Shown in pieces: positions 1 through 62,735 of a DNA stretch of 62,735 nucleotides (position 1 is the stretch's first letter; the number at the start of each line of letters is the position of its first letter). Below the pieces are notes generated by a model. The model searched no databases. It saw only the letters and a list, made by a program, of their open reading frames with translations, and was not told where the DNA came from. The stretch is from Ktedonobacteria bacterium (GTDB lineage Bacteria > Chloroflexota > Ktedonobacteria > Ktedonobacterales > JACDGC01), in the NCBI GenBank assembly GCA_027459705.1, contig DAIDHM010000110.1, positions 1 through 62,735 on the forward strand, read 5' to 3'. A program made the position numbers and the translations under genes.

Positions 1-194
1 GACGGAGCGCGGGCGTCGGTCTGGGTCTCTATATCGCGCGCTCGGTGGTCGACCTGCATGGCGGATGCCTCTGGGTCGGCGACAATAGCGAGGGGGGGAG
101 TTCCTTCTGGTGCCTCCTCCCGATGTCAACAGAAGCAGAGACCGATGAGAGCGACCTGGCAATAGCCCAGAGTGGAGAGAGGGATGCGGGATGA
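1..194 (+). CDS. Sensor histidine kinase, C-terminal fragment (partial)
   Basis: The frame is open from the left window edge and ends in TGA at 192-194. The visible 63 residues are the end of a GHKL ATPase domain: a G2-type box (GVGLGLYIARSVVDLHGG) followed by a strand ending in FWCLLP and a short acidic tail. The stop overlaps the next gene's start in an ATGA arrangement, so kinase and response regulator are translationally coupled and are very likely partners. The sensor domain lies outside the window, so the signal is unknown. Confidence 0.9.
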   Translation, partial: RSAGVGLGLYIARSVVDLHGGCLWVGDNSEGGSSFWCLLPMSTEAETDESDLAIAQSGERDAG

Positions 195-877
195 GACTCC
201 TGATTGTCGATGATGATCCGGAACTGATGGAGGCACTGACGCTGAGCCTGGCGCTCCAGTTAAAAGACGCGGAACTGCTGACGGCACGCACAGGGGGCGA
301 GGCCTTGCGGATCTTCAATGCCAAAGGTGCGGACGCCGTACTGTTGGATATCATGCTGCCGGATATCGATGGCTATGAACTCTGTCGGCGGATCCGCGAG
401 CGCTCGGAAGTGCCGATCTTGTTGGTGAGCGCGCGCGACCAAGAGCTGGATAAGGTGCGCGGCTTTGAGATGGGCGCTGATGACTATATCACGAAGCCAT
501 TCGGCCAGCTCGAATTTCTGGCTCGCCTCAAGGCGGCGCTGCGGCGACGCCAACTCTCGCCCGAGGCGGGCATTCCTTCCTTCGTCAATGGCCCACTGAC
601 GATCAACTACGTCACCCATGAAGTGACGGTCGACGCGCAACTCGTCCGGCTCTCACCGATCGAGTACAATCTGCTGGCGCAATTGGCCCGCAATGTCGGC
701 AGGGTCATGACCCATAAATCATTGCTCGCCTCTGTCTGGGGCGAAGAATATGTCAGCGAGGTCGATTATCTCAAGGTCCACATCCGCCATGTGCGCGGCA
801 AAATTGAAGAAGACCCCGCGCGTCCCAGGATCATCCTGACGGAACGCGGCCTGGGCTATCGCATGGCAAAGATCTAG
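191..877 (+). CDS. OmpR/KdpE-type response regulator
   Basis: This 228-residue two-domain regulator starts with a receiver domain (about 1-118) and ends with a winged-helix DNA-binding domain (about 130-226). The acidic pocket D7-D8-D9, the phosphoacceptor D53 in LLDIMLPDIDG, the switch residue S80 and K102 in ITKPF are all present. The C-terminal half has the OmpR-type signature from the SPIEYNLL segment to the TERGLGYRM end. The closest recognisable relatives are KdpE-like, but no kdp transport genes are visible, so the regulon is not assigned. The start overlaps the kinase stop by four bases, which fixes it. Confidence 0.93.
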   Translation: MRLLIVDDDPELMEALTLSLALQLKDAELLTARTGGEALRIFNAKGADAVLLDIMLPDIDGYELCRRIRERSEVPILLVSARDQELDKVRGFEMGADDYITKPFGQLEFLARLKAALRRRQLSPEAGIPSFVNGPLTINYVTHEVTVDAQLVRLSPIEYNLLAQLARNVGRVMTHKSLLASVWGEEYVSEVDYLKVHIRHVRGKIEEDPARPRIILTERGLGYRMAKI

Positions 878-1003
878 TCGCTCCATCCCTATCTCAGCGC
901 ATGGTAGAATACAGGCACGTTACAGGGCGATGCCGCGTGGAGGCCATAGCCACCATCGCGACGAACACACGATATGGGTGCGCTGAAGATAGAGGTAGTT
1001 ACA

Positions 1004-3277
1004 ATGACGACGATCACTCGGCCAGGCGAGGTGACCAAGACCGCCGCCGAAAGCGAACAACGACCGCGTTATACTGGCCAGGGAATGCCCAGAATCGACG
1101 GTCTGGCGAAGGCCACGGGCGCCGCCAGATACACATTCGATCTCAGCATGCCAGATATGGTCTATGGTGTCGTAGTAGGCGCGACCATTGCCCATGGTAC
1201 TGTCCGCGCAGTGGACCACGCGCCGGCCCAGGCGATCTCGGGTGTTTTGCTCGTCCTTTCGGCGGAAAATTGCCCACCGACCCCTGCACCCGACCCTGAG
1301 CAAAAACCTTTCGTCTGGTTCAATCCCACGATTGACTTTGACGGACAGCCCGTGGCCTTCGTCGTCGCCACCACACGGGCGGCGGCGGAAGATGGCGCGC
1401 GGGCATTGCGCATCAGCTATGACACTTTGCCGCACCATGCAACGCTACGTGACGGTCTCGCTGTCGGGCAAAGTGAAGATCCCGATGGTGGAAACATCAC
1501 CAACGATATGTGGGGCGCCCATTACCGGCGTGGGGATGTGGCAGTGGGTTGGGCGGAGTCGACGACGCGGATTGAGGCCGAATATGCTATCGCGCCAGAG
1601 GCGCACACCCCCTGGGAGACCTTCGCTACCCTGGCGCACTGGACAGGTGACATGCTCACAGTCTATGAATCCACGCAAACCGTCGATGGCATCCGCGGGC
1701 AACTCGCCACCGCGCTGGGCGTCAACAAGGATCAGGTTCGAGTGATCGCCGAATATATCGGCGGTGGCTTTGGCGCCAAGTTCGACGCCTTACCCCAGTG
1801 TCCGCTGGCAGCGTTCGCGGCGCGTCAGTTAGGTCGCCCGGTCAAGGCCTGGCTGAGTCGTGAGCAGGCCTTCCGGCTGGGACGCTACCGTCCAGCGACC
1901 ATCCATCAACTGCGAATCGGAGCAACCGCGGATGGACAGCTTCGGGTGATCGACCATACCTGTCAATCCCAGGGAGCGATCGGTGACGATTACTACGATT
2001 ATGGCGCGATGACCGCGCGCTTCTTGTATGCCAGTCCCCACGTGGCGAGCGTCCATCGGATTGTCCGAACGCATTTCGTGCCACCGACCGCTATGCGTGG
2101 CCCGGGCGTCTTTCAAGCGCAGTTTGCGCTGGAATCGGCGATGGATGAACTGGCCAACCAATTGGGGATAGATCCCATCGCGTTGCGGCGATTGAACCAG
2201 GTGTTTATCAACCCCATGACAGAGAAACCGTATTCGACACAGAGTATGCTGACCTGCCTGGATCGCGGCGCCACACTGATCGGGTGGGGACGCCGCGCTC
2301 CCACACCCGCGACCCCCATCCGGTCCGGGATCCGTCGCGGACTGGGCGTTGCGGTCGCGTATTGGCCAACGTTCCGCGGCAAATCGACGACAGGGATCAC
2401 GCTCGATGCCGAAGGATCGGTGATTATTCGCACATCATCTGTAGATATTGGTACAGGCCAGTACACCATCCTGGCACAGGTGGCCGCAGACGCGCTGGGA
2501 GTAGATCCACAAGATATCGTCGTGCGATTGGGCGACACGACGTTGCCTACTGGTATCGGCGCTGGCGGCAGCATGGCAGCCTCAGCCACGGCCAACGCGA
2601 CCCATCTGGCAGCGCTGGCATTGCGCGAGCGGATCCTCACAGCGGCGCTGGCGATGGCAGAGAGTCCCTTCGCGGGTTGCGTGATTGAAGATCTGACGAT
2701 TGCTGGGAAGCATGTCACACACCGCGCCGACAAAACGCGGGCCATCACACTTGCGACGCTCGCGCGGGCGAACGATGGAGCAATCAGCACGGAGGCGACC
2801 TGGAAGCCGGAGCAGACCACCACCGAACTGGCCGATTTCGGCGCCCATTTCGCCGAAGTGGAGGTGGATTGCGAGACGGGACAGACGCGCGTCGTCCGTT
2901 TCGTCGCGGTGCATGATAGCGGCCGCGTCCTCAATGCCAATACGTTCCGCAATCAACTGTATGGCGGCATTATCTGGGGCATCTCGGCGGCGTTGATGGA
3001 GGAGTTGACGGTCGACGCAAGACAGGGGCGTATGACCAACGCATCGCTGGCCGGTTACCATATCCCAACAGCGCTGGATATTGACGATATCACGGTGGAA
3101 TGGATCGATGAGCCAGATACCGACGCCAACGCCCTGGGCGTCAAAGGTGTTGGCGAGGTCGGCATCACCGGTACGGCGCCAGCCATCGGCAATGCGATCG
3201 CGAACGCGACAGGGGTCCGGTTGCGGAGCATACCCTTCACTCCCAGGCGCGTATTAGAGGCATTGTTCGCAAAATAA
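1004..3277 (+). CDS. Xanthine dehydrogenase-family molybdopterin-binding (large) subunit
   Basis: A protein of about 757 residues of the CoxL/XdhA/YagR family, which binds the molybdopterin-cytosine dinucleotide cofactor and hydroxylates purines, aldehydes or other heterocycles. Family segments visible are the N-terminal RIDGLAKATGAARYTFD, the GGGFGAKFDA loop, the AMRGPG motif, the DIGTGQYTILAQ stretch, GAGGSMAAS, and the C-terminal GVKGVGEVGITGTAPAIGNA with the catalytic glutamate region. I chose ATG 1004 because AGAGG precedes it; an in-frame ATG at 974 lacks a ribosome site. The FAD and 2Fe-2S subunits normally encoded beside it are absent on both sides. The substrate cannot be called from sequence. 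Confidence 0.88.
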   Translation: MTTITRPGEVTKTAAESEQRPRYTGQGMPRIDGLAKATGAARYTFDLSMPDMVYGVVVGATIAHGTVRAVDHAPAQAISGVLLVLSAENCPPTPAPDPEQKPFVWFNPTIDFDGQPVAFVVATTRAAAEDGARALRISYDTLPHHATLRDGLAVGQSEDPDGGNITNDMWGAHYRRGDVAVGWAESTTRIEAEYAIAPEAHTPWETFATLAHWTGDMLTVYESTQTVDGIRGQLATALGVNKDQVRVIAEYIGGGFGAKFDALPQCPLAAFAARQLGRPVKAWLSREQAFRLGRYRPATIHQLRIGATADGQLRVIDHTCQSQGAIGDDYYDYGAMTARFLYASPHVASVHRIVRTHFVPPTAMRGPGVFQAQFALESAMDELANQLGIDPIALRRLNQVFINPMTEKPYSTQSMLTCLDRGATLIGWGRRAPTPATPIRSGIRRGLGVAVAYWPTFRGKSTTGITLDAEGSVIIRTSSVDIGTGQYTILAQVAADALGVDPQDIVVRLGDTTLPTGIGAGGSMAASATANATHLAALALRERILTAALAMAESPFAGCVIEDLTIAGKHVTHRADKTRAITLATLARANDGAISTEATWKPEQTTTELADFGAHFAEVEVDCETGQTRVVRFVAVHDSGRVLNANTFRNQLYGGIIWGISAALMEELTVDARQGRMTNASLAGYHIPTALDIDDITVEWIDEPDTDANALGVKGVGEVGITGTAPAIGNAIANATGVRLRSIPFTPRRVLEALFAK

Positions 3278-3373
3278 ACTGCACAAAAAGTGGGCGAACT
3301 CGTTCATCTTGCATTTGGCCAGCGGCGTTTAATATGAGGTAAAGCGCCAGTTGAAGAAGGCGCGCGCTACGAT

Positions 3374-3904
3374 TTAATGGCGCGGGCGTTTAGGGGAGCG
3401 TCGCGGGTTGCCGTTGCGCGGTGTCGTTGGCGCGTCGGCGTCGGCGTCCCGCGCCAGCTGGTCGCGGACGAAGGCGCGATGACGGTGCTGTTTCTCCAGC
3501 AGGCGTGGCGCGGCGCCGAGTTGCTCGCCCAGTGCGCGCCCGCCATGGTGCGTCACTTGCGGCGCCAGGCCGCCCAGCGCGGCCCGGATTGCGCCATCGT
3601 CGGTGCAGATCACCACCTGATCCCCACGCTGGCGTGCGCCGTGGGCCATGCGCACGATGCAGTCATCGGCGGACTCATGGGCGGGGGTGAAGATGACCCG
3701 GACAGACATGTGGGTGTCATGAGTCTCGGCAGTGCCATCGCCATCGAAGACAACGATGATGTGGTGCTCAGTCCGGCCATAGCGCGCGGCTAACTGCGTC
3801 AGCAGAGCATCGCGCCCATGTTGCAGCGAGATGCGCTCGGCGCGCGCCAATGCTGACGTCCGCCGAATGACATTATAACCATCAACTAAGACGAACCGGA
3901 CCAT
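3374..3904 (-). CDS. NYN domain ribonuclease-like protein (YacP family)
   Basis: A 176-residue protein with a PIN-like NYN fold. It opens with VRFVLVDGYNVIRR, carrying the first acidic catalytic residue. Further acidic positions lie in VVFDGDGTAET, SADDCIVRMA and VVICTDDGAIRAAL, the usual order in YacP/Rae1-type proteins. These act as ribosome-associated or mRNA endonucleases in other bacteria. The last 25 residues are basic and Pro/Arg-rich, possibly an RNA-binding tail. It is transcribed away from queF. A TATAAT-like hexamer on the minus strand at 3961-3966 could be its -10 element, but no good -35 goes with it. Confidence 0.85.
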   Translation of the reverse strand: MVRFVLVDGYNVIRRTSALARAERISLQHGRDALLTQLAARYGRTEHHIIVVFDGDGTAETHDTHMSVRVIFTPAHESADDCIVRMAHGARQRGDQVVICTDDGAIRAALGGLAPQVTHHGGRALGEQLGAAPRLLEKQHRHRAFVRDQLARDADADAPTTPRNGNPRRSPKRPRH

Positions 3905-4024
3905 CGCGCATCATCCTCCCAATCTATTCCCCCTGCGCAACACTCGCGCACATCCCCAGTATTATAGCGGATCTCAGCGAAGCATGCGATAGGGAAAGGC
4001 CGCTTTGTACACCCCGCCGTTGCT

Positions 4025-4054
4025 TGAGGAATACCCGGGTGAGCCGCTACAATA
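4025..4054 (+). promoter_or_regulatory. Candidate sigma-70-type promoter for queF
   Basis: TTGAGG (4025-4030), an 18-base spacer and TACAAT (4049-4054). It lies about 70 bases upstream of the queF start. I looked in the leader for a preQ1 aptamer and did not recognise one. Confidence 0.45.
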
Positions 4055-4121
4055 TCAGCGGCGCTACTTGTGCGCGAAGCCGTCATCATCTGCGCATCGG
4101 CAGTATAAAGGATCAGCAATC

Positions 4122-4568
4122 ATGGCAGAACCTTCCAATCGTGTCCCTGGCCGCTATGGCCAAACAGAGATCGCCGCTAACCAGCTGGAACCGTGGCCCA
4201 ATCCCCATCCGAACCGGCTGTATGTCGTGCATTTCGAGATACCAGAGTTCACCTGCCTCTGCCCGCGATCGGGCTTTCCAGATTTCGCGACGATCGTGAT
4301 CGATTATGTTCCAGGCCCATCGGTTGTGGAATTAAAAAGCCTGAAGCTGTACATCAATGGCTATCGGGATCGTGCCATCAGCCATGAGGGAGCAACCAAC
4401 ACGATTCTGGATGATCTCATCGCGATGATCCAGCCGCGATGGATGCGGGTCGTGGGGGAGTTCAATGTACGTGGCAATATCAAGACGACCGTGACAGCGG
4501 AACATCAGGAAGAAGGATACGCAGGTCCACGGCCAACGTATCAGCGACCGACCTTTAGTGGCATTTGA
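4122..4568 (+). CDS. queF: NADPH-dependent preQ0 (7-cyano-7-deazaguanine) reductase QueF
   Basis: A 148-residue unimodular QueF, which reduces the preQ0 nitrile to preQ1 in queuosine biosynthesis. The catalytic cysteine is C47 in FTCLCPRSG, followed by the FPDFATI strand. The family's substrate-binding motif appears as ELKSLKLY, and the HE motif as ISHEGATNTI. I place the start at ATG 4122; the open frame continues upstream, but that extension is Ser/Arg-rich and unlike the family. queA (36560-37627) is the only other clear queuosine gene in the window. A PTPS-family gene lies 1.5 kb downstream on the other strand. Confidence 0.93.
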   Translation: MAEPSNRVPGRYGQTEIAANQLEPWPNPHPNRLYVVHFEIPEFTCLCPRSGFPDFATIVIDYVPGPSVVELKSLKLYINGYRDRAISHEGATNTILDDLIAMIQPRWMRVVGEFNVRGNIKTTVTAEHQEEGYAGPRPTYQRPTFSGI

Positions 4569-4576
4569 AGACAAAG

Positions 4577-4602
4577 AGGCGGACGCCGTACGGCGTCCGC
4601 CT
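4577..4602 (+). terminator. Perfect palindromic hairpin after queF
   Basis: A 26-base perfect palindrome (11-bp stem, GTAC tip) starting 8 bases after the queF stop. There is no T-run, so it may stabilise the transcript end or act with Rho. Confidence 0.55.
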
Positions 4603-4730
4603 TGCAAGCGCATATACACAGGTTAAAGGACCTCCGCCCGTAGCCAACAGGCACGCCCGCTGGTGAAAGATCACAGTGCGGATGAGCGCGTTGTGCGAAC
4701 GACGAACGCAGGTACTGGGGGGCGTATTGA

Positions 4731-5993
4731 CTATGGGTAGATACCGCGGAACTCCGTGGCTTCGGCCACACGCGAGATCGCGACCACATAGGCCCCCATG
4801 CGCAGCGGTACGTTCAATTCATCGGATTTTTTCAGGACGCGCGAGATGCTCTCAATCATCATCTCTTCGAGCTGTTCATTCACGCGCCGTTCCGTCCAGA
4901 AGAAATTCTCGCGACCCTGGATCCATTCGAAATAGCTGACCGTTACTCCACCAGCATTCGCCAGAATATCGGGGACGACTGTGATACCACGGCGCTGCAA
5001 GATGAGATCTGCCTCGGGGGTGGTGGGACCGTTCGCGCCCTCGACAATCAATTTTGCCTGGATGCGCTCGGCGTTCTCGAAGGTAATCTGACCTTCGGTG
5101 GCAGCGGGGACGAGGATATCGCAGGGAGTCTCCAGGAGTTGCATATTACTGATGACCGTCGATCCTGGCAGGCCCGCCAGACGACCATGCTCCTTCACAT
5201 ACTTCTGGGCTAACGCCACATCGATACCATTAGGGTTGGCAATCGCCCCATAGATATCGCTGAGGGCGATGACCCTGCATCCCATATCGTGCAGGAGGCG
5301 TGCGGTGATAGCGCCGACATTACCGAAGCCTTGCACCACCACGGTCGCGCCTTCGAATTTGATGCCAATATGCTTGGCGACTTCACGCGCGACAATCGAG
5401 ACCCCGCGGCCCGTCGCCTCGAAGCGCCCCTGGCTGCCACCGATAGCGATCGGCTTGCCTGTGACGATACCCGGAACATTGCGGCCATAATGCATCGAGA
5501 GAGTGTCCATGATCCAGGCCATGATCTGCGCATCGGTATTGACATCTGGCGCGGGAATATCCAGGTCAGGCCCAATGATCAGCGAGATCTCGGTGGCATA
5601 GCGGCGAGTGAGCCGCTCTAACTCACCTTTGGAGAGGAGCCGGCGATCCACCCGGACACCACCCTTCGCGCCACCATAGGGAATACCGACGACTGCGCAT
5701 TTCCAGGTCATCAGCATGGCCAGTGCGCGCACCTCATCGATATCTGCATCCGGCGCATAGCGAATGCCCCCCTTCGCGGGGCCACAGTTCATATTGTGTT
5801 GCACGCGATAACCGGTGAACATCTCAACGCGGCCGTCATCCATGCGTACGGGAAAATTCACCGTCAGTTCGCGTTTCGGCATCCGTAAAATCAGTCGCAA
5901 TTCTTCAGGCAAGCGGAGTAAATTGGCCGCGGTATCGAATTGCCTGAGGGAAGCCTGGTAAAACGAGGTAGCTGGTGCCTCACTGATTGCCAT
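4731..5993 (-). CDS. Glu/Leu/Phe/Val dehydrogenase (glutamate dehydrogenase)
   Basis: A 420-residue GluDH of the RocG/GudB type, which interconverts glutamate with 2-oxoglutarate and ammonia. The substrate-binding region reads NCGPAKGGIRYAP (K74). K98 lies in MTWKCAVVGIPYGGAKGG, and the catalytic aspartate is in DIPAPDVNTD. The Rossmann domain carries VVVQGFGNVG, and NAGGVTVSYFEW closes the active site. Length is normal. It is convergent with queF and may be cotranscribed with the PTPS-family gene 68 bases upstream. The cofactor (NAD or NADP) cannot be settled by eye. Confidence 0.93.
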   Translation of the reverse strand: MAISEAPATSFYQASLRQFDTAANLLRLPEELRLILRMPKRELTVNFPVRMDDGRVEMFTGYRVQHNMNCGPAKGGIRYAPDADIDEVRALAMLMTWKCAVVGIPYGGAKGGVRVDRRLLSKGELERLTRRYATEISLIIGPDLDIPAPDVNTDAQIMAWIMDTLSMHYGRNVPGIVTGKPIAIGGSQGRFEATGRGVSIVAREVAKHIGIKFEGATVVVQGFGNVGAITARLLHDMGCRVIALSDIYGAIANPNGIDVALAQKYVKEHGRLAGLPGSTVISNMQLLETPCDILVPAATEGQITFENAERIQAKLIVEGANGPTTPEADLILQRRGITVVPDILANAGGVTVSYFEWIQGRENFFWTERRVNEQLEEMMIESISRVLKKSDELNVPLRMGAYVVAISRVAEATEFRGIYP

Positions 5994-6061
5994 TGCTGGA
6001 TATCCTCCCTTTCGTCATTGAAGCGCGCCAGGATGCGCCGTTGCTCCTGAACGCCGTGATT

Positions 6062-6559
6062 TCAGCGTTGTGGCACGACGCGAATCGTGTGGTATGCCGT
6101 CTGCATCGCCGTTTCAGCGACGCCGACCGTGATTGATTCAATAGTGACCACTCCGCGTTCTTGCAGTTCACGCCGCAACTGGTGCGCGAAATACTCGGCC
6201 AATCGCTCGGCCGTCGCATTATCGAAATCCAGAGCGATGACACTACTCAGCGGCAAGATGAACCGCTCCCCGTCGCGCAGTCGCAATTCCCACTCAGTTC
6301 CATGGTCAGTGATCTTGATATGGGGATTGCGTAACGGCAGCAAAAAGCGGTGGTTGACCTTAGCGATGATGGTGCGCAGGATGGCCTTGACCACGCCGAA
6401 ATCGAGCAGATAACTATCCTCTGTCAATGTCTCACCCGTCAAGGTAGCACTGACGTCATAGTTGTGCCCGTGCAGCGTTTCATGCATCCCTTCCATCGTG
6501 ATGAAATGGGCGGCACTGAAGCTAAGATTTCCACCAGAGACGACAATCCGCCAGCTCAC
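6062..6559 (-). CDS. 6-pyruvoyl-tetrahydropterin synthase / QueD-family protein, atypical active site
   Basis: A T-fold protein of about 165 residues. The three zinc-binding histidines are visible in FSAAHFI and LHGHNY. The DFGVVK strand, the NHRFLL segment and NATAERLAEYFA all fit the PTPS/QueD superfamily. GTG 6559 is preferred because GGAAGGGG precedes it; an ATG at 6643 would add 28 poorly family-like residues. The cysteine found four residues before HGH in QueD is replaced: the segment reads MHETLHGH, with His there and Glu next. It may therefore be a PTPS subfamily with different chemistry rather than true QueD. An insertion of about 20 residues (KITDHGTEWELRLRDGERF) precedes the helical part. 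Confidence 0.8.
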   Translation of the reverse strand: MSWRIVVSGGNLSFSAAHFITMEGMHETLHGHNYDVSATLTGETLTEDSYLLDFGVVKAILRTIIAKVNHRFLLPLRNPHIKITDHGTEWELRLRDGERFILPLSSVIALDFDNATAERLAEYFAHQLRRELQERGVVTIESITVGVAETAMQTAYHTIRVVPQR

Positions 6560-6719
6560 CGCAATGCCCCTTCCACCACCCAGAAGCGATTCGCGCCACC
6601 GAGAGTTCTCACTATCCACCGTTCGGCGCCACAGGTCGGCCATCTCAGTCTATCAGGAATAGAAGGGAAGAGCAAGACTGATTGCGTATAGCTAGTTATA
6701 TATTTTTCGGCACCCCCCC

Positions 6720-6748
6720 TTGACGAATCGCGCGCGATCAGCGACTAT
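6720..6748 (+). promoter_or_regulatory. Candidate promoter for accDA
   Basis: TTGACG (6720-6725), a 17-base spacer and GACTAT (6743-6748). It sits just upstream of the accD leader, between divergent genes. Confidence 0.45.
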
Positions 6749-6818
6749 AAAGGCTGGATTCCCACACGTGAACCCATGCTTGGTTATACGTGTCATCTTG
6801 TAACCCGCGGAGGAACGT

Positions 6819-7685
6819 TTGACCGTGCGAGAAGCAGAACCCGCCCTGAATGGCACAGGGCTGAATGGCGCGAGTTCCAGCGTTCAGGCGGTCCCCGACA
6901 AAATCGTGACACCTTGCCCACGCTGCCGCGATCTGACCCTGCGACGCGAGTTAGAAAAAACCCTCATGATATGCCCACGCTGCGGCTATCATCATCGGTT
7001 GACTGCGAAACAACGCATCACGTACCTGGTCGACGACATTACCGCCTTTCAGGAATATGATCGCGATCTTACCCCTCAAGACCCCTTGCATTTCGTCAGC
7101 CGTGCCCAGGTCTATGCCACGAAGTTGAAAGAGAATCAGAACGAGACAGAGTTGAGTGAAGCAGTCGTTGGTGGAATCGGCACCATCGAAGGCATCCGCG
7201 TCTCGCTCGCGGTCATGGATTTTCACTTCATTGGCGGGTCGATGGGCATGGTAGCTGGAGAACGACTGGCACGAGCTATGGATCGCGCGGCGGATATGGC
7301 CATCCCCCTGATCATCTGCTCGGCATCTGGTGGGGCACGCATGCAGGAAAATATCTTCTCGCTCTTCCAGCTCGCCAAAACCTCGGCGACGTTAACCAGG
7401 CTGCGCAACGTCAAAATGCCATATATCTCCGTACTGACCGATCCAACGACCGGCGGCGTGACGGCAAGCTTCGCCTCGCTGGGCGATGTCATCCTGGCGG
7501 AACCCAACGCCATGGTTGGTTTCGCGGGGCCTCGCGTCATTGAGCAAGCCATCCATCAACGGCTTCCCTCTGGGACGGACACCTCGGAATTTGTCCTGGA
7601 ACATGGCATGATCGACGCTGTCGTAGATCGACGATCCTTGCGCGAGACCATCGCCCGGATCCTGCGGTTCTATACCGCGTCATGA
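6819..7685 (+). CDS. accD: Acetyl-CoA carboxylase carboxyltransferase subunit beta
   Basis: A 288-residue AccD. Its N-terminal zinc ribbon uses C33, C36, C52 and C55 (CPRC and CPRCG). The crotonase-fold carboxyltransferase body contains GGSMGMVAGER, SASGGARMQE and the TDPTTGGVTAS loop. The start is a TTG with GGAGG six bases before it; no better ATG exists upstream of the zinc ribbon. With the alpha subunit 30 bases downstream it forms the transferase half of acetyl-CoA carboxylase, which makes malonyl-CoA for fatty acids. The biotin carboxylase and carrier subunits are not in the window. Confidence 0.96.
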   Translation: MTVREAEPALNGTGLNGASSSVQAVPDKIVTPCPRCRDLTLRRELEKTLMICPRCGYHHRLTAKQRITYLVDDITAFQEYDRDLTPQDPLHFVSRAQVYATKLKENQNETELSEAVVGGIGTIEGIRVSLAVMDFHFIGGSMGMVAGERLARAMDRAADMAIPLIICSASGGARMQENIFSLFQLAKTSATLTRLRNVKMPYISVLTDPTTGGVTASFASLGDVILAEPNAMVGFAGPRVIEQAIHQRLPSGTDTSEFVLEHGMIDAVVDRRSLRETIARILRFYTAS

Positions 7686-7715
7686 CGAGTAGTTTGGTGT
7701 GAGGAGGAGCGCGCA

Positions 7716-8681
7716 ATGTCCTACGAACTCGAGTTTGAGAAACCACTCCAGGCGATCGATAAAGAGATTCAAAATCTAAAAAAACGTGGCGACCGGCTAC
7801 GTCCAGAGGACCAAACCAAAATCGCTGTGTTGGAACGCGAACTCGCGCAACGCACCGCCGAGATCTATGCGAAGTTGACTCCCTGGCAACGGGTACTCGT
7901 AGCTCGCCATAAGGATCGTCCCTATACCGCCGATTACATACGACTCCTCTGCACTGATTATTTTGAATTACGTGGAGATCGGCGCTTTGGCGATGATCGA
8001 GCCATCATCGGAGGCCTCGCGTCGATCGACGGACGACACGTCGTCATCCTGGGGCACCAAAAGGGGCGCGATACCAAAGAGAAGATCGAGGCCAATTTTG
8101 GTATGGCTCACCCAGAAGGATATCGCAAAGCGGCGCGACTCATGCGCCATGCGGAACAGTTCGGTTTTCCCGTTATCTCGTTGGTCGATACTGCGGGCGC
8201 GATGCTGGATCTCTCCGCGGAAGAACGTGGCATCTCTGAATCGATCGCCGAAAATCTGCAACTCATGGCTATTCTGCGAACGCCCATCGTCGTCGCGATC
8301 ATCGGCGAGGGGGGTAGCGGCGGCGCCCTGGGGATTGGCGTGGGTGACCGCGTCCTGATGTTGGAAAATAGCGTGTACACCGTCGCCGCTCCTGAGGCCG
8401 CTGCCAGTATCCTCTGGAAAGATTCCAACTTCGCGCCACAAGCTGCGGAAGCTATGAAGATTACCGCGCCCGAGTTGTTGCAACTGGGTCTGGTCGACCG
8501 GGTCGTGCCAGAGCCCCTGGGTGGTGCGCACCGCGACCACCATGCGATGGCCGACCAGTTGCGCCAGGCACTCACCGCCGAACTCAATGAGCTTTGTGAC
8601 TTACCACTGGATGTACTGTGCGCGCGACGCTACGAGAAATGGCGCATGGTTGGCATTCCCGCCTCAGTCGCGGCCGTTTAA
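7716..8681 (+). CDS. accA: Acetyl-CoA carboxylase carboxyltransferase subunit alpha
   Basis: A 321-residue AccA of normal length. The N-terminal helical region (LEFEKPLQAIDKEIQNLKKR) is followed by the core, with DRAIIGGLASIDG, GHQKGRDTKEKIEANFGM, the SLVDTAGAMLD segment and GEGGSGGALGIGVGD. It begins 30 bases after accD behind GGAGG and belongs to the same operon. A strong hairpin follows the stop. Both subunits look complete and functional. Confidence 0.96.
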   Translation: MSYELEFEKPLQAIDKEIQNLKKRGDRLRPEDQTKIAVLERELAQRTAEIYAKLTPWQRVLVARHKDRPYTADYIRLLCTDYFELRGDRRFGDDRAIIGGLASIDGRHVVILGHQKGRDTKEKIEANFGMAHPEGYRKAARLMRHAEQFGFPVISLVDTAGAMLDLSAEERGISESIAENLQLMAILRTPIVVAIIGEGGSGGALGIGVGDRVLMLENSVYTVAAPEAAASILWKDSNFAPQAAEAMKITAPELLQLGLVDRVVPEPLGGAHRDHHAMADQLRQALTAELNELCDLPLDVLCARRYEKWRMVGIPASVAAV

Positions 8682-8690
8682 CGCGCTACA

Positions 8691-8739
8691 AGCCAGCAAC
8701 CCCGAGAGCATCTGACCAATGTTCTCGGGGTTGCTGGCT
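8691..8739 (+). terminator. Strong hairpin ending the accDA transcript
   Basis: Arms 8691-8707 and 8723-8739 are perfectly complementary (17 bp) around a 15-base loop. It lies between the convergent accA and lipoprotein genes and could serve both. No clear T-run follows. Confidence 0.7.
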
Positions 8740-8765
8740 ATCTGCTTGGTCGCGATACAAGCACC

Positions 8766-9287
8766 TCACGGCGTCGGCGTGGCCTGCGGCGGCTCGGTTG
8801 GGAAAGGATACTGGGTCGGCAAGATCGTATAGAACGTATAGGTAGACGCTACCTGCTGGTTCCCAATCGAAACCGTGACATAGATCTGTTGCGGTTGTAA
8901 TGGGTTCCCATCGGCGGTCGTCTGGAAGGCCGCATAGCCACTGGGGTCCGTCCCAACCGTCTGGTTGCGAACACCAATGATCGAAAAATTCACCTGGGCG
9001 CCTGCGGGCGCAGTCGGCGGTTGCGTCATATCTGTCGGCTGCTTGCGCACCACCGCGTAGATCGTGATATTATCATGCAGAGAAGGCGATGGATTAGAGA
9101 CCCAGGCCCCAACCGTATAGGTTGGGAACACGGGGGTGGGAGTGATATTTCCACCACCTACGCTATAGAGCACGCCGCCGCTACTCGAAGTGGCAGGCGT
9201 GCTGGCGGCCGCGCTACACCCGGCGACAATCAACAGCAGGCAGAGGGAGAGCGCCTCCCCAATGCGTTGCGATATTTTCTGCGACAT
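8766..9287 (-). CDS. Predicted lipoprotein, function unknown
   Basis: A 173-residue secreted protein. Residues 1-24 form a lipoprotein signal peptide with lipobox IVAGC (C24), so it should be anchored to the outer face of the membrane. A Ser/Thr/Pro-rich linker precedes an immunoglobulin-like beta domain (about 55-150) containing an AWVSNPSPSLHDNITIYAVV strand pair. It closes with a Pro/Thr tail. Such domains often follow bacterial Ig-like or invasin-like folds, but no enzymatic motif is visible. I do not recognise a named family. Confidence 0.7.
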   Translation of the reverse strand: MSQKISQRIGEALSLCLLLIVAGCSAAASTPATSSSGGVLYSVGGGNITPTPVFPTYTVGAWVSNPSPSLHDNITIYAVVRKQPTDMTQPPTAPAGAQVNFSIIGVRNQTVGTDPSGYAAFQTTADGNPLQPQQIYVTVSIGNQQVASTYTFYTILPTQYPFPTEPPQATPTP

Positions 9288-9441
9288 CTCTCAGTTTCCC
9301 TTTTCCATGCGCCAAATGATACGCGAAACATTCTCCCGGCACATTCTCGGCCAGGCCATGCATCGGAGACCATGCGAGTAGTTAGACTTTAGCGGATAGT
9401 CGAGAGATTGGCAATCCCCATAGGACCATACGCGACCGGGG

Positions 9442-9852
9442 TTACGGGCGTCCCTGGCCATCGAACACGACGCCACGCGCCCATCGTTGCGCCAACCGCG
9501 CGCGAGCGATACATCGCTCTGCTTCTTCCGGATCAACCACGTCATCCGCAACTTCCGGCGCGACCTGGCTATAGAAAACCTCAGGATAATACCCCGAAAG
9601 TGCCGCTGCCGCCTCCACGACACTTTCGGGCGCATTGACGAGCATACTCAGCGCACGCAGATCATGATCATACGGCGCGCGATGTCCATTTCTGAAGACA
9701 TACACGGACTGGAGCGCTTTTTCAGCACTCTGATTACAGGCGTCGGCACATGCATAAAAGCGACCAATCGCCTGCTCTAATCCGGCAGTGACCAGATCTT
9801 GCGTAGCTTCAGCAAAGGTGCTGAGAGCCTCGAATGCCGATGCATCATTCAT
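9442..9852 (-). CDS. HEPN domain protein
   Basis: A 136-residue, mostly helical protein. The central part (about residues 27-75) matches HEPN domains: helix one ends in NQSAEKALQSVYVFRNGH and is followed by RAPYDHDLRAL, which contains the Rx4H motif used for RNA cleavage by active HEPN proteins. HEPN proteins are commonly paired with MNT nucleotidyltransferases as toxin and antitoxin, but no such partner is adjacent. The two minus-strand neighbours are a membrane protein upstream and a lipoprotein downstream. The C-terminus is acidic then basic and unfamiliar. Confidence 0.7.
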   Translation of the reverse strand: MNDASAFEALSTFAEATQDLVTAGLEQAIGRFYACADACNQSAEKALQSVYVFRNGHRAPYDHDLRALSMLVNAPESVVEAAAALSGYYPEVFYSQVAPEVADDVVDPEEAERCIARARLAQRWARGVVFDGQGRP

Positions 9853-9903
9853 GACAGATTCCTTCGTGGCGACTCGGGTCTGGTCGCGTTTACCGTGTGC
9901 TGC

Positions 9904-10587
9904 TTACTGGCTGGGCACGTCAAAGAGCGCGCCATACTGGGTGATGATCCAGCCATTACTCGAAGTGTAAATGAAGTTCAGCGTGATGTCATAGGTCTGG
10001 GCTTTAATCTTACCCGCACCGGCACGGGTGACGGCATACGTCGCTTTGCCAACTTGATCGTTGGTTGTGCCGCCTTGTTGCGATCCGGGGACCAATTTCC
10101 AACCAGTGATCGCTCCCATGGCGGCATTGGCATTTTGGGCTTTCGTCGTAAAATCCTGTAAACTAATCAAAGGATCGAGGGTGTCATGGGCTGCGCCATA
10201 GTCATCGCCCTCCATCGCGGTCCAGAATTTGGTTGCCGTGCTGGCGATGGTGCCGCGTTGGCTCAACGCCCCTCCCAGGACCGCGCCCCCCGCCAGCGAG
10301 ACCACACAGAGCACCACAATCGCGCCGATCATCGCCGCAAGGGTAATCGGATTCGTGAAAGTGCGCAGTGGCCGACGTGCATTGCGTTGAAATTCTTCGC
10401 GGCGCGATCGCAACCGCTGACGCCGCTGATACCGTTCTTCGCGAGTCTCGCCCTGCGTCACTGCCGGCGTGAGGACCACGGCCTGGCGCATTTCCTCTTG
10501 CAGCGATTGATAGCGCTGGACAACATCAGGGGGAATCTCGCGGGAAGGCGGAATGTCACCTGGGGTCAATCCGTCGCGGTCTCGCAT
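9904..10587 (-). CDS. Single-pass membrane protein with extracytoplasmic domain, unknown
   Basis: A 227-residue protein. The N-terminal 75 residues are charged and include a strongly basic stretch (about 48-72). One transmembrane segment follows (about 79-108, ITLAAMIGAIVVLCVVSLAG). The C-terminal 115 residues form a compact domain with FWTAMEGDDYGAAHDTLDPLI, similar in character to NTF2-like or DUF4878-type domains found outside the membrane. No catalytic motif was identified. It lies 51 bases upstream of the HEPN gene on the same strand. Confidence 0.65.
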   Translation of the reverse strand: MRDRDGLTPGDIPPSREIPPDVVQRYQSLQEEMRQAVVLTPAVTQGETREERYQRRQRLRSRREEFQRNARRPLRTFTNPITLAAMIGAIVVLCVVSLAGGAVLGGALSQRGTIASTATKFWTAMEGDDYGAAHDTLDPLISLQDFTTKAQNANAAMGAITGWKLVPGSQQGGTTNDQVGKATYAVTRAGAGKIKAQTYDITLNFIYTSSNGWIITQYGALFDVPSQ

Positions 10588-10777
10588 GCTTGGCTCCTCA
10601 TAGATCTCTCTGGCCTGGATAGCGACTGGTGGCGTATTTTATGGGAAGACGTTGTCGGCAATACAACGCTATGCTTTTTATAAACGCACCATCACGGTCA
10701 CCGCGCACGCCAGTCTTCGATTTCCATCCTAGCATGATGCGACGACTGGCGCAAGTCTTCGTGGTACCTCGCTGCCC

Positions 10778-11479
10778 CTACAAGGTCATTGCTGGTCGGG
10801 CAACGACCAGGCCCCAGACGTTTCGGGCTCCCGACGCGCGCAATGCGGAGGCACAGGCATCCAATGTGGCGCCAGTCGTGAGAATATCATCGACCAGCAG
10901 GATCGTTTGGTTAATAATACGGTTGGCCTGGGTTCCGGTAGCGCTAAAGAGACCAATAGTGTTAGCGCGCCGGTCACGTGCATTGAGAGTGTGTTGGGTG
11001 GGCGCGGCGCGCGTGCGTTCCAGTACATGCGTCAGATAGGGGCGCCGCAAATGGCGCGCCACGTGTGCCGCCAGCAGATCGGATTGGTTGTAGCCGCGTG
11101 CGCGCTGTCGATCGCGCGGCATCGGAACGGTGGTAATCAGATCGATTGGGTCGCCCGGCCGCGCCTGCCAGACACGGGCGAGTAGTAACCCGAGTGGCGC
11201 GGCCAATTGGCGCTTCCGTCCGAACTTCAGTGCCAGCAAGGCGGGGCGGAGGGGTGGATCATACACACCAACTACACGGATCCCCGTCAAATCATGCATC
11301 TGCTGCCCACAGACATGCGTCAACGTGGCATTTCGCGGTTGATCACAGGTGGGGCAACGCGCGACTGACCACCCACTGACCACGGTGCTGAGGCAGTGGG
11401 GACAGAAGGCGGCGCCACGCTTCCCGCACCCACCACAGCGCGGCGGGAAGAGACTGTCAAGTAGTAACTGCCACATCAT
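10778..11479 (-). CDS. comF: ComF family protein (phosphoribosyltransferase-like)
   Basis: A protein of about 233 residues. An N-terminal zinc-binding segment (CGGCGKRGAAFCPHC) is followed by a second CxxC region (RCPTCDQP). The C-terminal type I phosphoribosyltransferase domain carries the PRPP-binding loop ILLVDDILTTGATL. ComF supports DNA uptake during natural transformation in some bacteria; in many genomes it is present without known competence. ATG 11479 is chosen because AGGAGGTGAGC precedes it; a longer frame from 11548 lacks a site. No other competence gene is in the window. Confidence 0.88.
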   Translation of the reverse strand: MMWQLLLDSLFPPRCGGCGKRGAAFCPHCLSTVVSGWSVARCPTCDQPRNATLTHVCGQQMHDLTGIRVVGVYDPPLRPALLALKFGRKRQLAAPLGLLLARVWQARPGDPIDLITTVPMPRDRQRARGYNQSDLLAAHVARHLRRPYLTHVLERTRAAPTQHTLNARDRRANTIGLFSATGTQANRIINQTILLVDDILTTGATLDACASALRASGARNVWGLVVARPAMTL

Positions 11480-11531
11480 GCTCACCTCCTGCTGCGAGTA
11501 TAGCAGAAAGCTTGGCGCGATGCGAACGCGA

Positions 11532-11915
11532 TCAGCAGGGCGGATCAAAGATAATCAGATCCCCAACCTGCGTCCTGGTCGCCGCCAGGACCCCCACTGG
11601 CAATTCGACGACGCAGGCCGCCCGTGGATCCAGAGGACCGATCCGCCAGGGGCGCAAGTTGCGGACGGCATGCAGCACGCGACCCGATGCGTCAAGATAC
11701 AACGCATCGATGGCGCAACGCATACCAAACATGTGGATGCTCGAACAGGGCTGCAAGATCAAGCCTTCGCCCGCTGTGACATGACGCTTCCCCAGCCAGC
11801 CTACCAGGCGACTAATCGGATCATTGGCGAGGCGGGCTTGCTCTGCCAAAGGCTCGCGGCGCGTCACGTTGCGAATGCGATGGGCAAGAGTGTTTGGCAC
11901 TGTTGAAGAAGACAT
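11532..11915 (-). CDS. DUF192 family protein
   Basis: A 127-residue protein with the DUF192 core: the RLVGWLGKRHVTAGEGLIL strand, the CSSIHMFGMRCAIDALYLD segment, and a C-terminal PWRIGPLDPRAACVVELPVG. Family members are often exported or lie beside envelope genes. This one shows no signal peptide, and its biochemical role is unknown. The stop lies 53 bases upstream of the comF start. Confidence 0.8.
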   Translation of the reverse strand: MSSSTVPNTLAHRIRNVTRREPLAEQARLANDPISRLVGWLGKRHVTAGEGLILQPCSSIHMFGMRCAIDALYLDASGRVLHAVRNLRPWRIGPLDPRAACVVELPVGVLAATRTQVGDLIIFDPPC

Positions 11916-12005
11916 AAGAGGGCGATTCCTTTCGCATTACAATTCCATGCGCCACTGCTCAGCATGCGGCATACCAGACAACGCGCTTCGCAGGTATAGC
12001 AGGGA

Positions 12006-14246
12006 TCAATCCACACCAACTGGTGCGATGGTGACGGCGATACCATTCTGAATCGCATTGCCCGAAAGCGGCTCAATCACCACCGTGGAAAGGAGGCGGT
12101 TGGCATTTTGCCCTGCATGCGCGCGCGCCACCTGCTGGCGGGTACCGGGCAGATCATGCCCCCACCCATGCGGCAAACTCACCACGCCGGGCATTATCGT
12201 GTCGGTCACCGCGACGGGTGCCTCCACGCTGCTGATTGCCGACGTGATCCGCGCCACCTCACCAGCGTGCAAACCAACCAGCGCGGCATCAGCGGGGTGC
12301 ATCAGCAGCGTGCAGGTGGTAGGACCTTTCACCATTGCTGGGAGATTGTGGAACCACGAATTGTTCGATCGCAATTCACGCCGCCCGATCAGGGTGAAGG
12401 GCGCCGCGGGGCGCGCCAACCGCGTCCGCAGACGATCCAGATCGGCCAACAATGCTGAGGGGGCCAACTCAATCTTCCCCGATGGGGTGCGCAAAACCTC
12501 CGGGATGCGCGGTTGCAGCGGTCCAAGATCGATACCCTGGGGCGCGGCTTCCAGCACCGCCAGCGAGAGTCCGTCCGGGTGCGTCCCGAAGCCATCGCCA
12601 TATGGGCCAACCCGGAGCAGCAGATCCAGCAGGCGCTCTGGTCCTTTACGTGGCGCCAGAGCTTGCAGGATCTCCCTGGGATCACGTCCGGCAATCAGCG
12701 ATTCCGCGAGCTTCACCTCACGCATCACCGCGTCATTGACGGTCTGATCGTCGATCTGGGTGCACGCCACGCGTGGATCCAGATCCATAATGATCGCCGT
12801 CAGGCTCAGCAAAATCTCCCACTCGGCCAGGCTCCCCTCTGAGCGCGGAAAGACCGCTGGAGAATAGCGCGCAACGTTGTGGATGGCCAGCTGTGAGAAC
12901 GCGATATCATAGTGGCTCCGTTCCAGCGGCGAGGGTGGTGGCAGGATGACATGAGCATAGCGCGTCGTCTCGTTGAGATATGGATCGACACTGACCATGA
13001 AGTCCAACTGACTCAACGCATCTTGCAAGCGTTCCGCATCTGGTGCGCTGAGGGCGGGGTTGCCCGCGACGGTGATCAGCGCGCGAACCTGACCCGCACC
13101 GGGCGTCAAAATCTCATCGGCCAGCGTCGCGGTCGGCAATTCGCCGAAGATCTGCGGCAATCCCCGGACCCGGCTCCGGATCGAGCTCTGGCGCATACCC
13201 CGCCCTTTACCCGGCGCGCCGCTGGTATTGCGCGCGCCAGCGGCGGCGCGTGGGAAGAGCGCGCCGCCCACGAGGTCCAGGTTGCCTGTTAAGACATTCA
13301 GGACGTCCACCAGCCAACTCGCCAACGTCCCAAACTCTTGCGTGCACGTACCAATGCGACCATAGACCGCCGCGCTGGGCGCCGCGGCCAAATCACGCGC
13401 CAGGCGGCGGATCGTCTCGGCCGCAATCCCGCAGGTCTCGGCCACAACCTCCGGGGTGAAATCACCCAGCGCGGCGACGACCGCATCCAGGCCCGCGGTG
13501 TAGTCCAATAATCGACCAGGTCGCGCCAGCTGTTCTGCGAGGATCGTCTGCGCCATCGCGGCGAGGAGCAGCGCATCCGTCCCAGGTCGGATGAAATGGT
13601 GCTCGTCGGCTTCGTCCGCGGTACGAGTCCGGCGAGGATCGATCACGACCACTTTGCCGCCTCTGGCGCGCAACGCCCGCAAGCGACCACGCATATCCGG
13701 CGCGGTCATCAAACTGCCATTGGAGACGAGGGGATTGGCGCCGAGGATCAACAGGTAATCGGTCCGATCCACGTCGGGGATGGGGATACTGAGCATATCG
13801 CCAAAGAGGAGCGCCGATGAGACCTGCTTTGGCATCTGGTCCAGTGTACTGGCCGAGTAAATATTTCGCGTTCGCAAAGCGCGCGCGAGTACGGCGTTAT
13901 AGAGCTGGTTCGAGAGGCTATGGATGTTCGGATTACCCAGATAGATGGCGACGGCGTCCGGCCCTTGCGCCGCGCGGATTGCCGGTAGCCGCGCCGCGAT
14001 AGCGGCAAACGCGGCTTCCCAGCTGACGGAATGCCAGCCATCCGCATCTCGGACCATTGGCGACCGCAAACGGTCCGGATCAGCATCCAGGTCTTTGAGA
14101 CCAGCGCCTTTGGGACAGAGGTAGCCATGGCTGAAGACATCGCCTACCGCGCCACGAATTCCCTGGACCGTCCGCCCTTCGGTAGTGATCTCTAAGCCAC
14201 AGGTCGCCTCACAGAGCGGACATATCGTGTGGTGTGTCATCGTCAT
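12006..14246 (-). CDS. Molybdopterin (bis-MGD) oxidoreductase with one 4Fe-4S cluster
   Basis: A 746-residue member of the DMSO reductase/formate dehydrogenase superfamily. The N-terminal cluster ligands are C9, C12, C16 and C44 (CPLCEATCG, then LCPKG). The molybdopterin body includes LGANPLVSNGSLMTAPDM and VVVIDPRRTRTADEAD. A C-terminal molydopterin-dinucleotide-binding domain contains RRELRSNNSWFHNLP and LPHGWGHDLPG. ATG 14246 follows GGAGGTCAG. No membrane anchor, iron-sulfur partner subunit or Tat signal is visible, so it is probably a cytoplasmic single-subunit enzyme of unknown substrate. The residue that ligates Mo (Cys, Sec, Ser or Asp) could not be settled by eye. Confidence 0.87.
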   Translation of the reverse strand: MTMTHHTICPLCEATCGLEITTEGRTVQGIRGAVGDVFSHGYLCPKGAGLKDLDADPDRLRSPMVRDADGWHSVSWEAAFAAIAARLPAIRAAQGPDAVAIYLGNPNIHSLSNQLYNAVLARALRTRNIYSASTLDQMPKQVSSALLFGDMLSIPIPDVDRTDYLLILGANPLVSNGSLMTAPDMRGRLRALRARGGKVVVIDPRRTRTADEADEHHFIRPGTDALLLAAMAQTILAEQLARPGRLLDYTAGLDAVVAALGDFTPEVVAETCGIAAETIRRLARDLAAAPSAAVYGRIGTCTQEFGTLASWLVDVLNVLTGNLDLVGGALFPRAAAGARNTSGAPGKGRGMRQSSIRSRVRGLPQIFGELPTATLADEILTPGAGQVRALITVAGNPALSAPDAERLQDALSQLDFMVSVDPYLNETTRYAHVILPPPSPLERSHYDIAFSQLAIHNVARYSPAVFPRSEGSLAEWEILLSLTAIIMDLDPRVACTQIDDQTVNDAVMREVKLAESLIAGRDPREILQALAPRKGPERLLDLLLRVGPYGDGFGTHPDGLSLAVLEAAPQGIDLGPLQPRIPEVLRTPSGKIELAPSALLADLDRLRTRLARPAAPFTLIGRRELRSNNSWFHNLPAMVKGPTTCTLLMHPADAALVGLHAGEVARITSAISSVEAPVAVTDTIMPGVVSLPHGWGHDLPGTRQQVARAHAGQNANRLLSTVVIEPLSGNAIQNGIAVTIAPVGVD

Positions 14247-14631
14247 CGTCTGACCTCCTCCAATTGCTGCACGCGGGGTTTTTAGCAGCATCATATCATG
14301 CGATGACCAGCCACACGACCGACGCAATGCGCCCAACCACAACCAGATAAGCGACGCCGCAGATCCACCGTCATGTGACGCTATCGTGCATTCCAATTGG
14401 ACACACTCTATGAGCCACGACCATGTTGGCCAGCTTGTGGATATGCTTAGAGATCATGAGGCGGCCGTACCATGATCAGACATTATGCATGCCGCGATGG
14501 TTTCTCTTTCACAACCTTGCTAGACCTATCATGTCGCTGGCGTTTGCTACCAAAGTGGAGCGTCCCCGTCGCTATGGGCCATTCTTAAGATCACAGACTG
14601 CATCGACGAACTCCACCGCGGAGCGGCGAGA
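14247..14631. other. Intergenic stretch without a convincing gene
   Basis: These 385 bases separate the molybdenum enzyme from the DHFR-like gene. Short frames on both strands lack ribosome sites and family-like sequence. No clear hairpin, repeat or promoter was seen. Confidence 0.5.
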
Positions 14632-15162
14632 TTACGCGGGGATGTAGGTCAATTTGATCACATCGTCGCTAATCCGTTCATGCGTCATGAGGCGGAGCGG
14701 TGGCCGGGGTCCAGCGAAATATGGTTTGCCATGACCAAGGACAACGGGGTGCAGGTAGATGCGATACTCATCGATCAGGTTGAGTTCCGTGAGGCTCTGT
14801 GCCAGGGCCGGGCCAGCCACTTCGATCTCCCCCTCGCGCTCGGACTTCAGTTCTTGAATCGCGCGCTCCAGATCACCCTCAATCTGCCTGGCATTGGGGC
14901 CGACCGATATCAGTGAACGCGAGACGACCCATTTCGGCTGCTTCCGCCATGCCATCGCGAAGGATTGTTCCTCTGCATCCCATTCAGGATGATTGTCATC
15001 CCAGATTCGCATGACCTCATACATGGTGCTACCGTAGATACTACCAGCCTGCATCTGGGCCTCCATAACGAAGTGGCGGAAGAGGGTGGGGCTCGGCGCA
15101 AAGGCCAAATGGTCAACATAGCCGTCCAGTGACTGGTTCATTCCGAACACAAGCTTAGCCAT
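14632..15162 (-). CDS. Dihydrofolate reductase / RibD C-terminal family protein
   Basis: A 176-residue protein with the DHFR-like fold of the RibD C-terminal family (YwjB/YyaP group). It starts MAKLVFGMNQSLDGYVD, has the GSTMYEVMRIWDD segment, the EGEIEVAGPALAQSL nucleotide-binding stretch and the DEYRIYLHPVVLGHGKPYF strand pair. ATG 15162 has AGAGTGAG before it. These stand-alone proteins are probable NADPH-dependent reductases of unknown substrate. It sits just outside the tRNA-Leu island. Confidence 0.85.
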   Translation of the reverse strand: MAKLVFGMNQSLDGYVDHLAFAPSPTLFRHFVMEAQMQAGSIYGSTMYEVMRIWDDNHPEWDAEEQSFAMAWRKQPKWVVSRSLISVGPNARQIEGDLERAIQELKSEREGEIEVAGPALAQSLTELNLIDEYRIYLHPVVLGHGKPYFAGPRPPLRLMTHERISDDVIKLTYIPA

Positions 15163-15293
15163 AAAACTCACTCTTTCATGTGGGATATCTGCGCGGCACC
15201 AGGAGCGCGATGCACTCAATCTATCATAACGCGCGCGACTGGGCCAGTTTGGAACGATATCTCATGGAAAGCATTGGCGCTCGAACGTGATGA

Positions 15294-15364
15294 AGAGCGC
15301 AAAAGACGCGTGTGGGGCGAGCGCGACTCGAACCCGCACGGTGTCTCCACCAAAGGATTTTAAG
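15294..15364 (-). repeat. Distal partial copy of tRNA-Leu 3' half (attR-like), island 1
   Basis: This 71-base stretch matches 16673-16743 with four mismatches by my alignment. It covers the tRNA-Leu region from the anticodon loop to the 3' end plus about 20 flanking bases. It lacks the 5' half and cannot make a tRNA. Together with the intact tRNA it brackets the DUF433/DUF5615 module in direct orientation. Confidence 0.85.
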
Positions 15365-15580
15365 ACTGAACAGACGTTCTTTCAAGGGGGTGTTCAACGC
15401 GCCACACATGGTGTAGAGCGGCTTCATTTCATGGCGAGCAGGCAGCGCAATGCAGGGCTTTGATCGGTGTTGCAGTAGAATTGCAGTACGCTATTTTAGC
15501 GGCGGTCTGCTACAACAGCAATCTTGTGTTGTTCTGTGGTATCATGATATGACTGGATTTCTTGCAAAGGGGAAGAGGGT

Positions 15581-15910
15581 ATGCAAACACTCACTGATGT
15601 CAAATATATTGTTCGTGATCCTGCCGTCCTCAATGGCGTGCCAACGATTGAAGGACACCGCATTGCGGTGTATCACCTGGCGTGGTGGTATCGCCAGGGG
15701 CAAACGGCCGAACAATTAGCGCACGAATTTCATCTGGCCCTTTCCCAAGTCTACGCAGCCTTGGTCTATTACCTGGATCATCAGCAGGAAGTCGATCAAC
15801 AACTTGAAGACCAGGAAACTGCGTTTCATGCACAAGCGGATGCCCATGATTCACCAATCGGGCGGCGCATACAAGCCTTATTGCAGCAGCAGCCATCTTC
15901 TGAAGCCTGA
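15581..15910 (+). CDS. DUF433 antitoxin-like protein (VapB45-like)
   Basis: A 109-residue protein with the DUF433 core: YIVRDPAVLNGVPTIEGHRIAVYHL, then a helix-turn-helix-like stretch YRQGQTAEQLAHEFHLALSQVYAALVYY. DUF433 proteins are found as antitoxins beside PIN-like toxins, for example in the VapBC45 group. The start has GGGAAGAGGG seven bases or fewer upstream. The DUF5615 gene begins 7 bases after its stop, the usual antitoxin-first order. The C-terminal 30 residues are charged and Gln-rich and would be the toxin-binding part (inference). Confidence 0.85.
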   Translation: MQTLTDVKYIVRDPAVLNGVPTIEGHRIAVYHLAWWYRQGQTAEQLAHEFHLALSQVYAALVYYLDHQQEVDQQLEDQETAFHAQADAHDSPIGRRIQALLQQQPSSEA

Positions 15911-15917
15911 GGCTGAC

Positions 15918-16253
15918 ATGCTCCGTTATTATCTCGATGAACATCTCCCTCAGGCGTTAGCGGAACAACTTCGCGCTCGTGGCCTCGATGCGGTGATGAC
16001 GGCAGAAGCGGGAAATGCTAATCAACGGTTGCCGGATGAATCGCAGTTAGCGTTTGCCGCGCGTGAAGGCCGTGTTCTGGTCACCGAAGATCAAGATTTT
16101 ACGCAACTTAACTTGCAATTCGCGAATCATCGCGGCATCATTTACTTTCCGGCCAAGCTCAGCGTCGGATCCATGGTCCAATACCTGGAGCTCTTGGCAT
16201 TGACCACCGAGGCCGATGACATTGCGGGACAATTGATCTATGGAAGGTGGTGA
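15918..16253 (+). CDS. DUF5615 PIN-like toxin candidate (VapC45-like)
   Basis: A 111-residue protein starting MLRYYLDEHLPQALAEQL, with a first acidic residue D7 as in DUF5615/Mut7-C proteins. The second acidic motif is VLVTEDQDFTQL. These acidic positions match the metal site of PIN-type RNases. The open frame extends upstream to 15804 inside the DUF433 gene; ATG 15918 is chosen from family length and gene spacing. It is intact, unlike the copy in the tRNA-Arg island, so this pair could be functional. Confidence 0.85.
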   Translation: MLRYYLDEHLPQALAEQLRARGLDAVMTAEAGNANQRLPDESQLAFAAREGRVLVTEDQDFTQLNLQFANHRGIIYFPAKLSVGSMVQYLELLALTTEADDIAGQLIYGRW

Positions 16254-16451
16254 GCAGTTGCTAGAACAGCCTTCCACATCGGAAAGTGAATATGATCGGC
16301 TGTCGGCATCCTCAATCAGCTGATCGATCTCGTCGGCAATGAGGAAACGCATCCTTTGGCCTCATTATTGGATGTGATCGGCACACTCGTCGCCCAGTAC
16401 GAAACTGAATATGTTCCCATTCCGGCTTGGCTCAATCCGCAAAAGGCATGA
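16240..16451 (+). pseudogene. Decayed HigA-like antitoxin fragment
   Basis: A frame starting at ATG 16240, overlapping the DUF5615 stop by 14 bases, reads STSESEYDRLSASS and then stops. After a frameshift the next frame continues as ILNQLIDLVGNEETHPLASL, then LLDVIGTLVAQYETEYVPI, to a stop at 16451. The combined peptide resembles the N-terminal part of HigA/COG5499 antitoxins (EY, LID..G..E.HPL, LL, YE). The helix-turn-helix part is missing. This looks like a frameshifted, truncated third gene of the module. Confidence 0.6.
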
Positions 16452-16672
16452 ACAGCAATGCATGCGCTTATCGCCGGTTTCATGAAGTTGGATACCTGGC
16501 CGGGTATCGATGATCTAGCAGTACCACTGGCACAGGTTGTTCATTGATCTGAATTGGTTGCGTTAGAAAAGCACATTATTCAGGGCATGGGGTGTCCGGA
16601 CAACAATTGTATAAAAACGCCCACCGACGGATGGTTGCATCAGCGGTAGGCAAAGATCATCAGGCCGCATAC

Positions 16673-16743
16673 AGAGCGCAAAAGTCGCGGGTGGGGCGAG
16701 CGGGACTCGAACCCGCACGGTGTCTCCACCAAGGGATTTTAAG
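16673..16743 (-). repeat. tRNA-proximal copy of the 71-base direct repeat, island 1
   Basis: The partner of 15294-15364. It lies inside and just past the 3' end of tRNA-Leu. The offset between copies is 1379 bases. Confidence 0.85.
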
Positions 16744-16774
16744 TCCCCTGCGTCTGCCATTTCGCCACCGCCCC
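16692..16774 (-). tRNA. tRNA-Leu (UAA)
   Basis: An 83-base type II tRNA. The 7-bp acceptor stem is GGGGCGG with TCGCCCC (one G-U pair), and the discriminator is A. The anticodon stem GGGGA/TCCCT encloses loop CTTAAAA with anticodon TAA. A long variable arm (TGGTGGAGACACC) and a T-arm GCGGG/CCCGC with TTCGAGT are present. CCA is not encoded. Confidence 0.95.
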
Positions 16775-16785
16775 ATGGTAACCAC

Positions 16786-16791
16786 AGTATA
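16786..16791 (-). promoter_or_regulatory. -10 element (TATACT) for tRNA-Leu
   Basis: TATACT on the minus strand, 11 bases upstream of the tRNA 5' end. No strong -35 is visible. Confidence 0.5.
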
Positions 16792-16810
16792 GCACATGGG
16801 CTGGATCGTT

Positions 16811-16847
16811 GCCAGGGGATCACACATTCAACGTGTGATCCCCTGGC
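16811..16847 (-). terminator. Perfect hairpin after the UspA gene
   Basis: Arms 16811-16825 and 16833-16847 pair over 15 bp with a 7-base loop. It begins 8 bases beyond the stop of the UspA-type gene. No T-run. Confidence 0.65.
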
Positions 16848-16855
16848 AGCGCGGT

Positions 16856-17743
16856 TCATTTCACTGTAGCCGGGACCGTCGCGGGATGCACAATCATCAC
16901 AGGCAACGGAATATTGTGGAGCACCGTATAAGCCACACTGCCCTTCATAAGACGGTCGAACCCGGTACGGCCATGGGTAGCGATCGCTACGAGATCGGTG
17001 GTCCGCAACCAGACTTCTTGCTCGATTTGTTCAGTGGGCCGCCCTGATGTTACATCGTAGTATGCAGTGACACCTTCTTCACGCAGATTGGCGACAACCG
17101 AGGCCAGATAATTCTGCGCCATCTCGCGGGCTGGCCGCTGTACTTCAGGATCAGTGCTGGGCGGATCAGGGAGGACCTCCAACAAGCGGATCTGGGCGCC
17201 GAAGGTCACGGCGAATTGTTTGGCAAAATCCAGCGAGGCTTCGGCCAGCTTCGACCCATCCAGCGGCACCAAAATAGTCAACGGCTTGCTTCCATCGGCA
17301 TCGAACGGATCACCCAGTTCACGCACGATCAATGTCGGGACACCCGAATCTCGCGCCACATCCTCCGCCACGCTGCCCGCGACGGCCAATGGCACACCAG
17401 TGCGCCCATGGCTGGCAATCAAGACGAGATCGATCTGGCGCTGACGCGCGGTGTCGGTGATCGTTTCCGCTACTGGCCCATGCGCTATTAAGGTCTCGAA
17501 CTGTAGATGTTGGTAGGCGTGGCGTTGGCGCAAGCCGTTCAGATAGACGGTAACCTCTCGCCGTAATTCCGTCTCCGTAACCGGCAGTCCAGCGCCCATG
17601 ACCATGGACTCGGGCGGCGGCAACTGATAGGCACGGAGCAGGACGAGTGTCACTGGCAGTTTCGCACGATGCGCCAGACGCGCACCGACGGCCAGAGCGC
17701 GTTCGCTGAGCACAGAGCCATCCAATGGAATAAGAATTCGCAT
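16856..17743 (-). CDS. Tandem universal stress protein (two UspA domains)
   Basis: A 295-residue protein with two UspA domains (about 1-143 and 152-290). Each starts with an ILIPLDGS or ILVPLDGS strand. Each carries the nucleotide-binding motif, ASHGRTGVPLAVAGSVAEDV in the first and ATHGRTGFDRLMKGSVA in the second, so both may bind ATP. ATG 17743 follows GGAGG. UspA proteins respond to starvation and stress, but the specific role here is unknown. It is divergent from the GH32 gene. Confidence 0.92.
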   Translation of the reverse strand: MRILIPLDGSVLSERALAVGARLAHRAKLPVTLVLLRAYQLPPPESMVMGAGLPVTETELRREVTVYLNGLRQRHAYQHLQFETLIAHGPVAETITDTARQRQIDLVLIASHGRTGVPLAVAGSVAEDVARDSGVPTLIVRELGDPFDADGSKPLTILVPLDGSKLAEASLDFAKQFAVTFGAQIRLLEVLPDPPSTDPEVQRPAREMAQNYLASVVANLREEGVTAYYDVTSGRPTEQIEQEVWLRTTDLVAIATHGRTGFDRLMKGSVAYTVLHNIPLPVMIVHPATVPATVK

Positions 17744-17908
17744 AATCTGAGCCTCCGATCCAACAGTCCACACCACCGTGGGTGTCGGCAAGGCAGCGTT
17801 GCCATTTCGAGCACCAACTCCACCGAGCATTTTCAGTGTACTGGCCAGCGTTCTCGAACTTCTCACACGCATGGATGCACGCTCACAGGCAGTTCACAAC
17901 ACACGATG

Positions 17909-17918
17909 GTAACGTTAC
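17909..17918. promoter_or_regulatory. Palindrome resembling a LacI-family operator
   Basis: GTAACGTTAC, a 10-bp perfect palindrome with a central CG, as in many LacI/GalR operators. It lies 21 bases upstream of the putative -35 of the GH32 gene. No LacI-type regulator is in the window. Confidence 0.35.
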
Positions 17919-17938
17919 GCATGCCAGTCATCCCCCTC

Positions 17939-17967
17939 TGGACATCCGCCGCCTCGACCGCTACACT
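17939..17967 (+). promoter_or_regulatory. Candidate promoter for the GH32 gene
   Basis: TGGACA (17939-17944), a 17-base spacer and TACACT (17962-17967), ending 38 bases before the start codon. Confidence 0.45.
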
Positions 17968-18005
17968 GTGCATAAGCCCCAAACCGACGGGAGGACATCT
18001 ACAGC

Positions 18006-19433
18006 ATGCTCGATTTCGCCGCACTTCGGGCGAAGCTCGCCAGCGACCCCCATCGCCCACAGCTCCATTTCGCCGCTCCCGCCAACTGGATGAATGATCC
18101 CAACGGGATGATCCAGTGGCACGGCCGCTACCACGTTTTCTATCAATACAACCCCAATAGCGCCCTCTGGGGAACTATTCATTGGGGACATGCAGTCAGC
18201 AGTGATCTGATCCATTGGGAAGATCTGCCAATTGCTCTCACCCCAGAGCCAGACACGGTAGACGCCGACGGCTGCTTTTCGGGGTGCGCGGTGTCCGATG
18301 GCAACCAGGTCGCCATGATCTATACCGGGGTCGCCCAGCATCATGAACTCCCCTGTCTGGCAGTGAGCGTCAATTCCGATCTCACGCAACTTCAGAAAGC
18401 CGCCAACAATCCTATCATCCCCGCGCCCCCAGCGGGCTATGACCTCCTCGGCTTTCGCGATCACTGTGTCTGGCGCGAGCAGGGGGAATGGCGCATGGTG
18501 ATCGGTAGCGGACTGCGTTCTCAACCAGGCTCGCAAGATGGCCAGGGGACAGTCTTCCTGTATGCCTCAACCGATCTGCAACATTGGCGGCTCCTTGGGC
18601 CACTGTATATTGACGATACCTGGCATCTCGGGTCGATGTGGGAATGCCCTGACTTCTTCGCCCTTGGAGATCGTCAGGTCTTGATCATCTCGCCAGACCA
18701 AACGGGAAAAGTCTATGCGCTGATCGGCGACTATCATGGTGATCGATTCTTTCCCGAGCGAGTTCAGGAACTGGACGGCGGTGGCTCGTTCTATGCACCA
18801 CAATCCTTGCGTGACGATCAGGGACGTCGCATCATGATTGGCTGGCTCAGAGAGCAGCGCCCTGATGCAGATCTGGTCGCCGCGGGGTGGGCAGGTATGT
18901 TGTCCCTGCCACGCGCCCTGGAGATGGACCCCACCGGCTGGCTTAAGATGACGCCGGTGGCGGAATGGCGTCGAGCGCGTGGCGCCCAGCACGACCTCAC
19001 CGGGCAGCACTTGACGGCGGGTGTCCCGCTCACTCTCCCCACTGGATCGCCCAGCGAGATCCATCTGCAGATCCACAGTCCGGCTACCTCAATCCGGATG
19101 CACATCACAGATGGCGTGGAGAGAGCGGTTTTTGCACTCGATCCGGTCACAATGACCTGCGCCATCGCGCATATTGCCGCCGAACTTGCGACAGCGCGGC
19201 GTGTGCCGATCCATCTAGGGGCACAAGGGATGTTCGACATCCGTGTCTTTGTGGACGGTTCGGTCGTAGAAATCTTCGTCAATGATCATGTCTGTCTGAC
19301 CCAGCGCTGCTATCCAACCAAACTCGCGGCGCTCCGCGTCGAGTTGGTCGCATCCGCGCCAGGGGCGATGTTGAGCCATGCAGCCTGGTGGCCACTGGCG
19401 TCACCCCATGCGGCCCAGGACCCGTCAGCATGA
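18006..19433 (+). CDS. Glycoside hydrolase family 32 beta-fructosidase (sucrose/fructan hydrolase)
   Basis: A 475-residue GH32 enzyme with an N-terminal five-bladed propeller and a C-terminal beta-sandwich. The nucleophile is D31 in WMNDPNG. The acid/base is E213 in WECPDF. The transition-state stabiliser D152 lies in GFRDHCVW, where the usual third residue Pro of RDP is His. The C-terminal domain ends with DGSVVEIFVNDHVCLTQR, a GH32 hallmark. The start follows GGGAGGA. No signal peptide is present, so it acts inside the cell on sucrose, sucrose-6-phosphate or short fructans. No sugar transporter is adjacent. Confidence 0.93.
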   Translation: MLDFAALRAKLASDPHRPQLHFAAPANWMNDPNGMIQWHGRYHVFYQYNPNSALWGTIHWGHAVSSDLIHWEDLPIALTPEPDTVDADGCFSGCAVSDGNQVAMIYTGVAQHHELPCLAVSVNSDLTQLQKAANNPIIPAPPAGYDLLGFRDHCVWREQGEWRMVIGSGLRSQPGSQDGQGTVFLYASTDLQHWRLLGPLYIDDTWHLGSMWECPDFFALGDRQVLIISPDQTGKVYALIGDYHGDRFFPERVQELDGGGSFYAPQSLRDDQGRRIMIGWLREQRPDADLVAAGWAGMLSLPRALEMDPTGWLKMTPVAEWRRARGAQHDLTGQHLTAGVPLTLPTGSPSEIHLQIHSPATSIRMHITDGVERAVFALDPVTMTCAIAHIAAELATARRVPIHLGAQGMFDIRVFVDGSVVEIFVNDHVCLTQRCYPTKLAALRVELVASAPGAMLSHAAWWPLASPHAAQDPSA

Positions 19434-19445
19434 AGAAGGCGCGCC

Positions 19446-20846
19446 TCAGTGGCTGACGGGTCCCGTGTTCATATTGGCTGAGAAGAGGGTGACAACTTGA
19501 GCGACCCCATCAGGGAGATCCAGGATCAGCACATCGTGGCTATCAGGTGACCAGGCAAGTACTGGTGGTGTGGGGATGTAGACATCCGGTGGATACTTCC
19601 GGCTCAGGGTTGGTGTCTCAAAGAGGGTGCCATCGGCCGTATGGTAGAGTTGGAGCGCCGGGTCCGCATTCGCTCCGCCAAGTCTGCTCGCGGCGAGATA
19701 TGTGCCATCCGGCGACCAGGCCAGAGAGACGAGCGGAGATCCGCTTTCCCAGGCAGCGACCTGCGCGGGATCACGCGCGGGCAGTTCGTTCGACGCGCCA
19801 GGTGGGGTATGGGTTGGGGGAAGGGCCACCAGCACTTGCTGCGTGACCAGACTGCTGGAGAAGAGCAGCACGGCGAGATAGCGGCTATCAGGCGAGAGAG
19901 CGGCGATGATGGTGTGCCAGAGCGGCACTGATGGGGTGTTGCTCTGGATGAGATAGCCTGGCTGCCAGAGAGAAAATTCAGCGCCCCCATCCGGCAGGCC
20001 GATAGCGACGGGTGGGCGATAACCTGGCGTCGTTGCCTCTGGGATCGCCACCAGTTGTCCCCGGGCACCCCATTGATAGCTGGTAGCGAGAGCCAGATCT
20101 GGCGTCGAACCGGCGGTGGCGGGCGGTTGGAGCATCAACGCATTGTTTTGCAGATCCCACTCGATCGGACCGGCCTGCGTCCCCCCAACCGCCGCCAGCA
20201 AGATGCGTGGCGCGGCGACGCGTCCCCCGCCCAAAGGATAGATCACGACTCCCGCCGCCTCGATCGTGATCGCCGGGGTTGGATCTTCCTGTTGGGTATA
20301 TTGCACGATGGCGAAGGGTGCCAACAACGTTTGGCTATCGACTGTCCAGAGCGTCTGCTCAATGACAACCCGGCTGGATGTGATACCCGTGCTCGGATCA
20401 TCGGGGTGGACCGCAAGTGGGAAGGCGTGATCGAATGCCGTGGTGATGGCGCCGTCCGGGCGGATGACCAGCGCGTGGGTAGGCAACGGCGCATCATAGA
20501 TCAGAATCAGATTGTCGTCGCGACTATCCTGGCCGAGGATAGCAAAGGCAGTGTCAGATGGCGCCCAGGTGGCACTTGCCGCAATGGTCATACCTTCTGC
20601 GCCAGGGTTAAGGCCAGGCTGGCGCGCAAGAGTAGCCGCCACGTGAGGAACGTTAGGATGGGCGAAATAGAGGGTATAGCTCGTGTACGTTGCCAGCAAC
20701 AAGATGATCACCAGCGCGACGAGCTGCCAGGGACGGGGTCGCGGGAAAAACCGCCGAGCGAGAATAACCTTGGGGTCAGTGGCGACGAGGTGAGGGGTAT
20801 CCAGGGACGCCATACGAAATTCGACATCTTGTGGCTCATCTGCCAT
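19446..20846 (-). CDS. Membrane-anchored beta-propeller-like (PD40) protein
   Basis: A 466-residue protein with a short cytoplasmic N-terminus, one transmembrane helix (about residues 40-62, PWQLVALVIILLLATYTSY) and a large extracytoplasmic part. The latter has repeated WSPDG/LSPDS-type motifs (SLAWSPDGTYLAASRL, AALSPDSRYLAVLL, VLAWSPDSHDVLIL), as in TolB/WD40-like propellers. ATG 20846 with GAGG upstream is preferred over a TTG at 20870. It is convergent with GH32 and ends 12 bases from it. It lies downstream of ruvC on the same strand. Function unknown. Confidence 0.75.
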   Translation of the reverse strand: MADEPQDVEFRMASLDTPHLVATDPKVILARRFFPRPRPWQLVALVIILLLATYTSYTLYFAHPNVPHVAATLARQPGLNPGAEGMTIAASATWAPSDTAFAILGQDSRDDNLILIYDAPLPTHALVIRPDGAITTAFDHAFPLAVHPDDPSTGITSSRVVIEQTLWTVDSQTLLAPFAIVQYTQQEDPTPAITIEAAGVVIYPLGGGRVAAPRILLAAVGGTQAGPIEWDLQNNALMLQPPATAGSTPDLALATSYQWGARGQLVAIPEATTPGYRPPVAIGLPDGGAEFSLWQPGYLIQSNTPSVPLWHTIIAALSPDSRYLAVLLFSSSLVTQQVLVALPPTHTPPGASNELPARDPAQVAAWESGSPLVSLAWSPDGTYLAASRLGGANADPALQLYHTADGTLFETPTLSRKYPPDVYIPTPPVLAWSPDSHDVLILDLPDGVAQVVTLFSANMNTGPVSH

Positions 20847-20876
20847 TCCCAAGTCCTCAATATTTCTCAAGTAGTG

Positions 20877-21377
20877 TCACTGGGGCAATGTGTGCACTCG
20901 CGCCATCCGCGAGGAATGCAGATGACAAATCGCAATGGCAGCAGCATCAGCGGCGTCATCGGGCTTTGGAACTTCGGAGAGTTTCAGCAAAAGCTTGACC
21001 ATCTCGCCGACTTGATGTTTGGTCGCCGAGCCATAGCCTTGCACCGCCTGCTTGACCTGCATCGGGGTATACTCACAGACCTCCAGCCCTGCTTCCGCAG
21101 CGGCCAGAAGCACCACGCCGCGGCCCTGACCAACGGCGATGGCTGTGCGCGCGTTGCGGGCGAAGAACAGCTCTTCGACTGCGACATCATCGGGATGATG
21201 CGTCGCGATCAAGACGGAGAGTTCGTGAAAGATCGCCCGCAACCGTTGGGGAAATTCTTGAGTGGACGGTGTACTAATCACCCCACAGGCCAGCAGACGA
21301 AGCACGCTGTGATCCTCGACAACCACCGCATAGCCGACCGTTGCCGTGCCAGGATCGATCCCCAAAGTAACGCGCAT
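20877..21377 (-). CDS. ruvC: Holliday junction resolvase RuvC
   Basis: A 166-residue RuvC. The catalytic acids are visible in LGIDPGTATVGYAV (D7), VAVEELFF, and the C-terminal pair in PDDAADAAAIAICH. It cuts four-way DNA junctions during recombination, normally with RuvAB. The gene follows yebC by 33 bases, a common pairing, but ruvA and ruvB are not nearby. Confidence 0.96.
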   Translation of the reverse strand: MRVTLGIDPGTATVGYAVVVEDHSVLRLLACGVISTPSTQEFPQRLRAIFHELSVLIATHHPDDVAVEELFFARNARTAIAVGQGRGVVLLAAAEAGLEVCEYTPMQVKQAVQGYGSATKHQVGEMVKLLLKLSEVPKPDDAADAAAIAICHLHSSRMARVHTLPQ

Positions 21378-21410
21378 CCGTCCGCTCCCGTCTCGTCGAT
21401 TTCGCTGAGC

Positions 21411-22169
21411 TTAGCCCTCTGCCGTCATCGCACTCTCGGCGAACTCGGCATTCGTATGGACATCCTGGACATCATCCAGTTCTTCGAGGCGTTCGATCAT
21501 ACGCATCGCTTGTAAGCTCAGCTTCTCGTCCAATTCCACCGTTGTCTTGGGGACCAGCGCGGTCTCAGCGCTGCGGATGTGCAGCTTGTGCTCTTCCATC
21601 CGTTGTCGGACTTCATCGATCTCGCTGGCCTCGGTATAGATGGTCAGCACTTCATCGCCTGGCTTGGAGGGTTCGACATCCTCTGCTCCACAATCGATCG
21701 CCTCCAACCCCAGTTCATCGGGATCGCGATCACCCAGTTCCAACTCAATGACACCACGATTCTCGAAGATCCAATCGACGCATCCCGACTCACCCAGATT
21801 TCCGCCGTTCTTATTGAATGCATTACGGACATCTGCCGCAGCGCGGTTGCGATTATCCGTCATAACACGTACCAGAACCGCGGCGCCGCCGGGGGCATAC
21901 CCTTCATAGGTGATCTCTTCGAGGCTCATCCCTTCGCCGCCACCAAGTGCGCGTTTGATGGATCGATCGATATTCTCCATCGGCATATTCGCGGCTCGAG
22001 CGGCGTCGATCGCTTTACGCAACCGGAAGTTCGCGTTCGGATCTCCGCTGCCACCTTCTCGGACCGCGACGATAATCTCGCGACCGAGGCGAGTGAACAA
22101 TTGGCCACGACGAGCGTCGTTGACGCCTTTCGAGCGTTTGATCTGCGCCCATTTGGAATGTCCAGACAT
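21411..22169 (-). CDS. yebC: YebC/PmpR family protein
   Basis: A 252-residue protein starting MSGHSKWAQIKRSKGVNDAR, with GGSGDPNANFRLRKAIDAAR and YEGYAPGGAAVLVRVMTDNR. These are diagnostic of YebC/TACO1, proteins that act as DNA-binding regulators or help translate proline stretches. Length is normal. ATG 22169 is the family start; the frame runs on upstream to 22262 without support. It forms an operon with ruvC. Confidence 0.96.
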   Translation of the reverse strand: MSGHSKWAQIKRSKGVNDARRGQLFTRLGREIIVAVREGGSGDPNANFRLRKAIDAARAANMPMENIDRSIKRALGGGEGMSLEEITYEGYAPGGAAVLVRVMTDNRNRAAADVRNAFNKNGGNLGESGCVDWIFENRGVIELELGDRDPDELGLEAIDCGAEDVEPSKPGDEVLTIYTEASEIDEVRQRMEEHKLHIRSAETALVPKTTVELDEKLSLQAMRMIERLEELDDVQDVHTNAEFAESAMTAEG

Positions 22170-22308
22170 GCTCTTGCCTCGCCCTTCTTTTACACTCCAG
22201 ACCATAGCGCTTACACCAGACCAGGCCCGTGACGCGCCTTCAGGCGTCGAACGGTCGGTCATTGGTGAAGTGAGGGCATTGTATCACGTGGAATGGAGGC
22301 GCGACAAA

Positions 22309-22545
22309 TCACCGCCGCTGGTATTGTATCGCAGTCGCCATTTCGTAGAGAGTACGCAGACAGCGTAATTCTTCCAACAAGTTCTGATAGTGTTCCAGAC
22401 CGACGATCGCCGCCAGTGGGGTCCCCGCGCTCAATACGACAATAGGATCATCCTGTTGGGCGGCACGTTGGGCAATGCGCTCCAGAACCGGGTCGTTGAT
22501 CATCAGTACGTTATCCTGGATCACCAGTTGTTCATGATCGATCAT
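22309..22545 (-). CDS. Phd/YefM-like antitoxin, orphan
   Basis: A 78-residue protein whose middle reads DPIVVLSAGTPLAAIVGLEH, then YQNLLEEL, close to the Phd/YefM pattern (PVVLT..G.P.AV.V....Y..L.E). These antitoxins neutralise Doc, RelE or PIN toxins and repress their own promoters. GGAG lies six bases before ATG 22545. No toxin gene adjoins it on either side. It stands about 130 bases from tRNA-Arg, outside the repeat-bounded island, and may be a leftover of a related insertion. Confidence 0.6.
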   Translation of the reverse strand: MIDHEQLVIQDNVLMINDPVLERIAQRAAQQDDPIVVLSAGTPLAAIVGLEHYQNLLEELRCLRTLYEMATAIQYQRR

Positions 22546-22661
22546 AGACATCTCCAGATTTCGTTCTCTGCAAAGTACTATCGACCACAGCAGTCAAAGA
22601 CTAAAGGTACAGAGGAGACGTATGCGGCATGAGTACGGTCGCGTATGGATGGTTCATGTGA

Positions 22662-22667
22662 TATACT
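22662..22667 (+). promoter_or_regulatory. -10 element (TATACT) for tRNA-Arg
   Basis: TATACT nine bases before the tRNA 5' end. The -35 region is weak. Confidence 0.5.
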
Positions 22668-22676
22668 CCATACGTC

Positions 22677-22749
22677 GGCCCCGTAGCTCAGTGGATAGAG
22701 CGTTGGTTTCCTAAACCATGCGTCGGCGGTTCGAGTCCGCCCGGGGCCA
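22677..22749 (+). tRNA. tRNA-Arg (CCU)
   Basis: A 73-base cloverleaf. The acceptor stem GGCCCCG/CGGGGCC is perfect, with discriminator A. The anticodon loop is TTCCTAA with anticodon CCT. The T-arm is GGCGG TTCGAGT CCGCC. CCA is not encoded. Confidence 0.95.
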
Positions 22750-22842
22750 CCCCATGCACCCGCTCCACGCCTGGGCGCGTGCCCCTTTCCACCCATGAGA
22801 ACATCGCTCTGCACCAAACACATAGTGTAAATCGTAGGGCGA
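22704..22842 (+). repeat. tRNA-proximal copy of the direct repeat, island 2
   Basis: It begins at the anticodon arm of tRNA-Arg and continues about 90 bases past its 3' end. It matches 23682-23822. Identity is high to about 22814 and then falls off. Confidence 0.8.
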
Positions 22843-22869
22843 TGCGAATGTATTCCTCATCGTATTCTG

Positions 22870-22993
22870 CCCCATCATCCACCATCCAGGATGCGATCGT
22901 TTGGTGCGCGTGATCGCTCATGCGTGGCGTCACGTGCCCGTAAGTTTTGAGCGAAATTGCCCCTCGTTTTGATGCCGTACGCGCCGCCTTCAC
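22870..22993 (-). pseudogene. C-terminal remnant of a tyrosine recombinase/integrase
   Basis: The minus-strand frame reads SLKTYGHVTPRMSDHAHQTI, then ASWM, which resembles the end of phage-type integrases, where the Tyr in xYGHV/xYSHV is the catalytic nucleophile (here codon 22940-22942). Upstream parts of the enzyme (the R..HxxR boxes) are absent. The fragment points at tRNA-Arg, the usual position and direction of an integrase beside its attachment site. The resemblance is short, so the call is moderate. Confidence 0.5.
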
Positions 22994-23099
22994 GCTTGAA
23001 GGCGCAGAGCGCCTCCCGTTCGGCGCGCAACTTCATGCCGTACCACTGACGATGTTATATGATACAATATGCTCAAGCCTATTGAGGAGAGAGGGACCG

Positions 23100-23324
23100 A
23101 TGAATCCATTAGGTATTCCAGGCGTCTATGTCGATCCAGAAATACAGGGAGGGCAACCTGTCGTCGAGACGGGAATCCCCATCTATTTGATCCTGGATAT
23201 GCTCGCTCAGGGATTTGCTCGCCAAACCATGTTAGAGGATTATGGGGTGACGGAAGCACATATTCAGATCGCCTTACAATTTGCCGCAGCGTACTTGAAG
23301 CAGGCAGCCATTCATGCTGCCTGA
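23100..23324 (+). CDS. DUF433 antitoxin-like protein, island 2
   Basis: A 74-residue protein reading GVYVDPEIQGGQPVVETGIPIYLILDMLAQG, then DYGVTEAHIQIALQFAAAYL. This is the DUF433 core in its shortest form. ATG 23100 lies behind GGAGAGAGGG; a longer frame from 22947 overlaps the integrase remnant and is not family-like. The toxin-like gene starts inside its last four codons, so the two are translationally coupled. It diverges strongly from the DUF433 protein of island 1, so the two modules are not a recent duplication. Confidence 0.82.
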   Translation: MNPLGIPGVYVDPEIQGGQPVVETGIPIYLILDMLAQGFARQTMLEDYGVTEAHIQIALQFAAAYLKQAAIHAA

Positions 23325-23679
23325 TTGGCGGTTCCTCCTCGATCGTGGTGTGAATTTTCGTACGAAGAAGGCCTTGCAGAACGTCGGATTCCCTCGCGTC
23401 TTCCAGCTTGCGGAGGTCAGTCTTACCGGTCTGGCATAGGATAGTGAGATTTTCCAGGCAGCCCAGCAACAACACTTGATCCTGATCACCAAGGATACTG
23501 ATTTTCTAATCCAACTCACTTATGCCATCGGCCATTATGGCATCTTGTTTGTCGTCCAATCCATAAGTGAGGTGCAAGATACGACGACCGCGACGCTCGA
23601 TCTGTCCCAACGACTCTCTTCATTGGCAAACACTCGATGGCGTATTTTAGTAGGTGGTCAAATCCAGCAACAACCATAA
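23314..23679 (+). pseudogene. DUF5615 PIN-like gene interrupted by an in-frame amber codon
   Basis: The frame reads MLPDWRFLLDRGVNFRTKKA, continues to VFQLAEVSLTGLA, meets TAG at 23437-23439 (codon 42), and resumes in the same frame with DSEIFQAAQQQHLILITKDT, then DFLIQL, to TAA at 23677-23679. The usual D (FLLD) and TKDTDF acidic motifs are both present on either side of the stop. Only this one nonsense codon separates it from a 121-codon gene. Its stop is two bases from the distal tRNA repeat. Confidence 0.8.
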
Positions 23680-23681
23680 GA

Positions 23682-23822
23682 TGGTTTCCTAAACCTGCGT
23701 CGGCGGTGCGAGTCCGCCCGGGGCCACCCCATCCAACCCGCTCCACGCCTTGGCGCGTGCCCCTTTCCACCCATAAGAACATCGCTCTGCACTGAACATG
23801 TAGGGAACATCGTGGAGCGATA
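23682..23822 (+). repeat. Distal partial copy of tRNA-Arg 3' half (attR-like), island 2
   Basis: It matches 22704-22842, starting at the anticodon arm. It has a one-base deletion in the anticodon stem and a T-loop change (TTCGAGT to TGCGAGT), so it is not a functional tRNA. The spacing between copies is 978 bases. Confidence 0.8.
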
Positions 23823-23874
23823 TGGTAGTGTATGAGAAACTGGCTCATGCACTCCGCTGAACAGGAAGTCTGCA

Positions 23875-25203
23875 ATGTGGCGGCGTGCTCCTTCGCGCAA
23901 GCTTGAGCTAACCACCAGCGCGGCTGGTTCTGACTTATCGGCCAACAAAACACAGGACGATGGCTGGCAGCACGGTTTCACCGCTCTCCGACAGCGCAAC
24001 TTTCGGCTTTACTGGACGGGTCAACTGATCTCACAGATCGGCACCTTCATGCAGGTAACCGGCCAGGCATGGTTGGTGTTGCGGATCACCAGGAGCGGCT
24101 GGCAGCTTGGTCTTGTCGGCGCACTGCAATATCTGCCAGTCTTGCTCTTCGCTCTCTTTGGTGGAGTGTTGGCGGATCGCTGGCCGAAGCGGACCATGTT
24201 GATCGCGACACAATCCGCTCAGATGATCCAGGCATTGGTGTTGTGGCAACTTGTTGTCAGCAACCATGTGCAGCTCTGGGAAGTTGATCTGCTGGCCGTA
24301 CTGTTGGGGATCACAAGTAGCTTGGATCAACCAATACGCTCGTCCATCGTGGTCGAATTGGTTGGCAAAGATCATCTGTCGAACGCGATCGCGTTGAACT
24401 CCGCTCTCATGAATTTCGCACGGATCCTCGGGCCAGGGGTTGGAGGTCTGGTGATCGCGCGTAGCGGCGTGGGAGCACTTTTCCTTATCAACGCGTTGAG
24501 TTTTCTCCCTATTCTGGCAAATTTGCTGATGATGCGCAGTGACGACTTCTTCCATCAACCGCCCCAACTTGGAACGAGTCCCTCGCGACTCTCCGCCCTG
24601 ACGCGCGCGCGCGAGGGACTGATCTATGTCTGGCAATCGCCACCATTGGCACTGGTGATCGGCGTGGTTGGCCTGGTCCTCCTCTTTGGCGCGAATTTTA
24701 GCGTGGTATTGCCACTCATCGCCACCAACGTATTGCATGGTGGGGCAACCGCATTTGGCCTGCTCTCCGCCTCGATGGGACTCGGCGCGCTGAGCGGAAC
24801 GATATGGTTGATGTGGAGCGCGACGACGCCTTCCATTGCGCGCGTCCTGGGTGGCGCACTGGCTTTCAGCATTGCCCTCGCAGCTTTCGCGCTCTCGCCA
24901 AACCTGCCACTTGCCTTGATGATGATCGCGGCCACGGGTTGTGCCGAAGCCATCTTCGGCGCATTGGCAACCACCGTACTCCAGATGATCGCACCGGATG
25001 CCCTGCGTGGACGCGTTGCTAGTGTGGCGATTCTCTTTTTCACTGGCAGCATTCCTCCAGGCTATCTGTTGGCGGGCTGGCTATCGAGCGAATTTGGCGC
25101 GGCACTTGGCCTGCTGATCTGCGCCATCCTCTGCTTGACGACGGTCGGGATAGGCTGGTGGCGGCGGGGACCAGCGGAAGCGTCGATGGCGACACGGGCC
25201 TAG
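23875..25203 (+). CDS. MFS transporter (MFS_3 / EntS-like)
   Basis: A 442-residue major facilitator with about twelve hydrophobic segments and a 35-residue hydrophilic N-terminus. The start of the domain, FTALRQRNFRLYWTGQLISQ, is typical of the MFS_3 group. The conserved loop FGGVLADRWPKRTML follows the second helix, and ALRGRVASV lies in the second half. Members export siderophores, macrolides or other small molecules, and the substrate cannot be told here. The gene starts about 50 bases after the distal repeat of island 2. The start codon is uncertain within the first 35 residues. Confidence 0.88.
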   Translation: MWRRAPSRKLELTTSAAGSDLSANKTQDDGWQHGFTALRQRNFRLYWTGQLISQIGTFMQVTGQAWLVLRITRSGWQLGLVGALQYLPVLLFALFGGVLADRWPKRTMLIATQSAQMIQALVLWQLVVSNHVQLWEVDLLAVLLGITSSLDQPIRSSIVVELVGKDHLSNAIALNSALMNFARILGPGVGGLVIARSGVGALFLINALSFLPILANLLMMRSDDFFHQPPQLGTSPSRLSALTRAREGLIYVWQSPPLALVIGVVGLVLLFGANFSVVLPLIATNVLHGGATAFGLLSASMGLGALSGTIWLMWSATTPSIARVLGGALAFSIALAAFALSPNLPLALMMIAATGCAEAIFGALATTVLQMIAPDALRGRVASVAILFFTGSIPPGYLLAGWLSSEFGAALGLLICAILCLTTVGIGWWRRGPAEASMATRA

Positions 25204-25304
25204 TCAGAACTTCCAGCACCGCCAAGTCTGAGTGCCTCCTGAAAAATTTCCCTGAAGTTCCGGACAATTTTGCGGAAGAGACCACCCGTTCGGCCTAGTC
25301 GGGG

Positions 25305-25333
25305 TTGTGCACACAGGGCAGTCATGCTATACT
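25305..25333 (+). promoter_or_regulatory. Candidate promoter for the CxxC small protein
   Basis: TTGTGC (25305-25310), a 17-base spacer and TATACT (25328-25333), about 70 bases before ATG 25404. Confidence 0.5.
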
Positions 25334-25403
25334 CGCATCACGCGAATTGAGACCATTGGAGAGGGGACGCTCTCCTGAGGCTGGTAAAGGAGCATAATTA
25401 CTA

Positions 25404-25835
25404 ATGCGACAGAATCGTGGGCGCTATGATGCATGGGAAGAGCCATCCGATGATGCCTTGTCTTACGAAGGCGACGCCTATGGGTATCCAGATGAGCAAG
25501 GCCAGGAGCTGATGCCCTATCCCGATGAGCGCGGACTGCAGGCGAATCAGCCAGCGCCTCCCATGCCTTCTCTCGTCAACGTTTCCGCTACCGTCACCAA
25601 CTATGGTGCTCCACTGCTATCCTACAGCCGCACGATGCAGCGCTTTTACCAATTGCGCAAACAGGTGATGAGTCTGGGCCGACACAAATGCGCCATCTGC
25701 GGCGACCGCATCGGTGGATGGGCCTGGATTGCGCCAAATGGTGGTCACGCACACGATGGCTGTTATGATCGGTTGGCCTGGGCTTGGGCGACTGTCTATG
25801 CCGAGCAACAGCATATGGGCACGCGCGGGGAATAA
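25404..25835 (+). CDS. Small zinc-finger-like protein, unknown
   Basis: A 143-residue soluble protein. The first 55 residues are acidic, low-complexity and rich in Tyr, Asp and Pro. The C-terminal part has a likely zinc site, CAICGDRIGGWAWIAPNGGH followed by AHDGC, giving CxxC and HxxC pairs. It is followed by a Trp-rich helix. No family was recognised. It has its own promoter and a strong downstream hairpin, so it is probably a monocistronic real gene. Confidence 0.65.
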   Translation: MRQNRGRYDAWEEPSDDALSYEGDAYGYPDEQGQELMPYPDERGLQANQPAPPMPSLVNVSATVTNYGAPLLSYSRTMQRFYQLRKQVMSLGRHKCAICGDRIGGWAWIAPNGGHAHDGCYDRLAWAWATVYAEQQHMGTRGE

Positions 25836-25844
25836 GACCCTACC

Positions 25845-25893
25845 AAACAGCGGAGAGCTGAGGACCGCAGTGGTGCTCAGCTCTCCGCTGTTT
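25845..25893. terminator. Bidirectional hairpin between the zinc protein and gltX
   Basis: Arms 25845-25862 and 25876-25893 pair perfectly over 18 bp with a 13-base loop. The stem opens with AAA and closes with TTT, so it can work for both converging genes. Confidence 0.8.
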
Positions 25894-25896
25894 GAT

Positions 25897-27402
25897 CTAG
25901 AGCGCGGCAAGCAATTCTAGCCCGCTCCGCACCCGTTTGAGAGTCTCTTCGCGCCCCAGAATCTCCATGGTCGCGAAGAGCGGCGGGGTCTCTTTGCGGC
26001 CAGTTACGGCAACCCGCAGACCCATGAAGAGCGGACCTGGTCTGACCCCCATGTCGGTCGCCAATTGCCGCATCGTCTCTTCCAACACTGCGGCCTCCCA
26101 GGTCAGGTTGGACTCCAGGCTACCCAGCGCCCGCTCCATTCCGGAGCGCGCACCCGCGGCATCCAAGCCTTTGCCAATCAGCCACTCCACGGGATAAGTC
26201 AGGGTGTTTACAAAAAAGAAGTCCGTCAGTGGCACGACGTCGGTCAGGAGCTTGATCCGCTCTTGATCGAGTTGCACCACCCGACGCACAAAAGCACGAT
26301 TCAGCGGCCGCGCGACCTCGTCGGGGAGGCCACCATCGGCGGCAGGTCGCTCCATGAAGGGCAGGACGTGATCAAGCAACTCGTCGATCGCCATCTGACG
26401 GATGTAGACGCCATTGAACCACTTCATGCGTTCTTCGTCGAAGACCGCTCCTGACCGCTGGACGCGCTCCAGGCTGAAGGCCTGTTGCAATTGATCCACC
26501 GAGAGGATCTCGGTCTTATCGTCATACGACCAGCCGAGCAGCGCCAAATAGTTGATAATGGCGTGCGGCAAAAATCCCTGATCGCGATAATAAAGAATTG
26601 ATTGCGCTCCGCGCCGTTTACTTAGTTTACGCCCATCTGACCCCATCACACTGGGCACATGTGCTGTGATCGGCCATTCCCATTGCAAGGCGTCATAGAT
26701 CAGTTTATGAATCGGCGCGGTGGAGAGCCACTCATCGCCGCGCAAGATATGCGTGAAACGCATCAGATGATCATCGATGACACTGGCAAGATGGTAGGTC
26801 GGATAGCCATCCGATTTCAGCAGAACCAGATCTTCTAAGGCGCGATGGTGAAAGACCACGTCGCCACGTAGGGCATCGGGAACGATCGTGTCACCATCTG
26901 TGGGAATGGCAATGCGGACAACATAAGACAGGCCCGCTGCGAGATTGGCATCGATCTCGCTGGGTGACAACCGACGACACCGACGATCATACCCGGTCGT
27001 TGGCAGATGTCGCGCTTGCTGATCCGCATACATCTCTTCCAACCGCTCCTTTGAACAGAAGCAGCGGTAAGCATGGCCACTGGCGACGAGTTGATGCGCA
27101 TAGGCCGCGTAAAGATCACGCCGTTGCGATTGATAATATGGCCCAAAGGGACCACCGATGACTGGACCTTCATCCAAATCAATACCCATCCAGCGGAATC
27201 CTTCGAGAAAGTCCTCGACCACACCAGGAACGGTCCGTTGCTGGTCGGTATCCTCGACGCGCAAAGCGAACTGTCCACCATGACGGCGAGCGAGCAACCA
27301 GCTGAAGATGATGGTGCGGAATCCGCCAATATGCAAGAAACCGGTAGGGCTGGGCGCGAAACGCGTGCGAACAGTCGCTGTCTGGGGATCCGCGGTGCTC
27401 AT
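25897..27402 (-). CDS. gltX: Glutamyl-tRNA synthetase
   Basis: A 501-residue class Ic synthetase that charges tRNA-Glu (and tRNA-Gln if it is non-discriminating). The HIGH motif is in FAPSPTGFLHIGG, and the KMSKS motif is KLSKRRG. The zinc-like region CFCSKERLEEMY and the DEWLSTAPIHKLIYDAL segment are present. ATG 27402 follows AGGAGG; the longer frame from 27429 is not needed. A single copy is seen in the window, so discriminating status is unknown. Confidence 0.96.
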   Translation of the reverse strand: MSTADPQTATVRTRFAPSPTGFLHIGGFRTIIFSWLLARRHGGQFALRVEDTDQQRTVPGVVEDFLEGFRWMGIDLDEGPVIGGPFGPYYQSQRRDLYAAYAHQLVASGHAYRCFCSKERLEEMYADQQARHLPTTGYDRRCRRLSPSEIDANLAAGLSYVVRIAIPTDGDTIVPDALRGDVVFHHRALEDLVLLKSDGYPTYHLASVIDDHLMRFTHILRGDEWLSTAPIHKLIYDALQWEWPITAHVPSVMGSDGRKLSKRRGAQSILYYRDQGFLPHAIINYLALLGWSYDDKTEILSVDQLQQAFSLERVQRSGAVFDEERMKWFNGVYIRQMAIDELLDHVLPFMERPAADGGLPDEVARPLNRAFVRRVVQLDQERIKLLTDVVPLTDFFFVNTLTYPVEWLIGKGLDAAGARSGMERALGSLESNLTWEAAVLEETMRQLATDMGVRPGPLFMGLRVAVTGRKETPPLFATMEILGREETLKRVRSGLELLAAL

Positions 27403-27439
27403 GGGGTCCTCCTGTGGCTGGGATAACACTACACATTGC

Positions 27440-27469
27440 AGTGTACGTCGCTCCCCTTCTCCTTGTCAA
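27440..27469 (-). promoter_or_regulatory. Candidate promoter for gltX
   Basis: On the minus strand TTGACA (27469-27464), an 18-base spacer and TACACT (27445-27440), about 38 bases from the start. Confidence 0.55.
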
Positions 27470-27585
27470 ATCGCAAATGGTTTAGAAACTTCGTACGCCA
27501 TAGCCATTCTATGCGCCAAGCGTACGAGTCAACGCAAATACTGCTATACTGAGCTAGGTGGAATTGATCGGGAGGAGCGTGCGTT

Positions 27586-30114
27586 ATGGCTGAGACACCA
27601 GAAAATACCTCACCACTGGATTCAGAACAATCCCCATTCGATCCGCAGGATCCTGCGGGCGAACTACCTATTCCCACGCGTGGAGCCGTCGACCCACAGG
27701 CCGCCGCGGATCTCCGCCGATTGCGACATCGGCGCAAACGTTATACGTTATTTTTGATGCGCGGCAATCGGCGGCGAATCGAACAACACCATCGTTCCTT
27801 GCGTCGTTCGATCTTGCTGACTATCGGCGCGCTCTGCGCATTTACTATCGGCATGACAGGGGCTATTGCTGGTTTCGCCTATGGCTACTATCAAAGCCAA
27901 GCCGCGGCCATTGCGGCCCTCCAACAGCGCGTCTTACAGAATGATAGTGTGCGCCTTTATGACATGCACGGAACACTGATCTATGAATTTCAAGATCTGG
28001 GTATCAAACACAGTATCACGTATAACCAGATTCCTCCAGTCGTCCGCAATGCCACTGTTTCGATCGAAGATCAATATTTTTGGACAAATAATGGCATAGA
28101 CTTCAACCGTATTGTTGGGGCAGCCCTGGCAAATATCGCTAGCGGCCAGATCCGCGAGGGCGGAAGTACTATCACGCAGCAGTTGATTAAGAATTATATT
28201 TTTAATCCTGACCCCACTCAATCGTACTATGCCGCACCGACCTTTGATCGTAAGATCCGCGAGGCAATTCTGGCAGTGGGGATGACCGAGACGGGGGCTT
28301 ACACAAAGTCGCAGATCTTGACGATGTATCTCAATATCATCCCATACGGTCCCGATATCTACGGCATTGACGCCGCCGCCGCCAAATATTTTGGATATCA
28401 GGATGACCCCAGCACAGGTCAGGTCGCGGCACAACATCTGACTCTGGCTGAAGCCAGCTTTCTGGCCGGTATCCCGGAAAATCCCAATGCCAACAACCCA
28501 CTGACCAGCGCGGGCTTTAACAGTGCCTTGCTCCGCCAGCAGTTAGTCTTGCAGGCAATGGTCAAGCAACATTACATCACACAGGCCCAGGCTGACCAGG
28601 CATGGAAAGATTCCCACGGACTCAATTTCCTCAAGGTCGCCCCGGTGGTGCCAAATCTGGCACCGCACTTCGTGGAGTACGTGCGGCAACAACTCCTGCA
28701 GATGGTCGACTCAGGCCAGCTCAATCTCTCACGTTCGGGCCTCTCGATTTATACGACCCTGGATCTGCCACTCCAGACGAAAGTGCAACAAGAGATGCAA
28801 TCCCATCTCTTTGGTTCGATCTTCAATGCCCAGGGGCAGGTGATTGGTTCGCAACGTGTACCCGATGACTATGGTGGCGATGTACGCTATGACAATGCCT
28901 CAAACTCGGCGGCGGTCTTGATCCAGCAGAGTACTGGCGATCTGCGTGTCTTGCTGGGAAGCTGGGCAACTACTTTGACGAAAGATCCCATCAATGGGAC
29001 ACCGGTCAATGGCAGTTTCGATGTCGCGACGCAGGGCTTACGACAAGCAGGATCATCGTTCAAACCGCTCGTCTATACGACGGCCTTCGAAAAAGGCTGG
29101 TTTCCAGCGATGACCGTCACCGACGCGCCAACCGAGTTCCCAGATGGCAATAACGCCCCCTATAAGCCGCTGGATTTCAATCGAGGAAAATTCGAGGGAA
29201 CAGTGACCTTACGGACAGCCCTGCAACACTCGCTCAATGTTCCGGCGATCAAGGTGCTGAATTTTGTAGGGGTCAATAATGTCGTCTGCCCGAGTCATTA
29301 TGATGCCACGTTGGCGATGAATGTCTGTGACGACAGCGGAACGTCAACCATGGCGCGCCTCGGGTTTGAAGGGTACAATGGGTATCCCGGTCTGGCAATG
29401 GGCATTGGTTCGTTGGGGGTCAAGCTGATGGATATGGTCAGCGCCTATACGACGTTTGCCAATTATGGCCGCCGGATCGCGCCCAACGCGATCGATCACA
29501 TCGTGGACGCGGAAGGCAATGTCCTCTATCAGTATGTGCCACCACAAGGTGTTCGCGTCTTTCAGCCGCAGGTCACTTACCTGACCACCAGCGTACTGAC
29601 GGACAATAATGCACGCGCTTCAGACTTTGGCGATTGCAGCCCACTCTACCTCTTTACGTCATCGTGGTCACAATGCCACTATAATCATGACCCTGGTACG
29701 GTCTATCCGGCGGCGGCCAAGACCGGCACCACCGATAATCTGGCGGATGACTGGACGATCGGCTACACCATGGATTATACCGGCGGGGTCTGGGTAGGCA
29801 ACGATAACGAAGGCAACGACATGTTCCATATCGACGGTATTACCGGCGCGGCACCGATCTGGAATAAGATGATGCTCGATGCCGAGCAGGGGGCTCCACC
29901 AACCCAGTTTCCAGTGCCACAAGGGATGGTGCGCGCAACTTTTAGTTCCAATAATGTCACGACGACTGATTGGTTCATTCAAGGGACAGTACCCACAGTG
30001 CAGGGTATCGGTAATGGAGGCCCAGTCCTTTGTATCAATCTGATCGATGTCGGACCTAACCCCTGGAATTTCTGCGGCAATCAGCCCCAAAATCCACCGG
30101 CGAATAAGCCCTAG
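27586..30114 (+). CDS. Class A penicillin-binding protein (PBP1A-type)
   Basis: An 842-residue bifunctional peptidoglycan synthase. A hydrophilic, Pro-rich cytoplasmic N-terminus (1-70) precedes one transmembrane helix (about 75-100). The GT51 glycosyltransferase domain has its catalytic glutamate E161 in SIEDQYFW and GGSTITQQLIKNY. The transpeptidase domain carries the SxxK motif at S490/K493 (GSSFKP), the SxN motif in HSLNVP and KTGT from K712. It polymerises and crosslinks the wall outside the membrane. A short Pro/Asn-rich end follows. It is divergent from gltX, with a possible TATACT -10 at 27545-27550. Confidence 0.94.
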   Translation: MAETPENTSPLDSEQSPFDPQDPAGELPIPTRGAVDPQAAADLRRLRHRRKRYTLFLMRGNRRRIEQHHRSLRRSILLTIGALCAFTIGMTGAIAGFAYGYYQSQAAAIAALQQRVLQNDSVRLYDMHGTLIYEFQDLGIKHSITYNQIPPVVRNATVSIEDQYFWTNNGIDFNRIVGAALANIASGQIREGGSTITQQLIKNYIFNPDPTQSYYAAPTFDRKIREAILAVGMTETGAYTKSQILTMYLNIIPYGPDIYGIDAAAAKYFGYQDDPSTGQVAAQHLTLAEASFLAGIPENPNANNPLTSAGFNSALLRQQLVLQAMVKQHYITQAQADQAWKDSHGLNFLKVAPVVPNLAPHFVEYVRQQLLQMVDSGQLNLSRSGLSIYTTLDLPLQTKVQQEMQSHLFGSIFNAQGQVIGSQRVPDDYGGDVRYDNASNSAAVLIQQSTGDLRVLLGSWATTLTKDPINGTPVNGSFDVATQGLRQAGSSFKPLVYTTAFEKGWFPAMTVTDAPTEFPDGNNAPYKPLDFNRGKFEGTVTLRTALQHSLNVPAIKVLNFVGVNNVVCPSHYDATLAMNVCDDSGTSTMARLGFEGYNGYPGLAMGIGSLGVKLMDMVSAYTTFANYGRRIAPNAIDHIVDAEGNVLYQYVPPQGVRVFQPQVTYLTTSVLTDNNARASDFGDCSPLYLFTSSWSQCHYNHDPGTVYPAAAKTGTTDNLADDWTIGYTMDYTGGVWVGNDNEGNDMFHIDGITGAAPIWNKMMLDAEQGAPPTQFPVPQGMVRATFSSNNVTTTDWFIQGTVPTVQGIGNGGPVLCINLIDVGPNPWNFCGNQPQNPPANKP

Positions 30115-30176
30115 TCATGCAGGTGGAGGCACCCGATCCGCTGATCGCGTGCTCGTCAACCTCACCTCACCTAGCG

Positions 30177-30232
30177 CGCGAAGCACGCGGGGAACCGATG
30201 ATTCATGACACCGGTACCCCGCGTGCTTCGCG
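30177..30232 (+). terminator. Long hairpin downstream of the PBP gene
   Basis: Arms 30177-30192 and 30217-30232 pair over 16 bp with a 24-base loop whose ends also partly pair. It lies about 60 bases after the PBP stop. Confidence 0.6.
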
Positions 30233-30255
30233 TTGTATGAAGTGGGCAAACACAT

Positions 30256-30319
30256 GCATCCCCTCTCCCCCACGACCTTACAAGCCGATGACGGCAGGGC
30301 GCGCGGGGAGAGGGGATGC
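30256..30319 (-). terminator. Hairpin downstream of the zinc-ribbon gene
   Basis: Arms 30256-30270 and 30305-30319 pair over 15 bp with a 34-base loop. It sits just after the minus-strand gene ending at 30334. Confidence 0.5.
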
Positions 30320-30333
30320 GAATTGCGCAAATA

Positions 30334-30642
30334 TCAATCAGCCGCCAGCGGACTACCCCCATCAGAGTTGAATCCAAAAAGGCCGCTAAAATCTCCATTG
30401 AACGTATCAAGGAACGAATGCATGGCGCGTACATCATGCTGCGAAATCGTCGTGGCAGAGGAAGCGGGGAGAGAGACAACGAAGATGCGGCGATGGTGAC
30501 ACCCACCGCAGGTCACCATCACAACGCGCGTGTGCTGACGCTGGGCCAGAACAAAAAGCGCTTCCGGGCGCTGGGTCTTTTGACAAGATGGACAAGCGCG
30601 ATGCGCAAAATAATGCTGGAGAAAGCGCTGTTCATATTGCAT
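30334..30642 (-). CDS. Small zinc-ribbon protein
   Basis: A 102-residue protein with two CxxC pairs (CPSCQK and CGGCHH) that can form a zinc ribbon. It has a helical C-terminal part reading HDVRAMHSFLDTFNGDFSGLFG. I do not know a named function, but the pattern (ribbon followed by a short acidic/aromatic helix) looks like a real conserved protein rather than chance. It lies on the same strand as the DUF151 gene, 97 bases downstream of it. Confidence 0.65.
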   Translation of the reverse strand: MQYEQRFLQHYFAHRACPSCQKTQRPEALFVLAQRQHTRVVMVTCGGCHHRRIFVVSLPASSATTISQHDVRAMHSFLDTFNGDFSGLFGFNSDGGSPLAAD

Positions 30643-30739
30643 AGGTCCACCTTCATGTCACATGACGACAACCAGCGCAGGTCGACGGTCAACGAACGGC
30701 AACGGCGCGCGTGGTGACCGATCACCACGCGCGCCGTGC

Positions 30740-31270
30740 TTACTTCTCTTTGCCAAAATCATCAAGAATATCGAGGCTTTGAATAAAGTCCCGATACGCA
30801 TCCAGATTGTACTCAGGACCATTCGGAGTACCTTTGCTGCTTTTGCCTTTTCGACTCGGTTTCTCCAAGCCTTCCGGAAAGACCGCCGCCGCATCAAGTA
30901 CCTCATCGGCAGCAAAAATGGGACATTTCACTCGTACGGCCAATGCAATCGCATCGCTTGGGCGAGCATCGATTTCGGTCTGACGACCAGCGATTTCGAT
31001 GGTAATCCGAGCGTAATAGGTCTCATTCCGCAACTCTGTCACCGCGACTTTGATCACCTGGCCGCCCAGTTCACTGATGATCGTTTTCATCAGATCATGC
31101 GTCAATGGACGAGGAGAAACGTGCCCTTGCATCTCGTGCGCAATCGCCATCGCAAGGTCTGGCATGATCCAAATAAAGAGATAGCGATCCTGATGCAGGT
31201 CGCGCAATATGACGCAGCGTTGCCCGTTCCCCGTGCTGACACGAACGCTGTCGATAGTCATCTCTACCAT
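30740..31270 (-). CDS. Bifunctional nuclease (DUF151) family protein
   Basis: A 176-residue protein with the BFN/DUF151 domain (about 1-125): MVEMTIDSVRVSTGNGQRCV, LPLFIW-like RYLFIWIMPDLAMAIAHEMQ, and the DARPSDAIALAVRVKCPIF signature. Family members show nuclease activity in plants and Thermotoga. The bacterial role is not well defined. ATG 31270 follows GGAGGGA; a TTG two codons earlier is the alternative. The last 45 residues are charged and probably flexible. It has its own promoter upstream. Confidence 0.9.
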   Translation of the reverse strand: MVEMTIDSVRVSTGNGQRCVILRDLHQDRYLFIWIMPDLAMAIAHEMQGHVSPRPLTHDLMKTIISELGGQVIKVAVTELRNETYYARITIEIAGRQTEIDARPSDAIALAVRVKCPIFAADEVLDAAAVFPEGLEKPSRKGKSSKGTPNGPEYNLDAYRDFIQSLDILDDFGKEK

Positions 31271-31315
31271 GCGCAATCCCTCCTACGATGGCGAGCCAGG
31301 ATGTACGGCATCTGT

Positions 31316-31344
31316 ATTGTAGCATGTATCGGTTTCACTAGCAA
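31316..31344 (-). promoter_or_regulatory. Promoter for the DUF151 gene
   Basis: On the minus strand TTGCTA (31344-31339), a 17-base spacer and TACAAT (31321-31316), about 46 bases before the start. Confidence 0.6.
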
Positions 31345-31399
31345 ATCACACAAGAGATGCGGAAGTGGGAAGCAAACCTAAGAAGGATGGGTATGTCGC

Positions 31400-31428
31400 T
31401 TGACATAGAGCATGTGGTCTGGTACAAT
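31400..31428 (+). promoter_or_regulatory. Consensus-like promoter of lexA
   Basis: TTGACA (31400-31405), exactly 17 bases, then TACAAT (31423-31428). This is one of the best sigma-70-type promoters in the window. Confidence 0.8.
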
Positions 31429-31433
31429 AATTT

Positions 31434-31447
31434 CAAACGTAAGTTCA
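31434..31447. promoter_or_regulatory. Putative LexA box at the lexA transcription start
   Basis: CAAACGTAAGTTCA has the AAC-N4-GTT dyad of the Gram-positive LexA box (CGAACRNRYGTTYG), agreeing at 11 of 14 positions. It begins five bases after the -10, over the expected +1, which fits autorepression. Confidence 0.6.
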
Positions 31448-31472
31448 AGGTGCGTTATAAGGAGAATGTATT

Positions 31473-32132
31473 ATGGGGTCAGACGATCTGAGTGAGCGCC
31501 AACTCGCGCTCTTACAATTCATAGAATCCTATATTATGGAACAGGGGCGCCCGCCAACAAACCGTGAGATTGGGGGAGACCTTGGTATCGAATCGACTGG
31601 CCATGTTAATTATCATCTCTCCGTATTAGAAAAAAAAGGCTACATCAGCCGTGAGCCGCGCAAAAGCCGCGCGATCCGAGTATTGCGGTCACTGATTCCC
31701 GCAGAATACGTCCCCGAAGAGCGATCCATACCTATCATGGGAACGATCGCCGCAGGTTCGCCGCTAGAGTTTTTTCGCGGGCATGGCGACTTGCTGGATT
31801 GGGTTAACCCCAGTCACTATGCCAGTGGCGCTTATGCTTTACAGGTCAAAGGTGACTCCATGATCGAGGATGGCATCTTGGAGGGTGATTACGTCATCGT
31901 CGAACCAAACCAGGACCCCCATCAGCGTGATATTATTGTCGCCACGAACACCCTCGCTGGTGCTGAAGGCGCGGCAACGCTCAAACGCTTTTTCCGCGAA
32001 GATCGTGCTATCCGCCTACAACCCGCCAATAGTAATTATTCGCCGTATATTATTTCCCAGGAAGAATGGGATACTTCCTGGCAAGTACAGGGGCGTGTCG
32101 CGGCGATCATTCGTCCATATAACGACCGCTGA
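31473..32132 (+). CDS. lexA: SOS repressor LexA
   Basis: A 219-residue LexA. A winged-helix DNA-binding domain (1-70) includes GRPPTNREIGGDLGIESTGH and the wing KKGYISREPRKSRAIRVL. The S24 peptidase domain has the self-cleavage site A94-G95 in GTIAAGSPLE, the nucleophile S129 in GDSMIEDGI and the general base K171 in TLKRFF. It represses DNA-damage genes until RecA triggers cleavage. Start by AAGGAGA. RecA is not in the window. A LexA box lies in its own promoter. Confidence 0.96.
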   Translation: MGSDDLSERQLALLQFIESYIMEQGRPPTNREIGGDLGIESTGHVNYHLSVLEKKGYISREPRKSRAIRVLRSLIPAEYVPEERSIPIMGTIAAGSPLEFFRGHGDLLDWVNPSHYASGAYALQVKGDSMIEDGILEGDYVIVEPNQDPHQRDIIVATNTLAGAEGAATLKRFFREDRAIRLQPANSNYSPYIISQEEWDTSWQVQGRVAAIIRPYNDR

Positions 32133-32137
32133 GTGCT

Positions 32138-32305
32138 TTGACACTCCCCCCGGCTAAAGCACGGGGGACTTGGGGTTCAAGCCAGCGTGCTTACCAGCCA
32201 GACTTACGCCTGACTGCCAGAGGCCCCTCTGTCCCAGGTGTTTCCATCGCCGCAGCTGGCCGTTTCCCTGGGCCTCATGGTACGGAGAGCGGCGCGCACA
32301 ATATT
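32138..32305. mobile_element. Solo end of an IS200/IS605-like element (remnant)
   Basis: Right after the lexA stop the sequence reads GACACTCCCCCCGGCTAAAG and continues with a CGGGGGACTTGGGG stretch and a long GC-rich, structured run. GACACTCCCnCGGCTAAAGC-type hairpins are typical ends of IS200/IS605/TnpB elements in Chloroflexota and cyanobacteria. The orientation would put tnpB on the minus strand to the right, but no transposase or TnpB frame is present there. Limits are approximate and the call rests on pattern memory, not a search. Confidence 0.45.
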
Positions 32306-32320
32306 CAGCGCCACATGAAA

Positions 32321-32365
32321 CAGAGAGGGCCAATCAAGTTGTGGAAACTTGATTGGCCCTCTCTG
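32321..32365. terminator. Very strong 20-bp hairpin between lexA and mraY
   Basis: Arms 32321-32340 and 32346-32365 are perfectly complementary over 20 bp with a 5-base loop. It lies between converging genes and may terminate both. It may also belong to the adjacent IS end. Confidence 0.7.
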
Positions 32366-32385
32366 TGGTGACCGGCACCCTATGG

Positions 32386-34395
32386 TTATGAACGGTCTGG
32401 CCAACTCTCGCGGAACCGGATCTCATTGTCGCTGCTTTTGAGACCCGAGTAGGAGACATTCGCGGGATGCTCTGCTTCCAACGGTCGTTGCAGATCTGGG
32501 ACGGTGGGGGTGGCGATATCCGGCGGCACGTCCGCTTTGAATGGCAACATCTGCGGCGTAGAGCGATCCGAGAAAGTGGACACCTCGGGCGTTGACGCGA
32601 GTGGCGCAGTGGTATGCGAAGACTCTGAGTGGGGGGAAGACGACGCCAGGGCCTCTCCCAGCGCGGTGGGTTGTGAGATGGGTGTGTAGGGTACGGTGGG
32701 GGGATAAGGTGGGGGTGATGGATTCGTCGTGGTAGCGCGCACGGGTGTCGCCGAATCCGCTGGCGATGGTGCCGCCCCCATGGCGGTCTCGATTGTACCG
32801 CCCGGCTCTATGGTCTCCAAGGCACTGGTCATGCCATCAATACGTTCGCGCACGCGGGTGAGCAACATGTGAATTTCGGGACGAACCACCAGGTTGTTAT
32901 GAGGAATACGTTCCCATTGTTCTCGCGCCAGGTAGATATAGCCCGCACGGTAACAGAAATAGCCCAGGGTCGCGCGAGCGTCAAAAACATTCGTCCGCAC
33001 CCAGAGGGTGTTGCGCTCTGCGGGCGATGCCAGATGCTCGATATCGACCTCCACCTGATCAATCATAGCATAGAGCGGTTGACGAAAGAGTCGATAGGGA
33101 TAGCCATAATAGAGTCCCAGGAAATGTCGCGTTCCGGTAGAAAAATTCCCTACGAAGTAACCCCGCGTATATTGACCACTCTGCCATAACACAATTGCTA
33201 TCACCACCGCGAACGAACGAGCGAGATACCGTTCCCATGTAAATGGAGCGAGCGATGACGCGATGCCAAGGATCCCAAAGATGGCAGATATTGTCCAGGC
33301 GCTATACACCAATCGTTTGCGATCCCACCCCAGAAGATCGAAATGATGATGCATAGGAGTTGCCAGAAAGGGGAGTGGGAACTCAGTATGCGGAAACCAG
33401 ACATTGCTGACCGTGAAGCGCTCGACACGTAAGAAGCGGCGAAAGAATTTCACGAGCAAGCGTGACTGAATCACTGCCGAGAGACCTTCGAGAACAAAGA
33501 CACCCGCCACCAGCACCAAACTCAACTCCTGGCGATCAGCCAGCGCGATGAGGGCTGTCATACCCCCTAATGCCAGTGATCCGCTATCACCCATAATGAT
33601 CCGGGCACGCCGTGGCACTGCCGAGGTACGCCCATTCCAGGAGGATGGCCAGTTCCAGGGTAAGAAACCCAATGTCGCTCCGGCGAGCACCAACGCCGCA
33701 ACTGTAAGCGGATAGTGATGGGACTCATTCTCCGAGAGATTGATGACGGCGAAGGCCAGGGCCGCGGGAAAGGTCACCCCGCCAGCCAACCCATCCAGTC
33801 CATCGGTGAAATCCGCCGCTAATGCCGAAGTGGTCGCAACGACGAGCGTCAGGAGTATGAGGAAAACCGGCCAGGCATAAGGTATGTGACGCAGAATCGT
33901 ACCAAGACCCGGAATATCAGAGTAAGGGGCATAAGGATGTCCATTGTCAGAGATCAATGTCACAGTCCCAATGCCAACCCCAATGGCGACAACCGCTACC
34001 CCCAAGAATTTCGTGATCTCGCGCATTCCATGACCTGAATGGACTTTTTTCCAATCGTCAATGTAACCGACGAGATAAAATCCCACCAGTCCACCACCGA
34101 TTAAACCCATAAGGGTCCATTGTTGCAGATCAAAGCCCATCAACCAGCCAGTGACTCCACCAGCGATGAGCATGGCGGGAACCATGCCGCGCGAGCCAAC
34201 GAGCGGTAACTCATGCGATGGTGGCTTGCGTTTCCCGTTGGTACTTGCGCTTGCCCCTAAAGATTGATCAGGACGAAAAACCCCTTCTTTGCGCTCGCCA
34301 CTCCGAAAATTAGGAAAAAATTTCAGCGCAATACCGCACAGGATGACGCTGGCCAGGAAAGAACCGACAAGCGCGACCAGCAAATATAAGGGCAT
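32386..34395 (-). CDS. mraY: Phospho-N-acetylmuramoyl-pentapeptide transferase (MraY) with a long C-terminal extension
   Basis: A 669-residue protein. Residues 1-390 form the polytopic MraY core, which makes lipid I from UDP-MurNAc-pentapeptide and undecaprenyl phosphate. Visible motifs are D113-D114 in YIDDWKK, ADFTDGLDGLAGG (about 194-206), IIMGDSGSLALGG and MHHHFDLLGW. The usual length is 320-360. The remaining residues hold a soluble part containing RPEIHMLLTRVRERIDGM and then about 150 residues rich in Pro, Ser and Thr. The GTPTMGG-type N-terminal segment is replaced by an inserted KPPSHELPLVGSRGM stretch. It is not in a mur/fts cluster. It could be a MraY paralogue. Confidence 0.85.
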   Translation of the reverse strand: MPLYLLVALVGSFLASVILCGIALKFFPNFRSGERKEGVFRPDQSLGASASTNGKRKPPSHELPLVGSRGMVPAMLIAGGVTGWLMGFDLQQWTLMGLIGGGLVGFYLVGYIDDWKKVHSGHGMREITKFLGVAVVAIGVGIGTVTLISDNGHPYAPYSDIPGLGTILRHIPYAWPVFLILLTLVVATTSALAADFTDGLDGLAGGVTFPAALAFAVINLSENESHHYPLTVAALVLAGATLGFLPWNWPSSWNGRTSAVPRRARIIMGDSGSLALGGMTALIALADRQELSLVLVAGVFVLEGLSAVIQSRLLVKFFRRFLRVERFTVSNVWFPHTEFPLPFLATPMHHHFDLLGWDRKRLVYSAWTISAIFGILGIASSLAPFTWERYLARSFAVVIAIVLWQSGQYTRGYFVGNFSTGTRHFLGLYYGYPYRLFRQPLYAMIDQVEVDIEHLASPAERNTLWVRTNVFDARATLGYFCYRAGYIYLAREQWERIPHNNLVVRPEIHMLLTRVRERIDGMTSALETIEPGGTIETAMGAAPSPADSATPVRATTTNPSPPPYPPTVPYTPISQPTALGEALASSSPHSESSHTTAPLASTPEVSTFSDRSTPQMLPFKADVPPDIATPTVPDLQRPLEAEHPANVSYSGLKSSDNEIRFRESWPDRS

Positions 34396-34859
34396 AGGAT
34401 CCCCTCACCTCGTATACCATTTAATGACACGAGCGCCTTGCTGATCAGCACAATGACGCTTCATCCGCCGTTGGATATATGCATCATATAGAAAGATGTG
34501 GGGAAGGGCAATAGATAAGGACCTTTCGTGATTGTGCACATGTCCTCCTTATTGAAAGTCTCGCGGAATATTGCGCATGGTGCATGCCGCATCTCGCCTC
34601 ATGCTCCTTCTTGGAGATCGCAGTAGCACAATTCCTGCATTGCTCGTCCAGCACGGGCTGTCGGCGCTGATTATGACATGGCGCGCGAGCCAACGAGCGC
34701 GCCACAAATCGGAGAGGGCCCGGTATGCCGGAATGAAGCACATGATTCCAGATGATCCCACCTTCTGGAGTTCTGGCGGATCCGCTACACTGAACATCAT
34801 GATGCTGTCCACCGCAAACTGAATGAGATACTGAACGAGCGGCATCTAGGGCCGCAATG
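34396..34859. other. Intergenic stretch upstream of mraY, no convincing gene
   Basis: Short frames on both strands lack ribosome sites and family resemblance. Promoter elements for the minus-strand mraY probably lie here, but I could not pick one reliably. Confidence 0.4.
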
Positions 34860-35010
34860 CCCCAAATAATATCTATGTAGAAATCTTCCCTGTTATTATC
34901 TTTTGCTTGTTAATAAATTGGCTGTACCACTAGGATTTTTCATACATCAAATAATTTTATGTATATACAAATATTATATGTTGTATATACATATATAAGA
35001 CTAATTTGGC
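34860..35010. other. AT-rich island in a GC-rich chromosome
   Basis: About 150 bases with very low G+C (runs of A/T such as ATAATTTTATGTATATAC) against a much more GC-rich surround. It contains the perfect dyad at 34958-34993 and no gene. Confidence 0.7.
34958..34993. promoter_or_regulatory. Perfect 13-bp inverted repeat in the AT-rich island
   Basis: TATGTATATACAA (34958-34970), a 10-base AT spacer and TTGTATATACATA (34981-34993). It could be an operator, a bent or unwinding element, or a scar of foreign DNA. Confidence 0.6.
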
Positions 35011-35365
35011 ACTGAATGACCGCGAATCCAGGGAGGAGATGCCAAGGTTCCAAGCGGGTCGTACCCACTGACACTCTCAGGTGCCGTCATAGTCGTGAAA
35101 ACAGCTCTGAGTGATAGTACTATTTTCCTAATTACTACATATTCTGTTGACAGCACACCAGGGATACCGCATACACTCCATCCTTGTGCGTTGGTCACCA
35201 CCGGCACCTGTTCAGTTAGCCGTGGAAAACCAGCACCAAACAACATAAAACCTTGTTTTGTAGTACTCACATACGGAAGGAACAGGCCCGTATGACCACA
35301 CCCGGCTGGTGTGGACGGCCAAAGCAAACGCCGTGAGTCTGACCGATCCTAGGAGGGTTTTACCC
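35011..35365 (+). other. Long leader of the LysM-CHAP gene
   Basis: About 350 bases without a convincing gene. A TTGACA at 35147-35152 and TACACT at 35172-35177 are 19 bases apart, wider than ideal. Near the end a hairpin (35296-35302 with 35308-35314) precedes AGGAGG. A structured leader is possible, but no riboswitch class was recognised. Confidence 0.4.
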
Positions 35366-36160
35366 GTGTCTTTGATTTCCAAGGCGTCGCGTCCCGCTGT
35401 TGGAGTGCGTGGAAGCTTCTTGCTGGTGGCAGCGGCAGCCGCAATTGTCGGCATTCTCAGCATTGCCGCGTCCCCTGTCTCCGCATTTGCCAGTGCTCGC
35501 CCGGTCTCCGACCGGAATGCGGTGCCAGCGTGTGGTAGTTATACTGTCCAGTCAGGCGATACCCTTGGCGGCATCGCCGCTCGCTATGGACAAAACTGGT
35601 CTTCCCTGGCGCAGATGAATGGGATCAGCGATCCGAACCTCATCTTCCCTGGCCAGCAAATCCAGTTCTGTGGTCGGGCGGCGTCTGTGACGACAACGAC
35701 CATCAGCTATACTGCCTCTTCCGCCTCGTCCACGTCGACAGGTGTTGATTATAGCGGTGAATTTTGCCAGTCTCCGATATTCGCCACTGGACCGATCTCG
35801 CAATGGACCGTTCCACCCGGATGTTATGCCGGAATTTACCGCCCGAACCCCGCAAATTATGTGGCACGCTCCGATTTCGGGCAGTGTGCCTGGTGGCCGC
35901 AGGTGCTCCATCCCAACAATCCCAGCATCCTGTACTCTGGCGCGCGCCAATCTCAGCCGATCGCGGGATCAGTCGCCGTGTTTGCTCCTGGTAATCAGGG
36001 AGCTAGCGCTGGAGGGCACTATGCCCAGGTGGTAGCGGTGTTAGGCAACGGATGGGTTCTCGTCTCCGAGATGAATTTTTACTGGCGCGGCGGCGGCTTC
36101 GGTTTGGTGGATTACCGCTATGTCCACGTAGAACCAGGTGTCTCGTTCATCTGGAACTAA
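35366..36160 (+). CDS. Secreted LysM-CHAP cell-wall hydrolase
   Basis: A 264-residue exported protein. The signal peptide (about 1-45) contains LLVAAAAAIVGILSIAASPV and ends near ASA. A LysM domain follows (about 57-100: YTVQSGDTLGGIAARYGQNW to FPGQQIQFC), then a Ser/Thr linker. A CHAP domain (about 155-264) has the catalytic Cys in DFGQCAWWPQ and the His in GGHYAQVV. It should cleave peptidoglycan stems or cross-bridges outside the cell. GTG 35366 is chosen because AGGAGG lies nine bases upstream. Confidence 0.88.
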   Translation: MSLISKASRPAVGVRGSFLLVAAAAAIVGILSIAASPVSAFASARPVSDRNAVPACGSYTVQSGDTLGGIAARYGQNWSSLAQMNGISDPNLIFPGQQIQFCGRAASVTTTTISYTASSASSTSTGVDYSGEFCQSPIFATGPISQWTVPPGCYAGIYRPNPANYVARSDFGQCAWWPQVLHPNNPSILYSGARQSQPIAGSVAVFAPGNQGASAGGHYAQVVAVLGNGWVLVSEMNFYWRGGGFGLVDYRYVHVEPGVSFIWN

Positions 36161-36168
36161 CCGTTTGC

Positions 36169-36203
36169 CTGGTGGAGGCGCCCTGTACCTGCGTCTCCAC
36201 CAG
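36169..36203 (+). terminator. Hairpin after the LysM-CHAP gene
   Basis: Nine perfect pairs (36169-36177 with 36195-36203), extended by a G-T pair and three more pairs, starting 8 bases after the stop. Confidence 0.55.
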
Positions 36204-36289
36204 AGCCATGCGCTGGCCATTGCGTCCCCGGGCTACCATGTGATATGCTGCGCTCGATCGTCTGAAGACAGCATTTTTGGGAGGAACAT

Positions 36290-36544
36290 ATGGGACTCAT
36301 CGGTAACTTCATGCGCTTCATCGCCAGCGTCATTATCTTTTTCGTCGTCCTCTTCCTCGGCATTGTGTACTCCGCCCAGCTTGGGTCGTTCTTTCAGAGC
36401 CTGCCCGGCACTCTCGATGTGCAAGTCGGCAACTCCACTCTCGTGATACCCGTCCTGGCGAGCATCATCGCCAGCGTCGTGTTTACGTTGCTCCTCAACT
36501 TGCTCACGCTCCCCTTTCGCGCTCGCGCGCGACATGCCGAGTAA
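36290..36544 (+). CDS. Small LapA-like (DUF1049) membrane protein
   Basis: An 84-residue protein with two transmembrane helices (about 8-28 and 50-72) joined by an extracytoplasmic loop, and a short basic tail (RARARHAE). This layout matches the LapA/DUF1049 family, small inner-membrane proteins tied to lipopolysaccharide assembly in Proteobacteria but of unknown role elsewhere. It has a GGGAGGA site and is 15 bases upstream of queA, probably in one operon. Confidence 0.7.
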   Translation: MGLIGNFMRFIASVIIFFVVLFLGIVYSAQLGSFFQSLPGTLDVQVGNSTLVIPVLASIIASVVFTLLLNLLTLPFRARARHAE

Positions 36545-36559
36545 CCGAGGTGCCATGAG

Positions 36560-37627
36560 GTGACTGAGCCTGTCGATCTCTATGCCCTGGCGGCATATGA
36601 CTATAACTTGCCCAAAGATCGCATAGCACAGACACCTGTGGAACCTCGTGATAGGTCGCGATTGCTCGTGCTGGATCGTCGGACCAGCGCGATCACCCAC
36701 AGTATCTTCCGCGACATTGGCCAGTTCTTGCGCCCTGGGGATCTGCTCGTTGCCAATGAGAGTCGCGTCTTACCTGCCAGATTACACGGGCAGAAAGCGG
36801 ATACCGGGGCCCAGGTCGAGTTGCTGTTGATTGCCTTGCGACCGGACCTGGGACCAACGACCTGGGAGGTGTTGGTCAAACCCGGACGCCGGATACGGAC
36901 GGGACATATCGCGCTCTTTCCTGCGGGCGTGAGTGCGGAGATCCTTGACACGACCCCAGTAGGCGGACGAATCGCGCGCTTGTTGGTCGATGGACGGGTT
37001 GATCCCGCGGAACTCGCCCACCGCCTTGAGCGGATCGGGGAGATGCCCTTGCCCCCGTATATCCATACCCCCCTACACGATCGTGAACGCTATCAGACGG
37101 TCTATGCTCGCAAGGAAGGTTCCGCGGCCGCACCGACGGCTGGACTTCATTTCACCGACGAACTGATTACATCCCTAGCGTCTCAGGGCATCTCAATGGT
37201 CTACGTGACCTTACATGTTGGATTAGATACCTTTCGTCCTGTGGAAGAACCTGATCTGCGACTCCATCACATGCATGGCGAAGCAATATCGATCAGTGCG
37301 GCCACCGTCGCCGCAATCACCGCGACACGCGCGGCTGGCGGCCGCGTCATTGCGGTGGGCACCACCAGCGTACGGACCCTGGAGGCGCTCGCCGCCAATG
37401 GGTTCCCCTTGCAACCTTATACCGGTCGTACAGAATTGTTCATTATGCCGGGATATACTTTTCGGCTGGTTGATGCGATCATCACGAACTTTCATCTTCC
37501 GCGCTCGACCCTGCTTGCCTTGATCAGTGCCTTTGCCAGCCGCGACCAAATTCTGGCAACATATCAGACAGCCATCGCAGAGGGGTATCGTTTCTACAGC
37601 TTTGGCGACGCGATGCTCATCCTATAG
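36560..37627 (+). CDS. queA: S-adenosylmethionine:tRNA ribosyltransferase-isomerase QueA
   Basis: A 355-residue QueA, which transfers the ribosyl part of SAM to preQ1 in tRNA to give epoxyqueuosine. Family blocks seen are YDYNLPKDRIAQTPVEPRD, LLVANESRVLPARL, GSAAAPTAGLHFT, THLVGLDTF-like TLHVGLDTFRPV and FIMPGYTFRLVDAIITNFHL. GTG 36560 is the only reasonable start, with GAGG about ten bases upstream. Its 3' end overlaps the convergent ppx gene by six bases. tgt and queG/queH are not in the window. Confidence 0.95.
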   Translation: MTEPVDLYALAAYDYNLPKDRIAQTPVEPRDRSRLLVLDRRTSAITHSIFRDIGQFLRPGDLLVANESRVLPARLHGQKADTGAQVELLLIALRPDLGPTTWEVLVKPGRRIRTGHIALFPAGVSAEILDTTPVGGRIARLLVDGRVDPAELAHRLERIGEMPLPPYIHTPLHDRERYQTVYARKEGSAAAPTAGLHFTDELITSLASQGISMVYVTLHVGLDTFRPVEEPDLRLHHMHGEAISISAATVAAITATRAAGGRVIAVGTTSVRTLEALAANGFPLQPYTGRTELFIMPGYTFRLVDAIITNFHLPRSTLLALISAFASRDQILATYQTAIAEGYRFYSFGDAMLIL

Positions 37628-38596
37628 GACGTGGTCTTCCGGTGGCACGGACTGACGCGCGAAGGTCTGCCAATCGGCACCCGCGAGACGCCAGGCAATG
37701 ATAGCACCATCCCGCACGCCTTTGACGCTGACGAAGATGCGATCTTGCCCGCTCCAGGTCAGAATCGCTTCCCAGGCGATCACACCGCCTGCCAGCAAGC
37801 GAGCACGTCCACTATCCAACCCAAAGCGCTCGGCAATGGCGGACGACGGCTGGCTACCCAGCAGCGCACTGGCTTCTGCCAGATCCGTCCGCGTCAATGT
37901 GGAGATCGAGCGGGCATCTGGCAAGAGGGCAAGTAGGCTCGTTGCCGTCCCACCGACCGCAATGCTCAATTCTGGCAAAGGCAGCGGGAGCGCGATAGGA
38001 GCGAGCAGATCACGCGCATAGCGAGCCAGGGCAGCTCGATCGACTTCGGTGGGAGGGTCAGCTGGTTTGATAGCATCGAGGATGCGTCCAGAACCCAGGG
38101 GCAGGGAGCGCGCCCACTGCACTGTCGCCCCGGTGCCGATGACGAGTTCGCAACTGCCCCCACCCAGGTCACCTACCAACACCCGCGCCTGGGGATCGAT
38201 TGGGCTATCTGCGCTGGCCCCCCAATAGGTCAATGCGGCTTCCTCCAGGCCACTGATGAGCGCGATCGGCGCTCCCCAAGCCACGCTGAATTGGTCGATC
38301 ACCGCCTGCGCATTCGCTGCCGCTCGCACCCCTTCTGTGGCCAACCCAAGCATGGCGGTGACGCCCCATTCGCGCGCGGTCGCCGCCATCCCCGCTAGAA
38401 CGGTGACGGTCTGGTCTGCAAGGTTCGGACTGATTGTTCCCATGCGCGCGACATCAGCTCCCAGTCGCATGAGCGCCACTTGGCGATCCAGAATTGTGAA
38501 TTCCGTCACTGTCGCCCCCAGTTCAGCGACGATCATGTGTACGGTATTGCTGCCGATGTCGACAGCGGCGACCCGTTGTGGGGAAGATATCATCAT
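37622..38596 (-). CDS. ppx: Ppx/GppA family phosphatase
   Basis: A 324-residue protein of the exopolyphosphatase/guanosine pentaphosphatase family with an ASKHA ATPase fold. The first phosphate loop is VDIGSNTVHM and the second is VGDLGGGSCELVIG. The catalytic glutamate region is LATEGVRAAAN, and ISGLEEAALTYWG follows. It lacks the extra C-terminal HD domain of long Ppx proteins. It could hydrolyse polyphosphate or pppGpp; sequence alone does not decide. ATG 38596 follows GGAGAGG. It is divergent from ribF. Confidence 0.9.
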   Translation of the reverse strand: MMISSPQRVAAVDIGSNTVHMIVAELGATVTEFTILDRQVALMRLGADVARMGTISPNLADQTVTVLAGMAATAREWGVTAMLGLATEGVRAAANAQAVIDQFSVAWGAPIALISGLEEAALTYWGASADSPIDPQARVLVGDLGGGSCELVIGTGATVQWARSLPLGSGRILDAIKPADPPTEVDRAALARYARDLLAPIALPLPLPELSIAVGGTATSLLALLPDARSISTLTRTDLAEASALLGSQPSSAIAERFGLDSGRARLLAGGVIAWEAILTWSGQDRIFVSVKGVRDGAIIAWRLAGADWQTFARQSVPPEDHVL

Positions 38597-38680
38597 TGTC
38601 ACCTCTCCTCATGGTTCAATCTGCCTTCTCACGATACGCTCTGCGCCACTGGCCCGCAAGTGAGGAAGAGCAAGGGACGG

Positions 38681-38709
38681 TTGCGAGAGAGGCCATCCTG
38701 TGGTAGGAT
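38681..38709 (+). promoter_or_regulatory. Candidate promoter of the ribF-fhaA-fhaB-rodA operon
   Basis: TTGCGA (38681-38686), a 17-base spacer and TAGGAT (38704-38709), 33 bases before the ribF start. Confidence 0.5.
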
Positions 38710-38742
38710 AGCGTAGGAAAAGCTTGGATTGAAGGTTGATGT

Positions 38743-39690
38743 ATGGCGTTGTTCGCGTCTCCCACTACCATCGCGGTTGAGCGTCCCCAGGTCATCTCGA
38801 TTGGGGTTTTTGATGGCGTGCACCGTGGACATCAATATCTGTTAGGGCAGGCCGTTATGGTCGCGGCACGACACAACGCGGAGGTCCTGGTCATCACCTT
38901 CTGGCCACCCCCAATCTTGATCCTTCGACCAGAGACACCGCCGATGTGCCTGATGACCCATGCGGAGAAAACGGCGACATTGAGCGCTCTCCCCGGAATT
39001 GCTCACCTGCTGACAGTACCATTCACGGAAGAGTTCTCCCGCTTGACTGCGGAACAATTTATGCATACCCTGCAGGCGCGGATGCGCGTGGTAGCTTTTG
39101 TGGAAGGTGATGATTTCACATTTGGCTACCAGCGTCAGGGCACCATCAACTGGCTTCAGGACTACGGCGCGAATCATGACATCGAGATTTTGCCCGTCCA
39201 ACGACGAACAATTGATGACGCACCCATCAGCAGCACGCGGATCCGTCGCCTGGTCGAAGTCGGTGCGGTGGACGCCGCATCCGTCTTCTTGGGACGTCCA
39301 TATTTGGTGGGCGGTGTGGTCATCCATGGCGATGGCCGGGGTCGTCTCCTTGGCTATCCGACCGCCAATTTGCGTATAGACCCGTTGAAACTGCTCCCAG
39401 CGAATGGGGTGTACGCGGTGCGTGCCTGGTTGGCAGCATCCCCAGCGGTGATCTGGCAGGGAGTTGCGAGTATCGGAGTTCGGCCAACATTTGATGGGAA
39501 AGATCGGCGTGTCGAGGTCTTTTTGCTTGATATGTTCGGCGATCTGTACGATCAGGAACTCCACGTCGCGTTTGTCCAGCGCCTGCGCGATGAACTACGC
39601 TTCGACAGCGTCGATGCCCTGGTCACTCAGATGGGCGCGGATGTTCAGCTGGCGCGTAAGATTTTGGATACGGAAACGGGGGCGCTGTGA
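38743..39690 (+). CDS. ribF: Bifunctional riboflavin kinase/FAD synthetase
   Basis: A 315-residue RibF. The N-terminal FMN adenylyltransferase domain has IGVFDGVHRGHQYLL and DFTFGYQRQG, then ISSTRIRRL. The C-terminal riboflavin kinase domain has GRGRLLGYPTANLR and GVASIGVRPTFDG. It converts riboflavin to FMN and FAD. The stop overlaps the fhaA start (TGATG), so translation is coupled into the FHA genes, an odd operon partner for a cofactor enzyme. Confidence 0.95.
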   Translation: MALFASPTTIAVERPQVISIGVFDGVHRGHQYLLGQAVMVAARHNAEVLVITFWPPPILILRPETPPMCLMTHAEKTATLSALPGIAHLLTVPFTEEFSRLTAEQFMHTLQARMRVVAFVEGDDFTFGYQRQGTINWLQDYGANHDIEILPVQRRTIDDAPISSTRIRRLVEVGAVDAASVFLGRPYLVGGVVIHGDGRGRLLGYPTANLRIDPLKLLPANGVYAVRAWLAASPAVIWQGVASIGVRPTFDGKDRRVEVFLLDMFGDLYDQELHVAFVQRLRDELRFDSVDALVTQMGADVQLARKILDTETGAL

Positions 39691-40547
39691 TGAGTCGAAA
39701 TCGTAACATTTTTGCGCGATTTGAAGATGTCTTGTCTGGAGTCTTCGAGGGCGCGGTTGGCCGTGTCTTCCGCACACGCCTCCAACCGGTCGAATTGACC
39801 CGTCGATTAGAGCGCGCCATGGATGAAAATCTCACTGTCTCGCCCAACCGTCGAGTAGCGCCTAATGCCTACAGTGTGCTTATCAGCGAAGTGGACTATG
39901 CACGTTTTCTCCAGTCGATGCAATCACTCATGAAGACCCTGCAGGATGGACTGGTCTCCTATGCTCGACAGCGTGGCTATGTGCTCACTACGCGACCTGT
40001 CGTCAAGCTCCAGGTCGATCAACGCCTGGTGACCGGCGAGGCGCGCTGTGAAGCTCGATTTTTAGATTCCACGCAACTCGCCCAATTCGCTGGGATGGGT
40101 GGCACTCGCCCACCAGATGCAACCGCAACCCCGTCGGGTCAACTGAGCCCTTATCCTGGTCAGCCCGGTGCTTCGCCAGATTCGACTCAGCTCTTCGCGG
40201 GGGGACCACCAGTCGCACAACCATTGCCAGGGTCCGTGATTGCTCCCGCCGAGTTGCCCTACGCCGCGCTCGTCATGCGTACCTCCCAGGGTCCTGGCAA
40301 GACGTACCCTATGAATCGTGAGGTGATTCACATCGGTCGCCACACCTCAAATGATATAGTCATCAATGATCGCCGCGTCTCGCGCTACCATGCTGAGATC
40401 AGATACGAACAGGGACAATTCAAACTGTACGATCTGGGGAGCCTCAATGGCATCCTCATCAATGGCTCAGCGCAACATCAGTGGACACTCCGATCTGGTG
40501 ATATCATCAACTTTGGCAATTATAGTTTCGTCTTCGAACGGAGGTAG
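39690..40547 (+). CDS. FhaA-like protein (DUF3662 plus FHA domain)
   Basis: A 285-residue protein. Residues 1-125 match the DUF3662 domain found in actinobacterial FhaA (RFEDVLSGVFEGAVGRVFRT, then LQPVELTRRLERAMDE). A Pro/Gly/Ala-rich linker precedes a C-terminal FHA domain with IGRHTSNDIVINDRRVSRYH, then LGSLNGILING. FHA domains bind phosphothreonine; FhaA of mycobacteria controls wall precursor export through MviN. No Ser/Thr kinase gene is near. ATG 39690 overlaps the ribF stop. Confidence 0.9.
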   Translation: MSRNRNIFARFEDVLSGVFEGAVGRVFRTRLQPVELTRRLERAMDENLTVSPNRRVAPNAYSVLISEVDYARFLQSMQSLMKTLQDGLVSYARQRGYVLTTRPVVKLQVDQRLVTGEARCEARFLDSTQLAQFAGMGGTRPPDATATPSGQLSPYPGQPGASPDSTQLFAGGPPVAQPLPGSVIAPAELPYAALVMRTSQGPGKTYPMNREVIHIGRHTSNDIVINDRRVSRYHAEIRYEQGQFKLYDLGSLNGILINGSAQHQWTLRSGDIINFGNYSFVFERR

Positions 40548-40552
40548 TCAAG

Positions 40553-41026
40553 ATGTCAGGCTCGCTCTCCTTCGACGAGTTCTTGTTGATCCTGCGCATC
40601 GCGATGATCGTCATACTCTACCTGTTTATTTTACAGGTTGTACTGGTCGCGCGCCGTGATTTGCGCGTCTCAGCCGCTCTCCCCGCGGTCAATGCCAAAC
40701 CGGTCATCGGTCACTTGATTGTGATCGATAGCGGTCCCACAGCCCTTATTCCAGGATCGCGTCTCGATCTCTTGACCAGCATGACCATCGGTCGGTCCCC
40801 AACCAATACGATTGTCCTTGACAGCACCTACGTCTCTGGCGAACACGCCCGCATCTTTTTTCGTGATCGCTCACTCTGGGTGGAAGACATGGGCAGCCGT
40901 AATGGCACGTTCCTCAACGATCAGCGCATCCAGGGCGCCGTTGCCGTCAAGCCCAACGACATCCTGCGCATCGGCGAAGCACGCTTCCGCTTCGCGGCGG
41001 ATTCACGCGAACCAGCGCGTGCTTGA
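40553..41026 (+). CDS. FhaB-like protein (transmembrane helix plus FHA domain)
   Basis: A 157-residue protein with one N-terminal transmembrane helix (about 10-33, LLILRIAMIVILYLFILQ) and a cytoplasmic FHA domain (about 75-150). The phosphopeptide-binding residues appear in TIGRSPTNTIVLDSTYVSGE and MGSRNGTFLND. It matches actinobacterial FhaB/FipA, which links kinase signalling to division. It starts five bases after the fhaA stop, behind GGAGG. Confidence 0.92.
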   Translation: MSGSLSFDEFLLILRIAMIVILYLFILQVVLVARRDLRVSAALPAVNAKPVIGHLIVIDSGPTALIPGSRLDLLTSMTIGRSPTNTIVLDSTYVSGEHARIFFRDRSLWVEDMGSRNGTFLNDQRIQGAVAVKPNDILRIGEARFRFAADSREPARA

Positions 41027-41115
41027 GTGGTGAGTAGCCACACCCCCAGGTCCGGGCTGTGGTTCGATCTCCAATGGAGACGAGCCACACTCGAGCGAAA
41101 AGGAGTCATCCCACT

Positions 41116-42489
41116 ATGCGCGAAGTGCTAGACAATATGGTCAACCTGCGTCGCTACCGTTGGTCTGAATTATTCTTACTGATCATGCCAGCACTTTTCA
41201 TTATTGTTGGTATGTTGCAACTGACGCTGATCAGCGCTCATAATAGTGGCGCCTCCGTCAATCAGATCACGACGCAGAATTTACCGACCCTTGATACATT
41301 AGGCCCCAATTTGCTGCTCATCGTAGCCTTATTGGCGACCCATATCGCGCTATCCTGGTTGATTCCCGACGCTGATCAGACGCTCTTGCCGATTGTTGGT
41401 ATGTTGAGCGCCCTGGGTGTGCTCATGGCGACTCGCCTTGGACCTGATCTGCCGACACCCGACAAAAACCTCGGTTTTCGCCAGTTAACCTGGGTGATCC
41501 TCGCGCTAGGATTCTGTATTGGAACGGTCTGGGCCACACGCTCAATACGCTGGCTTCGTCTCTACAAATATTCCTGGGCGGTTGCTGGCATCGTCCTGGT
41601 GGCCATCACCTTGATCCATGCGCGGAGTGTCAATTTTGATAGCCCAACCCATGATCAGTTGAATCTCGGGCCATCAGGGATTGCCTTTCAGCCATCAGAG
41701 TTGTTGAAAATCTGTCTCGTGATCTTTTACGCGGCGTATCTTGCTGAGAATCGCGAGATGCTCTCCCAAGGCGGCAAGCGGTTTGGACCCTTCTCCATGC
41801 CACCGCTCAAACATATGATGCCCCTGGTAGCCTTATTGCTGCTCTCATTAGTCATGTTTGTCGGGTTAAGAGAACTTGGTCTGGCATTGCTGATCTTCGG
41901 CGTCTTTGTCAGTATGATCTATCTCGCGAGCGGGAAGCTCATCTATGTCTTCTATAGTCTTGGAGGCTTCGCGGTCGGCGCGCTGATCGCGTACAAGCTT
42001 TTCAGCTATGTGCGAGATCGCGTCTTGATTGTCAGCGACGCGTTCGCACCGGCGATCGCATCCAATAAAGGATTTCAAATCGTCCAGGGACTGATTGCCC
42101 TGGGCAATGGTGGTATCCTTGGTCAGGGTTTTGGCCTGGGTCACCCGACATTTGTGCCCGCCGTCCAGACCGATTACGTGGCAGCAGCCGTCGGCGAGGA
42201 ATTGGGATTAGTTGGTCTCTTCGCCGTCATCGCCCTTTTCATGCTACTGATTTATCGCGCCTTCCGCATCGCCATCCGGAGTCGAGATACCTTCGAGCAA
42301 CTCTTAGCTGGGGGTATTGGCTCTATCTTTGCCATCCAGACGCTCGTCATCTTAGCGGGTAACCTGAAGATCATCCCGTTGACCGGTATTCCGTTGCCAT
42401 TCATCACCTATGGCGGCAGTTCAGTGATCGCCAACTACATTATGGTGGGGTTGCTGCTGCGCCTCTCGTCACCCGAATCAGTTGATTGA
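41116..42489 (+). CDS. SEDS-family glycosyltransferase (FtsW/RodA/SpoVE)
   Basis: A protein of about 457 residues with ten or more transmembrane helices. It polymerises lipid II into glycan strands, normally with a class B PBP. The hallmark end is PLPFITYGGSSVIANYIMVG, and the conserved GGGILGQGFGLGH-type loop appears as GNGGILGQGFGLGHP. ATG 41116 lies ten bases after AAGGAG; an ATG at 41059 is possible. By position after fhaA-fhaB it corresponds to rodA of the actinobacterial pstP-rodA-pbpA-pknAB cluster, but no PBP or kinase follows here. Confidence 0.9.
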   Translation: MREVLDNMVNLRRYRWSELFLLIMPALFIIVGMLQLTLISAHNSGASVNQITTQNLPTLDTLGPNLLLIVALLATHIALSWLIPDADQTLLPIVGMLSALGVLMATRLGPDLPTPDKNLGFRQLTWVILALGFCIGTVWATRSIRWLRLYKYSWAVAGIVLVAITLIHARSVNFDSPTHDQLNLGPSGIAFQPSELLKICLVIFYAAYLAENREMLSQGGKRFGPFSMPPLKHMMPLVALLLLSLVMFVGLRELGLALLIFGVFVSMIYLASGKLIYVFYSLGGFAVGALIAYKLFSYVRDRVLIVSDAFAPAIASNKGFQIVQGLIALGNGGILGQGFGLGHPTFVPAVQTDYVAAAVGEELGLVGLFAVIALFMLLIYRAFRIAIRSRDTFEQLLAGGIGSIFAIQTLVILAGNLKIIPLTGIPLPFITYGGSSVIANYIMVGLLLRLSSPESVD

Positions 42490-42524
42490 CACCCAGATAT
42501 TCTCGCTAGGTAGAGGATTGAAGC

Positions 42525-42893
42525 ATGGTGCACCTGGTAATGGCGATCACGTTCGATAGTAATGGCATTTTCTCTTGTTTCTTTTACGTCTTCGCGGGAA
42601 TGATCGCCGGGACCTTCGCGCATTATGTAGTGCGTGGTCGGTTGGGTTGCCTCTTTGGCAATTTCTTCCTCGGGATAGCGGGTGCGATTGCCGGTGGCTT
42701 TCTCCTCAATGTTCTCGAAGGCACATTTCCACAGTTGAAAGCGATTATTCCAGATAAGACGGGGTTCTTTGGCACAACCCTCATCGCCACCATCATGGCC
42801 ACATTGATCTCATTTATCGTGACTCGCGCCATGCGCGCGGAGCGACGCCACCAACAGCGCTTACTCGAAAAATATAATAAGTCGGATACTTGA
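42525..42893 (+). CDS. GlsB/YeaQ/YmgE-type small membrane protein
   Basis: A 122-residue protein with three hydrophobic segments, including FYVFAGMIAGTFAHYVVRGR and LGIAGAIAGGFLLNVLEG, which fit the transglycosylase-associated (YeaQ) family. A basic tail (RAMRAERRHQQRLLEKYNKS) extends beyond the usual length of about 80-90. Its function is unknown. GAGG lies nine bases before ATG 42525. It may be the last gene of the ribF operon. Confidence 0.65.
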   Translation: MVHLVMAITFDSNGIFSCFFYVFAGMIAGTFAHYVVRGRLGCLFGNFFLGIAGAIAGGFLLNVLEGTFPQLKAIIPDKTGFFGTTLIATIMATLISFIVTRAMRAERRHQQRLLEKYNKSDT

Positions 42894-42989
42894 AACGCCT
42901 GCTCGTGTAGCTCTCTGGTTGACCATTAGGACTTCTCCGATTGCGCATCATATAATAGAGATATCCGCGGCGAGAGGATGGTCAACATC

Positions 42990-44621
42990 ATGGCTAAGGG
43001 TGATGGGCGCATCAGCGATAGCGTCATGCAACAACTCAAACGACAGCGAGTCGACCCCAATGTCACCTTCATCGGCAGGCGTACAGATGCGGGGGTGATC
43101 GGCGGCACGGGACAAGTTGCATCGCAGAGCGCCAATCTCGCATCAGACATGATTGTCTGGATCGCGCGACATTCGGTGTTACCTGACAAACCGCAGATCC
43201 GTTCAGTCACTCTGGTCGATGGCGATAGCGCGCGTGACGCGATGCTCGATACGTTCATCGATGCAGTTTTGCCGGATACCGAAAAAAATCTCGCGCCGAT
43301 CTTACCGGGACGCGTCGAAGTCACCGACCAAACTTCCCTGCAGATTCTGCGCACGGCGTTGACGCCGCTGGCGGTGGAGGTTGTGCTGGCAAAATCCACC
43401 GCGGATCTTGATCTGATCATCGATCGCCTGCAGAGTGATCTGCGCAATCAGATTACCCCATTGCCGATGTGGGATGTGCCGATTGAATTGAAACGCGAGT
43501 TGGCGACCGCCGCCGCCAATTGCTATCGCCGTAACCCCTGGGCAACCTTGGGCGATGTGCCCGCCGTGGAGGTTGCCATTCACCGGTTTGGGATTGATGC
43601 CATCTGGATCTCGCTGGTTGGCGAAGAAGATCGGCAGCGCGGCATCATCGCCTATCTCTCCGAAGCGGATTTTCGGCGGTATCATCGCGCCGCGTTCGGC
43701 ATCGCGGAACTCGAAAGCGCTGGCGGCGATCCCAATAACCTCGATCTCTCTGACGAAGACATCGAACTTGTGCGAGAAGTGCAACTGATTCACGAGAGCG
43801 CGATGGGCGACGCGATTACCATTTTTTACCTTGATGCCGACGCCGTCGGCCCAGCCCTGATCCGCGAGATGCAAGAACATCGCATCCCATTCGCATCACG
43901 CGAAGCGATTCCACACTTCATGCGTGTCAGTCGCGATGGAATGGTACGCCGACCCAATGATGATGAGATCCGCGCGTTGCGGCTCGCCCTTGACGCATTC
44001 AACTATTTTTACACACGCTACCATCAGGACATCCTGAATGAAGCGTGGCATTTTGGCCCTATTACCGGCATCGTCCAGCCAAAAATCGATGCGGCGCGCG
44101 TTCCCGTGAAGGTTTCCATCACCTCGCTTGGCCCAACCTTCGATCCAGCGCTGCAGGATAAGGTGCTGCGACTCAGGGTTTTCCTGGAGGACGATCTGAC
44201 CACATGGCGCGAGATCGAAATCCTGGCGCAACAAAATTTAATGGATCTGGATACAGCCATCCGTGAAGCATTTGCCTGGCCCGATGACCGCGAGAGCATC
44301 TTTCTCCCCAAGGACATCTATGATGGCGATGAGACCTGGGAAACGATGATGGCGGAAGATTTTCTCACGAGCGATGTCGCGCCAATCGGTTTGATGTTAC
44401 ACCGGGTTCGCGATTTTTGTCATTATCTCTTCGATACCACTGGCGAGAGTCTGGACTTGATCGTCAGGGTCCGTGCTGTCGAAGAACGCGATGAGGACGT
44501 GGCATATCCACAACTGGTGGCGGCCCATGGCGAACCACCAGAGATGCAACTGCTCGATGAAGATCTGCTCGATGAAGAGAGCGACGACGATGATGACGAT
44601 GACGAAGATGACGAACTCTGA
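42990..44621 (+). CDS. Large protein with a pRiA4b ORF-3-like C-terminal domain, acidic tail
   Basis: A 543-residue soluble protein. The N-terminal two thirds (1-360) are not a family I can name with certainty and resemble DUF6930-type proteins. Residues about 385-520 look like a pRiA4b ORF-3-like (IS1096 ORF-3) domain: VLRLRVFLEDDLTTWREIEI, then IREAFAWPDD, FCHYLFDTTGESLDLIVRV and AHGEPPEMQ. The end is a run of about 15 Asp/Glu residues. ATG 42990 is preferred to ATG 42978, which overlaps the GAGAGG site. No transposase is nearby, so the domain name does not imply mobility. Confidence 0.7.
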   Translation: MAKGDGRISDSVMQQLKRQRVDPNVTFIGRRTDAGVIGGTGQVASQSANLASDMIVWIARHSVLPDKPQIRSVTLVDGDSARDAMLDTFIDAVLPDTEKNLAPILPGRVEVTDQTSLQILRTALTPLAVEVVLAKSTADLDLIIDRLQSDLRNQITPLPMWDVPIELKRELATAAANCYRRNPWATLGDVPAVEVAIHRFGIDAIWISLVGEEDRQRGIIAYLSEADFRRYHRAAFGIAELESAGGDPNNLDLSDEDIELVREVQLIHESAMGDAITIFYLDADAVGPALIREMQEHRIPFASREAIPHFMRVSRDGMVRRPNDDEIRALRLALDAFNYFYTRYHQDILNEAWHFGPITGIVQPKIDAARVPVKVSITSLGPTFDPALQDKVLRLRVFLEDDLTTWREIEILAQQNLMDLDTAIREAFAWPDDRESIFLPKDIYDGDETWETMMAEDFLTSDVAPIGLMLHRVRDFCHYLFDTTGESLDLIVRVRAVEERDEDVAYPQLVAAHGEPPEMQLLDEDLLDEESDDDDDDDEDDEL

Positions 44622-44652
44622 CGGGGGATCGTGCCCACCAGGGGGACGGCCC

Positions 44653-45591
44653 TCATTGCGCCGACCAGCGCGCGTAGATTGCCGTCGACAGCCAGCGCCC
44701 ACGCGTGCGCTCTTCCCGCAACGCCAGTTCGCCGACTCGCGTCTCACCGCCCTTCGCCCGCTCACCTAACATTGCATCCAGCAGGGTGCCCAAGAGCAAT
44801 GCCGAAGCGCGGATGCTATAGCTATTGATGAGCACACCCAGGGGGCGATCGCTCAGGATAGCTCCACACGCCTCAAGCAAAGGTACCAGTGAGGTCTCGA
44901 ATTTCCAGACCTCGCCTTTGGGTCCGCGACCAAACGCGGGCGGATCCATGACGATGAGATCATAGCGCGCCCCGCGCCGCCCCTCCCGCCGCACGAATTT
45001 GAGCGCATCGTCTGCCAGCCAGCGAATTGGCGCGTCGGCCAACCCAGAGGCGCGTTGACAGGCGCGCGCCCAATCCAGCGTCTTCAGTGAGGCATCCACA
45101 TGCGTCACCTGCGCGCCCGCGTGGGCAGCTCGCAGCGAGGCGACGCCAGTATATCCAAAGAGATTGAGGAGATGCACACCGCCAGCCGGGCGTGCTGCCA
45201 CCCGTTCGGCAATCCAATCCCAGTGTGCCGCTTGTTCAGGAAAAATGCCCGTATGTTTGAAAGCGGTCAATTGCGCGAGGATCGTGAGGTTGCGCCACCG
45301 TACCGGCCATTGGTCTGGGAAGTTGGGCCGCGCCAACCAGTGCGCGCGGCCCTCGACCCCTTCCACGGGCACCGAACTGGGAGCGGATCTGCCACTCTCC
45401 ACTTCGCGCGTGAAGGTCGCATCAGCCGCTTCCCACGCCTGTGGACCCAGCTGGCGCGACCAGATCGCTTGCGGGTCTGGTCGCGCCAGGACCATACCAC
45501 CGAAACGCTCCAGCTTATAGCCATCGCCGGAATCCAGCAGGGCGTATTGCTGGACATCCCACCCCGGCGGGGTCAAAAGATCGATCTGCAT
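44653..45591 (-). CDS. Class I SAM-dependent methyltransferase (RlmI/RlmK-like)
   Basis: A 312-residue methyltransferase. The SAM-binding motif is LNLFGYTGVASLRAAHAGA, followed by VTHVDASLKTLDWA. The substrate motif is VMDPPAFGRGPKGEVWKFE, and the C-terminal strand is VLINSYSI. These match the family methylating 23S rRNA cytosine or guanine (RlmI, RlmK domain), but the N-terminal PUA domain is missing and replaced by about 110 other residues. ATG 45591 has no Shine-Dalgarno sequence; a TACAAT eight bases upstream suggests a nearly leaderless message. Confidence 0.85.
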   Translation of the reverse strand: MQIDLLTPPGWDVQQYALLDSGDGYKLERFGGMVLARPDPQAIWSRQLGPQAWEAADATFTREVESGRSAPSSVPVEGVEGRAHWLARPNFPDQWPVRWRNLTILAQLTAFKHTGIFPEQAAHWDWIAERVAARPAGGVHLLNLFGYTGVASLRAAHAGAQVTHVDASLKTLDWARACQRASGLADAPIRWLADDALKFVRREGRRGARYDLIVMDPPAFGRGPKGEVWKFETSLVPLLEACGAILSDRPLGVLINSYSIRASALLLGTLLDAMLGERAKGGETRVGELALREERTRGRWLSTAIYARWSAQ

Positions 45592-45638
45592 GCTGCTATT
45601 GTACGGGAGGATCGCCGTCAACCGCAACCCGTGCTGTG

Positions 45639-46397
45639 CTAATGCTTCGTCACATCGCCAACCATACGATCCAACGTCTGGAGCGCGCGCGAATTCAACC
45701 CATACGCGCGTTCCGCAATGATCAACGTGGACATCTCCCGCGAGAAATCCACGCGCGCGCCTTCCAGGGTCCCATTTTGCAGGGTTCCCATGCCATTTTG
45801 CCCGGGATTCGCCGTCAGCGGCGCACCAGAAGTCGCGGTGGGGAGATAGACCGTCCCATCGATCGCCTGGAGCCCCTGTTCATTCGCGAAGCGCGCCAGC
45901 TGGATCTGCCCCACCACTTGGCGACCAGTGGGAGTCGTCGCCATCACCGTCCCATCATTCAGGATCTCGGGATCGCTGGATCCAGCAGGCATTATCACCG
46001 GAGGGACGAGCAAGTGATTCTCGATCGAAAGTCGCCCCTGCGCATCAGTCCGGATCATCCCCGCGCGTGTATAGCCCGTCTGCCCGGTATCCAACTGAAT
46101 CTGCAGGTAACCATTCCCTTGAATCGAGACATCCAGCGGATTATTGGTCGAGATAGGCGCGCCCGGCACCAGGGAGCGCGAGGTGCCCGCGAGTTGCGAG
46201 CCCACGCCCAGCGGAGTCGTGGCGCCAGGGCCAAGCATGGCGCGCGGATCAACCGATTGATAGACCAGATCCGTCACATCAGCCTGGGTTGCATCGAACC
46301 CTGGTGTGGTGCTATTGGCGACATTATTCGCCACAATATCCAGCGTCTGCTGCGCGGTCTGCATCCCACTGACCGCGCTATTATATGCCGGTAACAT
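45639..46397 (-). CDS. flgG: Flagellar basal-body rod protein FlgG
   Basis: A 252-residue rod/hook-family protein. The N-terminal helix region is YNSAVSGMQTAQQTLDIVAN followed by NVANSTTPGFD. The middle carries NPLDVSIQGNGYLQIQ, and the C-terminal helix is FSREMSTLIIAERAYGLNSR and then ALQTLDRM. FlgG forms the distal rod. It could equally be a second FlgF-type paralogue; order and C-terminal sequence favour FlgG. AAGGAGG precedes ATG 46397. Confidence 0.85.
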   Translation of the reverse strand: MLPAYNSAVSGMQTAQQTLDIVANNVANSTTPGFDATQADVTDLVYQSVDPRAMLGPGATTPLGVGSQLAGTSRSLVPGAPISTNNPLDVSIQGNGYLQIQLDTGQTGYTRAGMIRTDAQGRLSIENHLLVPPVIMPAGSSDPEILNDGTVMATTPTGRQVVGQIQLARFANEQGLQAIDGTVYLPTATSGAPLTANPGQNGMGTLQNGTLEGARVDFSREMSTLIIAERAYGLNSRALQTLDRMVGDVTKH

Positions 46398-46419
46398 CCG
46401 TGTTGCCTCCTTAAACGCC

Positions 46420-47148
46420 TTAGAACTTGGCGATATCCGTGACCGCGGATTGCAAGATCTGATTCTGATTCTGCTGCATCTGCAAGGCCGCCTCATACGA
46501 CCGCTCCGCCGCCATCAAGGTCCCCATCGTCTGGGTCAGATTGACATTCGACTGCTCCAGCATCCCCTGTTGGATCGTGGTCGTCGTGATCGCCGTAGCC
46601 GGACCATTGGGCGTGAACAGGCTATTGCCGGCTTTTGTCCAACCACCGGGCGCATCATACACCCCAACCTGGCCTACCGTGCCGCTGTTCATGGAGATTG
46701 TTCCATCCGTGCGAATCACGACTGGATTCCCCTGTGGATCTGGCAATTGCAGCGGTTGCCCATTTGCCCCCAGGACCACCGCGCCGCTCTCGGAGAGGAG
46801 CTGATTCTGCGCCGAAATATGGAAGCGGCCGTTGCGCGTATAGCTGATGCCGGTCGGGGATTGTATGGCAAACATGCCTGGCCCCTGCAACGCCAGATCG
46901 AATGGTTGACCAGTGGGGACCAACGAGCCCTGACTGAAATCGATGGTCGAGTTCACACTGAGGATGCCCGTGCCGCGCACCAACCCTCCCATGCCATAGG
47001 AGAGCGGATTGGCCGGCTGTTGCAACAAAGCGGCGAAGTCCTCTTTGTACCCCACAGTATCGACATTCGCAAGATTGTTCGAGAGTTGATCGATCTCAGC
47101 CATCTGGCTCGCCATGCCAGCTGTAGAGGTATAGACGCCACGAAACAT
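46420..47148 (-). CDS. flgF: Flagellar basal-body rod protein FlgF
   Basis: A 242-residue rod-family protein. It starts MFRGVYTSTAGMASQMAEID, then NLANVDTVGYKEDFAAL. It has PFDLALQGPGMFAIQSPTGI, then YTRNGRFHIS, and ends with a helix GTLMAAERSYEAALQMQQNQ. The order flgF then flgG on the minus strand, 22 bases apart, supports the pair assignment. Proximal-rod FlgF is the likeliest call. Confidence 0.83.
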   Translation of the reverse strand: MFRGVYTSTAGMASQMAEIDQLSNNLANVDTVGYKEDFAALLQQPANPLSYGMGGLVRGTGILSVNSTIDFSQGSLVPTGQPFDLALQGPGMFAIQSPTGISYTRNGRFHISAQNQLLSESGAVVLGANGQPLQLPDPQGNPVVIRTDGTISMNSGTVGQVGVYDAPGGWTKAGNSLFTPNGPATAITTTTIQQGMLEQSNVNLTQTMGTLMAAERSYEAALQMQQNQNQILQSAVTDIAKF

Positions 47149-47191
47149 CGCTTTGATTCCTTTCACGTGGTGAGTGGGACGAAGGTCGCCT

Positions 47192-47974
47192 TTACGACCG
47201 GGATCGGTGCTGTGCGGGCTGCTGGGGTCGCACACGCTGCCTGCGCCAGCCAAGATATCCAAGACTGAGCACGACGAGCAGGAGGAGGAACGTCATAGTC
47301 GGTACAAATCGGTTGTCGGACGCGTTTGGTGGAGGGAGTTGCGCAGATGGCACCGTTTCAAATGGCGGATGCACCGCGTGCGCGCCGGTATCTGGCAGGT
47401 GATTGACCTGTTGCAGCACCGCACTGTTCCCCTGAAAAGAGCCCGCAATCGAGTAGACCTTGCTGGGCTGCGTATTGGTCGCCAGCGGATCCGGCTGCAC
47501 CGTGATCAGCACCAGGCTGATCCCTGTGGGGACGGATCCGGGCATGCTGATATCAATCTGCGCCGTGCCATCGCTCCCGACGTTGAACCGACCGACGCTC
47601 AAAAAGACCCCCGCTGCCGGGTTGACCAACCAGAGGCCATATACCTGACCCGTCAGCTTCGGGAGTCCCTGGACCGTCAGTCGCACTTCCGCCGCGATCC
47701 GCCAGACCCAGGCCGTGCCTGTGGCGGTGGTTGGCCCCCAATTGGATAGGTTGGGCACATAGGCCAGCGGCACAATCACCGGCGCCTCCTCCGCCCGGAC
47801 CACCGGGACAGCGACGCCAGCCGCGGACCATCCGCCGGCCGCGGACCTCGCGCCGCTAGCGGACCATCCACCTGGGGGTGGTACGACTGTTGTCCCCCAG
47901 AGCAGCAACGACAACACACTTGCCAGCAAGAGTAAACGACGCACTCTCTGCGCGCGCACCTTCCCGATGCTCAT
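47192..47974 (-). CDS. Secreted or membrane-tethered protein within the flagellar block, unknown
   Basis: A 260-residue protein with an N-terminal signal or anchor (about 10-35, RRLLLLASVLSLLLWGTTVV) and a Gly/Ala/Ser-rich stretch containing two GGWSA repeats. A beta-rich domain (about 75-200) includes LTVQGLPKLTGQVYGLWLVN, similar to anti-sigma-K C-terminal domains. A C-terminal transmembrane helix (MTFLLLLVVLSLGYLGW) and a basic end follow, which together resemble a cell-wall anchored or sortase-type layout without an LPxTG motif. The gene lies between fliA and flgF on the same strand. The GGWSA repeats are encoded by the 13-bp palindromic repeat of this region. Confidence 0.6.
   Translation of the reverse strand: MSIGKVRAQRVRRLLLLASVLSLLLWGTTVVPPPGGWSASGARSAAGGWSAAGVAVPVVRAEEAPVIVPLAYVPNLSNWGPTTATGTAWVWRIAAEVRLTVQGLPKLTGQVYGLWLVNPAAGVFLSVGRFNVGSDGTAQIDISMPGSVPTGISLVLITVQPDPLATNTQPSKVYSIAGSFQGNSAVLQQVNHLPDTGAHAVHPPFETVPSAQLPPPNASDNRFVPTMTFLLLLVVLSLGYLGWRRQRVRPQQPAQHRSRS
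47823..47871. repeat. Palindromic 13-mer GCGGACCATCCGC, two copies
   Basis: A perfect copy at 47823-47835 and a one-mismatch copy at 47859-47871, inside the secreted-protein gene. The arms GCGGA/TCCGC surround CCA. Confidence 0.65.
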
Positions 47975-47996
47975 CGCATGTTCCTCCTTCGGCCCT

Positions 47997-48908
47997 TCAA
48001 CCAACAGCGGACCATTGCTCTTCATAGGCTGAAATGGGCGCCCGTGTGCGAGCGTGGAACGTGGCGCGCAAACGCAGGACAGCCTGTGAATGGAGCTGGC
48101 AGACCCGCGATTCAGAAACGTGCATGACTTGACTGATCTCTTTCATCGTCAGTTCCTGGTCGTAATAGAGCGCCAGCAACTTGCGTTCACGCGGTGGAAG
48201 GTGATTGAGCGCATCGATCAGCAGGCGATGCTGCTCGCGGCGTTCCACTTCTTCGCTGGGGCTGGGGGCCGAGATATCCTCCAACACTTCGCCCAGGGAT
48301 GATGCCTCTTCGTCGCCGCGCATCGGCGCCAATGGCGCGTCGAGCGACAAGATGGCCGTGCCAGCCTCGACCAACATCTGGCGGTAGCGGTCGACTGTGA
48401 TGCCACATTCCGCCGCGACCTCTTCTTCGTGGGCCGGGCGCCCCAGGCGCTGTTCGAGTTCGGCCAGGGTATGTTCGAGTTGGCGCGACCTCGAGACGGC
48501 CGACCGCGGCATCCAATTCAGCGCGCGGAGCTGGTCGATCACCGCGCCTTTGATACGCGCCGTCGCATAGGCCTCGAATTTTATGCCGCGCGCTGGCTCG
48601 AAGCGATCGACCGCATTGATCAGCCCGATCACTCCATAACTGAGGAGATCTTCAGCATCCAGCATGCTGGTCGCGGGGATCCCCAGTCGACTCACGACAA
48701 AACGCACGAGATGTAAGTAGTGGACAATCAGTTGATCGCGCAACTGGGCATCCCGTGACTCTACAAATGCTTGCCACAGCGTATCTGCGCTGGTCTGTGT
48801 CCCGTTGCTCTCCGCCTGCGCATCGCTCGCCGCAATGGACGCATGCGCAACAAACCAACTGCTGCGTCGCGACCACAGGGTTGTTGCTCCTGAACTCTCC
48901 ATCGTCAT
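47997..48908 (-). CDS. fliA: Flagellar/FliA-type RNA polymerase sigma factor
   Basis: A 303-residue sigma-28-type factor. Region 2 includes LIVHYLHLVRFVVSRLGIPA, then LLSYGVIGLINAVDRFEPAR. Region 3 contains RPAHEEEVAAECGITVDRY. Region 4 has LPPRERKLLALYYDQELTMK followed by EISQVMHVSESRVCQLHSQA. It directs transcription of late flagellar genes. No FlgM-like anti-sigma gene was recognised next to it. ATG 48908 was chosen among nearby Mets; the first 40 residues are poorly conserved. Confidence 0.92.
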   Translation of the reverse strand: MTMESSGATTLWSRRSSWFVAHASIAASDAQAESNGTQTSADTLWQAFVESRDAQLRDQLIVHYLHLVRFVVSRLGIPATSMLDAEDLLSYGVIGLINAVDRFEPARGIKFEAYATARIKGAVIDQLRALNWMPRSAVSRSRQLEHTLAELEQRLGRPAHEEEVAAECGITVDRYRQMLVEAGTAILSLDAPLAPMRGDEEASSLGEVLEDISAPSPSEEVERREQHRLLIDALNHLPPRERKLLALYYDQELTMKEISQVMHVSESRVCQLHSQAVLRLRATFHARTRAPISAYEEQWSAVG

Positions 48909-49027
48909 CTTCAGACCGTCCTCTCGATTGGCCCGCACCCTCCGCCCCCGGACCATCGCGATCGCGAGGGAGGTGGGGAAGGTCCGTCATTATGCACCGT
49001 GTTGGTGAGTTGTTCGTGTGCGTTGGA

Positions 49028-49861
49028 TCACGCGGCCTGTTGGCCGTAATCCAGGAACGCGCTCTTGGCCGACTCACCTTCCATGTGGGACGGCTCTGAA
49101 GGATTCTCCTCATCCTCGAAGCTTGAACCAATTGTTGATGTATCCAGGGTTGAATCCGCATCCTCCATGGGTGTATCCTTGTCGATGAGTCGGGCGGCCG
49201 GAGTCCGCCAGACCTCCATGGACAACCACAAAAATGCGGTGATACGCCCGATCAACCAGGATCCGACCAGGGCCAGCACGACATTCAACGCGATGGTCGT
49301 GTCGGATTGCCCCTGAACCAACCCTTGGATGGCGATGTATACGCCCAGTAGTAACCCCAGGGCATAGGCCCAGCTGGGCACCTGACCAGGCGGCGTCGTC
49401 GAGCGATCGCGGAACGTCGGTTTGGTGCCGTCGCGTTGGCGGCGTTCTAGCTCAACGCGTCCTTTGAGGTAGGTTTTCAGGATCGCTTGCTGGTCTTCCG
49501 GAAGGCGCAGAAATTCGACGCCAAGCAGATAGGCTTTGAGTTTTTGTTTACCCACCGCCAACTGCGCGGCTAGTTGGGGTGGCGCATCCGCGACATGGGC
49601 GACGCGCGCCGAGACCAGGATGGCTTGGGGAAAGATTGGCGCCCCCAACTCCACCTCGATGACATTGCCCGTCTGCTGAATGCCCGTCGAGAGAATCAGC
49701 GCGCCACCCAGGCTAATGTTCAATACCTGGCTCCGCTGAATGGGTACCTTTCCCCGCGGTGGTGTGGTGGGCACGATTCGCGCTTCACCACGTGTGGTCA
49801 CACGGGGCGATTGGCGCATCGCTGGTCCGGGTGATGGCGAATGGCTCGCATCCTTCTGCAT
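49028..49861 (-). CDS. PilZ domain protein with two transmembrane helices
   Basis: A 277-residue protein. A PilZ domain (about 15-135) has the c-di-GMP-binding RxxxR motif as RQSPR and the NxSxxG-type motif as NISLGG. Two predicted membrane helices follow (about 165-185 and 195-220), then an acidic Ser/Glu-rich C-terminus. Located between flhA and fliA on the same strand, it could couple c-di-GMP levels to flagellar output (inference). GGAGG lies eight bases before ATG 49861. Confidence 0.8.
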   Translation of the reverse strand: MQKDASHSPSPGPAMRQSPRVTTRGEARIVPTTPPRGKVPIQRSQVLNISLGGALILSTGIQQTGNVIEVELGAPIFPQAILVSARVAHVADAPPQLAAQLAVGKQKLKAYLLGVEFLRLPEDQQAILKTYLKGRVELERRQRDGTKPTFRDRSTTPPGQVPSWAYALGLLLGVYIAIQGLVQGQSDTTIALNVVLALVGSWLIGRITAFLWLSMEVWRTPAARLIDKDTPMEDADSTLDTSTIGSSFEDEENPSEPSHMEGESAKSAFLDYGQQAA

Positions 49862-49922
49862 GCGCCGGGCCTCCTTCTCTTCAGCAATCTCATGTGCGTG
49901 CGGCGCCAAAAAATATCTAGAG

Positions 49923-52010
49923 TTAGGCCGCTATTTGGCGCGGGGCCAGTTCGATAATGCCATCGGCGATTACCTGGGTGTGCGCTGCGACTTCGTCGTA
50001 CGACAGCACGGCCAGAGTGGGCAGATGGCGTTCCATCAGACGACGCAAGGCCAGACGGATCCGGGCGGAAACCGCGATGACAGGTTGATGTCCGATCATG
50101 GCAGATCGCTCGACCGCGCTCGCAATCCCTTCCAGCAATCGCTGGATCATCCCTGGATCGACCGCCAGGATAGGACCATTCTCCGTCCGTTCCACGCTCT
50201 GGCTCAACGTCACCTCCACATCGTGCGGCAAGGTCAGCAGATGGAGCGTATTGTCTCCTTCCTGATGTTGGGCACAGATGGCGCGGGCCAAGGCCTGGCG
50301 GGCACGTTCCGCCAGGAAATCCGGATCTTTATTGATCCGTGATGCGGCGCCGATCGCTTCCAGAATCGCGCTCAGATCACGGATGCTCACGCGCTCGCGC
50401 AAGAGCAGTTGCAACACCGCCTGCACTTCACCCAGACTGAGAACGCCAGGAATCAATTCGTCCACGACGGCGGCATTGTTGACCTTGAGGTGATCGAGAA
50501 GCTGCCGCGCATCGGATTTCCCAAGCAGGAGCCACGCATTCGCTTTGATCACTTCGGTCAGATGGGTGGCAACCACCGATGGCGCATCGACAACGGTGTA
50601 GTGCGCTGCTTCGGCGCGCTCTTTCCAGGCTGGTGTGATCCAGATCGCCGGTAGCCCGAAGGTCGGCTCGACCGTCTGGACTCCCTCGATCGCGTCCATC
50701 ACCAACCCAGCGTTCATCGCCAGGTAATGGTTCAACAGCAGTTCACCGCGCGCGATCTCGATGCCCCGCAACTTGATCACATAGGTATTGGGCGGCAGGG
50801 TGAGGTTGTCATGGATGCGGATCGTGGGCGTGATGATGCCCAGCTCTTGCGCGATCTGGCGGCGAATCAGCGTCACCCGTGTGAGGAAATTGGCGCCGGC
50901 CCCTTTATCGACCAGCGCGATCAGGCCATACCCGACCTCCAGTTCCATGGCATCGACATCTAGCAGACTCAACACCCCGTCCCCCTGCTGATCGGGCTTG
51001 GCGGCTTCGGCCGCTGCCGCTGCCACCGCCGCCTCGGCCGGACGCGCGCGTTCGCGGCGACCCAACCACCACGCGCCACCGATCCCTGAGCCGCCCAACA
51101 CGAGGAAGGGCAGCATGGGCATGCCAGGCACAATGCCCAGCAAGGTGATCAGCGCGCCAGCGGTGCCCAGCGCCCGCGGATTGCGGAGCACCTGGTCCAT
51201 GATGTCGCGGCCCAGGTTCGAGCCGGTGATGCTATCGTTCCGGGTGATCAGAATGCCCGTCGCGGTCGAGATTAACAGCGCCGGAATCTGGGTGACCAGA
51301 CCATCGCCAACGGTGAGCAACGTGAATTGATTCAGCGCGGACGTAATGTCCATGTTGAGTTGGACCACGCCAATGATGATCCCGCCCAGAATGTTGATCA
51401 GGATGATGACGATACCCGCGATCGCATCGCCCTTGACGAATTTACTCGCGCCGTCCATCGCCCCATAGAAATCAGCTTCCTGTTGGATCTTGCGCCGGCG
51501 CTGACGCGCCTGCTCTTCGTTGATGGCCCCCGCGTTGAGGTCGGCATCAATCGCCATCTGCTTACCGGGCATGGCGTCCAGGGTGAAGCGCGCGGCAACT
51601 TCCGCGACCCGGCCCGCGCCATTCGTGATGACGATGAATTGGATCACCGTCAGAATCAAGAAGATCACGATGCCGACGACAAAGTTACCGCCGACGACGA
51701 AGTTGCCAAACGCATCAATCACTGCGCCTGCCTGTCCCTGTAACAGGATCAGCCGGGTCGCCGAGATATTTAACCCCAGTCGCATCAGCGTGGTGACCAG
51801 CAGCAGCGAAGGAAAGACCGAGAACTCGATGGCCTCGCGCGAATAAATCGCCACCAGCACAATCGTCAGCGCCGCCCCCAGATTCAACACCTGTAAGAAC
51901 GCGAGCAGATCGGGCGGTAACGGGACAATCAACAGCGCGATGATACTGACAATTCCACCCGCCAGTAGCATATCGGTGAATCGTCCCATGCGCAGCAGTA
52001 ACAGGCTCAT
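49923..52010 (-). CDS. flhA: Flagellar biosynthesis protein FlhA
   Basis: A 695-residue export-gate protein. The N-terminal half has about eight membrane helices with the conserved SVFPSLLLVTTLMRLGLNIS, ATRFTLDAMPGKQMAID-like ARFTLDAMPGKQMAIDADLN, and AGAINEEQARQRR. The cytoplasmic C-terminal half ends with VIAVSARIRLALRRLMERHL, then SYDEV. It forms the nonameric ring that docks chaperone-substrate complexes. ATG 52010 follows GAGG; a longer frame to 52145 is not conserved. Confidence 0.96.
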   Translation of the reverse strand: MSLLLLRMGRFTDMLLAGGIVSIIALLIVPLPPDLLAFLQVLNLGAALTIVLVAIYSREAIEFSVFPSLLLVTTLMRLGLNISATRLILLQGQAGAVIDAFGNFVVGGNFVVGIVIFLILTVIQFIVITNGAGRVAEVAARFTLDAMPGKQMAIDADLNAGAINEEQARQRRRKIQQEADFYGAMDGASKFVKGDAIAGIVIILINILGGIIIGVVQLNMDITSALNQFTLLTVGDGLVTQIPALLISTATGILITRNDSITGSNLGRDIMDQVLRNPRALGTAGALITLLGIVPGMPMLPFLVLGGSGIGGAWWLGRRERARPAEAAVAAAAAEAAKPDQQGDGVLSLLDVDAMELEVGYGLIALVDKGAGANFLTRVTLIRRQIAQELGIITPTIRIHDNLTLPPNTYVIKLRGIEIARGELLLNHYLAMNAGLVMDAIEGVQTVEPTFGLPAIWITPAWKERAEAAHYTVVDAPSVVATHLTEVIKANAWLLLGKSDARQLLDHLKVNNAAVVDELIPGVLSLGEVQAVLQLLLRERVSIRDLSAILEAIGAASRINKDPDFLAERARQALARAICAQHQEGDNTLHLLTLPHDVEVTLSQSVERTENGPILAVDPGMIQRLLEGIASAVERSAMIGHQPVIAVSARIRLALRRLMERHLPTLAVLSYDEVAAHTQVIADGIIELAPRQIAA

Positions 52011-52203
52011 CTCAGCATCCTCGCGTTGTCTCTCAAGCGGCCGCAATCCTGGCGGGCGCTGTCTGGGGCGGGTAACGGGGGATCGTTGCCGAACGCCCAA
52101 TGACCCTGGGACCGGTGCGGGTCCCGCTTGCCAGGGCCGCCCCATGGCAACGGACCATCCGTTTGCGACTTCCAGCCGGGCAGGTAATGGAATTCAGTCG
52201 GTA

Positions 52204-52234
52204 GCGGACCATCCGCCGGCAGCGGACCATCCGC
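52204..52234. repeat. Palindromic 13-mer GCGGACCATCCGC, tandem pair
   Basis: Perfect copies at 52204-52216 and 52222-52234. Shorter or imperfect copies lie at 52151-52161 and 52360-52372, all in the flhA-flhB gap. Confidence 0.7.
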
Positions 52235-52471
52235 CTTGCTTCCCACAGCATACCGAAGGGGCGACCAACACATGAAGAGTCGAATGTCCTGATCTGGCGG
52301 GGTCGGCAGTGGGTCTGAGCTGGCGTCAGGCGCGGGGCGAAGCATGCGTTCTTTTGGGAGCGGACCATCCGACTGAAAGGAGCGCTGCTTCGCCATGGTG
52401 ACCAAGCGGCTAAAGCTCCTGCGTTTCTGCCATTGTTACACCAGCGCGGGGTAGCGCCGTCGCCCCTGATC

Positions 52472-52534
52472 GCCGGGGAATGCAATTCCCCGGCTAAGCG
52501 GCCCGTGGGCCGACGAAAACCGTTAAAACGGTTT
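52472..52534 (-). repeat. Three consecutive hairpins in the flhA-flhB gap
   Basis: Arms 52472-52480 with 52486-52494 (GCCGGGGAA/TTCCCCGGC), then GGCCC/GGGCC near 52500-52511, then 52517-52524 with 52527-52534 (AAACCGTT/AACGGTTT). Such chains resemble dispersed intergenic palindromic repeats of other bacteria. Confidence 0.55.
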
Positions 52535-52567
52535 GGGATCCCCCTGTCACGTTGTGCCAGTCCATCG

Positions 52568-53629
52568 CTACCAGCGGCGTCGCAGTTGATAGAGCACCGC
52601 CAGCACCTCCGCGACCGCGCGGTAGAACTGGGTAGGAATTTCACGGCCGATCGGGACAGACGCGAAGATCGCGCGAGCCAGAGCCGGTTGCTCGACAATC
52701 GGCACGTTATGCAGGCGAGCCAGCGCCTTGATCTGCTGTGCCACATAATCCTGGCCCTTGGCGACGACGATCGGCGCGCGCATCTCGCCCGAAGTGTAGC
52801 GGAGCGCGACAGCGAAGTGCGTCGGATTGGCCAGGATGACCGTCGCCTTTGGAACTTCTTGCATCATGCGCTGCTTCGCGCGTTGGCGTTGCAGGCGGCG
52901 TATGCGCGCGCGGATCTGCGGATCGCCTTCGGATTGGCGCATCTCATCGCGCACCTCCTGGCGGGACATCCGCAGTTCGCGGTTGAAATGCCAGCGTTGA
53001 TAGCCAAAGTCGACCACCGCCAGGATGCCCCCCGCCAGGGCAACCTGCGTAATGCACCCCTGGGCCAGATTCCCAATCACACCGGGCGCGCCCATCACCC
53101 CCACGCTGGCCAGGGTCGATAATTGCGCCGACATCCCGCTCATCACCCCAGAGATCACCGCGCCCAGAATGACGAGGCGCACGATTACTTTGAAGAGCTC
53201 GAATCCCGTATTCGCCGAGAAGAGGCGTTTGAAGCCGGTCAGCGGATTGACCTTGTCAAATTTCGGTGTGAGGGCCGCCGGCGAGAGCAGCAATCCCGTC
53301 TGAAGCAACCCCGCCGCCAGACCACCCAGGGCCAGCGCTCCGAAGACCGGCGCAACGGCCAGCACAATCGCCAGCATGCCCTGGCTGATCAACAGCACCG
53401 CGTCGTTCGGCGTGAGATCTGCCCGGTATACCCTGGCGAGATCGTTCTGCACGAGGAGCGTGAGCGCTGTCCAGATTCCTGGGCCAGCAATCCTTAATCC
53501 CAATGTGCCCGCCAACAAGGCAATCGCGCCTGGTAATTCATTACTGCGGGCGAATTGACCGCGCTTCCTGGCATCCTCGCGGCGTTTGGGGGTAGCTTCT
53601 TCCGTCCGTTCCTGGCCTTGATCCGGCAT
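52568..53629 (-). CDS. flhB: Flagellar biosynthesis protein FlhB
   Basis: A 353-residue substrate-specificity switch of the export apparatus. It begins with an ERTEEATPKRREDARKRGQF segment, has four membrane helices, and the cytoplasmic domain carries the autocleavage motif NPTH in VILANPTHFAVALRY. The conserved APIVVAKGQDYVAQQIKALA and VPIVEQPALARAIF follow. GGAGG precedes ATG 53629. It lies 57 bases downstream of fliR. Confidence 0.96.
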   Translation of the reverse strand: MPDQGQERTEEATPKRREDARKRGQFARSNELPGAIALLAGTLGLRIAGPGIWTALTLLVQNDLARVYRADLTPNDAVLLISQGMLAIVLAVAPVFGALALGGLAAGLLQTGLLLSPAALTPKFDKVNPLTGFKRLFSANTGFELFKVIVRLVILGAVISGVMSGMSAQLSTLASVGVMGAPGVIGNLAQGCITQVALAGGILAVVDFGYQRWHFNRELRMSRQEVRDEMRQSEGDPQIRARIRRLQRQRAKQRMMQEVPKATVILANPTHFAVALRYTSGEMRAPIVVAKGQDYVAQQIKALARLHNVPIVEQPALARAIFASVPIGREIPTQFYRAVAEVLAVLYQLRRRW

Positions 53630-53686
53630 ACGTGCCTCCAGCAATTGCCCCAGTTGAGCGCAAGCTTGTGCTCTGCATCACCCGCA

Positions 53687-54538
53687 TTAGGACCAGATCC
53701 GGAGATCTGGCAGGGTCTGGACGAGATGGATAAAGACCTGGATGGTATAGGGTAGCGCGATCAGGATGCCAATGGTGCCAAGCAACACCTTGACCGGTAA
53801 GCCAAGCACGAACATATTCAGGGCGGGTATGGCGCGTCCCAGCAGACCGGTCGCGAGATCCGCCAGCAGCAAAACGACGAGGATCGGCAAAGCCATCCCT
53901 AGCGCGAATTGCAGCGCGGCGCCCCCCAATGGGAAGAGGACAGCCGCGAGACCGGGCGTCAGGGTGGGTAACTGGGTAACCGGGAGCGCGTCGAAGCTGG
54001 CTCCCAACCCCAGGATCACCCAATGGTGGGCATCCAGGCCCAGGAAGAGTAGGCCGGCCATCGTGTTATAGATTGCGCTGATGGTCGACATCTGATCGCC
54101 GCCAGCTCGACCAAAAGTGCCGAGCGTCACGCCCAGTTGCTGGCCGATCAAGCTGCCACCCATTTCGGCGGCATGATAGACGACCACAAAGACCAGCGCG
54201 AAGGCGAGACCCAGCAAGACCTGTTGCGCGAATAAGAGCGCTATGGCAATGGGATCGCCCGGGAGCGATCCAGCGGTGGCGATCTGCGCCGGGGTGAGCA
54301 AAAAGGCGATCATGGCGCTCAGCCCAACTTTGACCTGGCCTGGAAGAGCGCGCTCAGCATAGATCGGTGTGGCGGTGAGCGCCCCCGTGACGCGGGCAAA
54401 GACGAGCAAAAACACCAGGATCGCTGATGGGGCTTGATGACTCGTTCCCACCTGGCTGGTTATCTGGGAGCCCAGGGCGGCGATAGCAGCGGGGGCGAAG
54501 CTGGCGGATGGTCCGCTGCCGATGGCACACAGCATCAT
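53687..54538 (-). CDS. fliR: Flagellar export gate protein FliR
   Basis: A 283-residue membrane protein of the export gate. After a variable, Ala-rich N-terminus it has about six helices, with VFARVTGALTATPIYAERAL, then LPGQVKVGLSAMIAFLL and GGSLIGQQLGVTLGTF, matching FliR/EscT/YscT. ATG 54538 overlaps the fliQ stop (ATGA), so fliQ and fliR are coupled. The N-terminus may be longer than usual by about 25 residues. Confidence 0.92.
   Translation of the reverse strand: MMLCAIGSGPSASFAPAAIAALGSQITSQVGTSHQAPSAILVFLLVFARVTGALTATPIYAERALPGQVKVGLSAMIAFLLTPAQIATAGSLPGDPIAIALLFAQQVLLGLAFALVFVVVYHAAEMGGSLIGQQLGVTLGTFGRAGGDQMSTISAIYNTMAGLLFLGLDAHHWVILGLGASFDALPVTQLPTLTPGLAAVLFPLGGAALQFALGMALPILVVLLLADLATGLLGRAIPALNMFVLGLPVKVLLGTIGILIALPYTIQVFIHLVQTLPDLRIWS
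54504..54516 (-). repeat. Palindromic 13-mer, inverted copy near the fliR start
   Basis: GCGGATGGTCCGC, the reverse complement of the repeat, within the first codons of fliR where it encodes part of GSGPSAS. Confidence 0.65.
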
Positions 54539-54804
54539 TGCACCAATTGTGGTAAGGAATTGAAGATCTGCGCAGCGAAACTGATCAAAGTCTGGAGCAT
54601 CCATGGTCCAGCAAAGACCAGCACCAGCCCAATCACGATCACTTTGGGAACGTAGCTCAAGGTCATCTCGTTGATCTGCGTGACAGCCTGGATCAGGCTG
54701 ATGAGCAGACCAACAATCAACGCGGCCATCAGAATGGGACCGCCGATCTGCACAACAGTCCAGAGGGTCTGTTGCAGAAGGGTAAGGACAGTGGTCTGTG
54801 ACAT
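54535..54804 (-). CDS. fliQ: Flagellar export gate protein FliQ
   Basis: An 89-residue protein with two transmembrane helices, TLWTVVQIGGPILMAALIVG and VIVIGLVLVFAGPWMLQTLI, joined by LISLIQAVTQINEMTLSYVP. This is a full-length FliQ. ATG 54804 lies about 11 bases after GGAGG. fliP, which normally precedes fliQ, is not present: the next gene upstream is unrelated. Confidence 0.93.
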   Translation of the reverse strand: MSQTTVLTLLQQTLWTVVQIGGPILMAALIVGLLISLIQAVTQINEMTLSYVPKVIVIGLVLVFAGPWMLQTLISFAAQIFNSLPQLVQ

Positions 54805-54937
54805 GATCGCAATGCCTCCGTCGATATGCTGCAGCATTTGGACCCCTTCAGCGTACACGCGCGGTGGGGCCTGGCGCAGGGGCAGAGGTCACAGACCGAG
54901 ATGGCCGATGGGCAGTGGATGGCACCGGTGAGACGCA

Positions 54938-54970
54938 GAGCGGGCAACCCATATCCCGGGTTGCCCGCTC
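54938..54970 (-). terminator. Hairpin downstream of the nitronate monooxygenase-like gene
   Basis: Arms 54938-54950 and 54958-54970 pair over 13 bp with a 7-base loop, and flanking ACGC/GCGT extends the stem past one mismatch. Confidence 0.65.
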
Positions 54971-54989
54971 CGCGTCCTGCCCCTGGCGA

Positions 54990-56477
54990 TTATTCCTCCG
55001 CGATACTGGCCCCTACCAGTGAGGGGCAATCGGTGCGGCGCGGCGATGCGCCGCGCAGGTAAGCGATGGCGTCAGCCGCCGAATACCCGGACGCCGCGTC
55101 GGCAATCAGGTCGTGTATGAAACTAACATCATCGCCGAGCGTCACGAGCGGCGCTTCTTCGTAGCCGTTACGCTGCCGCTGGGGCAGACCGATGTTGGCC
55201 ATCAGCGCGTTGCAGAGGCACTTGCGGCCCGCGGTCGCCGCGACCTCGCCCCCCTTTTTGACATAGTCAGCAATCGGTTCCGCCGGACAGCGATAGCCGA
55301 TGGCGCCATCGGGTCGCTGGTACACCTGGCGCAGGCGGCCGATATCACAATGGCGCGGCCGTTCGGCATAGTGGGCTGGCAGCGCCAGGGTATTGTCCAA
55401 CACCGCCACCTTGAAGGGATAGCTGGTGGGGGAAGCCAGCGGATCCGTAAAGATGGACAGGGTCCCTTGCAGGGCCGCGGCGCGCAATTGCTGGCGTATG
55501 GCGGGAGTGAACCCCGATGCATCACTGAGCGCAAAGATAGTTCCGGCCTGAATGCCTGCCGCGCCGAGATCCAGCGCTGCTTGCAGGCGAGCACCGTGCG
55601 CGTACGAGCCCGCCAGCCAGAATGGCCGCCCCAGGGCGCGCAGTGCGGGGAGATCCACGATATCGCGCGGACCATAGATTGGCTCACCACTCTCTGAAAG
55701 CTGCATTTTGCCACGTGGCGGAGCATTGTGCCCACCAGCCGTCGGACCTTCCACCACGAAGCCTTCGACCGTGCCGGAAGCCTTCGTGATGAGCATCTTT
55801 GCCAGGGTCGCACTCGAGATGATCGCCAGGAAGGCGGGTCGGCGCAGCGGTGTGGTTGGATGCGGCAGGATCCGCTGGGGATCAAAAGTGACCCGGATAT
55901 CCGCATCGCTCGCCCCTTCGACCTCCAGTCGATAGGACGTGGCCTCGTGGCGCGCCAGGTCATCCAGGACGCCGGGGATCTGGACGGGGATGCCCGCGCC
56001 CATCAGGACGACATCGACCCCCGCGAGCATGGCGCCGTACAGCGCGGGCAGGTGCGATAACTGTACTTTTTCTAATAAGTTTATGCCAACCTGGCCAGTA
56101 TGGCCCGCTTTCGCAAGCCAGACTTCGACGAAGTTCGCGCAGACGATCAATTCCAAAAGGTCGGCCCGTGAATGCAAGGTCAACATGGGGACAGGTCGAT
56201 AGGGCGTGCCCGCCGGCCGGGCATCAGCCAGATAATAGCGATCGAGCACGCGCTGCGCGATCGCGGGCGCCGGGAAGTGCGCCAGCGCCGTCCGTATTTC
56301 GCCATCAGGATCGCCATCTTGCAGTCGACGCGCGACGACGAGTTCGATGCCCGTCCCTGAAATGACGCCCAGTGCTCCCGCGGAGGCAACCTCACGCGCC
56401 AGACGCCACCCTGAGACGGCGATACCCATGCCACCTTGAATAATGTGCGGAATTGCTGATTCACTCTGTCGCATCAT
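54990..56477 (-). CDS. Nitronate monooxygenase / 2-nitropropane dioxygenase-like flavoprotein
   Basis: A 495-residue TIM-barrel flavoenzyme. It opens with PHIIQGGMGIAVSGWRLARE and VASAGALGVISGTG, as in the NMO/PfaD group. FMN-contacting segments are VVEGPTAGGHNAPPRG and AGSYAHGARLQAALDLGAAG, then IQAGTIFALS. A cysteine-containing end (RKCLCNALMANIGLPQRQ) is typical of the longer PfaD/FabK-like members. It may oxidise nitronates or act as an enoyl reductase partner; no polyketide genes are near. Either of two adjacent ATGs could start it. Confidence 0.85.
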   Translation of the reverse strand: MMRQSESAIPHIIQGGMGIAVSGWRLAREVASAGALGVISGTGIELVVARRLQDGDPDGEIRTALAHFPAPAIAQRVLDRYYLADARPAGTPYRPVPMLTLHSRADLLELIVCANFVEVWLAKAGHTGQVGINLLEKVQLSHLPALYGAMLAGVDVVLMGAGIPVQIPGVLDDLARHEATSYRLEVEGASDADIRVTFDPQRILPHPTTPLRRPAFLAIISSATLAKMLITKASGTVEGFVVEGPTAGGHNAPPRGKMQLSESGEPIYGPRDIVDLPALRALGRPFWLAGSYAHGARLQAALDLGAAGIQAGTIFALSDASGFTPAIRQQLRAAALQGTLSIFTDPLASPTSYPFKVAVLDNTLALPAHYAERPRHCDIGRLRQVYQRPDGAIGYRCPAEPIADYVKKGGEVAATAGRKCLCNALMANIGLPQRQRNGYEEAPLVTLGDDVSFIHDLIADAASGYSAADAIAYLRGASPRRTDCPSLVGASIAEE

Positions 56478-56765
56478 GTGCTCCTCTCGCGTCTGCCCCG
56501 CTCGTTCTGTACCGGGTCTGGCGCGAGGCTCATGCGCGCTTTACGGGGTTGGAGAGCTTCCATACCCCCAATGTTCCATTTCCCCAGCACATCACGTTGG
56601 CCTGTGAGCGATCTGTGAGATCGCCCGTACCCCACAAGCACGAGGGAGACAAACGAGCCTTGCAGGACACGATCATGCCTTGTGAGCCCTTTGCGAGATG
56701 TGGTACGTTCAAGGCGGGAATTTTGGCGTAGGTTCATCGCGGGTCGAGGAAAAGGAGCGTGCGGA

Positions 56766-58970
56766 ATGACGCAACAGGACGATCACGATCACAGCAGGGG
56801 GGAAGAACCCGTCGAGTCCCCCGCACGCTTCACCAATCGCTTGATTCAGGAAACGAGTCCCTATCTCTTACAGCACGCGCACAATCCGTTCGATTGGTAT
56901 CCGTGGGGACCAGAGGCCCTGGCGCGCGCCCAGGCGGAAGACCGACCGATCTTGCTGAGTGTTGGCTATGCGGCCTGCCATTGGTGCCATGTCATGGCCC
57001 ATGAATCATTCGAAAGCGAACGCATCGCTACGATGATGAACCTCCAATTTGTCTGTGTCAAGGTCGATCGCGAGGAGCGGCCTGACGTTGACGCCCTGTA
57101 TATGGAGGCAGTGCAGGCGCTGACAGGGCGCGGTGGTTGGCCGATGACGGTCTTCTTGACTCCTGCGGGGCTGCCCTTCTTCGCAGGGACGTACTTTCCA
57201 CCAGAAGATCGCTATGGGATGCCGGGCTTTCCCACCCTTTTGCGACGGATCAGCGAATTGTACCGTAACCGGCGGGCGGATGTCGATGCCCAGGCGGAAG
57301 AGTTTCGCGCCTTCTATGAGCAGCGCGCTTCGCTGGATTCGTTGCGCGCGCGCGCCCTGCGGGTGGCGAGCGGCGAAGTCGATACGAGCATCCTGGAAGC
57401 AGCGCTACGTGGCTTGAAAGATGCGTTCGATATGACCCAGGGGGGATTCGGCGGTGCCCCAAAATTTCCCCACGCGATGGACCTGGAGTTTCTGCTCCGT
57501 ATGCACCTGCGCAGCCAGCGGCAAGCCCCACGACCGACCCGTGTGACAGTGCTGGGTACAGCGGCGAAACAGATCGAGATGACGCCGCTGGTGATGGTGA
57601 CGCGCACCCTGGACAAGATGGCGGCTGGCGGAATCTATGACCATCTGGGTGGTGGATTCCATCGCTATGCTGTCGATGATCACTGGCTGGTCCCGCACTT
57701 TGAGAAAATGCTCTATGATAATGCCTTGCTGGCCCGCGTCGCGCTGCATACGTATCAGGTCACGGGCCAGGAACGCTACGCCCGCGTCTGCCGCGAGATC
57801 CTGGATTACGTGCGACGCGAGATGACGGGACTCGAAGGCGGCTTCTATTCGACCCAGGACGCCGATAGTGAAGGCGCAGAGGGCGCGTTTTATCTCTGGA
57901 ATCCACGCGAGATCGGCGCTGTCCTGGATGAAGATGACGCGTTGTTGTGGATGGCTGTCTATGGCGTGACCCCCGAAGGCAATTTTGAAGACAGTGGGGA
58001 CTCCGTGCCGCACGTCACGCGCCCCGTCGCGGAAGTCGCGCTGGAACGTGGTTTGGAACCAGCAGAGGCCGAGCGCCGACTGGCAGATGCCCGCCTGGCG
58101 CTCTTCACGGCGCGATCACGGCGCGTCTGGCCCGCGCTGGATGATAAGATCCTGACGGTATGGAATGGGTTGATGATGCGTGCTTTCGCCGAGGCCGCCA
58201 ATGTCTTTTCATCGGCGACCTACGCGGAAGTTGCCAGGAATAATGCCGAATTTCTCCTCAACCATCTCCTCGATGATCAAGGACGAGTCTTGCGCTCCTA
58301 TCGGTCTGGCCAGAGCAAAATCGCTGGCTTTCTCGAAGATTATGCCAGCCTGGCCCTGGGGCTATTGGCGACGTATGAGGCGACCTTCGAATTGCGCTGG
58401 TTCGTAGCGGCAAAGGAGACGATCGACCATATGCTGGAACGCTTTTCCGATGAAGATGGCGTCGGGTTCTATGACACAGCCAGCGACCATGAGCAATTGA
58501 TCGGGCGTCCACGTGAACTCATGGATAACGCGACGCCATCGGGAACGAGTCTGGCCGTTGAAGCGTTGCTCTGGCTGGCCGCCCTGACCGGCGAACAGCA
58601 ATACCATGCCCGCGCGACCCAGCTCCTCACCGTGCTGGCACCGGCCATGGCCCAGCAGCCACTGGCCTTTGGTAACCTGCTCTGTGCGCTGGACCGCTGG
58701 CTCAGCCCCTCACAAGAGATCGCTATCATTGGCGATCCGTTATCCGACATGGCGCAGCCACTCCTCTCGACGGTGCGGGGACGATTCCGTCCGCATACGG
58801 TCGTGGCGTGCGCCGGACCAGAGGACGCCGCGGCCAGACAGGTGATCCCGTTACTCGCTGATCGCTCGATGGTCGATGACCGCCCAACAGTCTATGTGTG
58901 CGAACAATTCACCTGCCAGATGCCGGTGGTGAATCCTGTAGCACTGGCTGAGACGCTGGGGGATGTGTGA
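56766..58970 (+). CDS. YyaL/SPATA20 family protein (thioredoxin-like DUF255 domain)
   Basis: A 734-residue protein. The N-terminal thioredoxin-like DUF255 domain (about 20-190) starts [20 protein letters not shown], with the CxxC pair C71/C74 in [16 protein letters not shown], and contains [20 protein letters not shown]. The rest is an alpha/alpha-barrel like N-acylglucosamine epimerases ([20 protein letters not shown], then [12 protein letters not shown]). The role is unknown although the family is widespread. ATG 56766 follows AAGGAG; the frame is open to 56682. Confidence 0.92.
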
Positions 58971-58996
58971 TCGTCGCGTGTCCCAGTCGGTTGTGG

Positions 58997-59034
58997 CGAT
59001 GAGGTGGTCCCATACCGACGAGACCACCTCATCG
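58997..59034. terminator. Hairpin between YyaL and rtcB
   Basis: Arms 58997-59009 and 59022-59034 pair over 13 bp with a 12-base loop, between converging genes. Confidence 0.65.
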
Positions 59035-59039
59035 TGCCA

Positions 59040-60458
59040 TTAAAATTCGCCAGGTTCATCGGCCATGCGCACGATACGCGGCGTGAACTTGCCGATCACC
59101 GTCACCAGGTCGGATTGCGCCGCAATGACCGACTCAATGTCCTTGTAGGCCTGGGGAGCCTCGTCCACGGCGCCACCCAGCAGTTCCACATCGCGCGCGG
59201 GCAAGTACTCGTCGCGCGCCATCCGCGTAATGCTGTTCAACGCGGCGGTGCGACTCAGACGGCGGCCCGCGCCGTGAGCTGCCGAGTTGAGCGCGACTGG
59301 CTCGCCCTTGCCGCGAACTATGTACCCCGCGTCGCCCATCGAGCCAGGGATAATCCCCAGCACGCCGGGGCCAGCAGGGGTGGCGCCCTTGCGGTGCACG
59401 ATTGCGGGTGTGCCGTCGCCAGTCTCCTCCATCCAGGCGAAGTTGTGGAAGTTCTCGATTGCGCTCGCAACTTCCAGGCCCACCGCCTGCGCAACCCGCT
59501 GGTGGATCACCTCATGGTTGGCAGCGGCGAAGCGCCCCGCCAGGTGCATCGCTAGCCAATATTCTTGACCCGGCTCAGATTCGAGTGGCAGCCAGGCCAA
59601 TTGCATGACACTCTTCTCCAGATCGGGATGGAGGCGCTGGGCAATGCTGGTATAGGTCTGGGCGATCTTGAAACCGACTCCGCGCGACCCACTATGCGAG
59701 AGCAGCGATAGATAGCGGCCAGCGGTGAGGCCCAATTCCACATCATCGGAGAATAGCTGAAAATAGCCCCACTCGACGAAGTGGTTACCCGATCCCGAAC
59801 TACCCAATTGTCGCGCCGCCTTGGATTTGAGCCCATACAGCAACCGTGTCGCGTCCCAGGCTGGATCATCCAGCACGGGATGTTGCGGACGCTCATAGTG
59901 ATCGAACTCGCTATTGAGGCCGAAGCGCGTCCCCTCCAGGATCGCCTTACGGAACTGCACGACGCGCTGACCCAGGACAATCGGTGATTGGCGATAGATC
60001 GAGAGTCGCATACGGCAACCGATGTCGACCCCGATGGCATAGGGAATGACGGCATTGTCCACCGCCAGGACGCCGCCAACGGGTAGCCCATAGCCGGGGT
60101 GCGCGTCCGGCATAAGCGCGCCAGCCAGCGCGACCGGCAGGCGCATGGCACGGCGCATCTGCTCACGCGCACCGCCGTCAATCTGCTCCGCCCCCCAGAC
60201 AGGATAGTCCAGTGGATCTTCGCGCAGTTCGGTGGCTTGAGGTAAGCCAGCTGTCCGTCGCATCAATTCGCGCGCCACGCCACCATAGCGCGGATCCTGC
60301 AGATATCCACCTGGATCTGCAAGGATGCCATCCAACAAGGTCAGTGTTGTCTCGACACTCTGCCCTGCCGAGGTCAGGGTTGCCGCGAGCGCTTTCGCCA
60401 GACCCATCACCTTGCCCTGGGGCCAGCCGCGTTCGCGGAGCGTCTTGCCAGTGATCAT
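59040..60458 (-). CDS. rtcB: RNA-splicing ligase RtcB
   Basis: A 472-residue RtcB, which joins RNA 2',3'-cyclic phosphate or 3'-phosphate ends to 5'-OH ends using GTP and Mn2+. Signature segments are MPDAHPGYGLPVGGVLAVDN, IGVDIGCRMRLS (metal-binding Asp and Cys), SGSGNHFVEWG, LSHSGSRGVG, HRKGATPAG and NSAAHGAGRRLSR with the guanylylated histidine. Archease and RtcA are not in the window. No RtcR-type regulator is next to it. Confidence 0.95.
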   Translation of the reverse strand: MITGKTLRERGWPQGKVMGLAKALAATLTSAGQSVETTLTLLDGILADPGGYLQDPRYGGVARELMRRTAGLPQATELREDPLDYPVWGAEQIDGGAREQMRRAMRLPVALAGALMPDAHPGYGLPVGGVLAVDNAVIPYAIGVDIGCRMRLSIYRQSPIVLGQRVVQFRKAILEGTRFGLNSEFDHYERPQHPVLDDPAWDATRLLYGLKSKAARQLGSSGSGNHFVEWGYFQLFSDDVELGLTAGRYLSLLSHSGSRGVGFKIAQTYTSIAQRLHPDLEKSVMQLAWLPLESEPGQEYWLAMHLAGRFAAANHEVIHQRVAQAVGLEVASAIENFHNFAWMEETGDGTPAIVHRKGATPAGPGVLGIIPGSMGDAGYIVRGKGEPVALNSAAHGAGRRLSRTAALNSITRMARDEYLPARDVELLGGAVDEAPQAYKDIESVIAAQSDLVTVIGKFTPRIVRMADEPGEF

Positions 60459-60567
60459 AGATGTTCCTCTTCGCGTTCGCTATCAACGTCGTATTCTTGC
60501 TGAATGAGATAAAAAAATCGCGGAAAGCGTTATCTGCTCTCCGCGTTATGGCCTTGCTCAATATGGG

Positions 60568-60735
60568 TCAGTTCGTGAACCTCCAGCACTGCTGGAACGT
60601 CCAACCCTCAGGCCTTGCGCGCGGAGACACAGTCAGATGACGGCGATTCTGTTGCAGCGCGTCTCGCAACCGAATCGTTCGATCACTCCTGGTCTGTTGC
60701 ATGTTTACTGAGAAATCGCGTGTGAGGTAAGGCAT
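60568..60735 (-). CDS. Small ORF upstream of rtcB
   Basis: A 55-residue frame starting MPYLTRDFSVNMQQTRSDRT and rich in Arg and Gln. GGAG with eight-base spacing before ATG 60735 supports translation. No family was recognised. It lies 109 bases upstream of rtcB on the same strand, and the region could also be rtcB leader. Confidence 0.35.
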   Translation of the reverse strand: MPYLTRDFSVNMQQTRSDRTIRLRDALQQNRRHLTVSPRARPEGWTFQQCWRFTN

Positions 60736-61067
60736 GCGGGACGCTCCTTTCTGAAGAAACAACCTATGCGGCACAATCTTCTTGTTCATCATGCATGAAC
60801 ATGGACGTGTATACGTTGCTGGGCACAGTCGCGGCGCCGACGGTCTAGCTATTTCCCTGGTGGGAAGCAGCAATGGGGCTGCTCCACTCATCCGAATAGC
60901 CGAGCCAATCATATCACAAGAAACGCGTGCTTGCAAGAGAAGCAGACAGTATAAAAATACAATGTGGTCGGGTTTCCATTCGAGCAGACTTCGACAATGA
61001 TGTCCGTAGCATACCTAGCTCGAGCTACCCACGCAAAAAAATAGGTTATCTCGTATCGCAGCATGTG
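60736..61067. other. Intergenic stretch, nothing recognised
   Basis: These 332 bases are more AT-rich than the neighbours. I see no gene with a ribosome site, no strong hairpin and no clear promoter. Confidence 0.4.
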
Positions 61068-61523
61068 CTAAAGTGTGGTGTCTAGCGCGATCTCGTTGCG
61101 AATCGCCACCGCCCAGGCGCGGACGCGCCCTGCAGCTCCCTGTGGTTGATTGGGCAGATACACATCGGCGATGGTCATGTGCCAGTGGCGTTGACGTATC
61201 TGTCGTTCAGACTCCGGCCGCCTGACTCTTTTGGAGCCTTCATTGGCCCTCGCGGTACGCCGACGAATCCAGGTCAACGATATATTCTTCTCGAGCCGCT
61301 CCATGAATGCAGTACGTAACCCGGCGATTGCCTCATCGGTGAATTGCGCCGGATGTTGCAGATTATAGGCCGCAACCGTGAGAAAATGTTCAGCTTGGAG
61401 TTCCGGATCATTGTATTCCCAGGCAATGATCATCCCCAACTGTTCCCAGCAAGACATTCCCTCGACCACCTTCGCCCCGCATTCGGGGCACACGCGCTCA
61501 GGGAGGATATTTGACGGTTCCAT
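61068..61523 (-). CDS. DUF5946 family protein
   Basis: A 151-residue protein with an N-terminal CPECGA pair followed by CWEQLGMIIAWEYNDPELQA and EHFLTVAAYNLQHPAQFTDE. These match DUF5946, a family of unknown function with a CxxC and a conserved HxLTVxxYxLQHP stretch. The C-terminus is basic. ATG 61523 follows GAGAGG; a longer frame to 61583 is unsupported. It lies downstream of the TIR-like gene on the same strand. Confidence 0.75.
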   Translation of the reverse strand: MEPSNILPERVCPECGAKVVEGMSCWEQLGMIIAWEYNDPELQAEHFLTVAAYNLQHPAQFTDEAIAGLRTAFMERLEKNISLTWIRRRTARANEGSKRVRRPESERQIRQRHWHMTIADVYLPNQPQGAAGRVRAWAVAIRNEIALDTTL

Positions 61524-61698
61524 TGTGCCTCTCAAGACATTTGAACGTGAAGGTTTCGATCCGTATTTGTGGTCGTTTTCCACCGTGGGCTTGTTTGGGA
61601 CGAGATTGCCTGCATGCGGCAGAGCAATCTCTGCGTGTACACATGCAGTGCGGTCTCATGCGCAACAGAACTGCCGCACATCGCCTGGATACTCCGCC

Positions 61699-62735
61699 TC
61701 ATCTGGGTGGTGTGCCCATGCTTGCTTGCTGCGTCGAATATTGCCCAGATTGTTGATGAGACATGGCAAAGGTTTTCCATCCAGCGACCGCCTGAGCAAT
61801 CGCTGGATCTGCCGCCAGGCCAAAGTACGTTAGGGCGATATCCTGATGCTTGCCATTGACGAAGTTCAGTCGCAATTGCGGTACGCCAAACATCGATTCA
61901 TGTCGTTCCAGTGAGCGAAACATCTCGAATCCATAGCTGCCATCGAGAAAATCCATACGACGTCGATTACGCACCACATGAAAAGCCAACCCTTGCGGTG
62001 TGACGACAATGCATTCCGGCACTGCTTGATCATGGAGGAGGCGGTTAGCAGTACGGTTGCCGCGCACATAGATCACGGTTCGACGGATGAACGGGAACGT
62101 GAAGAGGCCAAAGAGCAGTATACCGGCACCAGATGTTCCCGCGACGTTTTCCCAATCCGTGAAGGTGGTGGGGTGGTAAAGTTTAACAACAAATACGATG
62201 AAAGAGCATGCCAGGATCACGATCATAGCCAAGGCGCTCCAGTAGAACCGCCCGATCACTACCCGAGAACGATAGAGAATCAGCATATTACTGTCTGGAC
62301 GAAATATCTGCCAGGCTTGTGGCAGATGCTCGTGGACGCCGCGTGCCAGTGCCAGTGTGCCATCGAAGGTATTCCCTGGCATGACAAGCGGGATACCCGC
62401 GCGATCCAGCGTGTCGCAGAGATCAATGAAACTACGCGCGAGCTCGACTTCAGGCGAAAAATCGACCCACTGCACCATGGCGAGATCTGGTGGCAAAGCT
62501 GTCGCAGCGTGACGGCGGATGGGAATGATGAGCTTGCCCTGGCGCCGCAGATCGACGAGGATGGCCAAGCAAGCGGTTGAGCGCATGAGGGACGGAGTGA
62601 TGAAGACCAATACGAAACGGCTCGCGGCCGCGCCGCGCGCCGTCGGCATGATACACTCCCGGTCACGCGCCATCTCCCCAGGTACGATCATGCGTTGCCC
62701 CAGCCAATCCTGTATACGCCGCATCAGCGCTTGCT
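61699..62735 (-). CDS. TIR-like domain membrane protein (partial at the window edge)
   Basis: The frame is open through the right edge and its 5' end is outside the window. The first 130 visible residues resemble the second half of a TIR/SEFIR domain: a regulatory loop, then ASRFVLVFITPSLMRSTACL and QGKLIIPIRR. Two transmembrane helices follow (FYWSALAMIVILACSFIVFV, then ILLFGLFTFPFI). A PH-like cytoplasmic domain follows, with TPQGLAFHVVRNRRRMDFLD and then ERHESMFGVP. TIR domains in bacteria can be NADases of antiphage systems or signalling scaffolds. The catalytic glutamate could not be checked because the N-terminus is missing. Confidence 0.6.
   Translation of the reverse strand, partial: QALMRRIQDWLGQRMIVPGEMARDRECIMPTARGAAASRFVLVFITPSLMRSTACLAILVDLRRQGKLIIPIRRHAATALPPDLAMVQWVDFSPEVELARSFIDLCDTLDRAGIPLVMPGNTFDGTLALARGVHEHLPQAWQIFRPDSNMLILYRSRVVIGRFYWSALAMIVILACSFIVFVVKLYHPTTFTDWENVAGTSGAGILLFGLFTFPFIRRTVIYVRGNRTANRLLHDQAVPECIVVTPQGLAFHVVRNRRRMDFLDGSYGFEMFRSLERHESMFGVPQLRLNFVNGKHQDIALTYFGLAADPAIAQAVAGWKTFAMSHQQSGQYSTQQASMGTPPR

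Follow-up and report, generated by a model that had tools for sequence, protein, structure and literature searches.

The window analysed here is the whole of a 62,735-nucleotide contig (G000:C70) from Ktedonobacteria bacterium, which belongs to a draft assembly of 245 contigs and 4.6 Mb. Two genes on the reverse strand occupy its right-hand end, and their features are listed in Table 1. The outer frame is open at the contig end, entering at position 62733 and stopping at 61699. Its product combines a stretch resembling a TIR domain with two membrane segments and a domain of PH-like fold, which bears out the outline that an earlier sequence-only reading of this DNA had drawn. The second gene is read in the same direction and begins 175 bases beyond the end of the first, or 115 if its possible GTG start is taken. 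The same reading had placed a DUF5946 protein with a CxxC motif beside the TIR frame, and this was confirmed both by the Pfam match and by the presence of CPECG in the protein. A scan for promoters and terminators gave the same counts as in shuffled sequence.

Table 1. Features at the right-hand end of the window
Feature	Position	Strand	Details and basis
DUF5946 protein, 151 aa from ATG	61068..61523	-	Pfam E 4.9e-31; GTG start at 61583 possible
Putative second module (degenerate TIR, two membrane segments, PH-like domain) of a tandem TIR membrane protein	61699..62733	-	344 aa, 5'-open, stop codon included
Predicted PH-like domain	61756..62082	-	AF2 model and PDB matches; first residues overlap the end of the second membrane segment
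Second membrane segment (predicted)	62065..62121	-	Kyte-Doolittle scan, residues 205-223; weak peak of 1.62
First membrane segment (predicted)	62164..62265	-	Kyte-Doolittle scan, residues 157-190
Degenerate TIR-like domain	62383..62733	-	Fragment residues 1-117; first strand beyond the contig end
Codon for Ile-58 of the fragment, where TIR domains have the catalytic-type Glu	62560..62562	-	Module alignment

Domains of the open frame

The Pfam profile TIR_2 (PF13676) matched residues 32-93 of the window fragment at 23.8 bits (E 6.6e-5), below its cut-off of 28. The frame had been described earlier as a TIR half-domain at the edge; the stretch is TIR-like and the frame is open, but comparison with the orthologues described below shows that, far from being an ordinary TIR truncated at the contig end, it is a second, degenerate TIR lacking the Glu. 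Matches to ABC2, YqhR and similar membrane families were all sub-threshold and were set aside, and a match to the NCBIfam model of Thoeris ThcB4 (25 bits versus 220) was taken as a generic TIR match. In the hydropathy scan, residues 40-60 also exceeded the threshold, but they lie within the TIR core. The second membrane segment is stronger in the orthologues described below than in the window fragment.

The AF2 model of the C-terminal domain (109 residues, five alignment rows) showed a PH-like fold with a pLDDT of 72.1 and a pTM of 0.64. When this model was compared using VIA-align, the best row was the PH domain of TFIIH p62 (Z 8.7, 90 residues, rmsd 3.1), although by the tool's own note Z values near 8 are common. 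Z ranged from 8.7 to 6.9 across the 50 rows listed, most of which were PH, PTB or FERM domains. Foldseek found no match in the PDB at E<=0.001 (best 0.017), and its weak list consisted mainly of GRK2 (PH-containing), bacterial PH, FERM and PTB entries. We accept a PH-type fold as the predicted fold of this domain because the VIA-align rows agree with one another, not because of the Z value, and on this agreement and the AF2 model the earlier claim of a PH-like domain is sound.

Tandem modules in the orthologues and on a second contig

We searched 61 relatives and obtained matches in four, the own genome included. The other three were G002, which the kinship table places in the family of the window, G026, which it places in the order, and, weakly, G003. 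The G002 sequence showed 60% identity (frame of 776 aa, protein of 769 aa) and the G026 sequence 37% (frame of 742 aa, protein of 737 aa), the 60% referring to the window fragment aligned with the C-terminal half of the G002 protein. In both genomes, a single frame encodes, in order, a TIR domain, two membrane segments (2TM), a PH domain, a proline-rich linker, a TIR-like domain, a further 2TM unit and a further PH domain. When the two modules were compared as profiles, hhalign gave a probability of 96.1 (E 3.1e-9, 302 columns), which is a modest test with three rows per profile. Judged by its sequence, the window fragment is the second module of a tandem TIR-2TM-PH protein.

The G003 relative (L005:1078-2949) has the reverse order, with the degenerate module first and the canonical module second, and its degenerate module has Lys at the Glu place. 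In the tree, the C-terminal modules grouped together (100/100), as did the N-terminal modules (86/95). Both G003 modules had long branches and were unplaced, so that one duplication and several are not separable from the tree.

A search of the own genome with G002 module 1 returned a frame at C36:1347-2489(-) with 467 bits, the next best match having 59 bits. This frame (412 aa) matches module 1 at 61%, continues past the linker for about 30 residues that are unlike the orthologues and then ends at its own stop, and C70 lacks the first few residues of module 2. The equal similarity of the C36 and C70 frames to G002 leads us to take them for halves of one gene, separated either by a real split or by a strain or assembly artefact. 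Whether the gene is broken or decaying here, a rearrangement or insertion having cut the linker and left the two fragments, appears to us evenly balanced. Such a break would account for the unrelated residues that follow module 1 on C36; it would also fit the 59 bits of the next best match, which leave no second close copy of module 1 in this genome, and the sequence of C36 past the break, which is unique except for a 33-base match of 88%. However, neither frame has internal stops and both are equally similar to G002, so that any break would be recent, and in a draft of 245 contigs strain mixture or misassembly could explain equally well why a contig ends in this linker. The composition of C36 showed no clear shift around the break. 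The gene is probably split in this genome and may here give two polypeptides or a non-functional protein. Beyond the break, C36 also contains a 178-aa ORF (L020:29-565) that had no match in Pfam or PADLOC.

TIR_2 matched the whole G002 protein in two stretches (E 8.6e-26) and exceeded its cut-off in the full orthologues and in module 1 on C36 (91.3, 81.6 and 64.2 bits). Taken alone, module 2 of G002 cleared the cut-off of 28 with 31 bits, and module 2 of G026 had no Pfam match at E<=1. The PDB sequence search gave no match with the window fragment or with G002 module 1 alone, and a profile of four rows (G002, C36, G026 and G003) was needed. This canonical TIR profile matched 39 PDB sequences at E<=0.01; Cat1 led the list (E 3.2e-8), followed by the SPARTA TIR, TIR-1/SARM1, the Paracoccus TIR and AbTIR, and MyD88 was also among the sequences matched. 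In the alignments shown for the first five of these (5/5), the Glu of module 1 aligns with a Glu that we take to be catalytic. This residue is kept in all four aligned canonical TIRs, whereas Ile stands in its place in all three known C-terminal modules (window, G002 and G026). The catalytic-type Glu that the sequence-only reading had proposed to look for in the complete TIR is accordingly present in the first TIR of the orthologues and of C36, but the window's own module has Ile.

We also compared the identity of the two TIRs between genomes. Between G002 and the own genome, 96 of 131 residues (73%) were identical in TIR1 and 88 of 117 (75%) in TIR2, and between G002 and G026 the corresponding values were 63 of 130 (48%) and 61 of 126 (48%). 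The membrane segments and PH domains varied more than either TIR in this comparison. Measured as protein identity only, the degenerate TIR is conserved as well as the canonical one.

Gene neighbourhoods and distribution in the phylum

The neighbours identified in the window were RtcB, a DUF255/thioredoxin protein and a nitronate monooxygenase-like protein. The relatives in other genomes were accompanied by an R2K ATP-grasp protein and asparaginase-2 (G002), LysE (G026) and glutamine synthetase (G003). No neighbour among those seen recurred across genomes, and nothing in the neighbourhoods pointed to a trigger. When 10 neighbours were scanned using PADLOC, nine had no match and one, a methyltransferase-like ORF of G003, matched part of mad2. 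A ThsA-type effector gene was found neither among these nor among 10 neighbours scanned with Pfam, the flanks in the own genome stopping at contig ends. No SAVED or STING family appeared among the Pfam matches, which cover the neighbours in part, and no CARF domain appeared in the Pfam scans of the TIR proteins; the G003 protein matched CAP12 below threshold (13.6 versus 24.7 bits). The sequence-only reading had supposed that more genes of a defence set could lie beyond the edge. The C36 side proved to carry other ordinary ORFs besides an Amidohydro_2 protein and a ketopantoate reductase-like protein. We dropped the idea of a defence island, the identified genes on either side being mostly ordinary and differing between genomes.

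The DUF5946 domain was found in 15 of the 47 genomes of the order, this genome included. It is very improbable that its gene and the TIR gene constitute a functional operon. The common strand and the gap of 115-175 bases speak for one; however, no relative of the TIR or 2TM-PH parts lay within about 1.5 kb (less on one flank) of any of the 16 other DUF5946 loci, three of which were read by eye and the rest by profile scan. Moreover, G002 and G003 carry the TIR protein with no DUF5946 match, and in G026 DUF5946 lies on another contig. We therefore rejected DUF5946 as a TIR partner on linkage and judged it a chance neighbour. No mention of DUF5946 was found in the open-access papers searched. 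Of the two parts of the earlier interpretation, a TIR protein that sits in the membrane and bears a PH-like domain is supported, but the linkage counts just given do not support its membership of a defence set with DUF5946. The locus is best read not as a defence operon with DUF5946 but as an orphan tandem TIR membrane protein viewed from its dead half and probably split in this assembly.

A search of the phylum with G002 module 2 matched 6 of 400 genomes, with strong matches only in G000, G002 and G026, and two of the six look unrelated or alike in architecture only. Members of the tandem TIR family are thus uncommon, with matches in 4 of the 61 relatives and in these 6 of 400 genomes of the phylum. 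The match in G130 (E 3.4e-4) fell on a frame that by eye resembles a solute symporter and was taken as chance, and a match on G000:C140 fell on a frame with 4 stops. A search of viral contigs yielded no relative. A pattern scan of genome contigs yielded 28 matches, of which two were relatives (G002 and G026), in a collection from which records near the window's genome are possibly omitted.

The 2TM-PH profile (A7) matched 24 of 400 genomes at E<=0.1, strongly only in the four TIR genomes and then in G001 and G018. In the latter two, the matches were stand-alone proteins of 196 aa (G001:C254, E 1.5e-13) and 190 aa (G018:C23, E 4.2e-7), which resemble the tandem TIR protein in matching this profile but differ in having no TIR domain. 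This pattern suggests that the membrane-PH unit exists alone and was fused to TIR. These small stand-alone 2TM-PH membrane proteins, with frames at L076:157-747 and L077:1456-2028, are kin to the membrane portion of the tandem TIR protein. A match to YgfX/CptA (Cpta_toxin) in one of eight 2TM-PH members fell below the cut-off (E 4.8e-4) and is no more than a lead.

A comparable arrangement was seen in a family of the same phylum (L101-L111; genus g31, family f9), whose proteins consist of a canonical TIR, helices, a degenerate TIR and helices. They come from G063, G146, G307, G337, G376 and G391, with several paralogues in some genomes. The Glu was present in the first TIR of all 11 proteins read, and the degeneration of the second TIR was judged by eye from printed sequences. 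These proteins are similar to the tandem TIR protein in having an N-terminal TIR with Glu, membrane helices and a degenerate TIR. However, they show no detectable 2TM-PH kinship (only matches at E 0.058-0.07, in G337 and G063), and a different stretch, as judged by eye, has been lost from the degenerate TIR.

Possible function of the tandem TIR protein

We tentatively propose, with slightly less than an even chance of being right, that the intact protein is a four-helix inner-membrane protein of two TIR, two-helix hairpin and PH-like units, in which the NADase or signalling activity of TIR1 is gated by the pseudo-TIR2. The TIR and PH domains would face the cytoplasm, and TIR1 would cleave NAD+ (or make an ADPR-type signal) only when TIRs stack head to tail. 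At rest, TIR1 would be kept apart by its attachment to the membrane and by its pairing with the pseudo-TIR2, and a stress or phage signal sensed via the membrane or the PH domains would cause the protein to cluster and TIR strands to form. Since TIR2 would present a surface to its neighbour without contributing a catalytic Glu, it could set the threshold or cap the strand. This picture of a tethered TIR whose stacking is restrained or shaped by a dead partner in cis was drawn by analogy with two studies, which describe the TIR NADase site as a composite formed between two stacked TIRs (PMC12847820) and a membrane helix that restrains the TIR NADase of TirC (PMC13142454). The model of the full-length protein was too poor (pLDDT 41.8) for a contact between TIR1 and TIR2 to be read from it. 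In the open-access papers searched, which leave out most subscription journals, we saw no bacterial membrane TIR protein described that carries a degenerate TIR in cis together with PH-like domains.

Among known systems, the TIR NADases of the SARM1 and AbTIR type align with the TIR of module 1 over the core and have the Glu in common with it. The tandem protein differs from them in having no SAM or ARM domain and in carrying two membrane hairpins, two PH-like domains and a second TIR without Glu. Cat1 (CRISPR-associated TIR 1), which was originally reported from a Chloroflexota bacterium (PMC12162218), is the top PDB match of the module 1 TIR; however, Cat1 is soluble and filament-forming and has a CARF sensor, a domain that Pfam did not detect in the tandem TIR proteins. 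TirC of Dictyostelium is likewise a membrane-tethered TIR with a catalytic Glu, but it is eukaryotic and is described as having a single N-terminal helix, one TIR and no PH-like domain (PMC13142454).

It is unlikely, in our estimate, that the protein is a non-enzymatic membrane scaffold, in which both TIRs would act only as adaptors between proteins, with partners or lipids recruited by the PH-like domains. TIR adaptors such as MyD88 are without enzyme activity. The appearance of MyD88 among the PDB matches of the profile and the retention of the TIR2 sequence despite the loss of Glu are consistent with this alternative, but the Glu present in all four aligned canonical TIRs argues against it. 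TIR proteins are also common as antiphage effectors. A stand-alone abortive-infection effector, whose TIR would kill infected cells by NAD+ loss, is in line with the best PDB match of TIR1, since Cat1 is reported to be an NAD+-degrading CRISPR TIR (PMC12162218). It also agrees with the matches of PADLOC TIR models to module 1 (E 1.9e-14, TIR part only) and with the richness of the order in TIRs, TIR_2 matches having been found in 46 of its 47 genomes versus 4 of 14 control genomes. However, the PADLOC matches fall on the generic TIR part and no defence gene was identified alongside, beyond the one neighbour in ten that resembles part of mad2, and we consider this alternative distinctly unlikely.

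This genome alone has 25 TIR_2 matches, of which 21 exceed the Pfam cut-off; the scan of the whole order counted 24 in it. By eye, its TIR frames include a TIR with WD40-type repeats, a TIR with a formylglycine-enzyme-like end and a TIR with a VWA-like part. A role in phage defence stays plausible, given how many TIR domains the order contains. Our best guess is a membrane-tethered TIR NADase or signalling protein that is restrained or assisted by its own pseudo-TIR.

A broader hypothesis, which we regard as rather doubtful, is that, in a membrane-tethered TIR protein, a catalytically dead TIR in cis, constrained as much as the live one, takes part in TIR stacking and determines the threshold of activation, and that this design arose at least twice in the phylum (in this family and in g31). 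If this is true, the live-plus-dead TIR membrane design would be a general way to restrain bacterial TIR NADases. Such enzymes must stay off until needed, and a pair of live and dead TIRs would show how a pseudo-TIR restrains or templates the active site.
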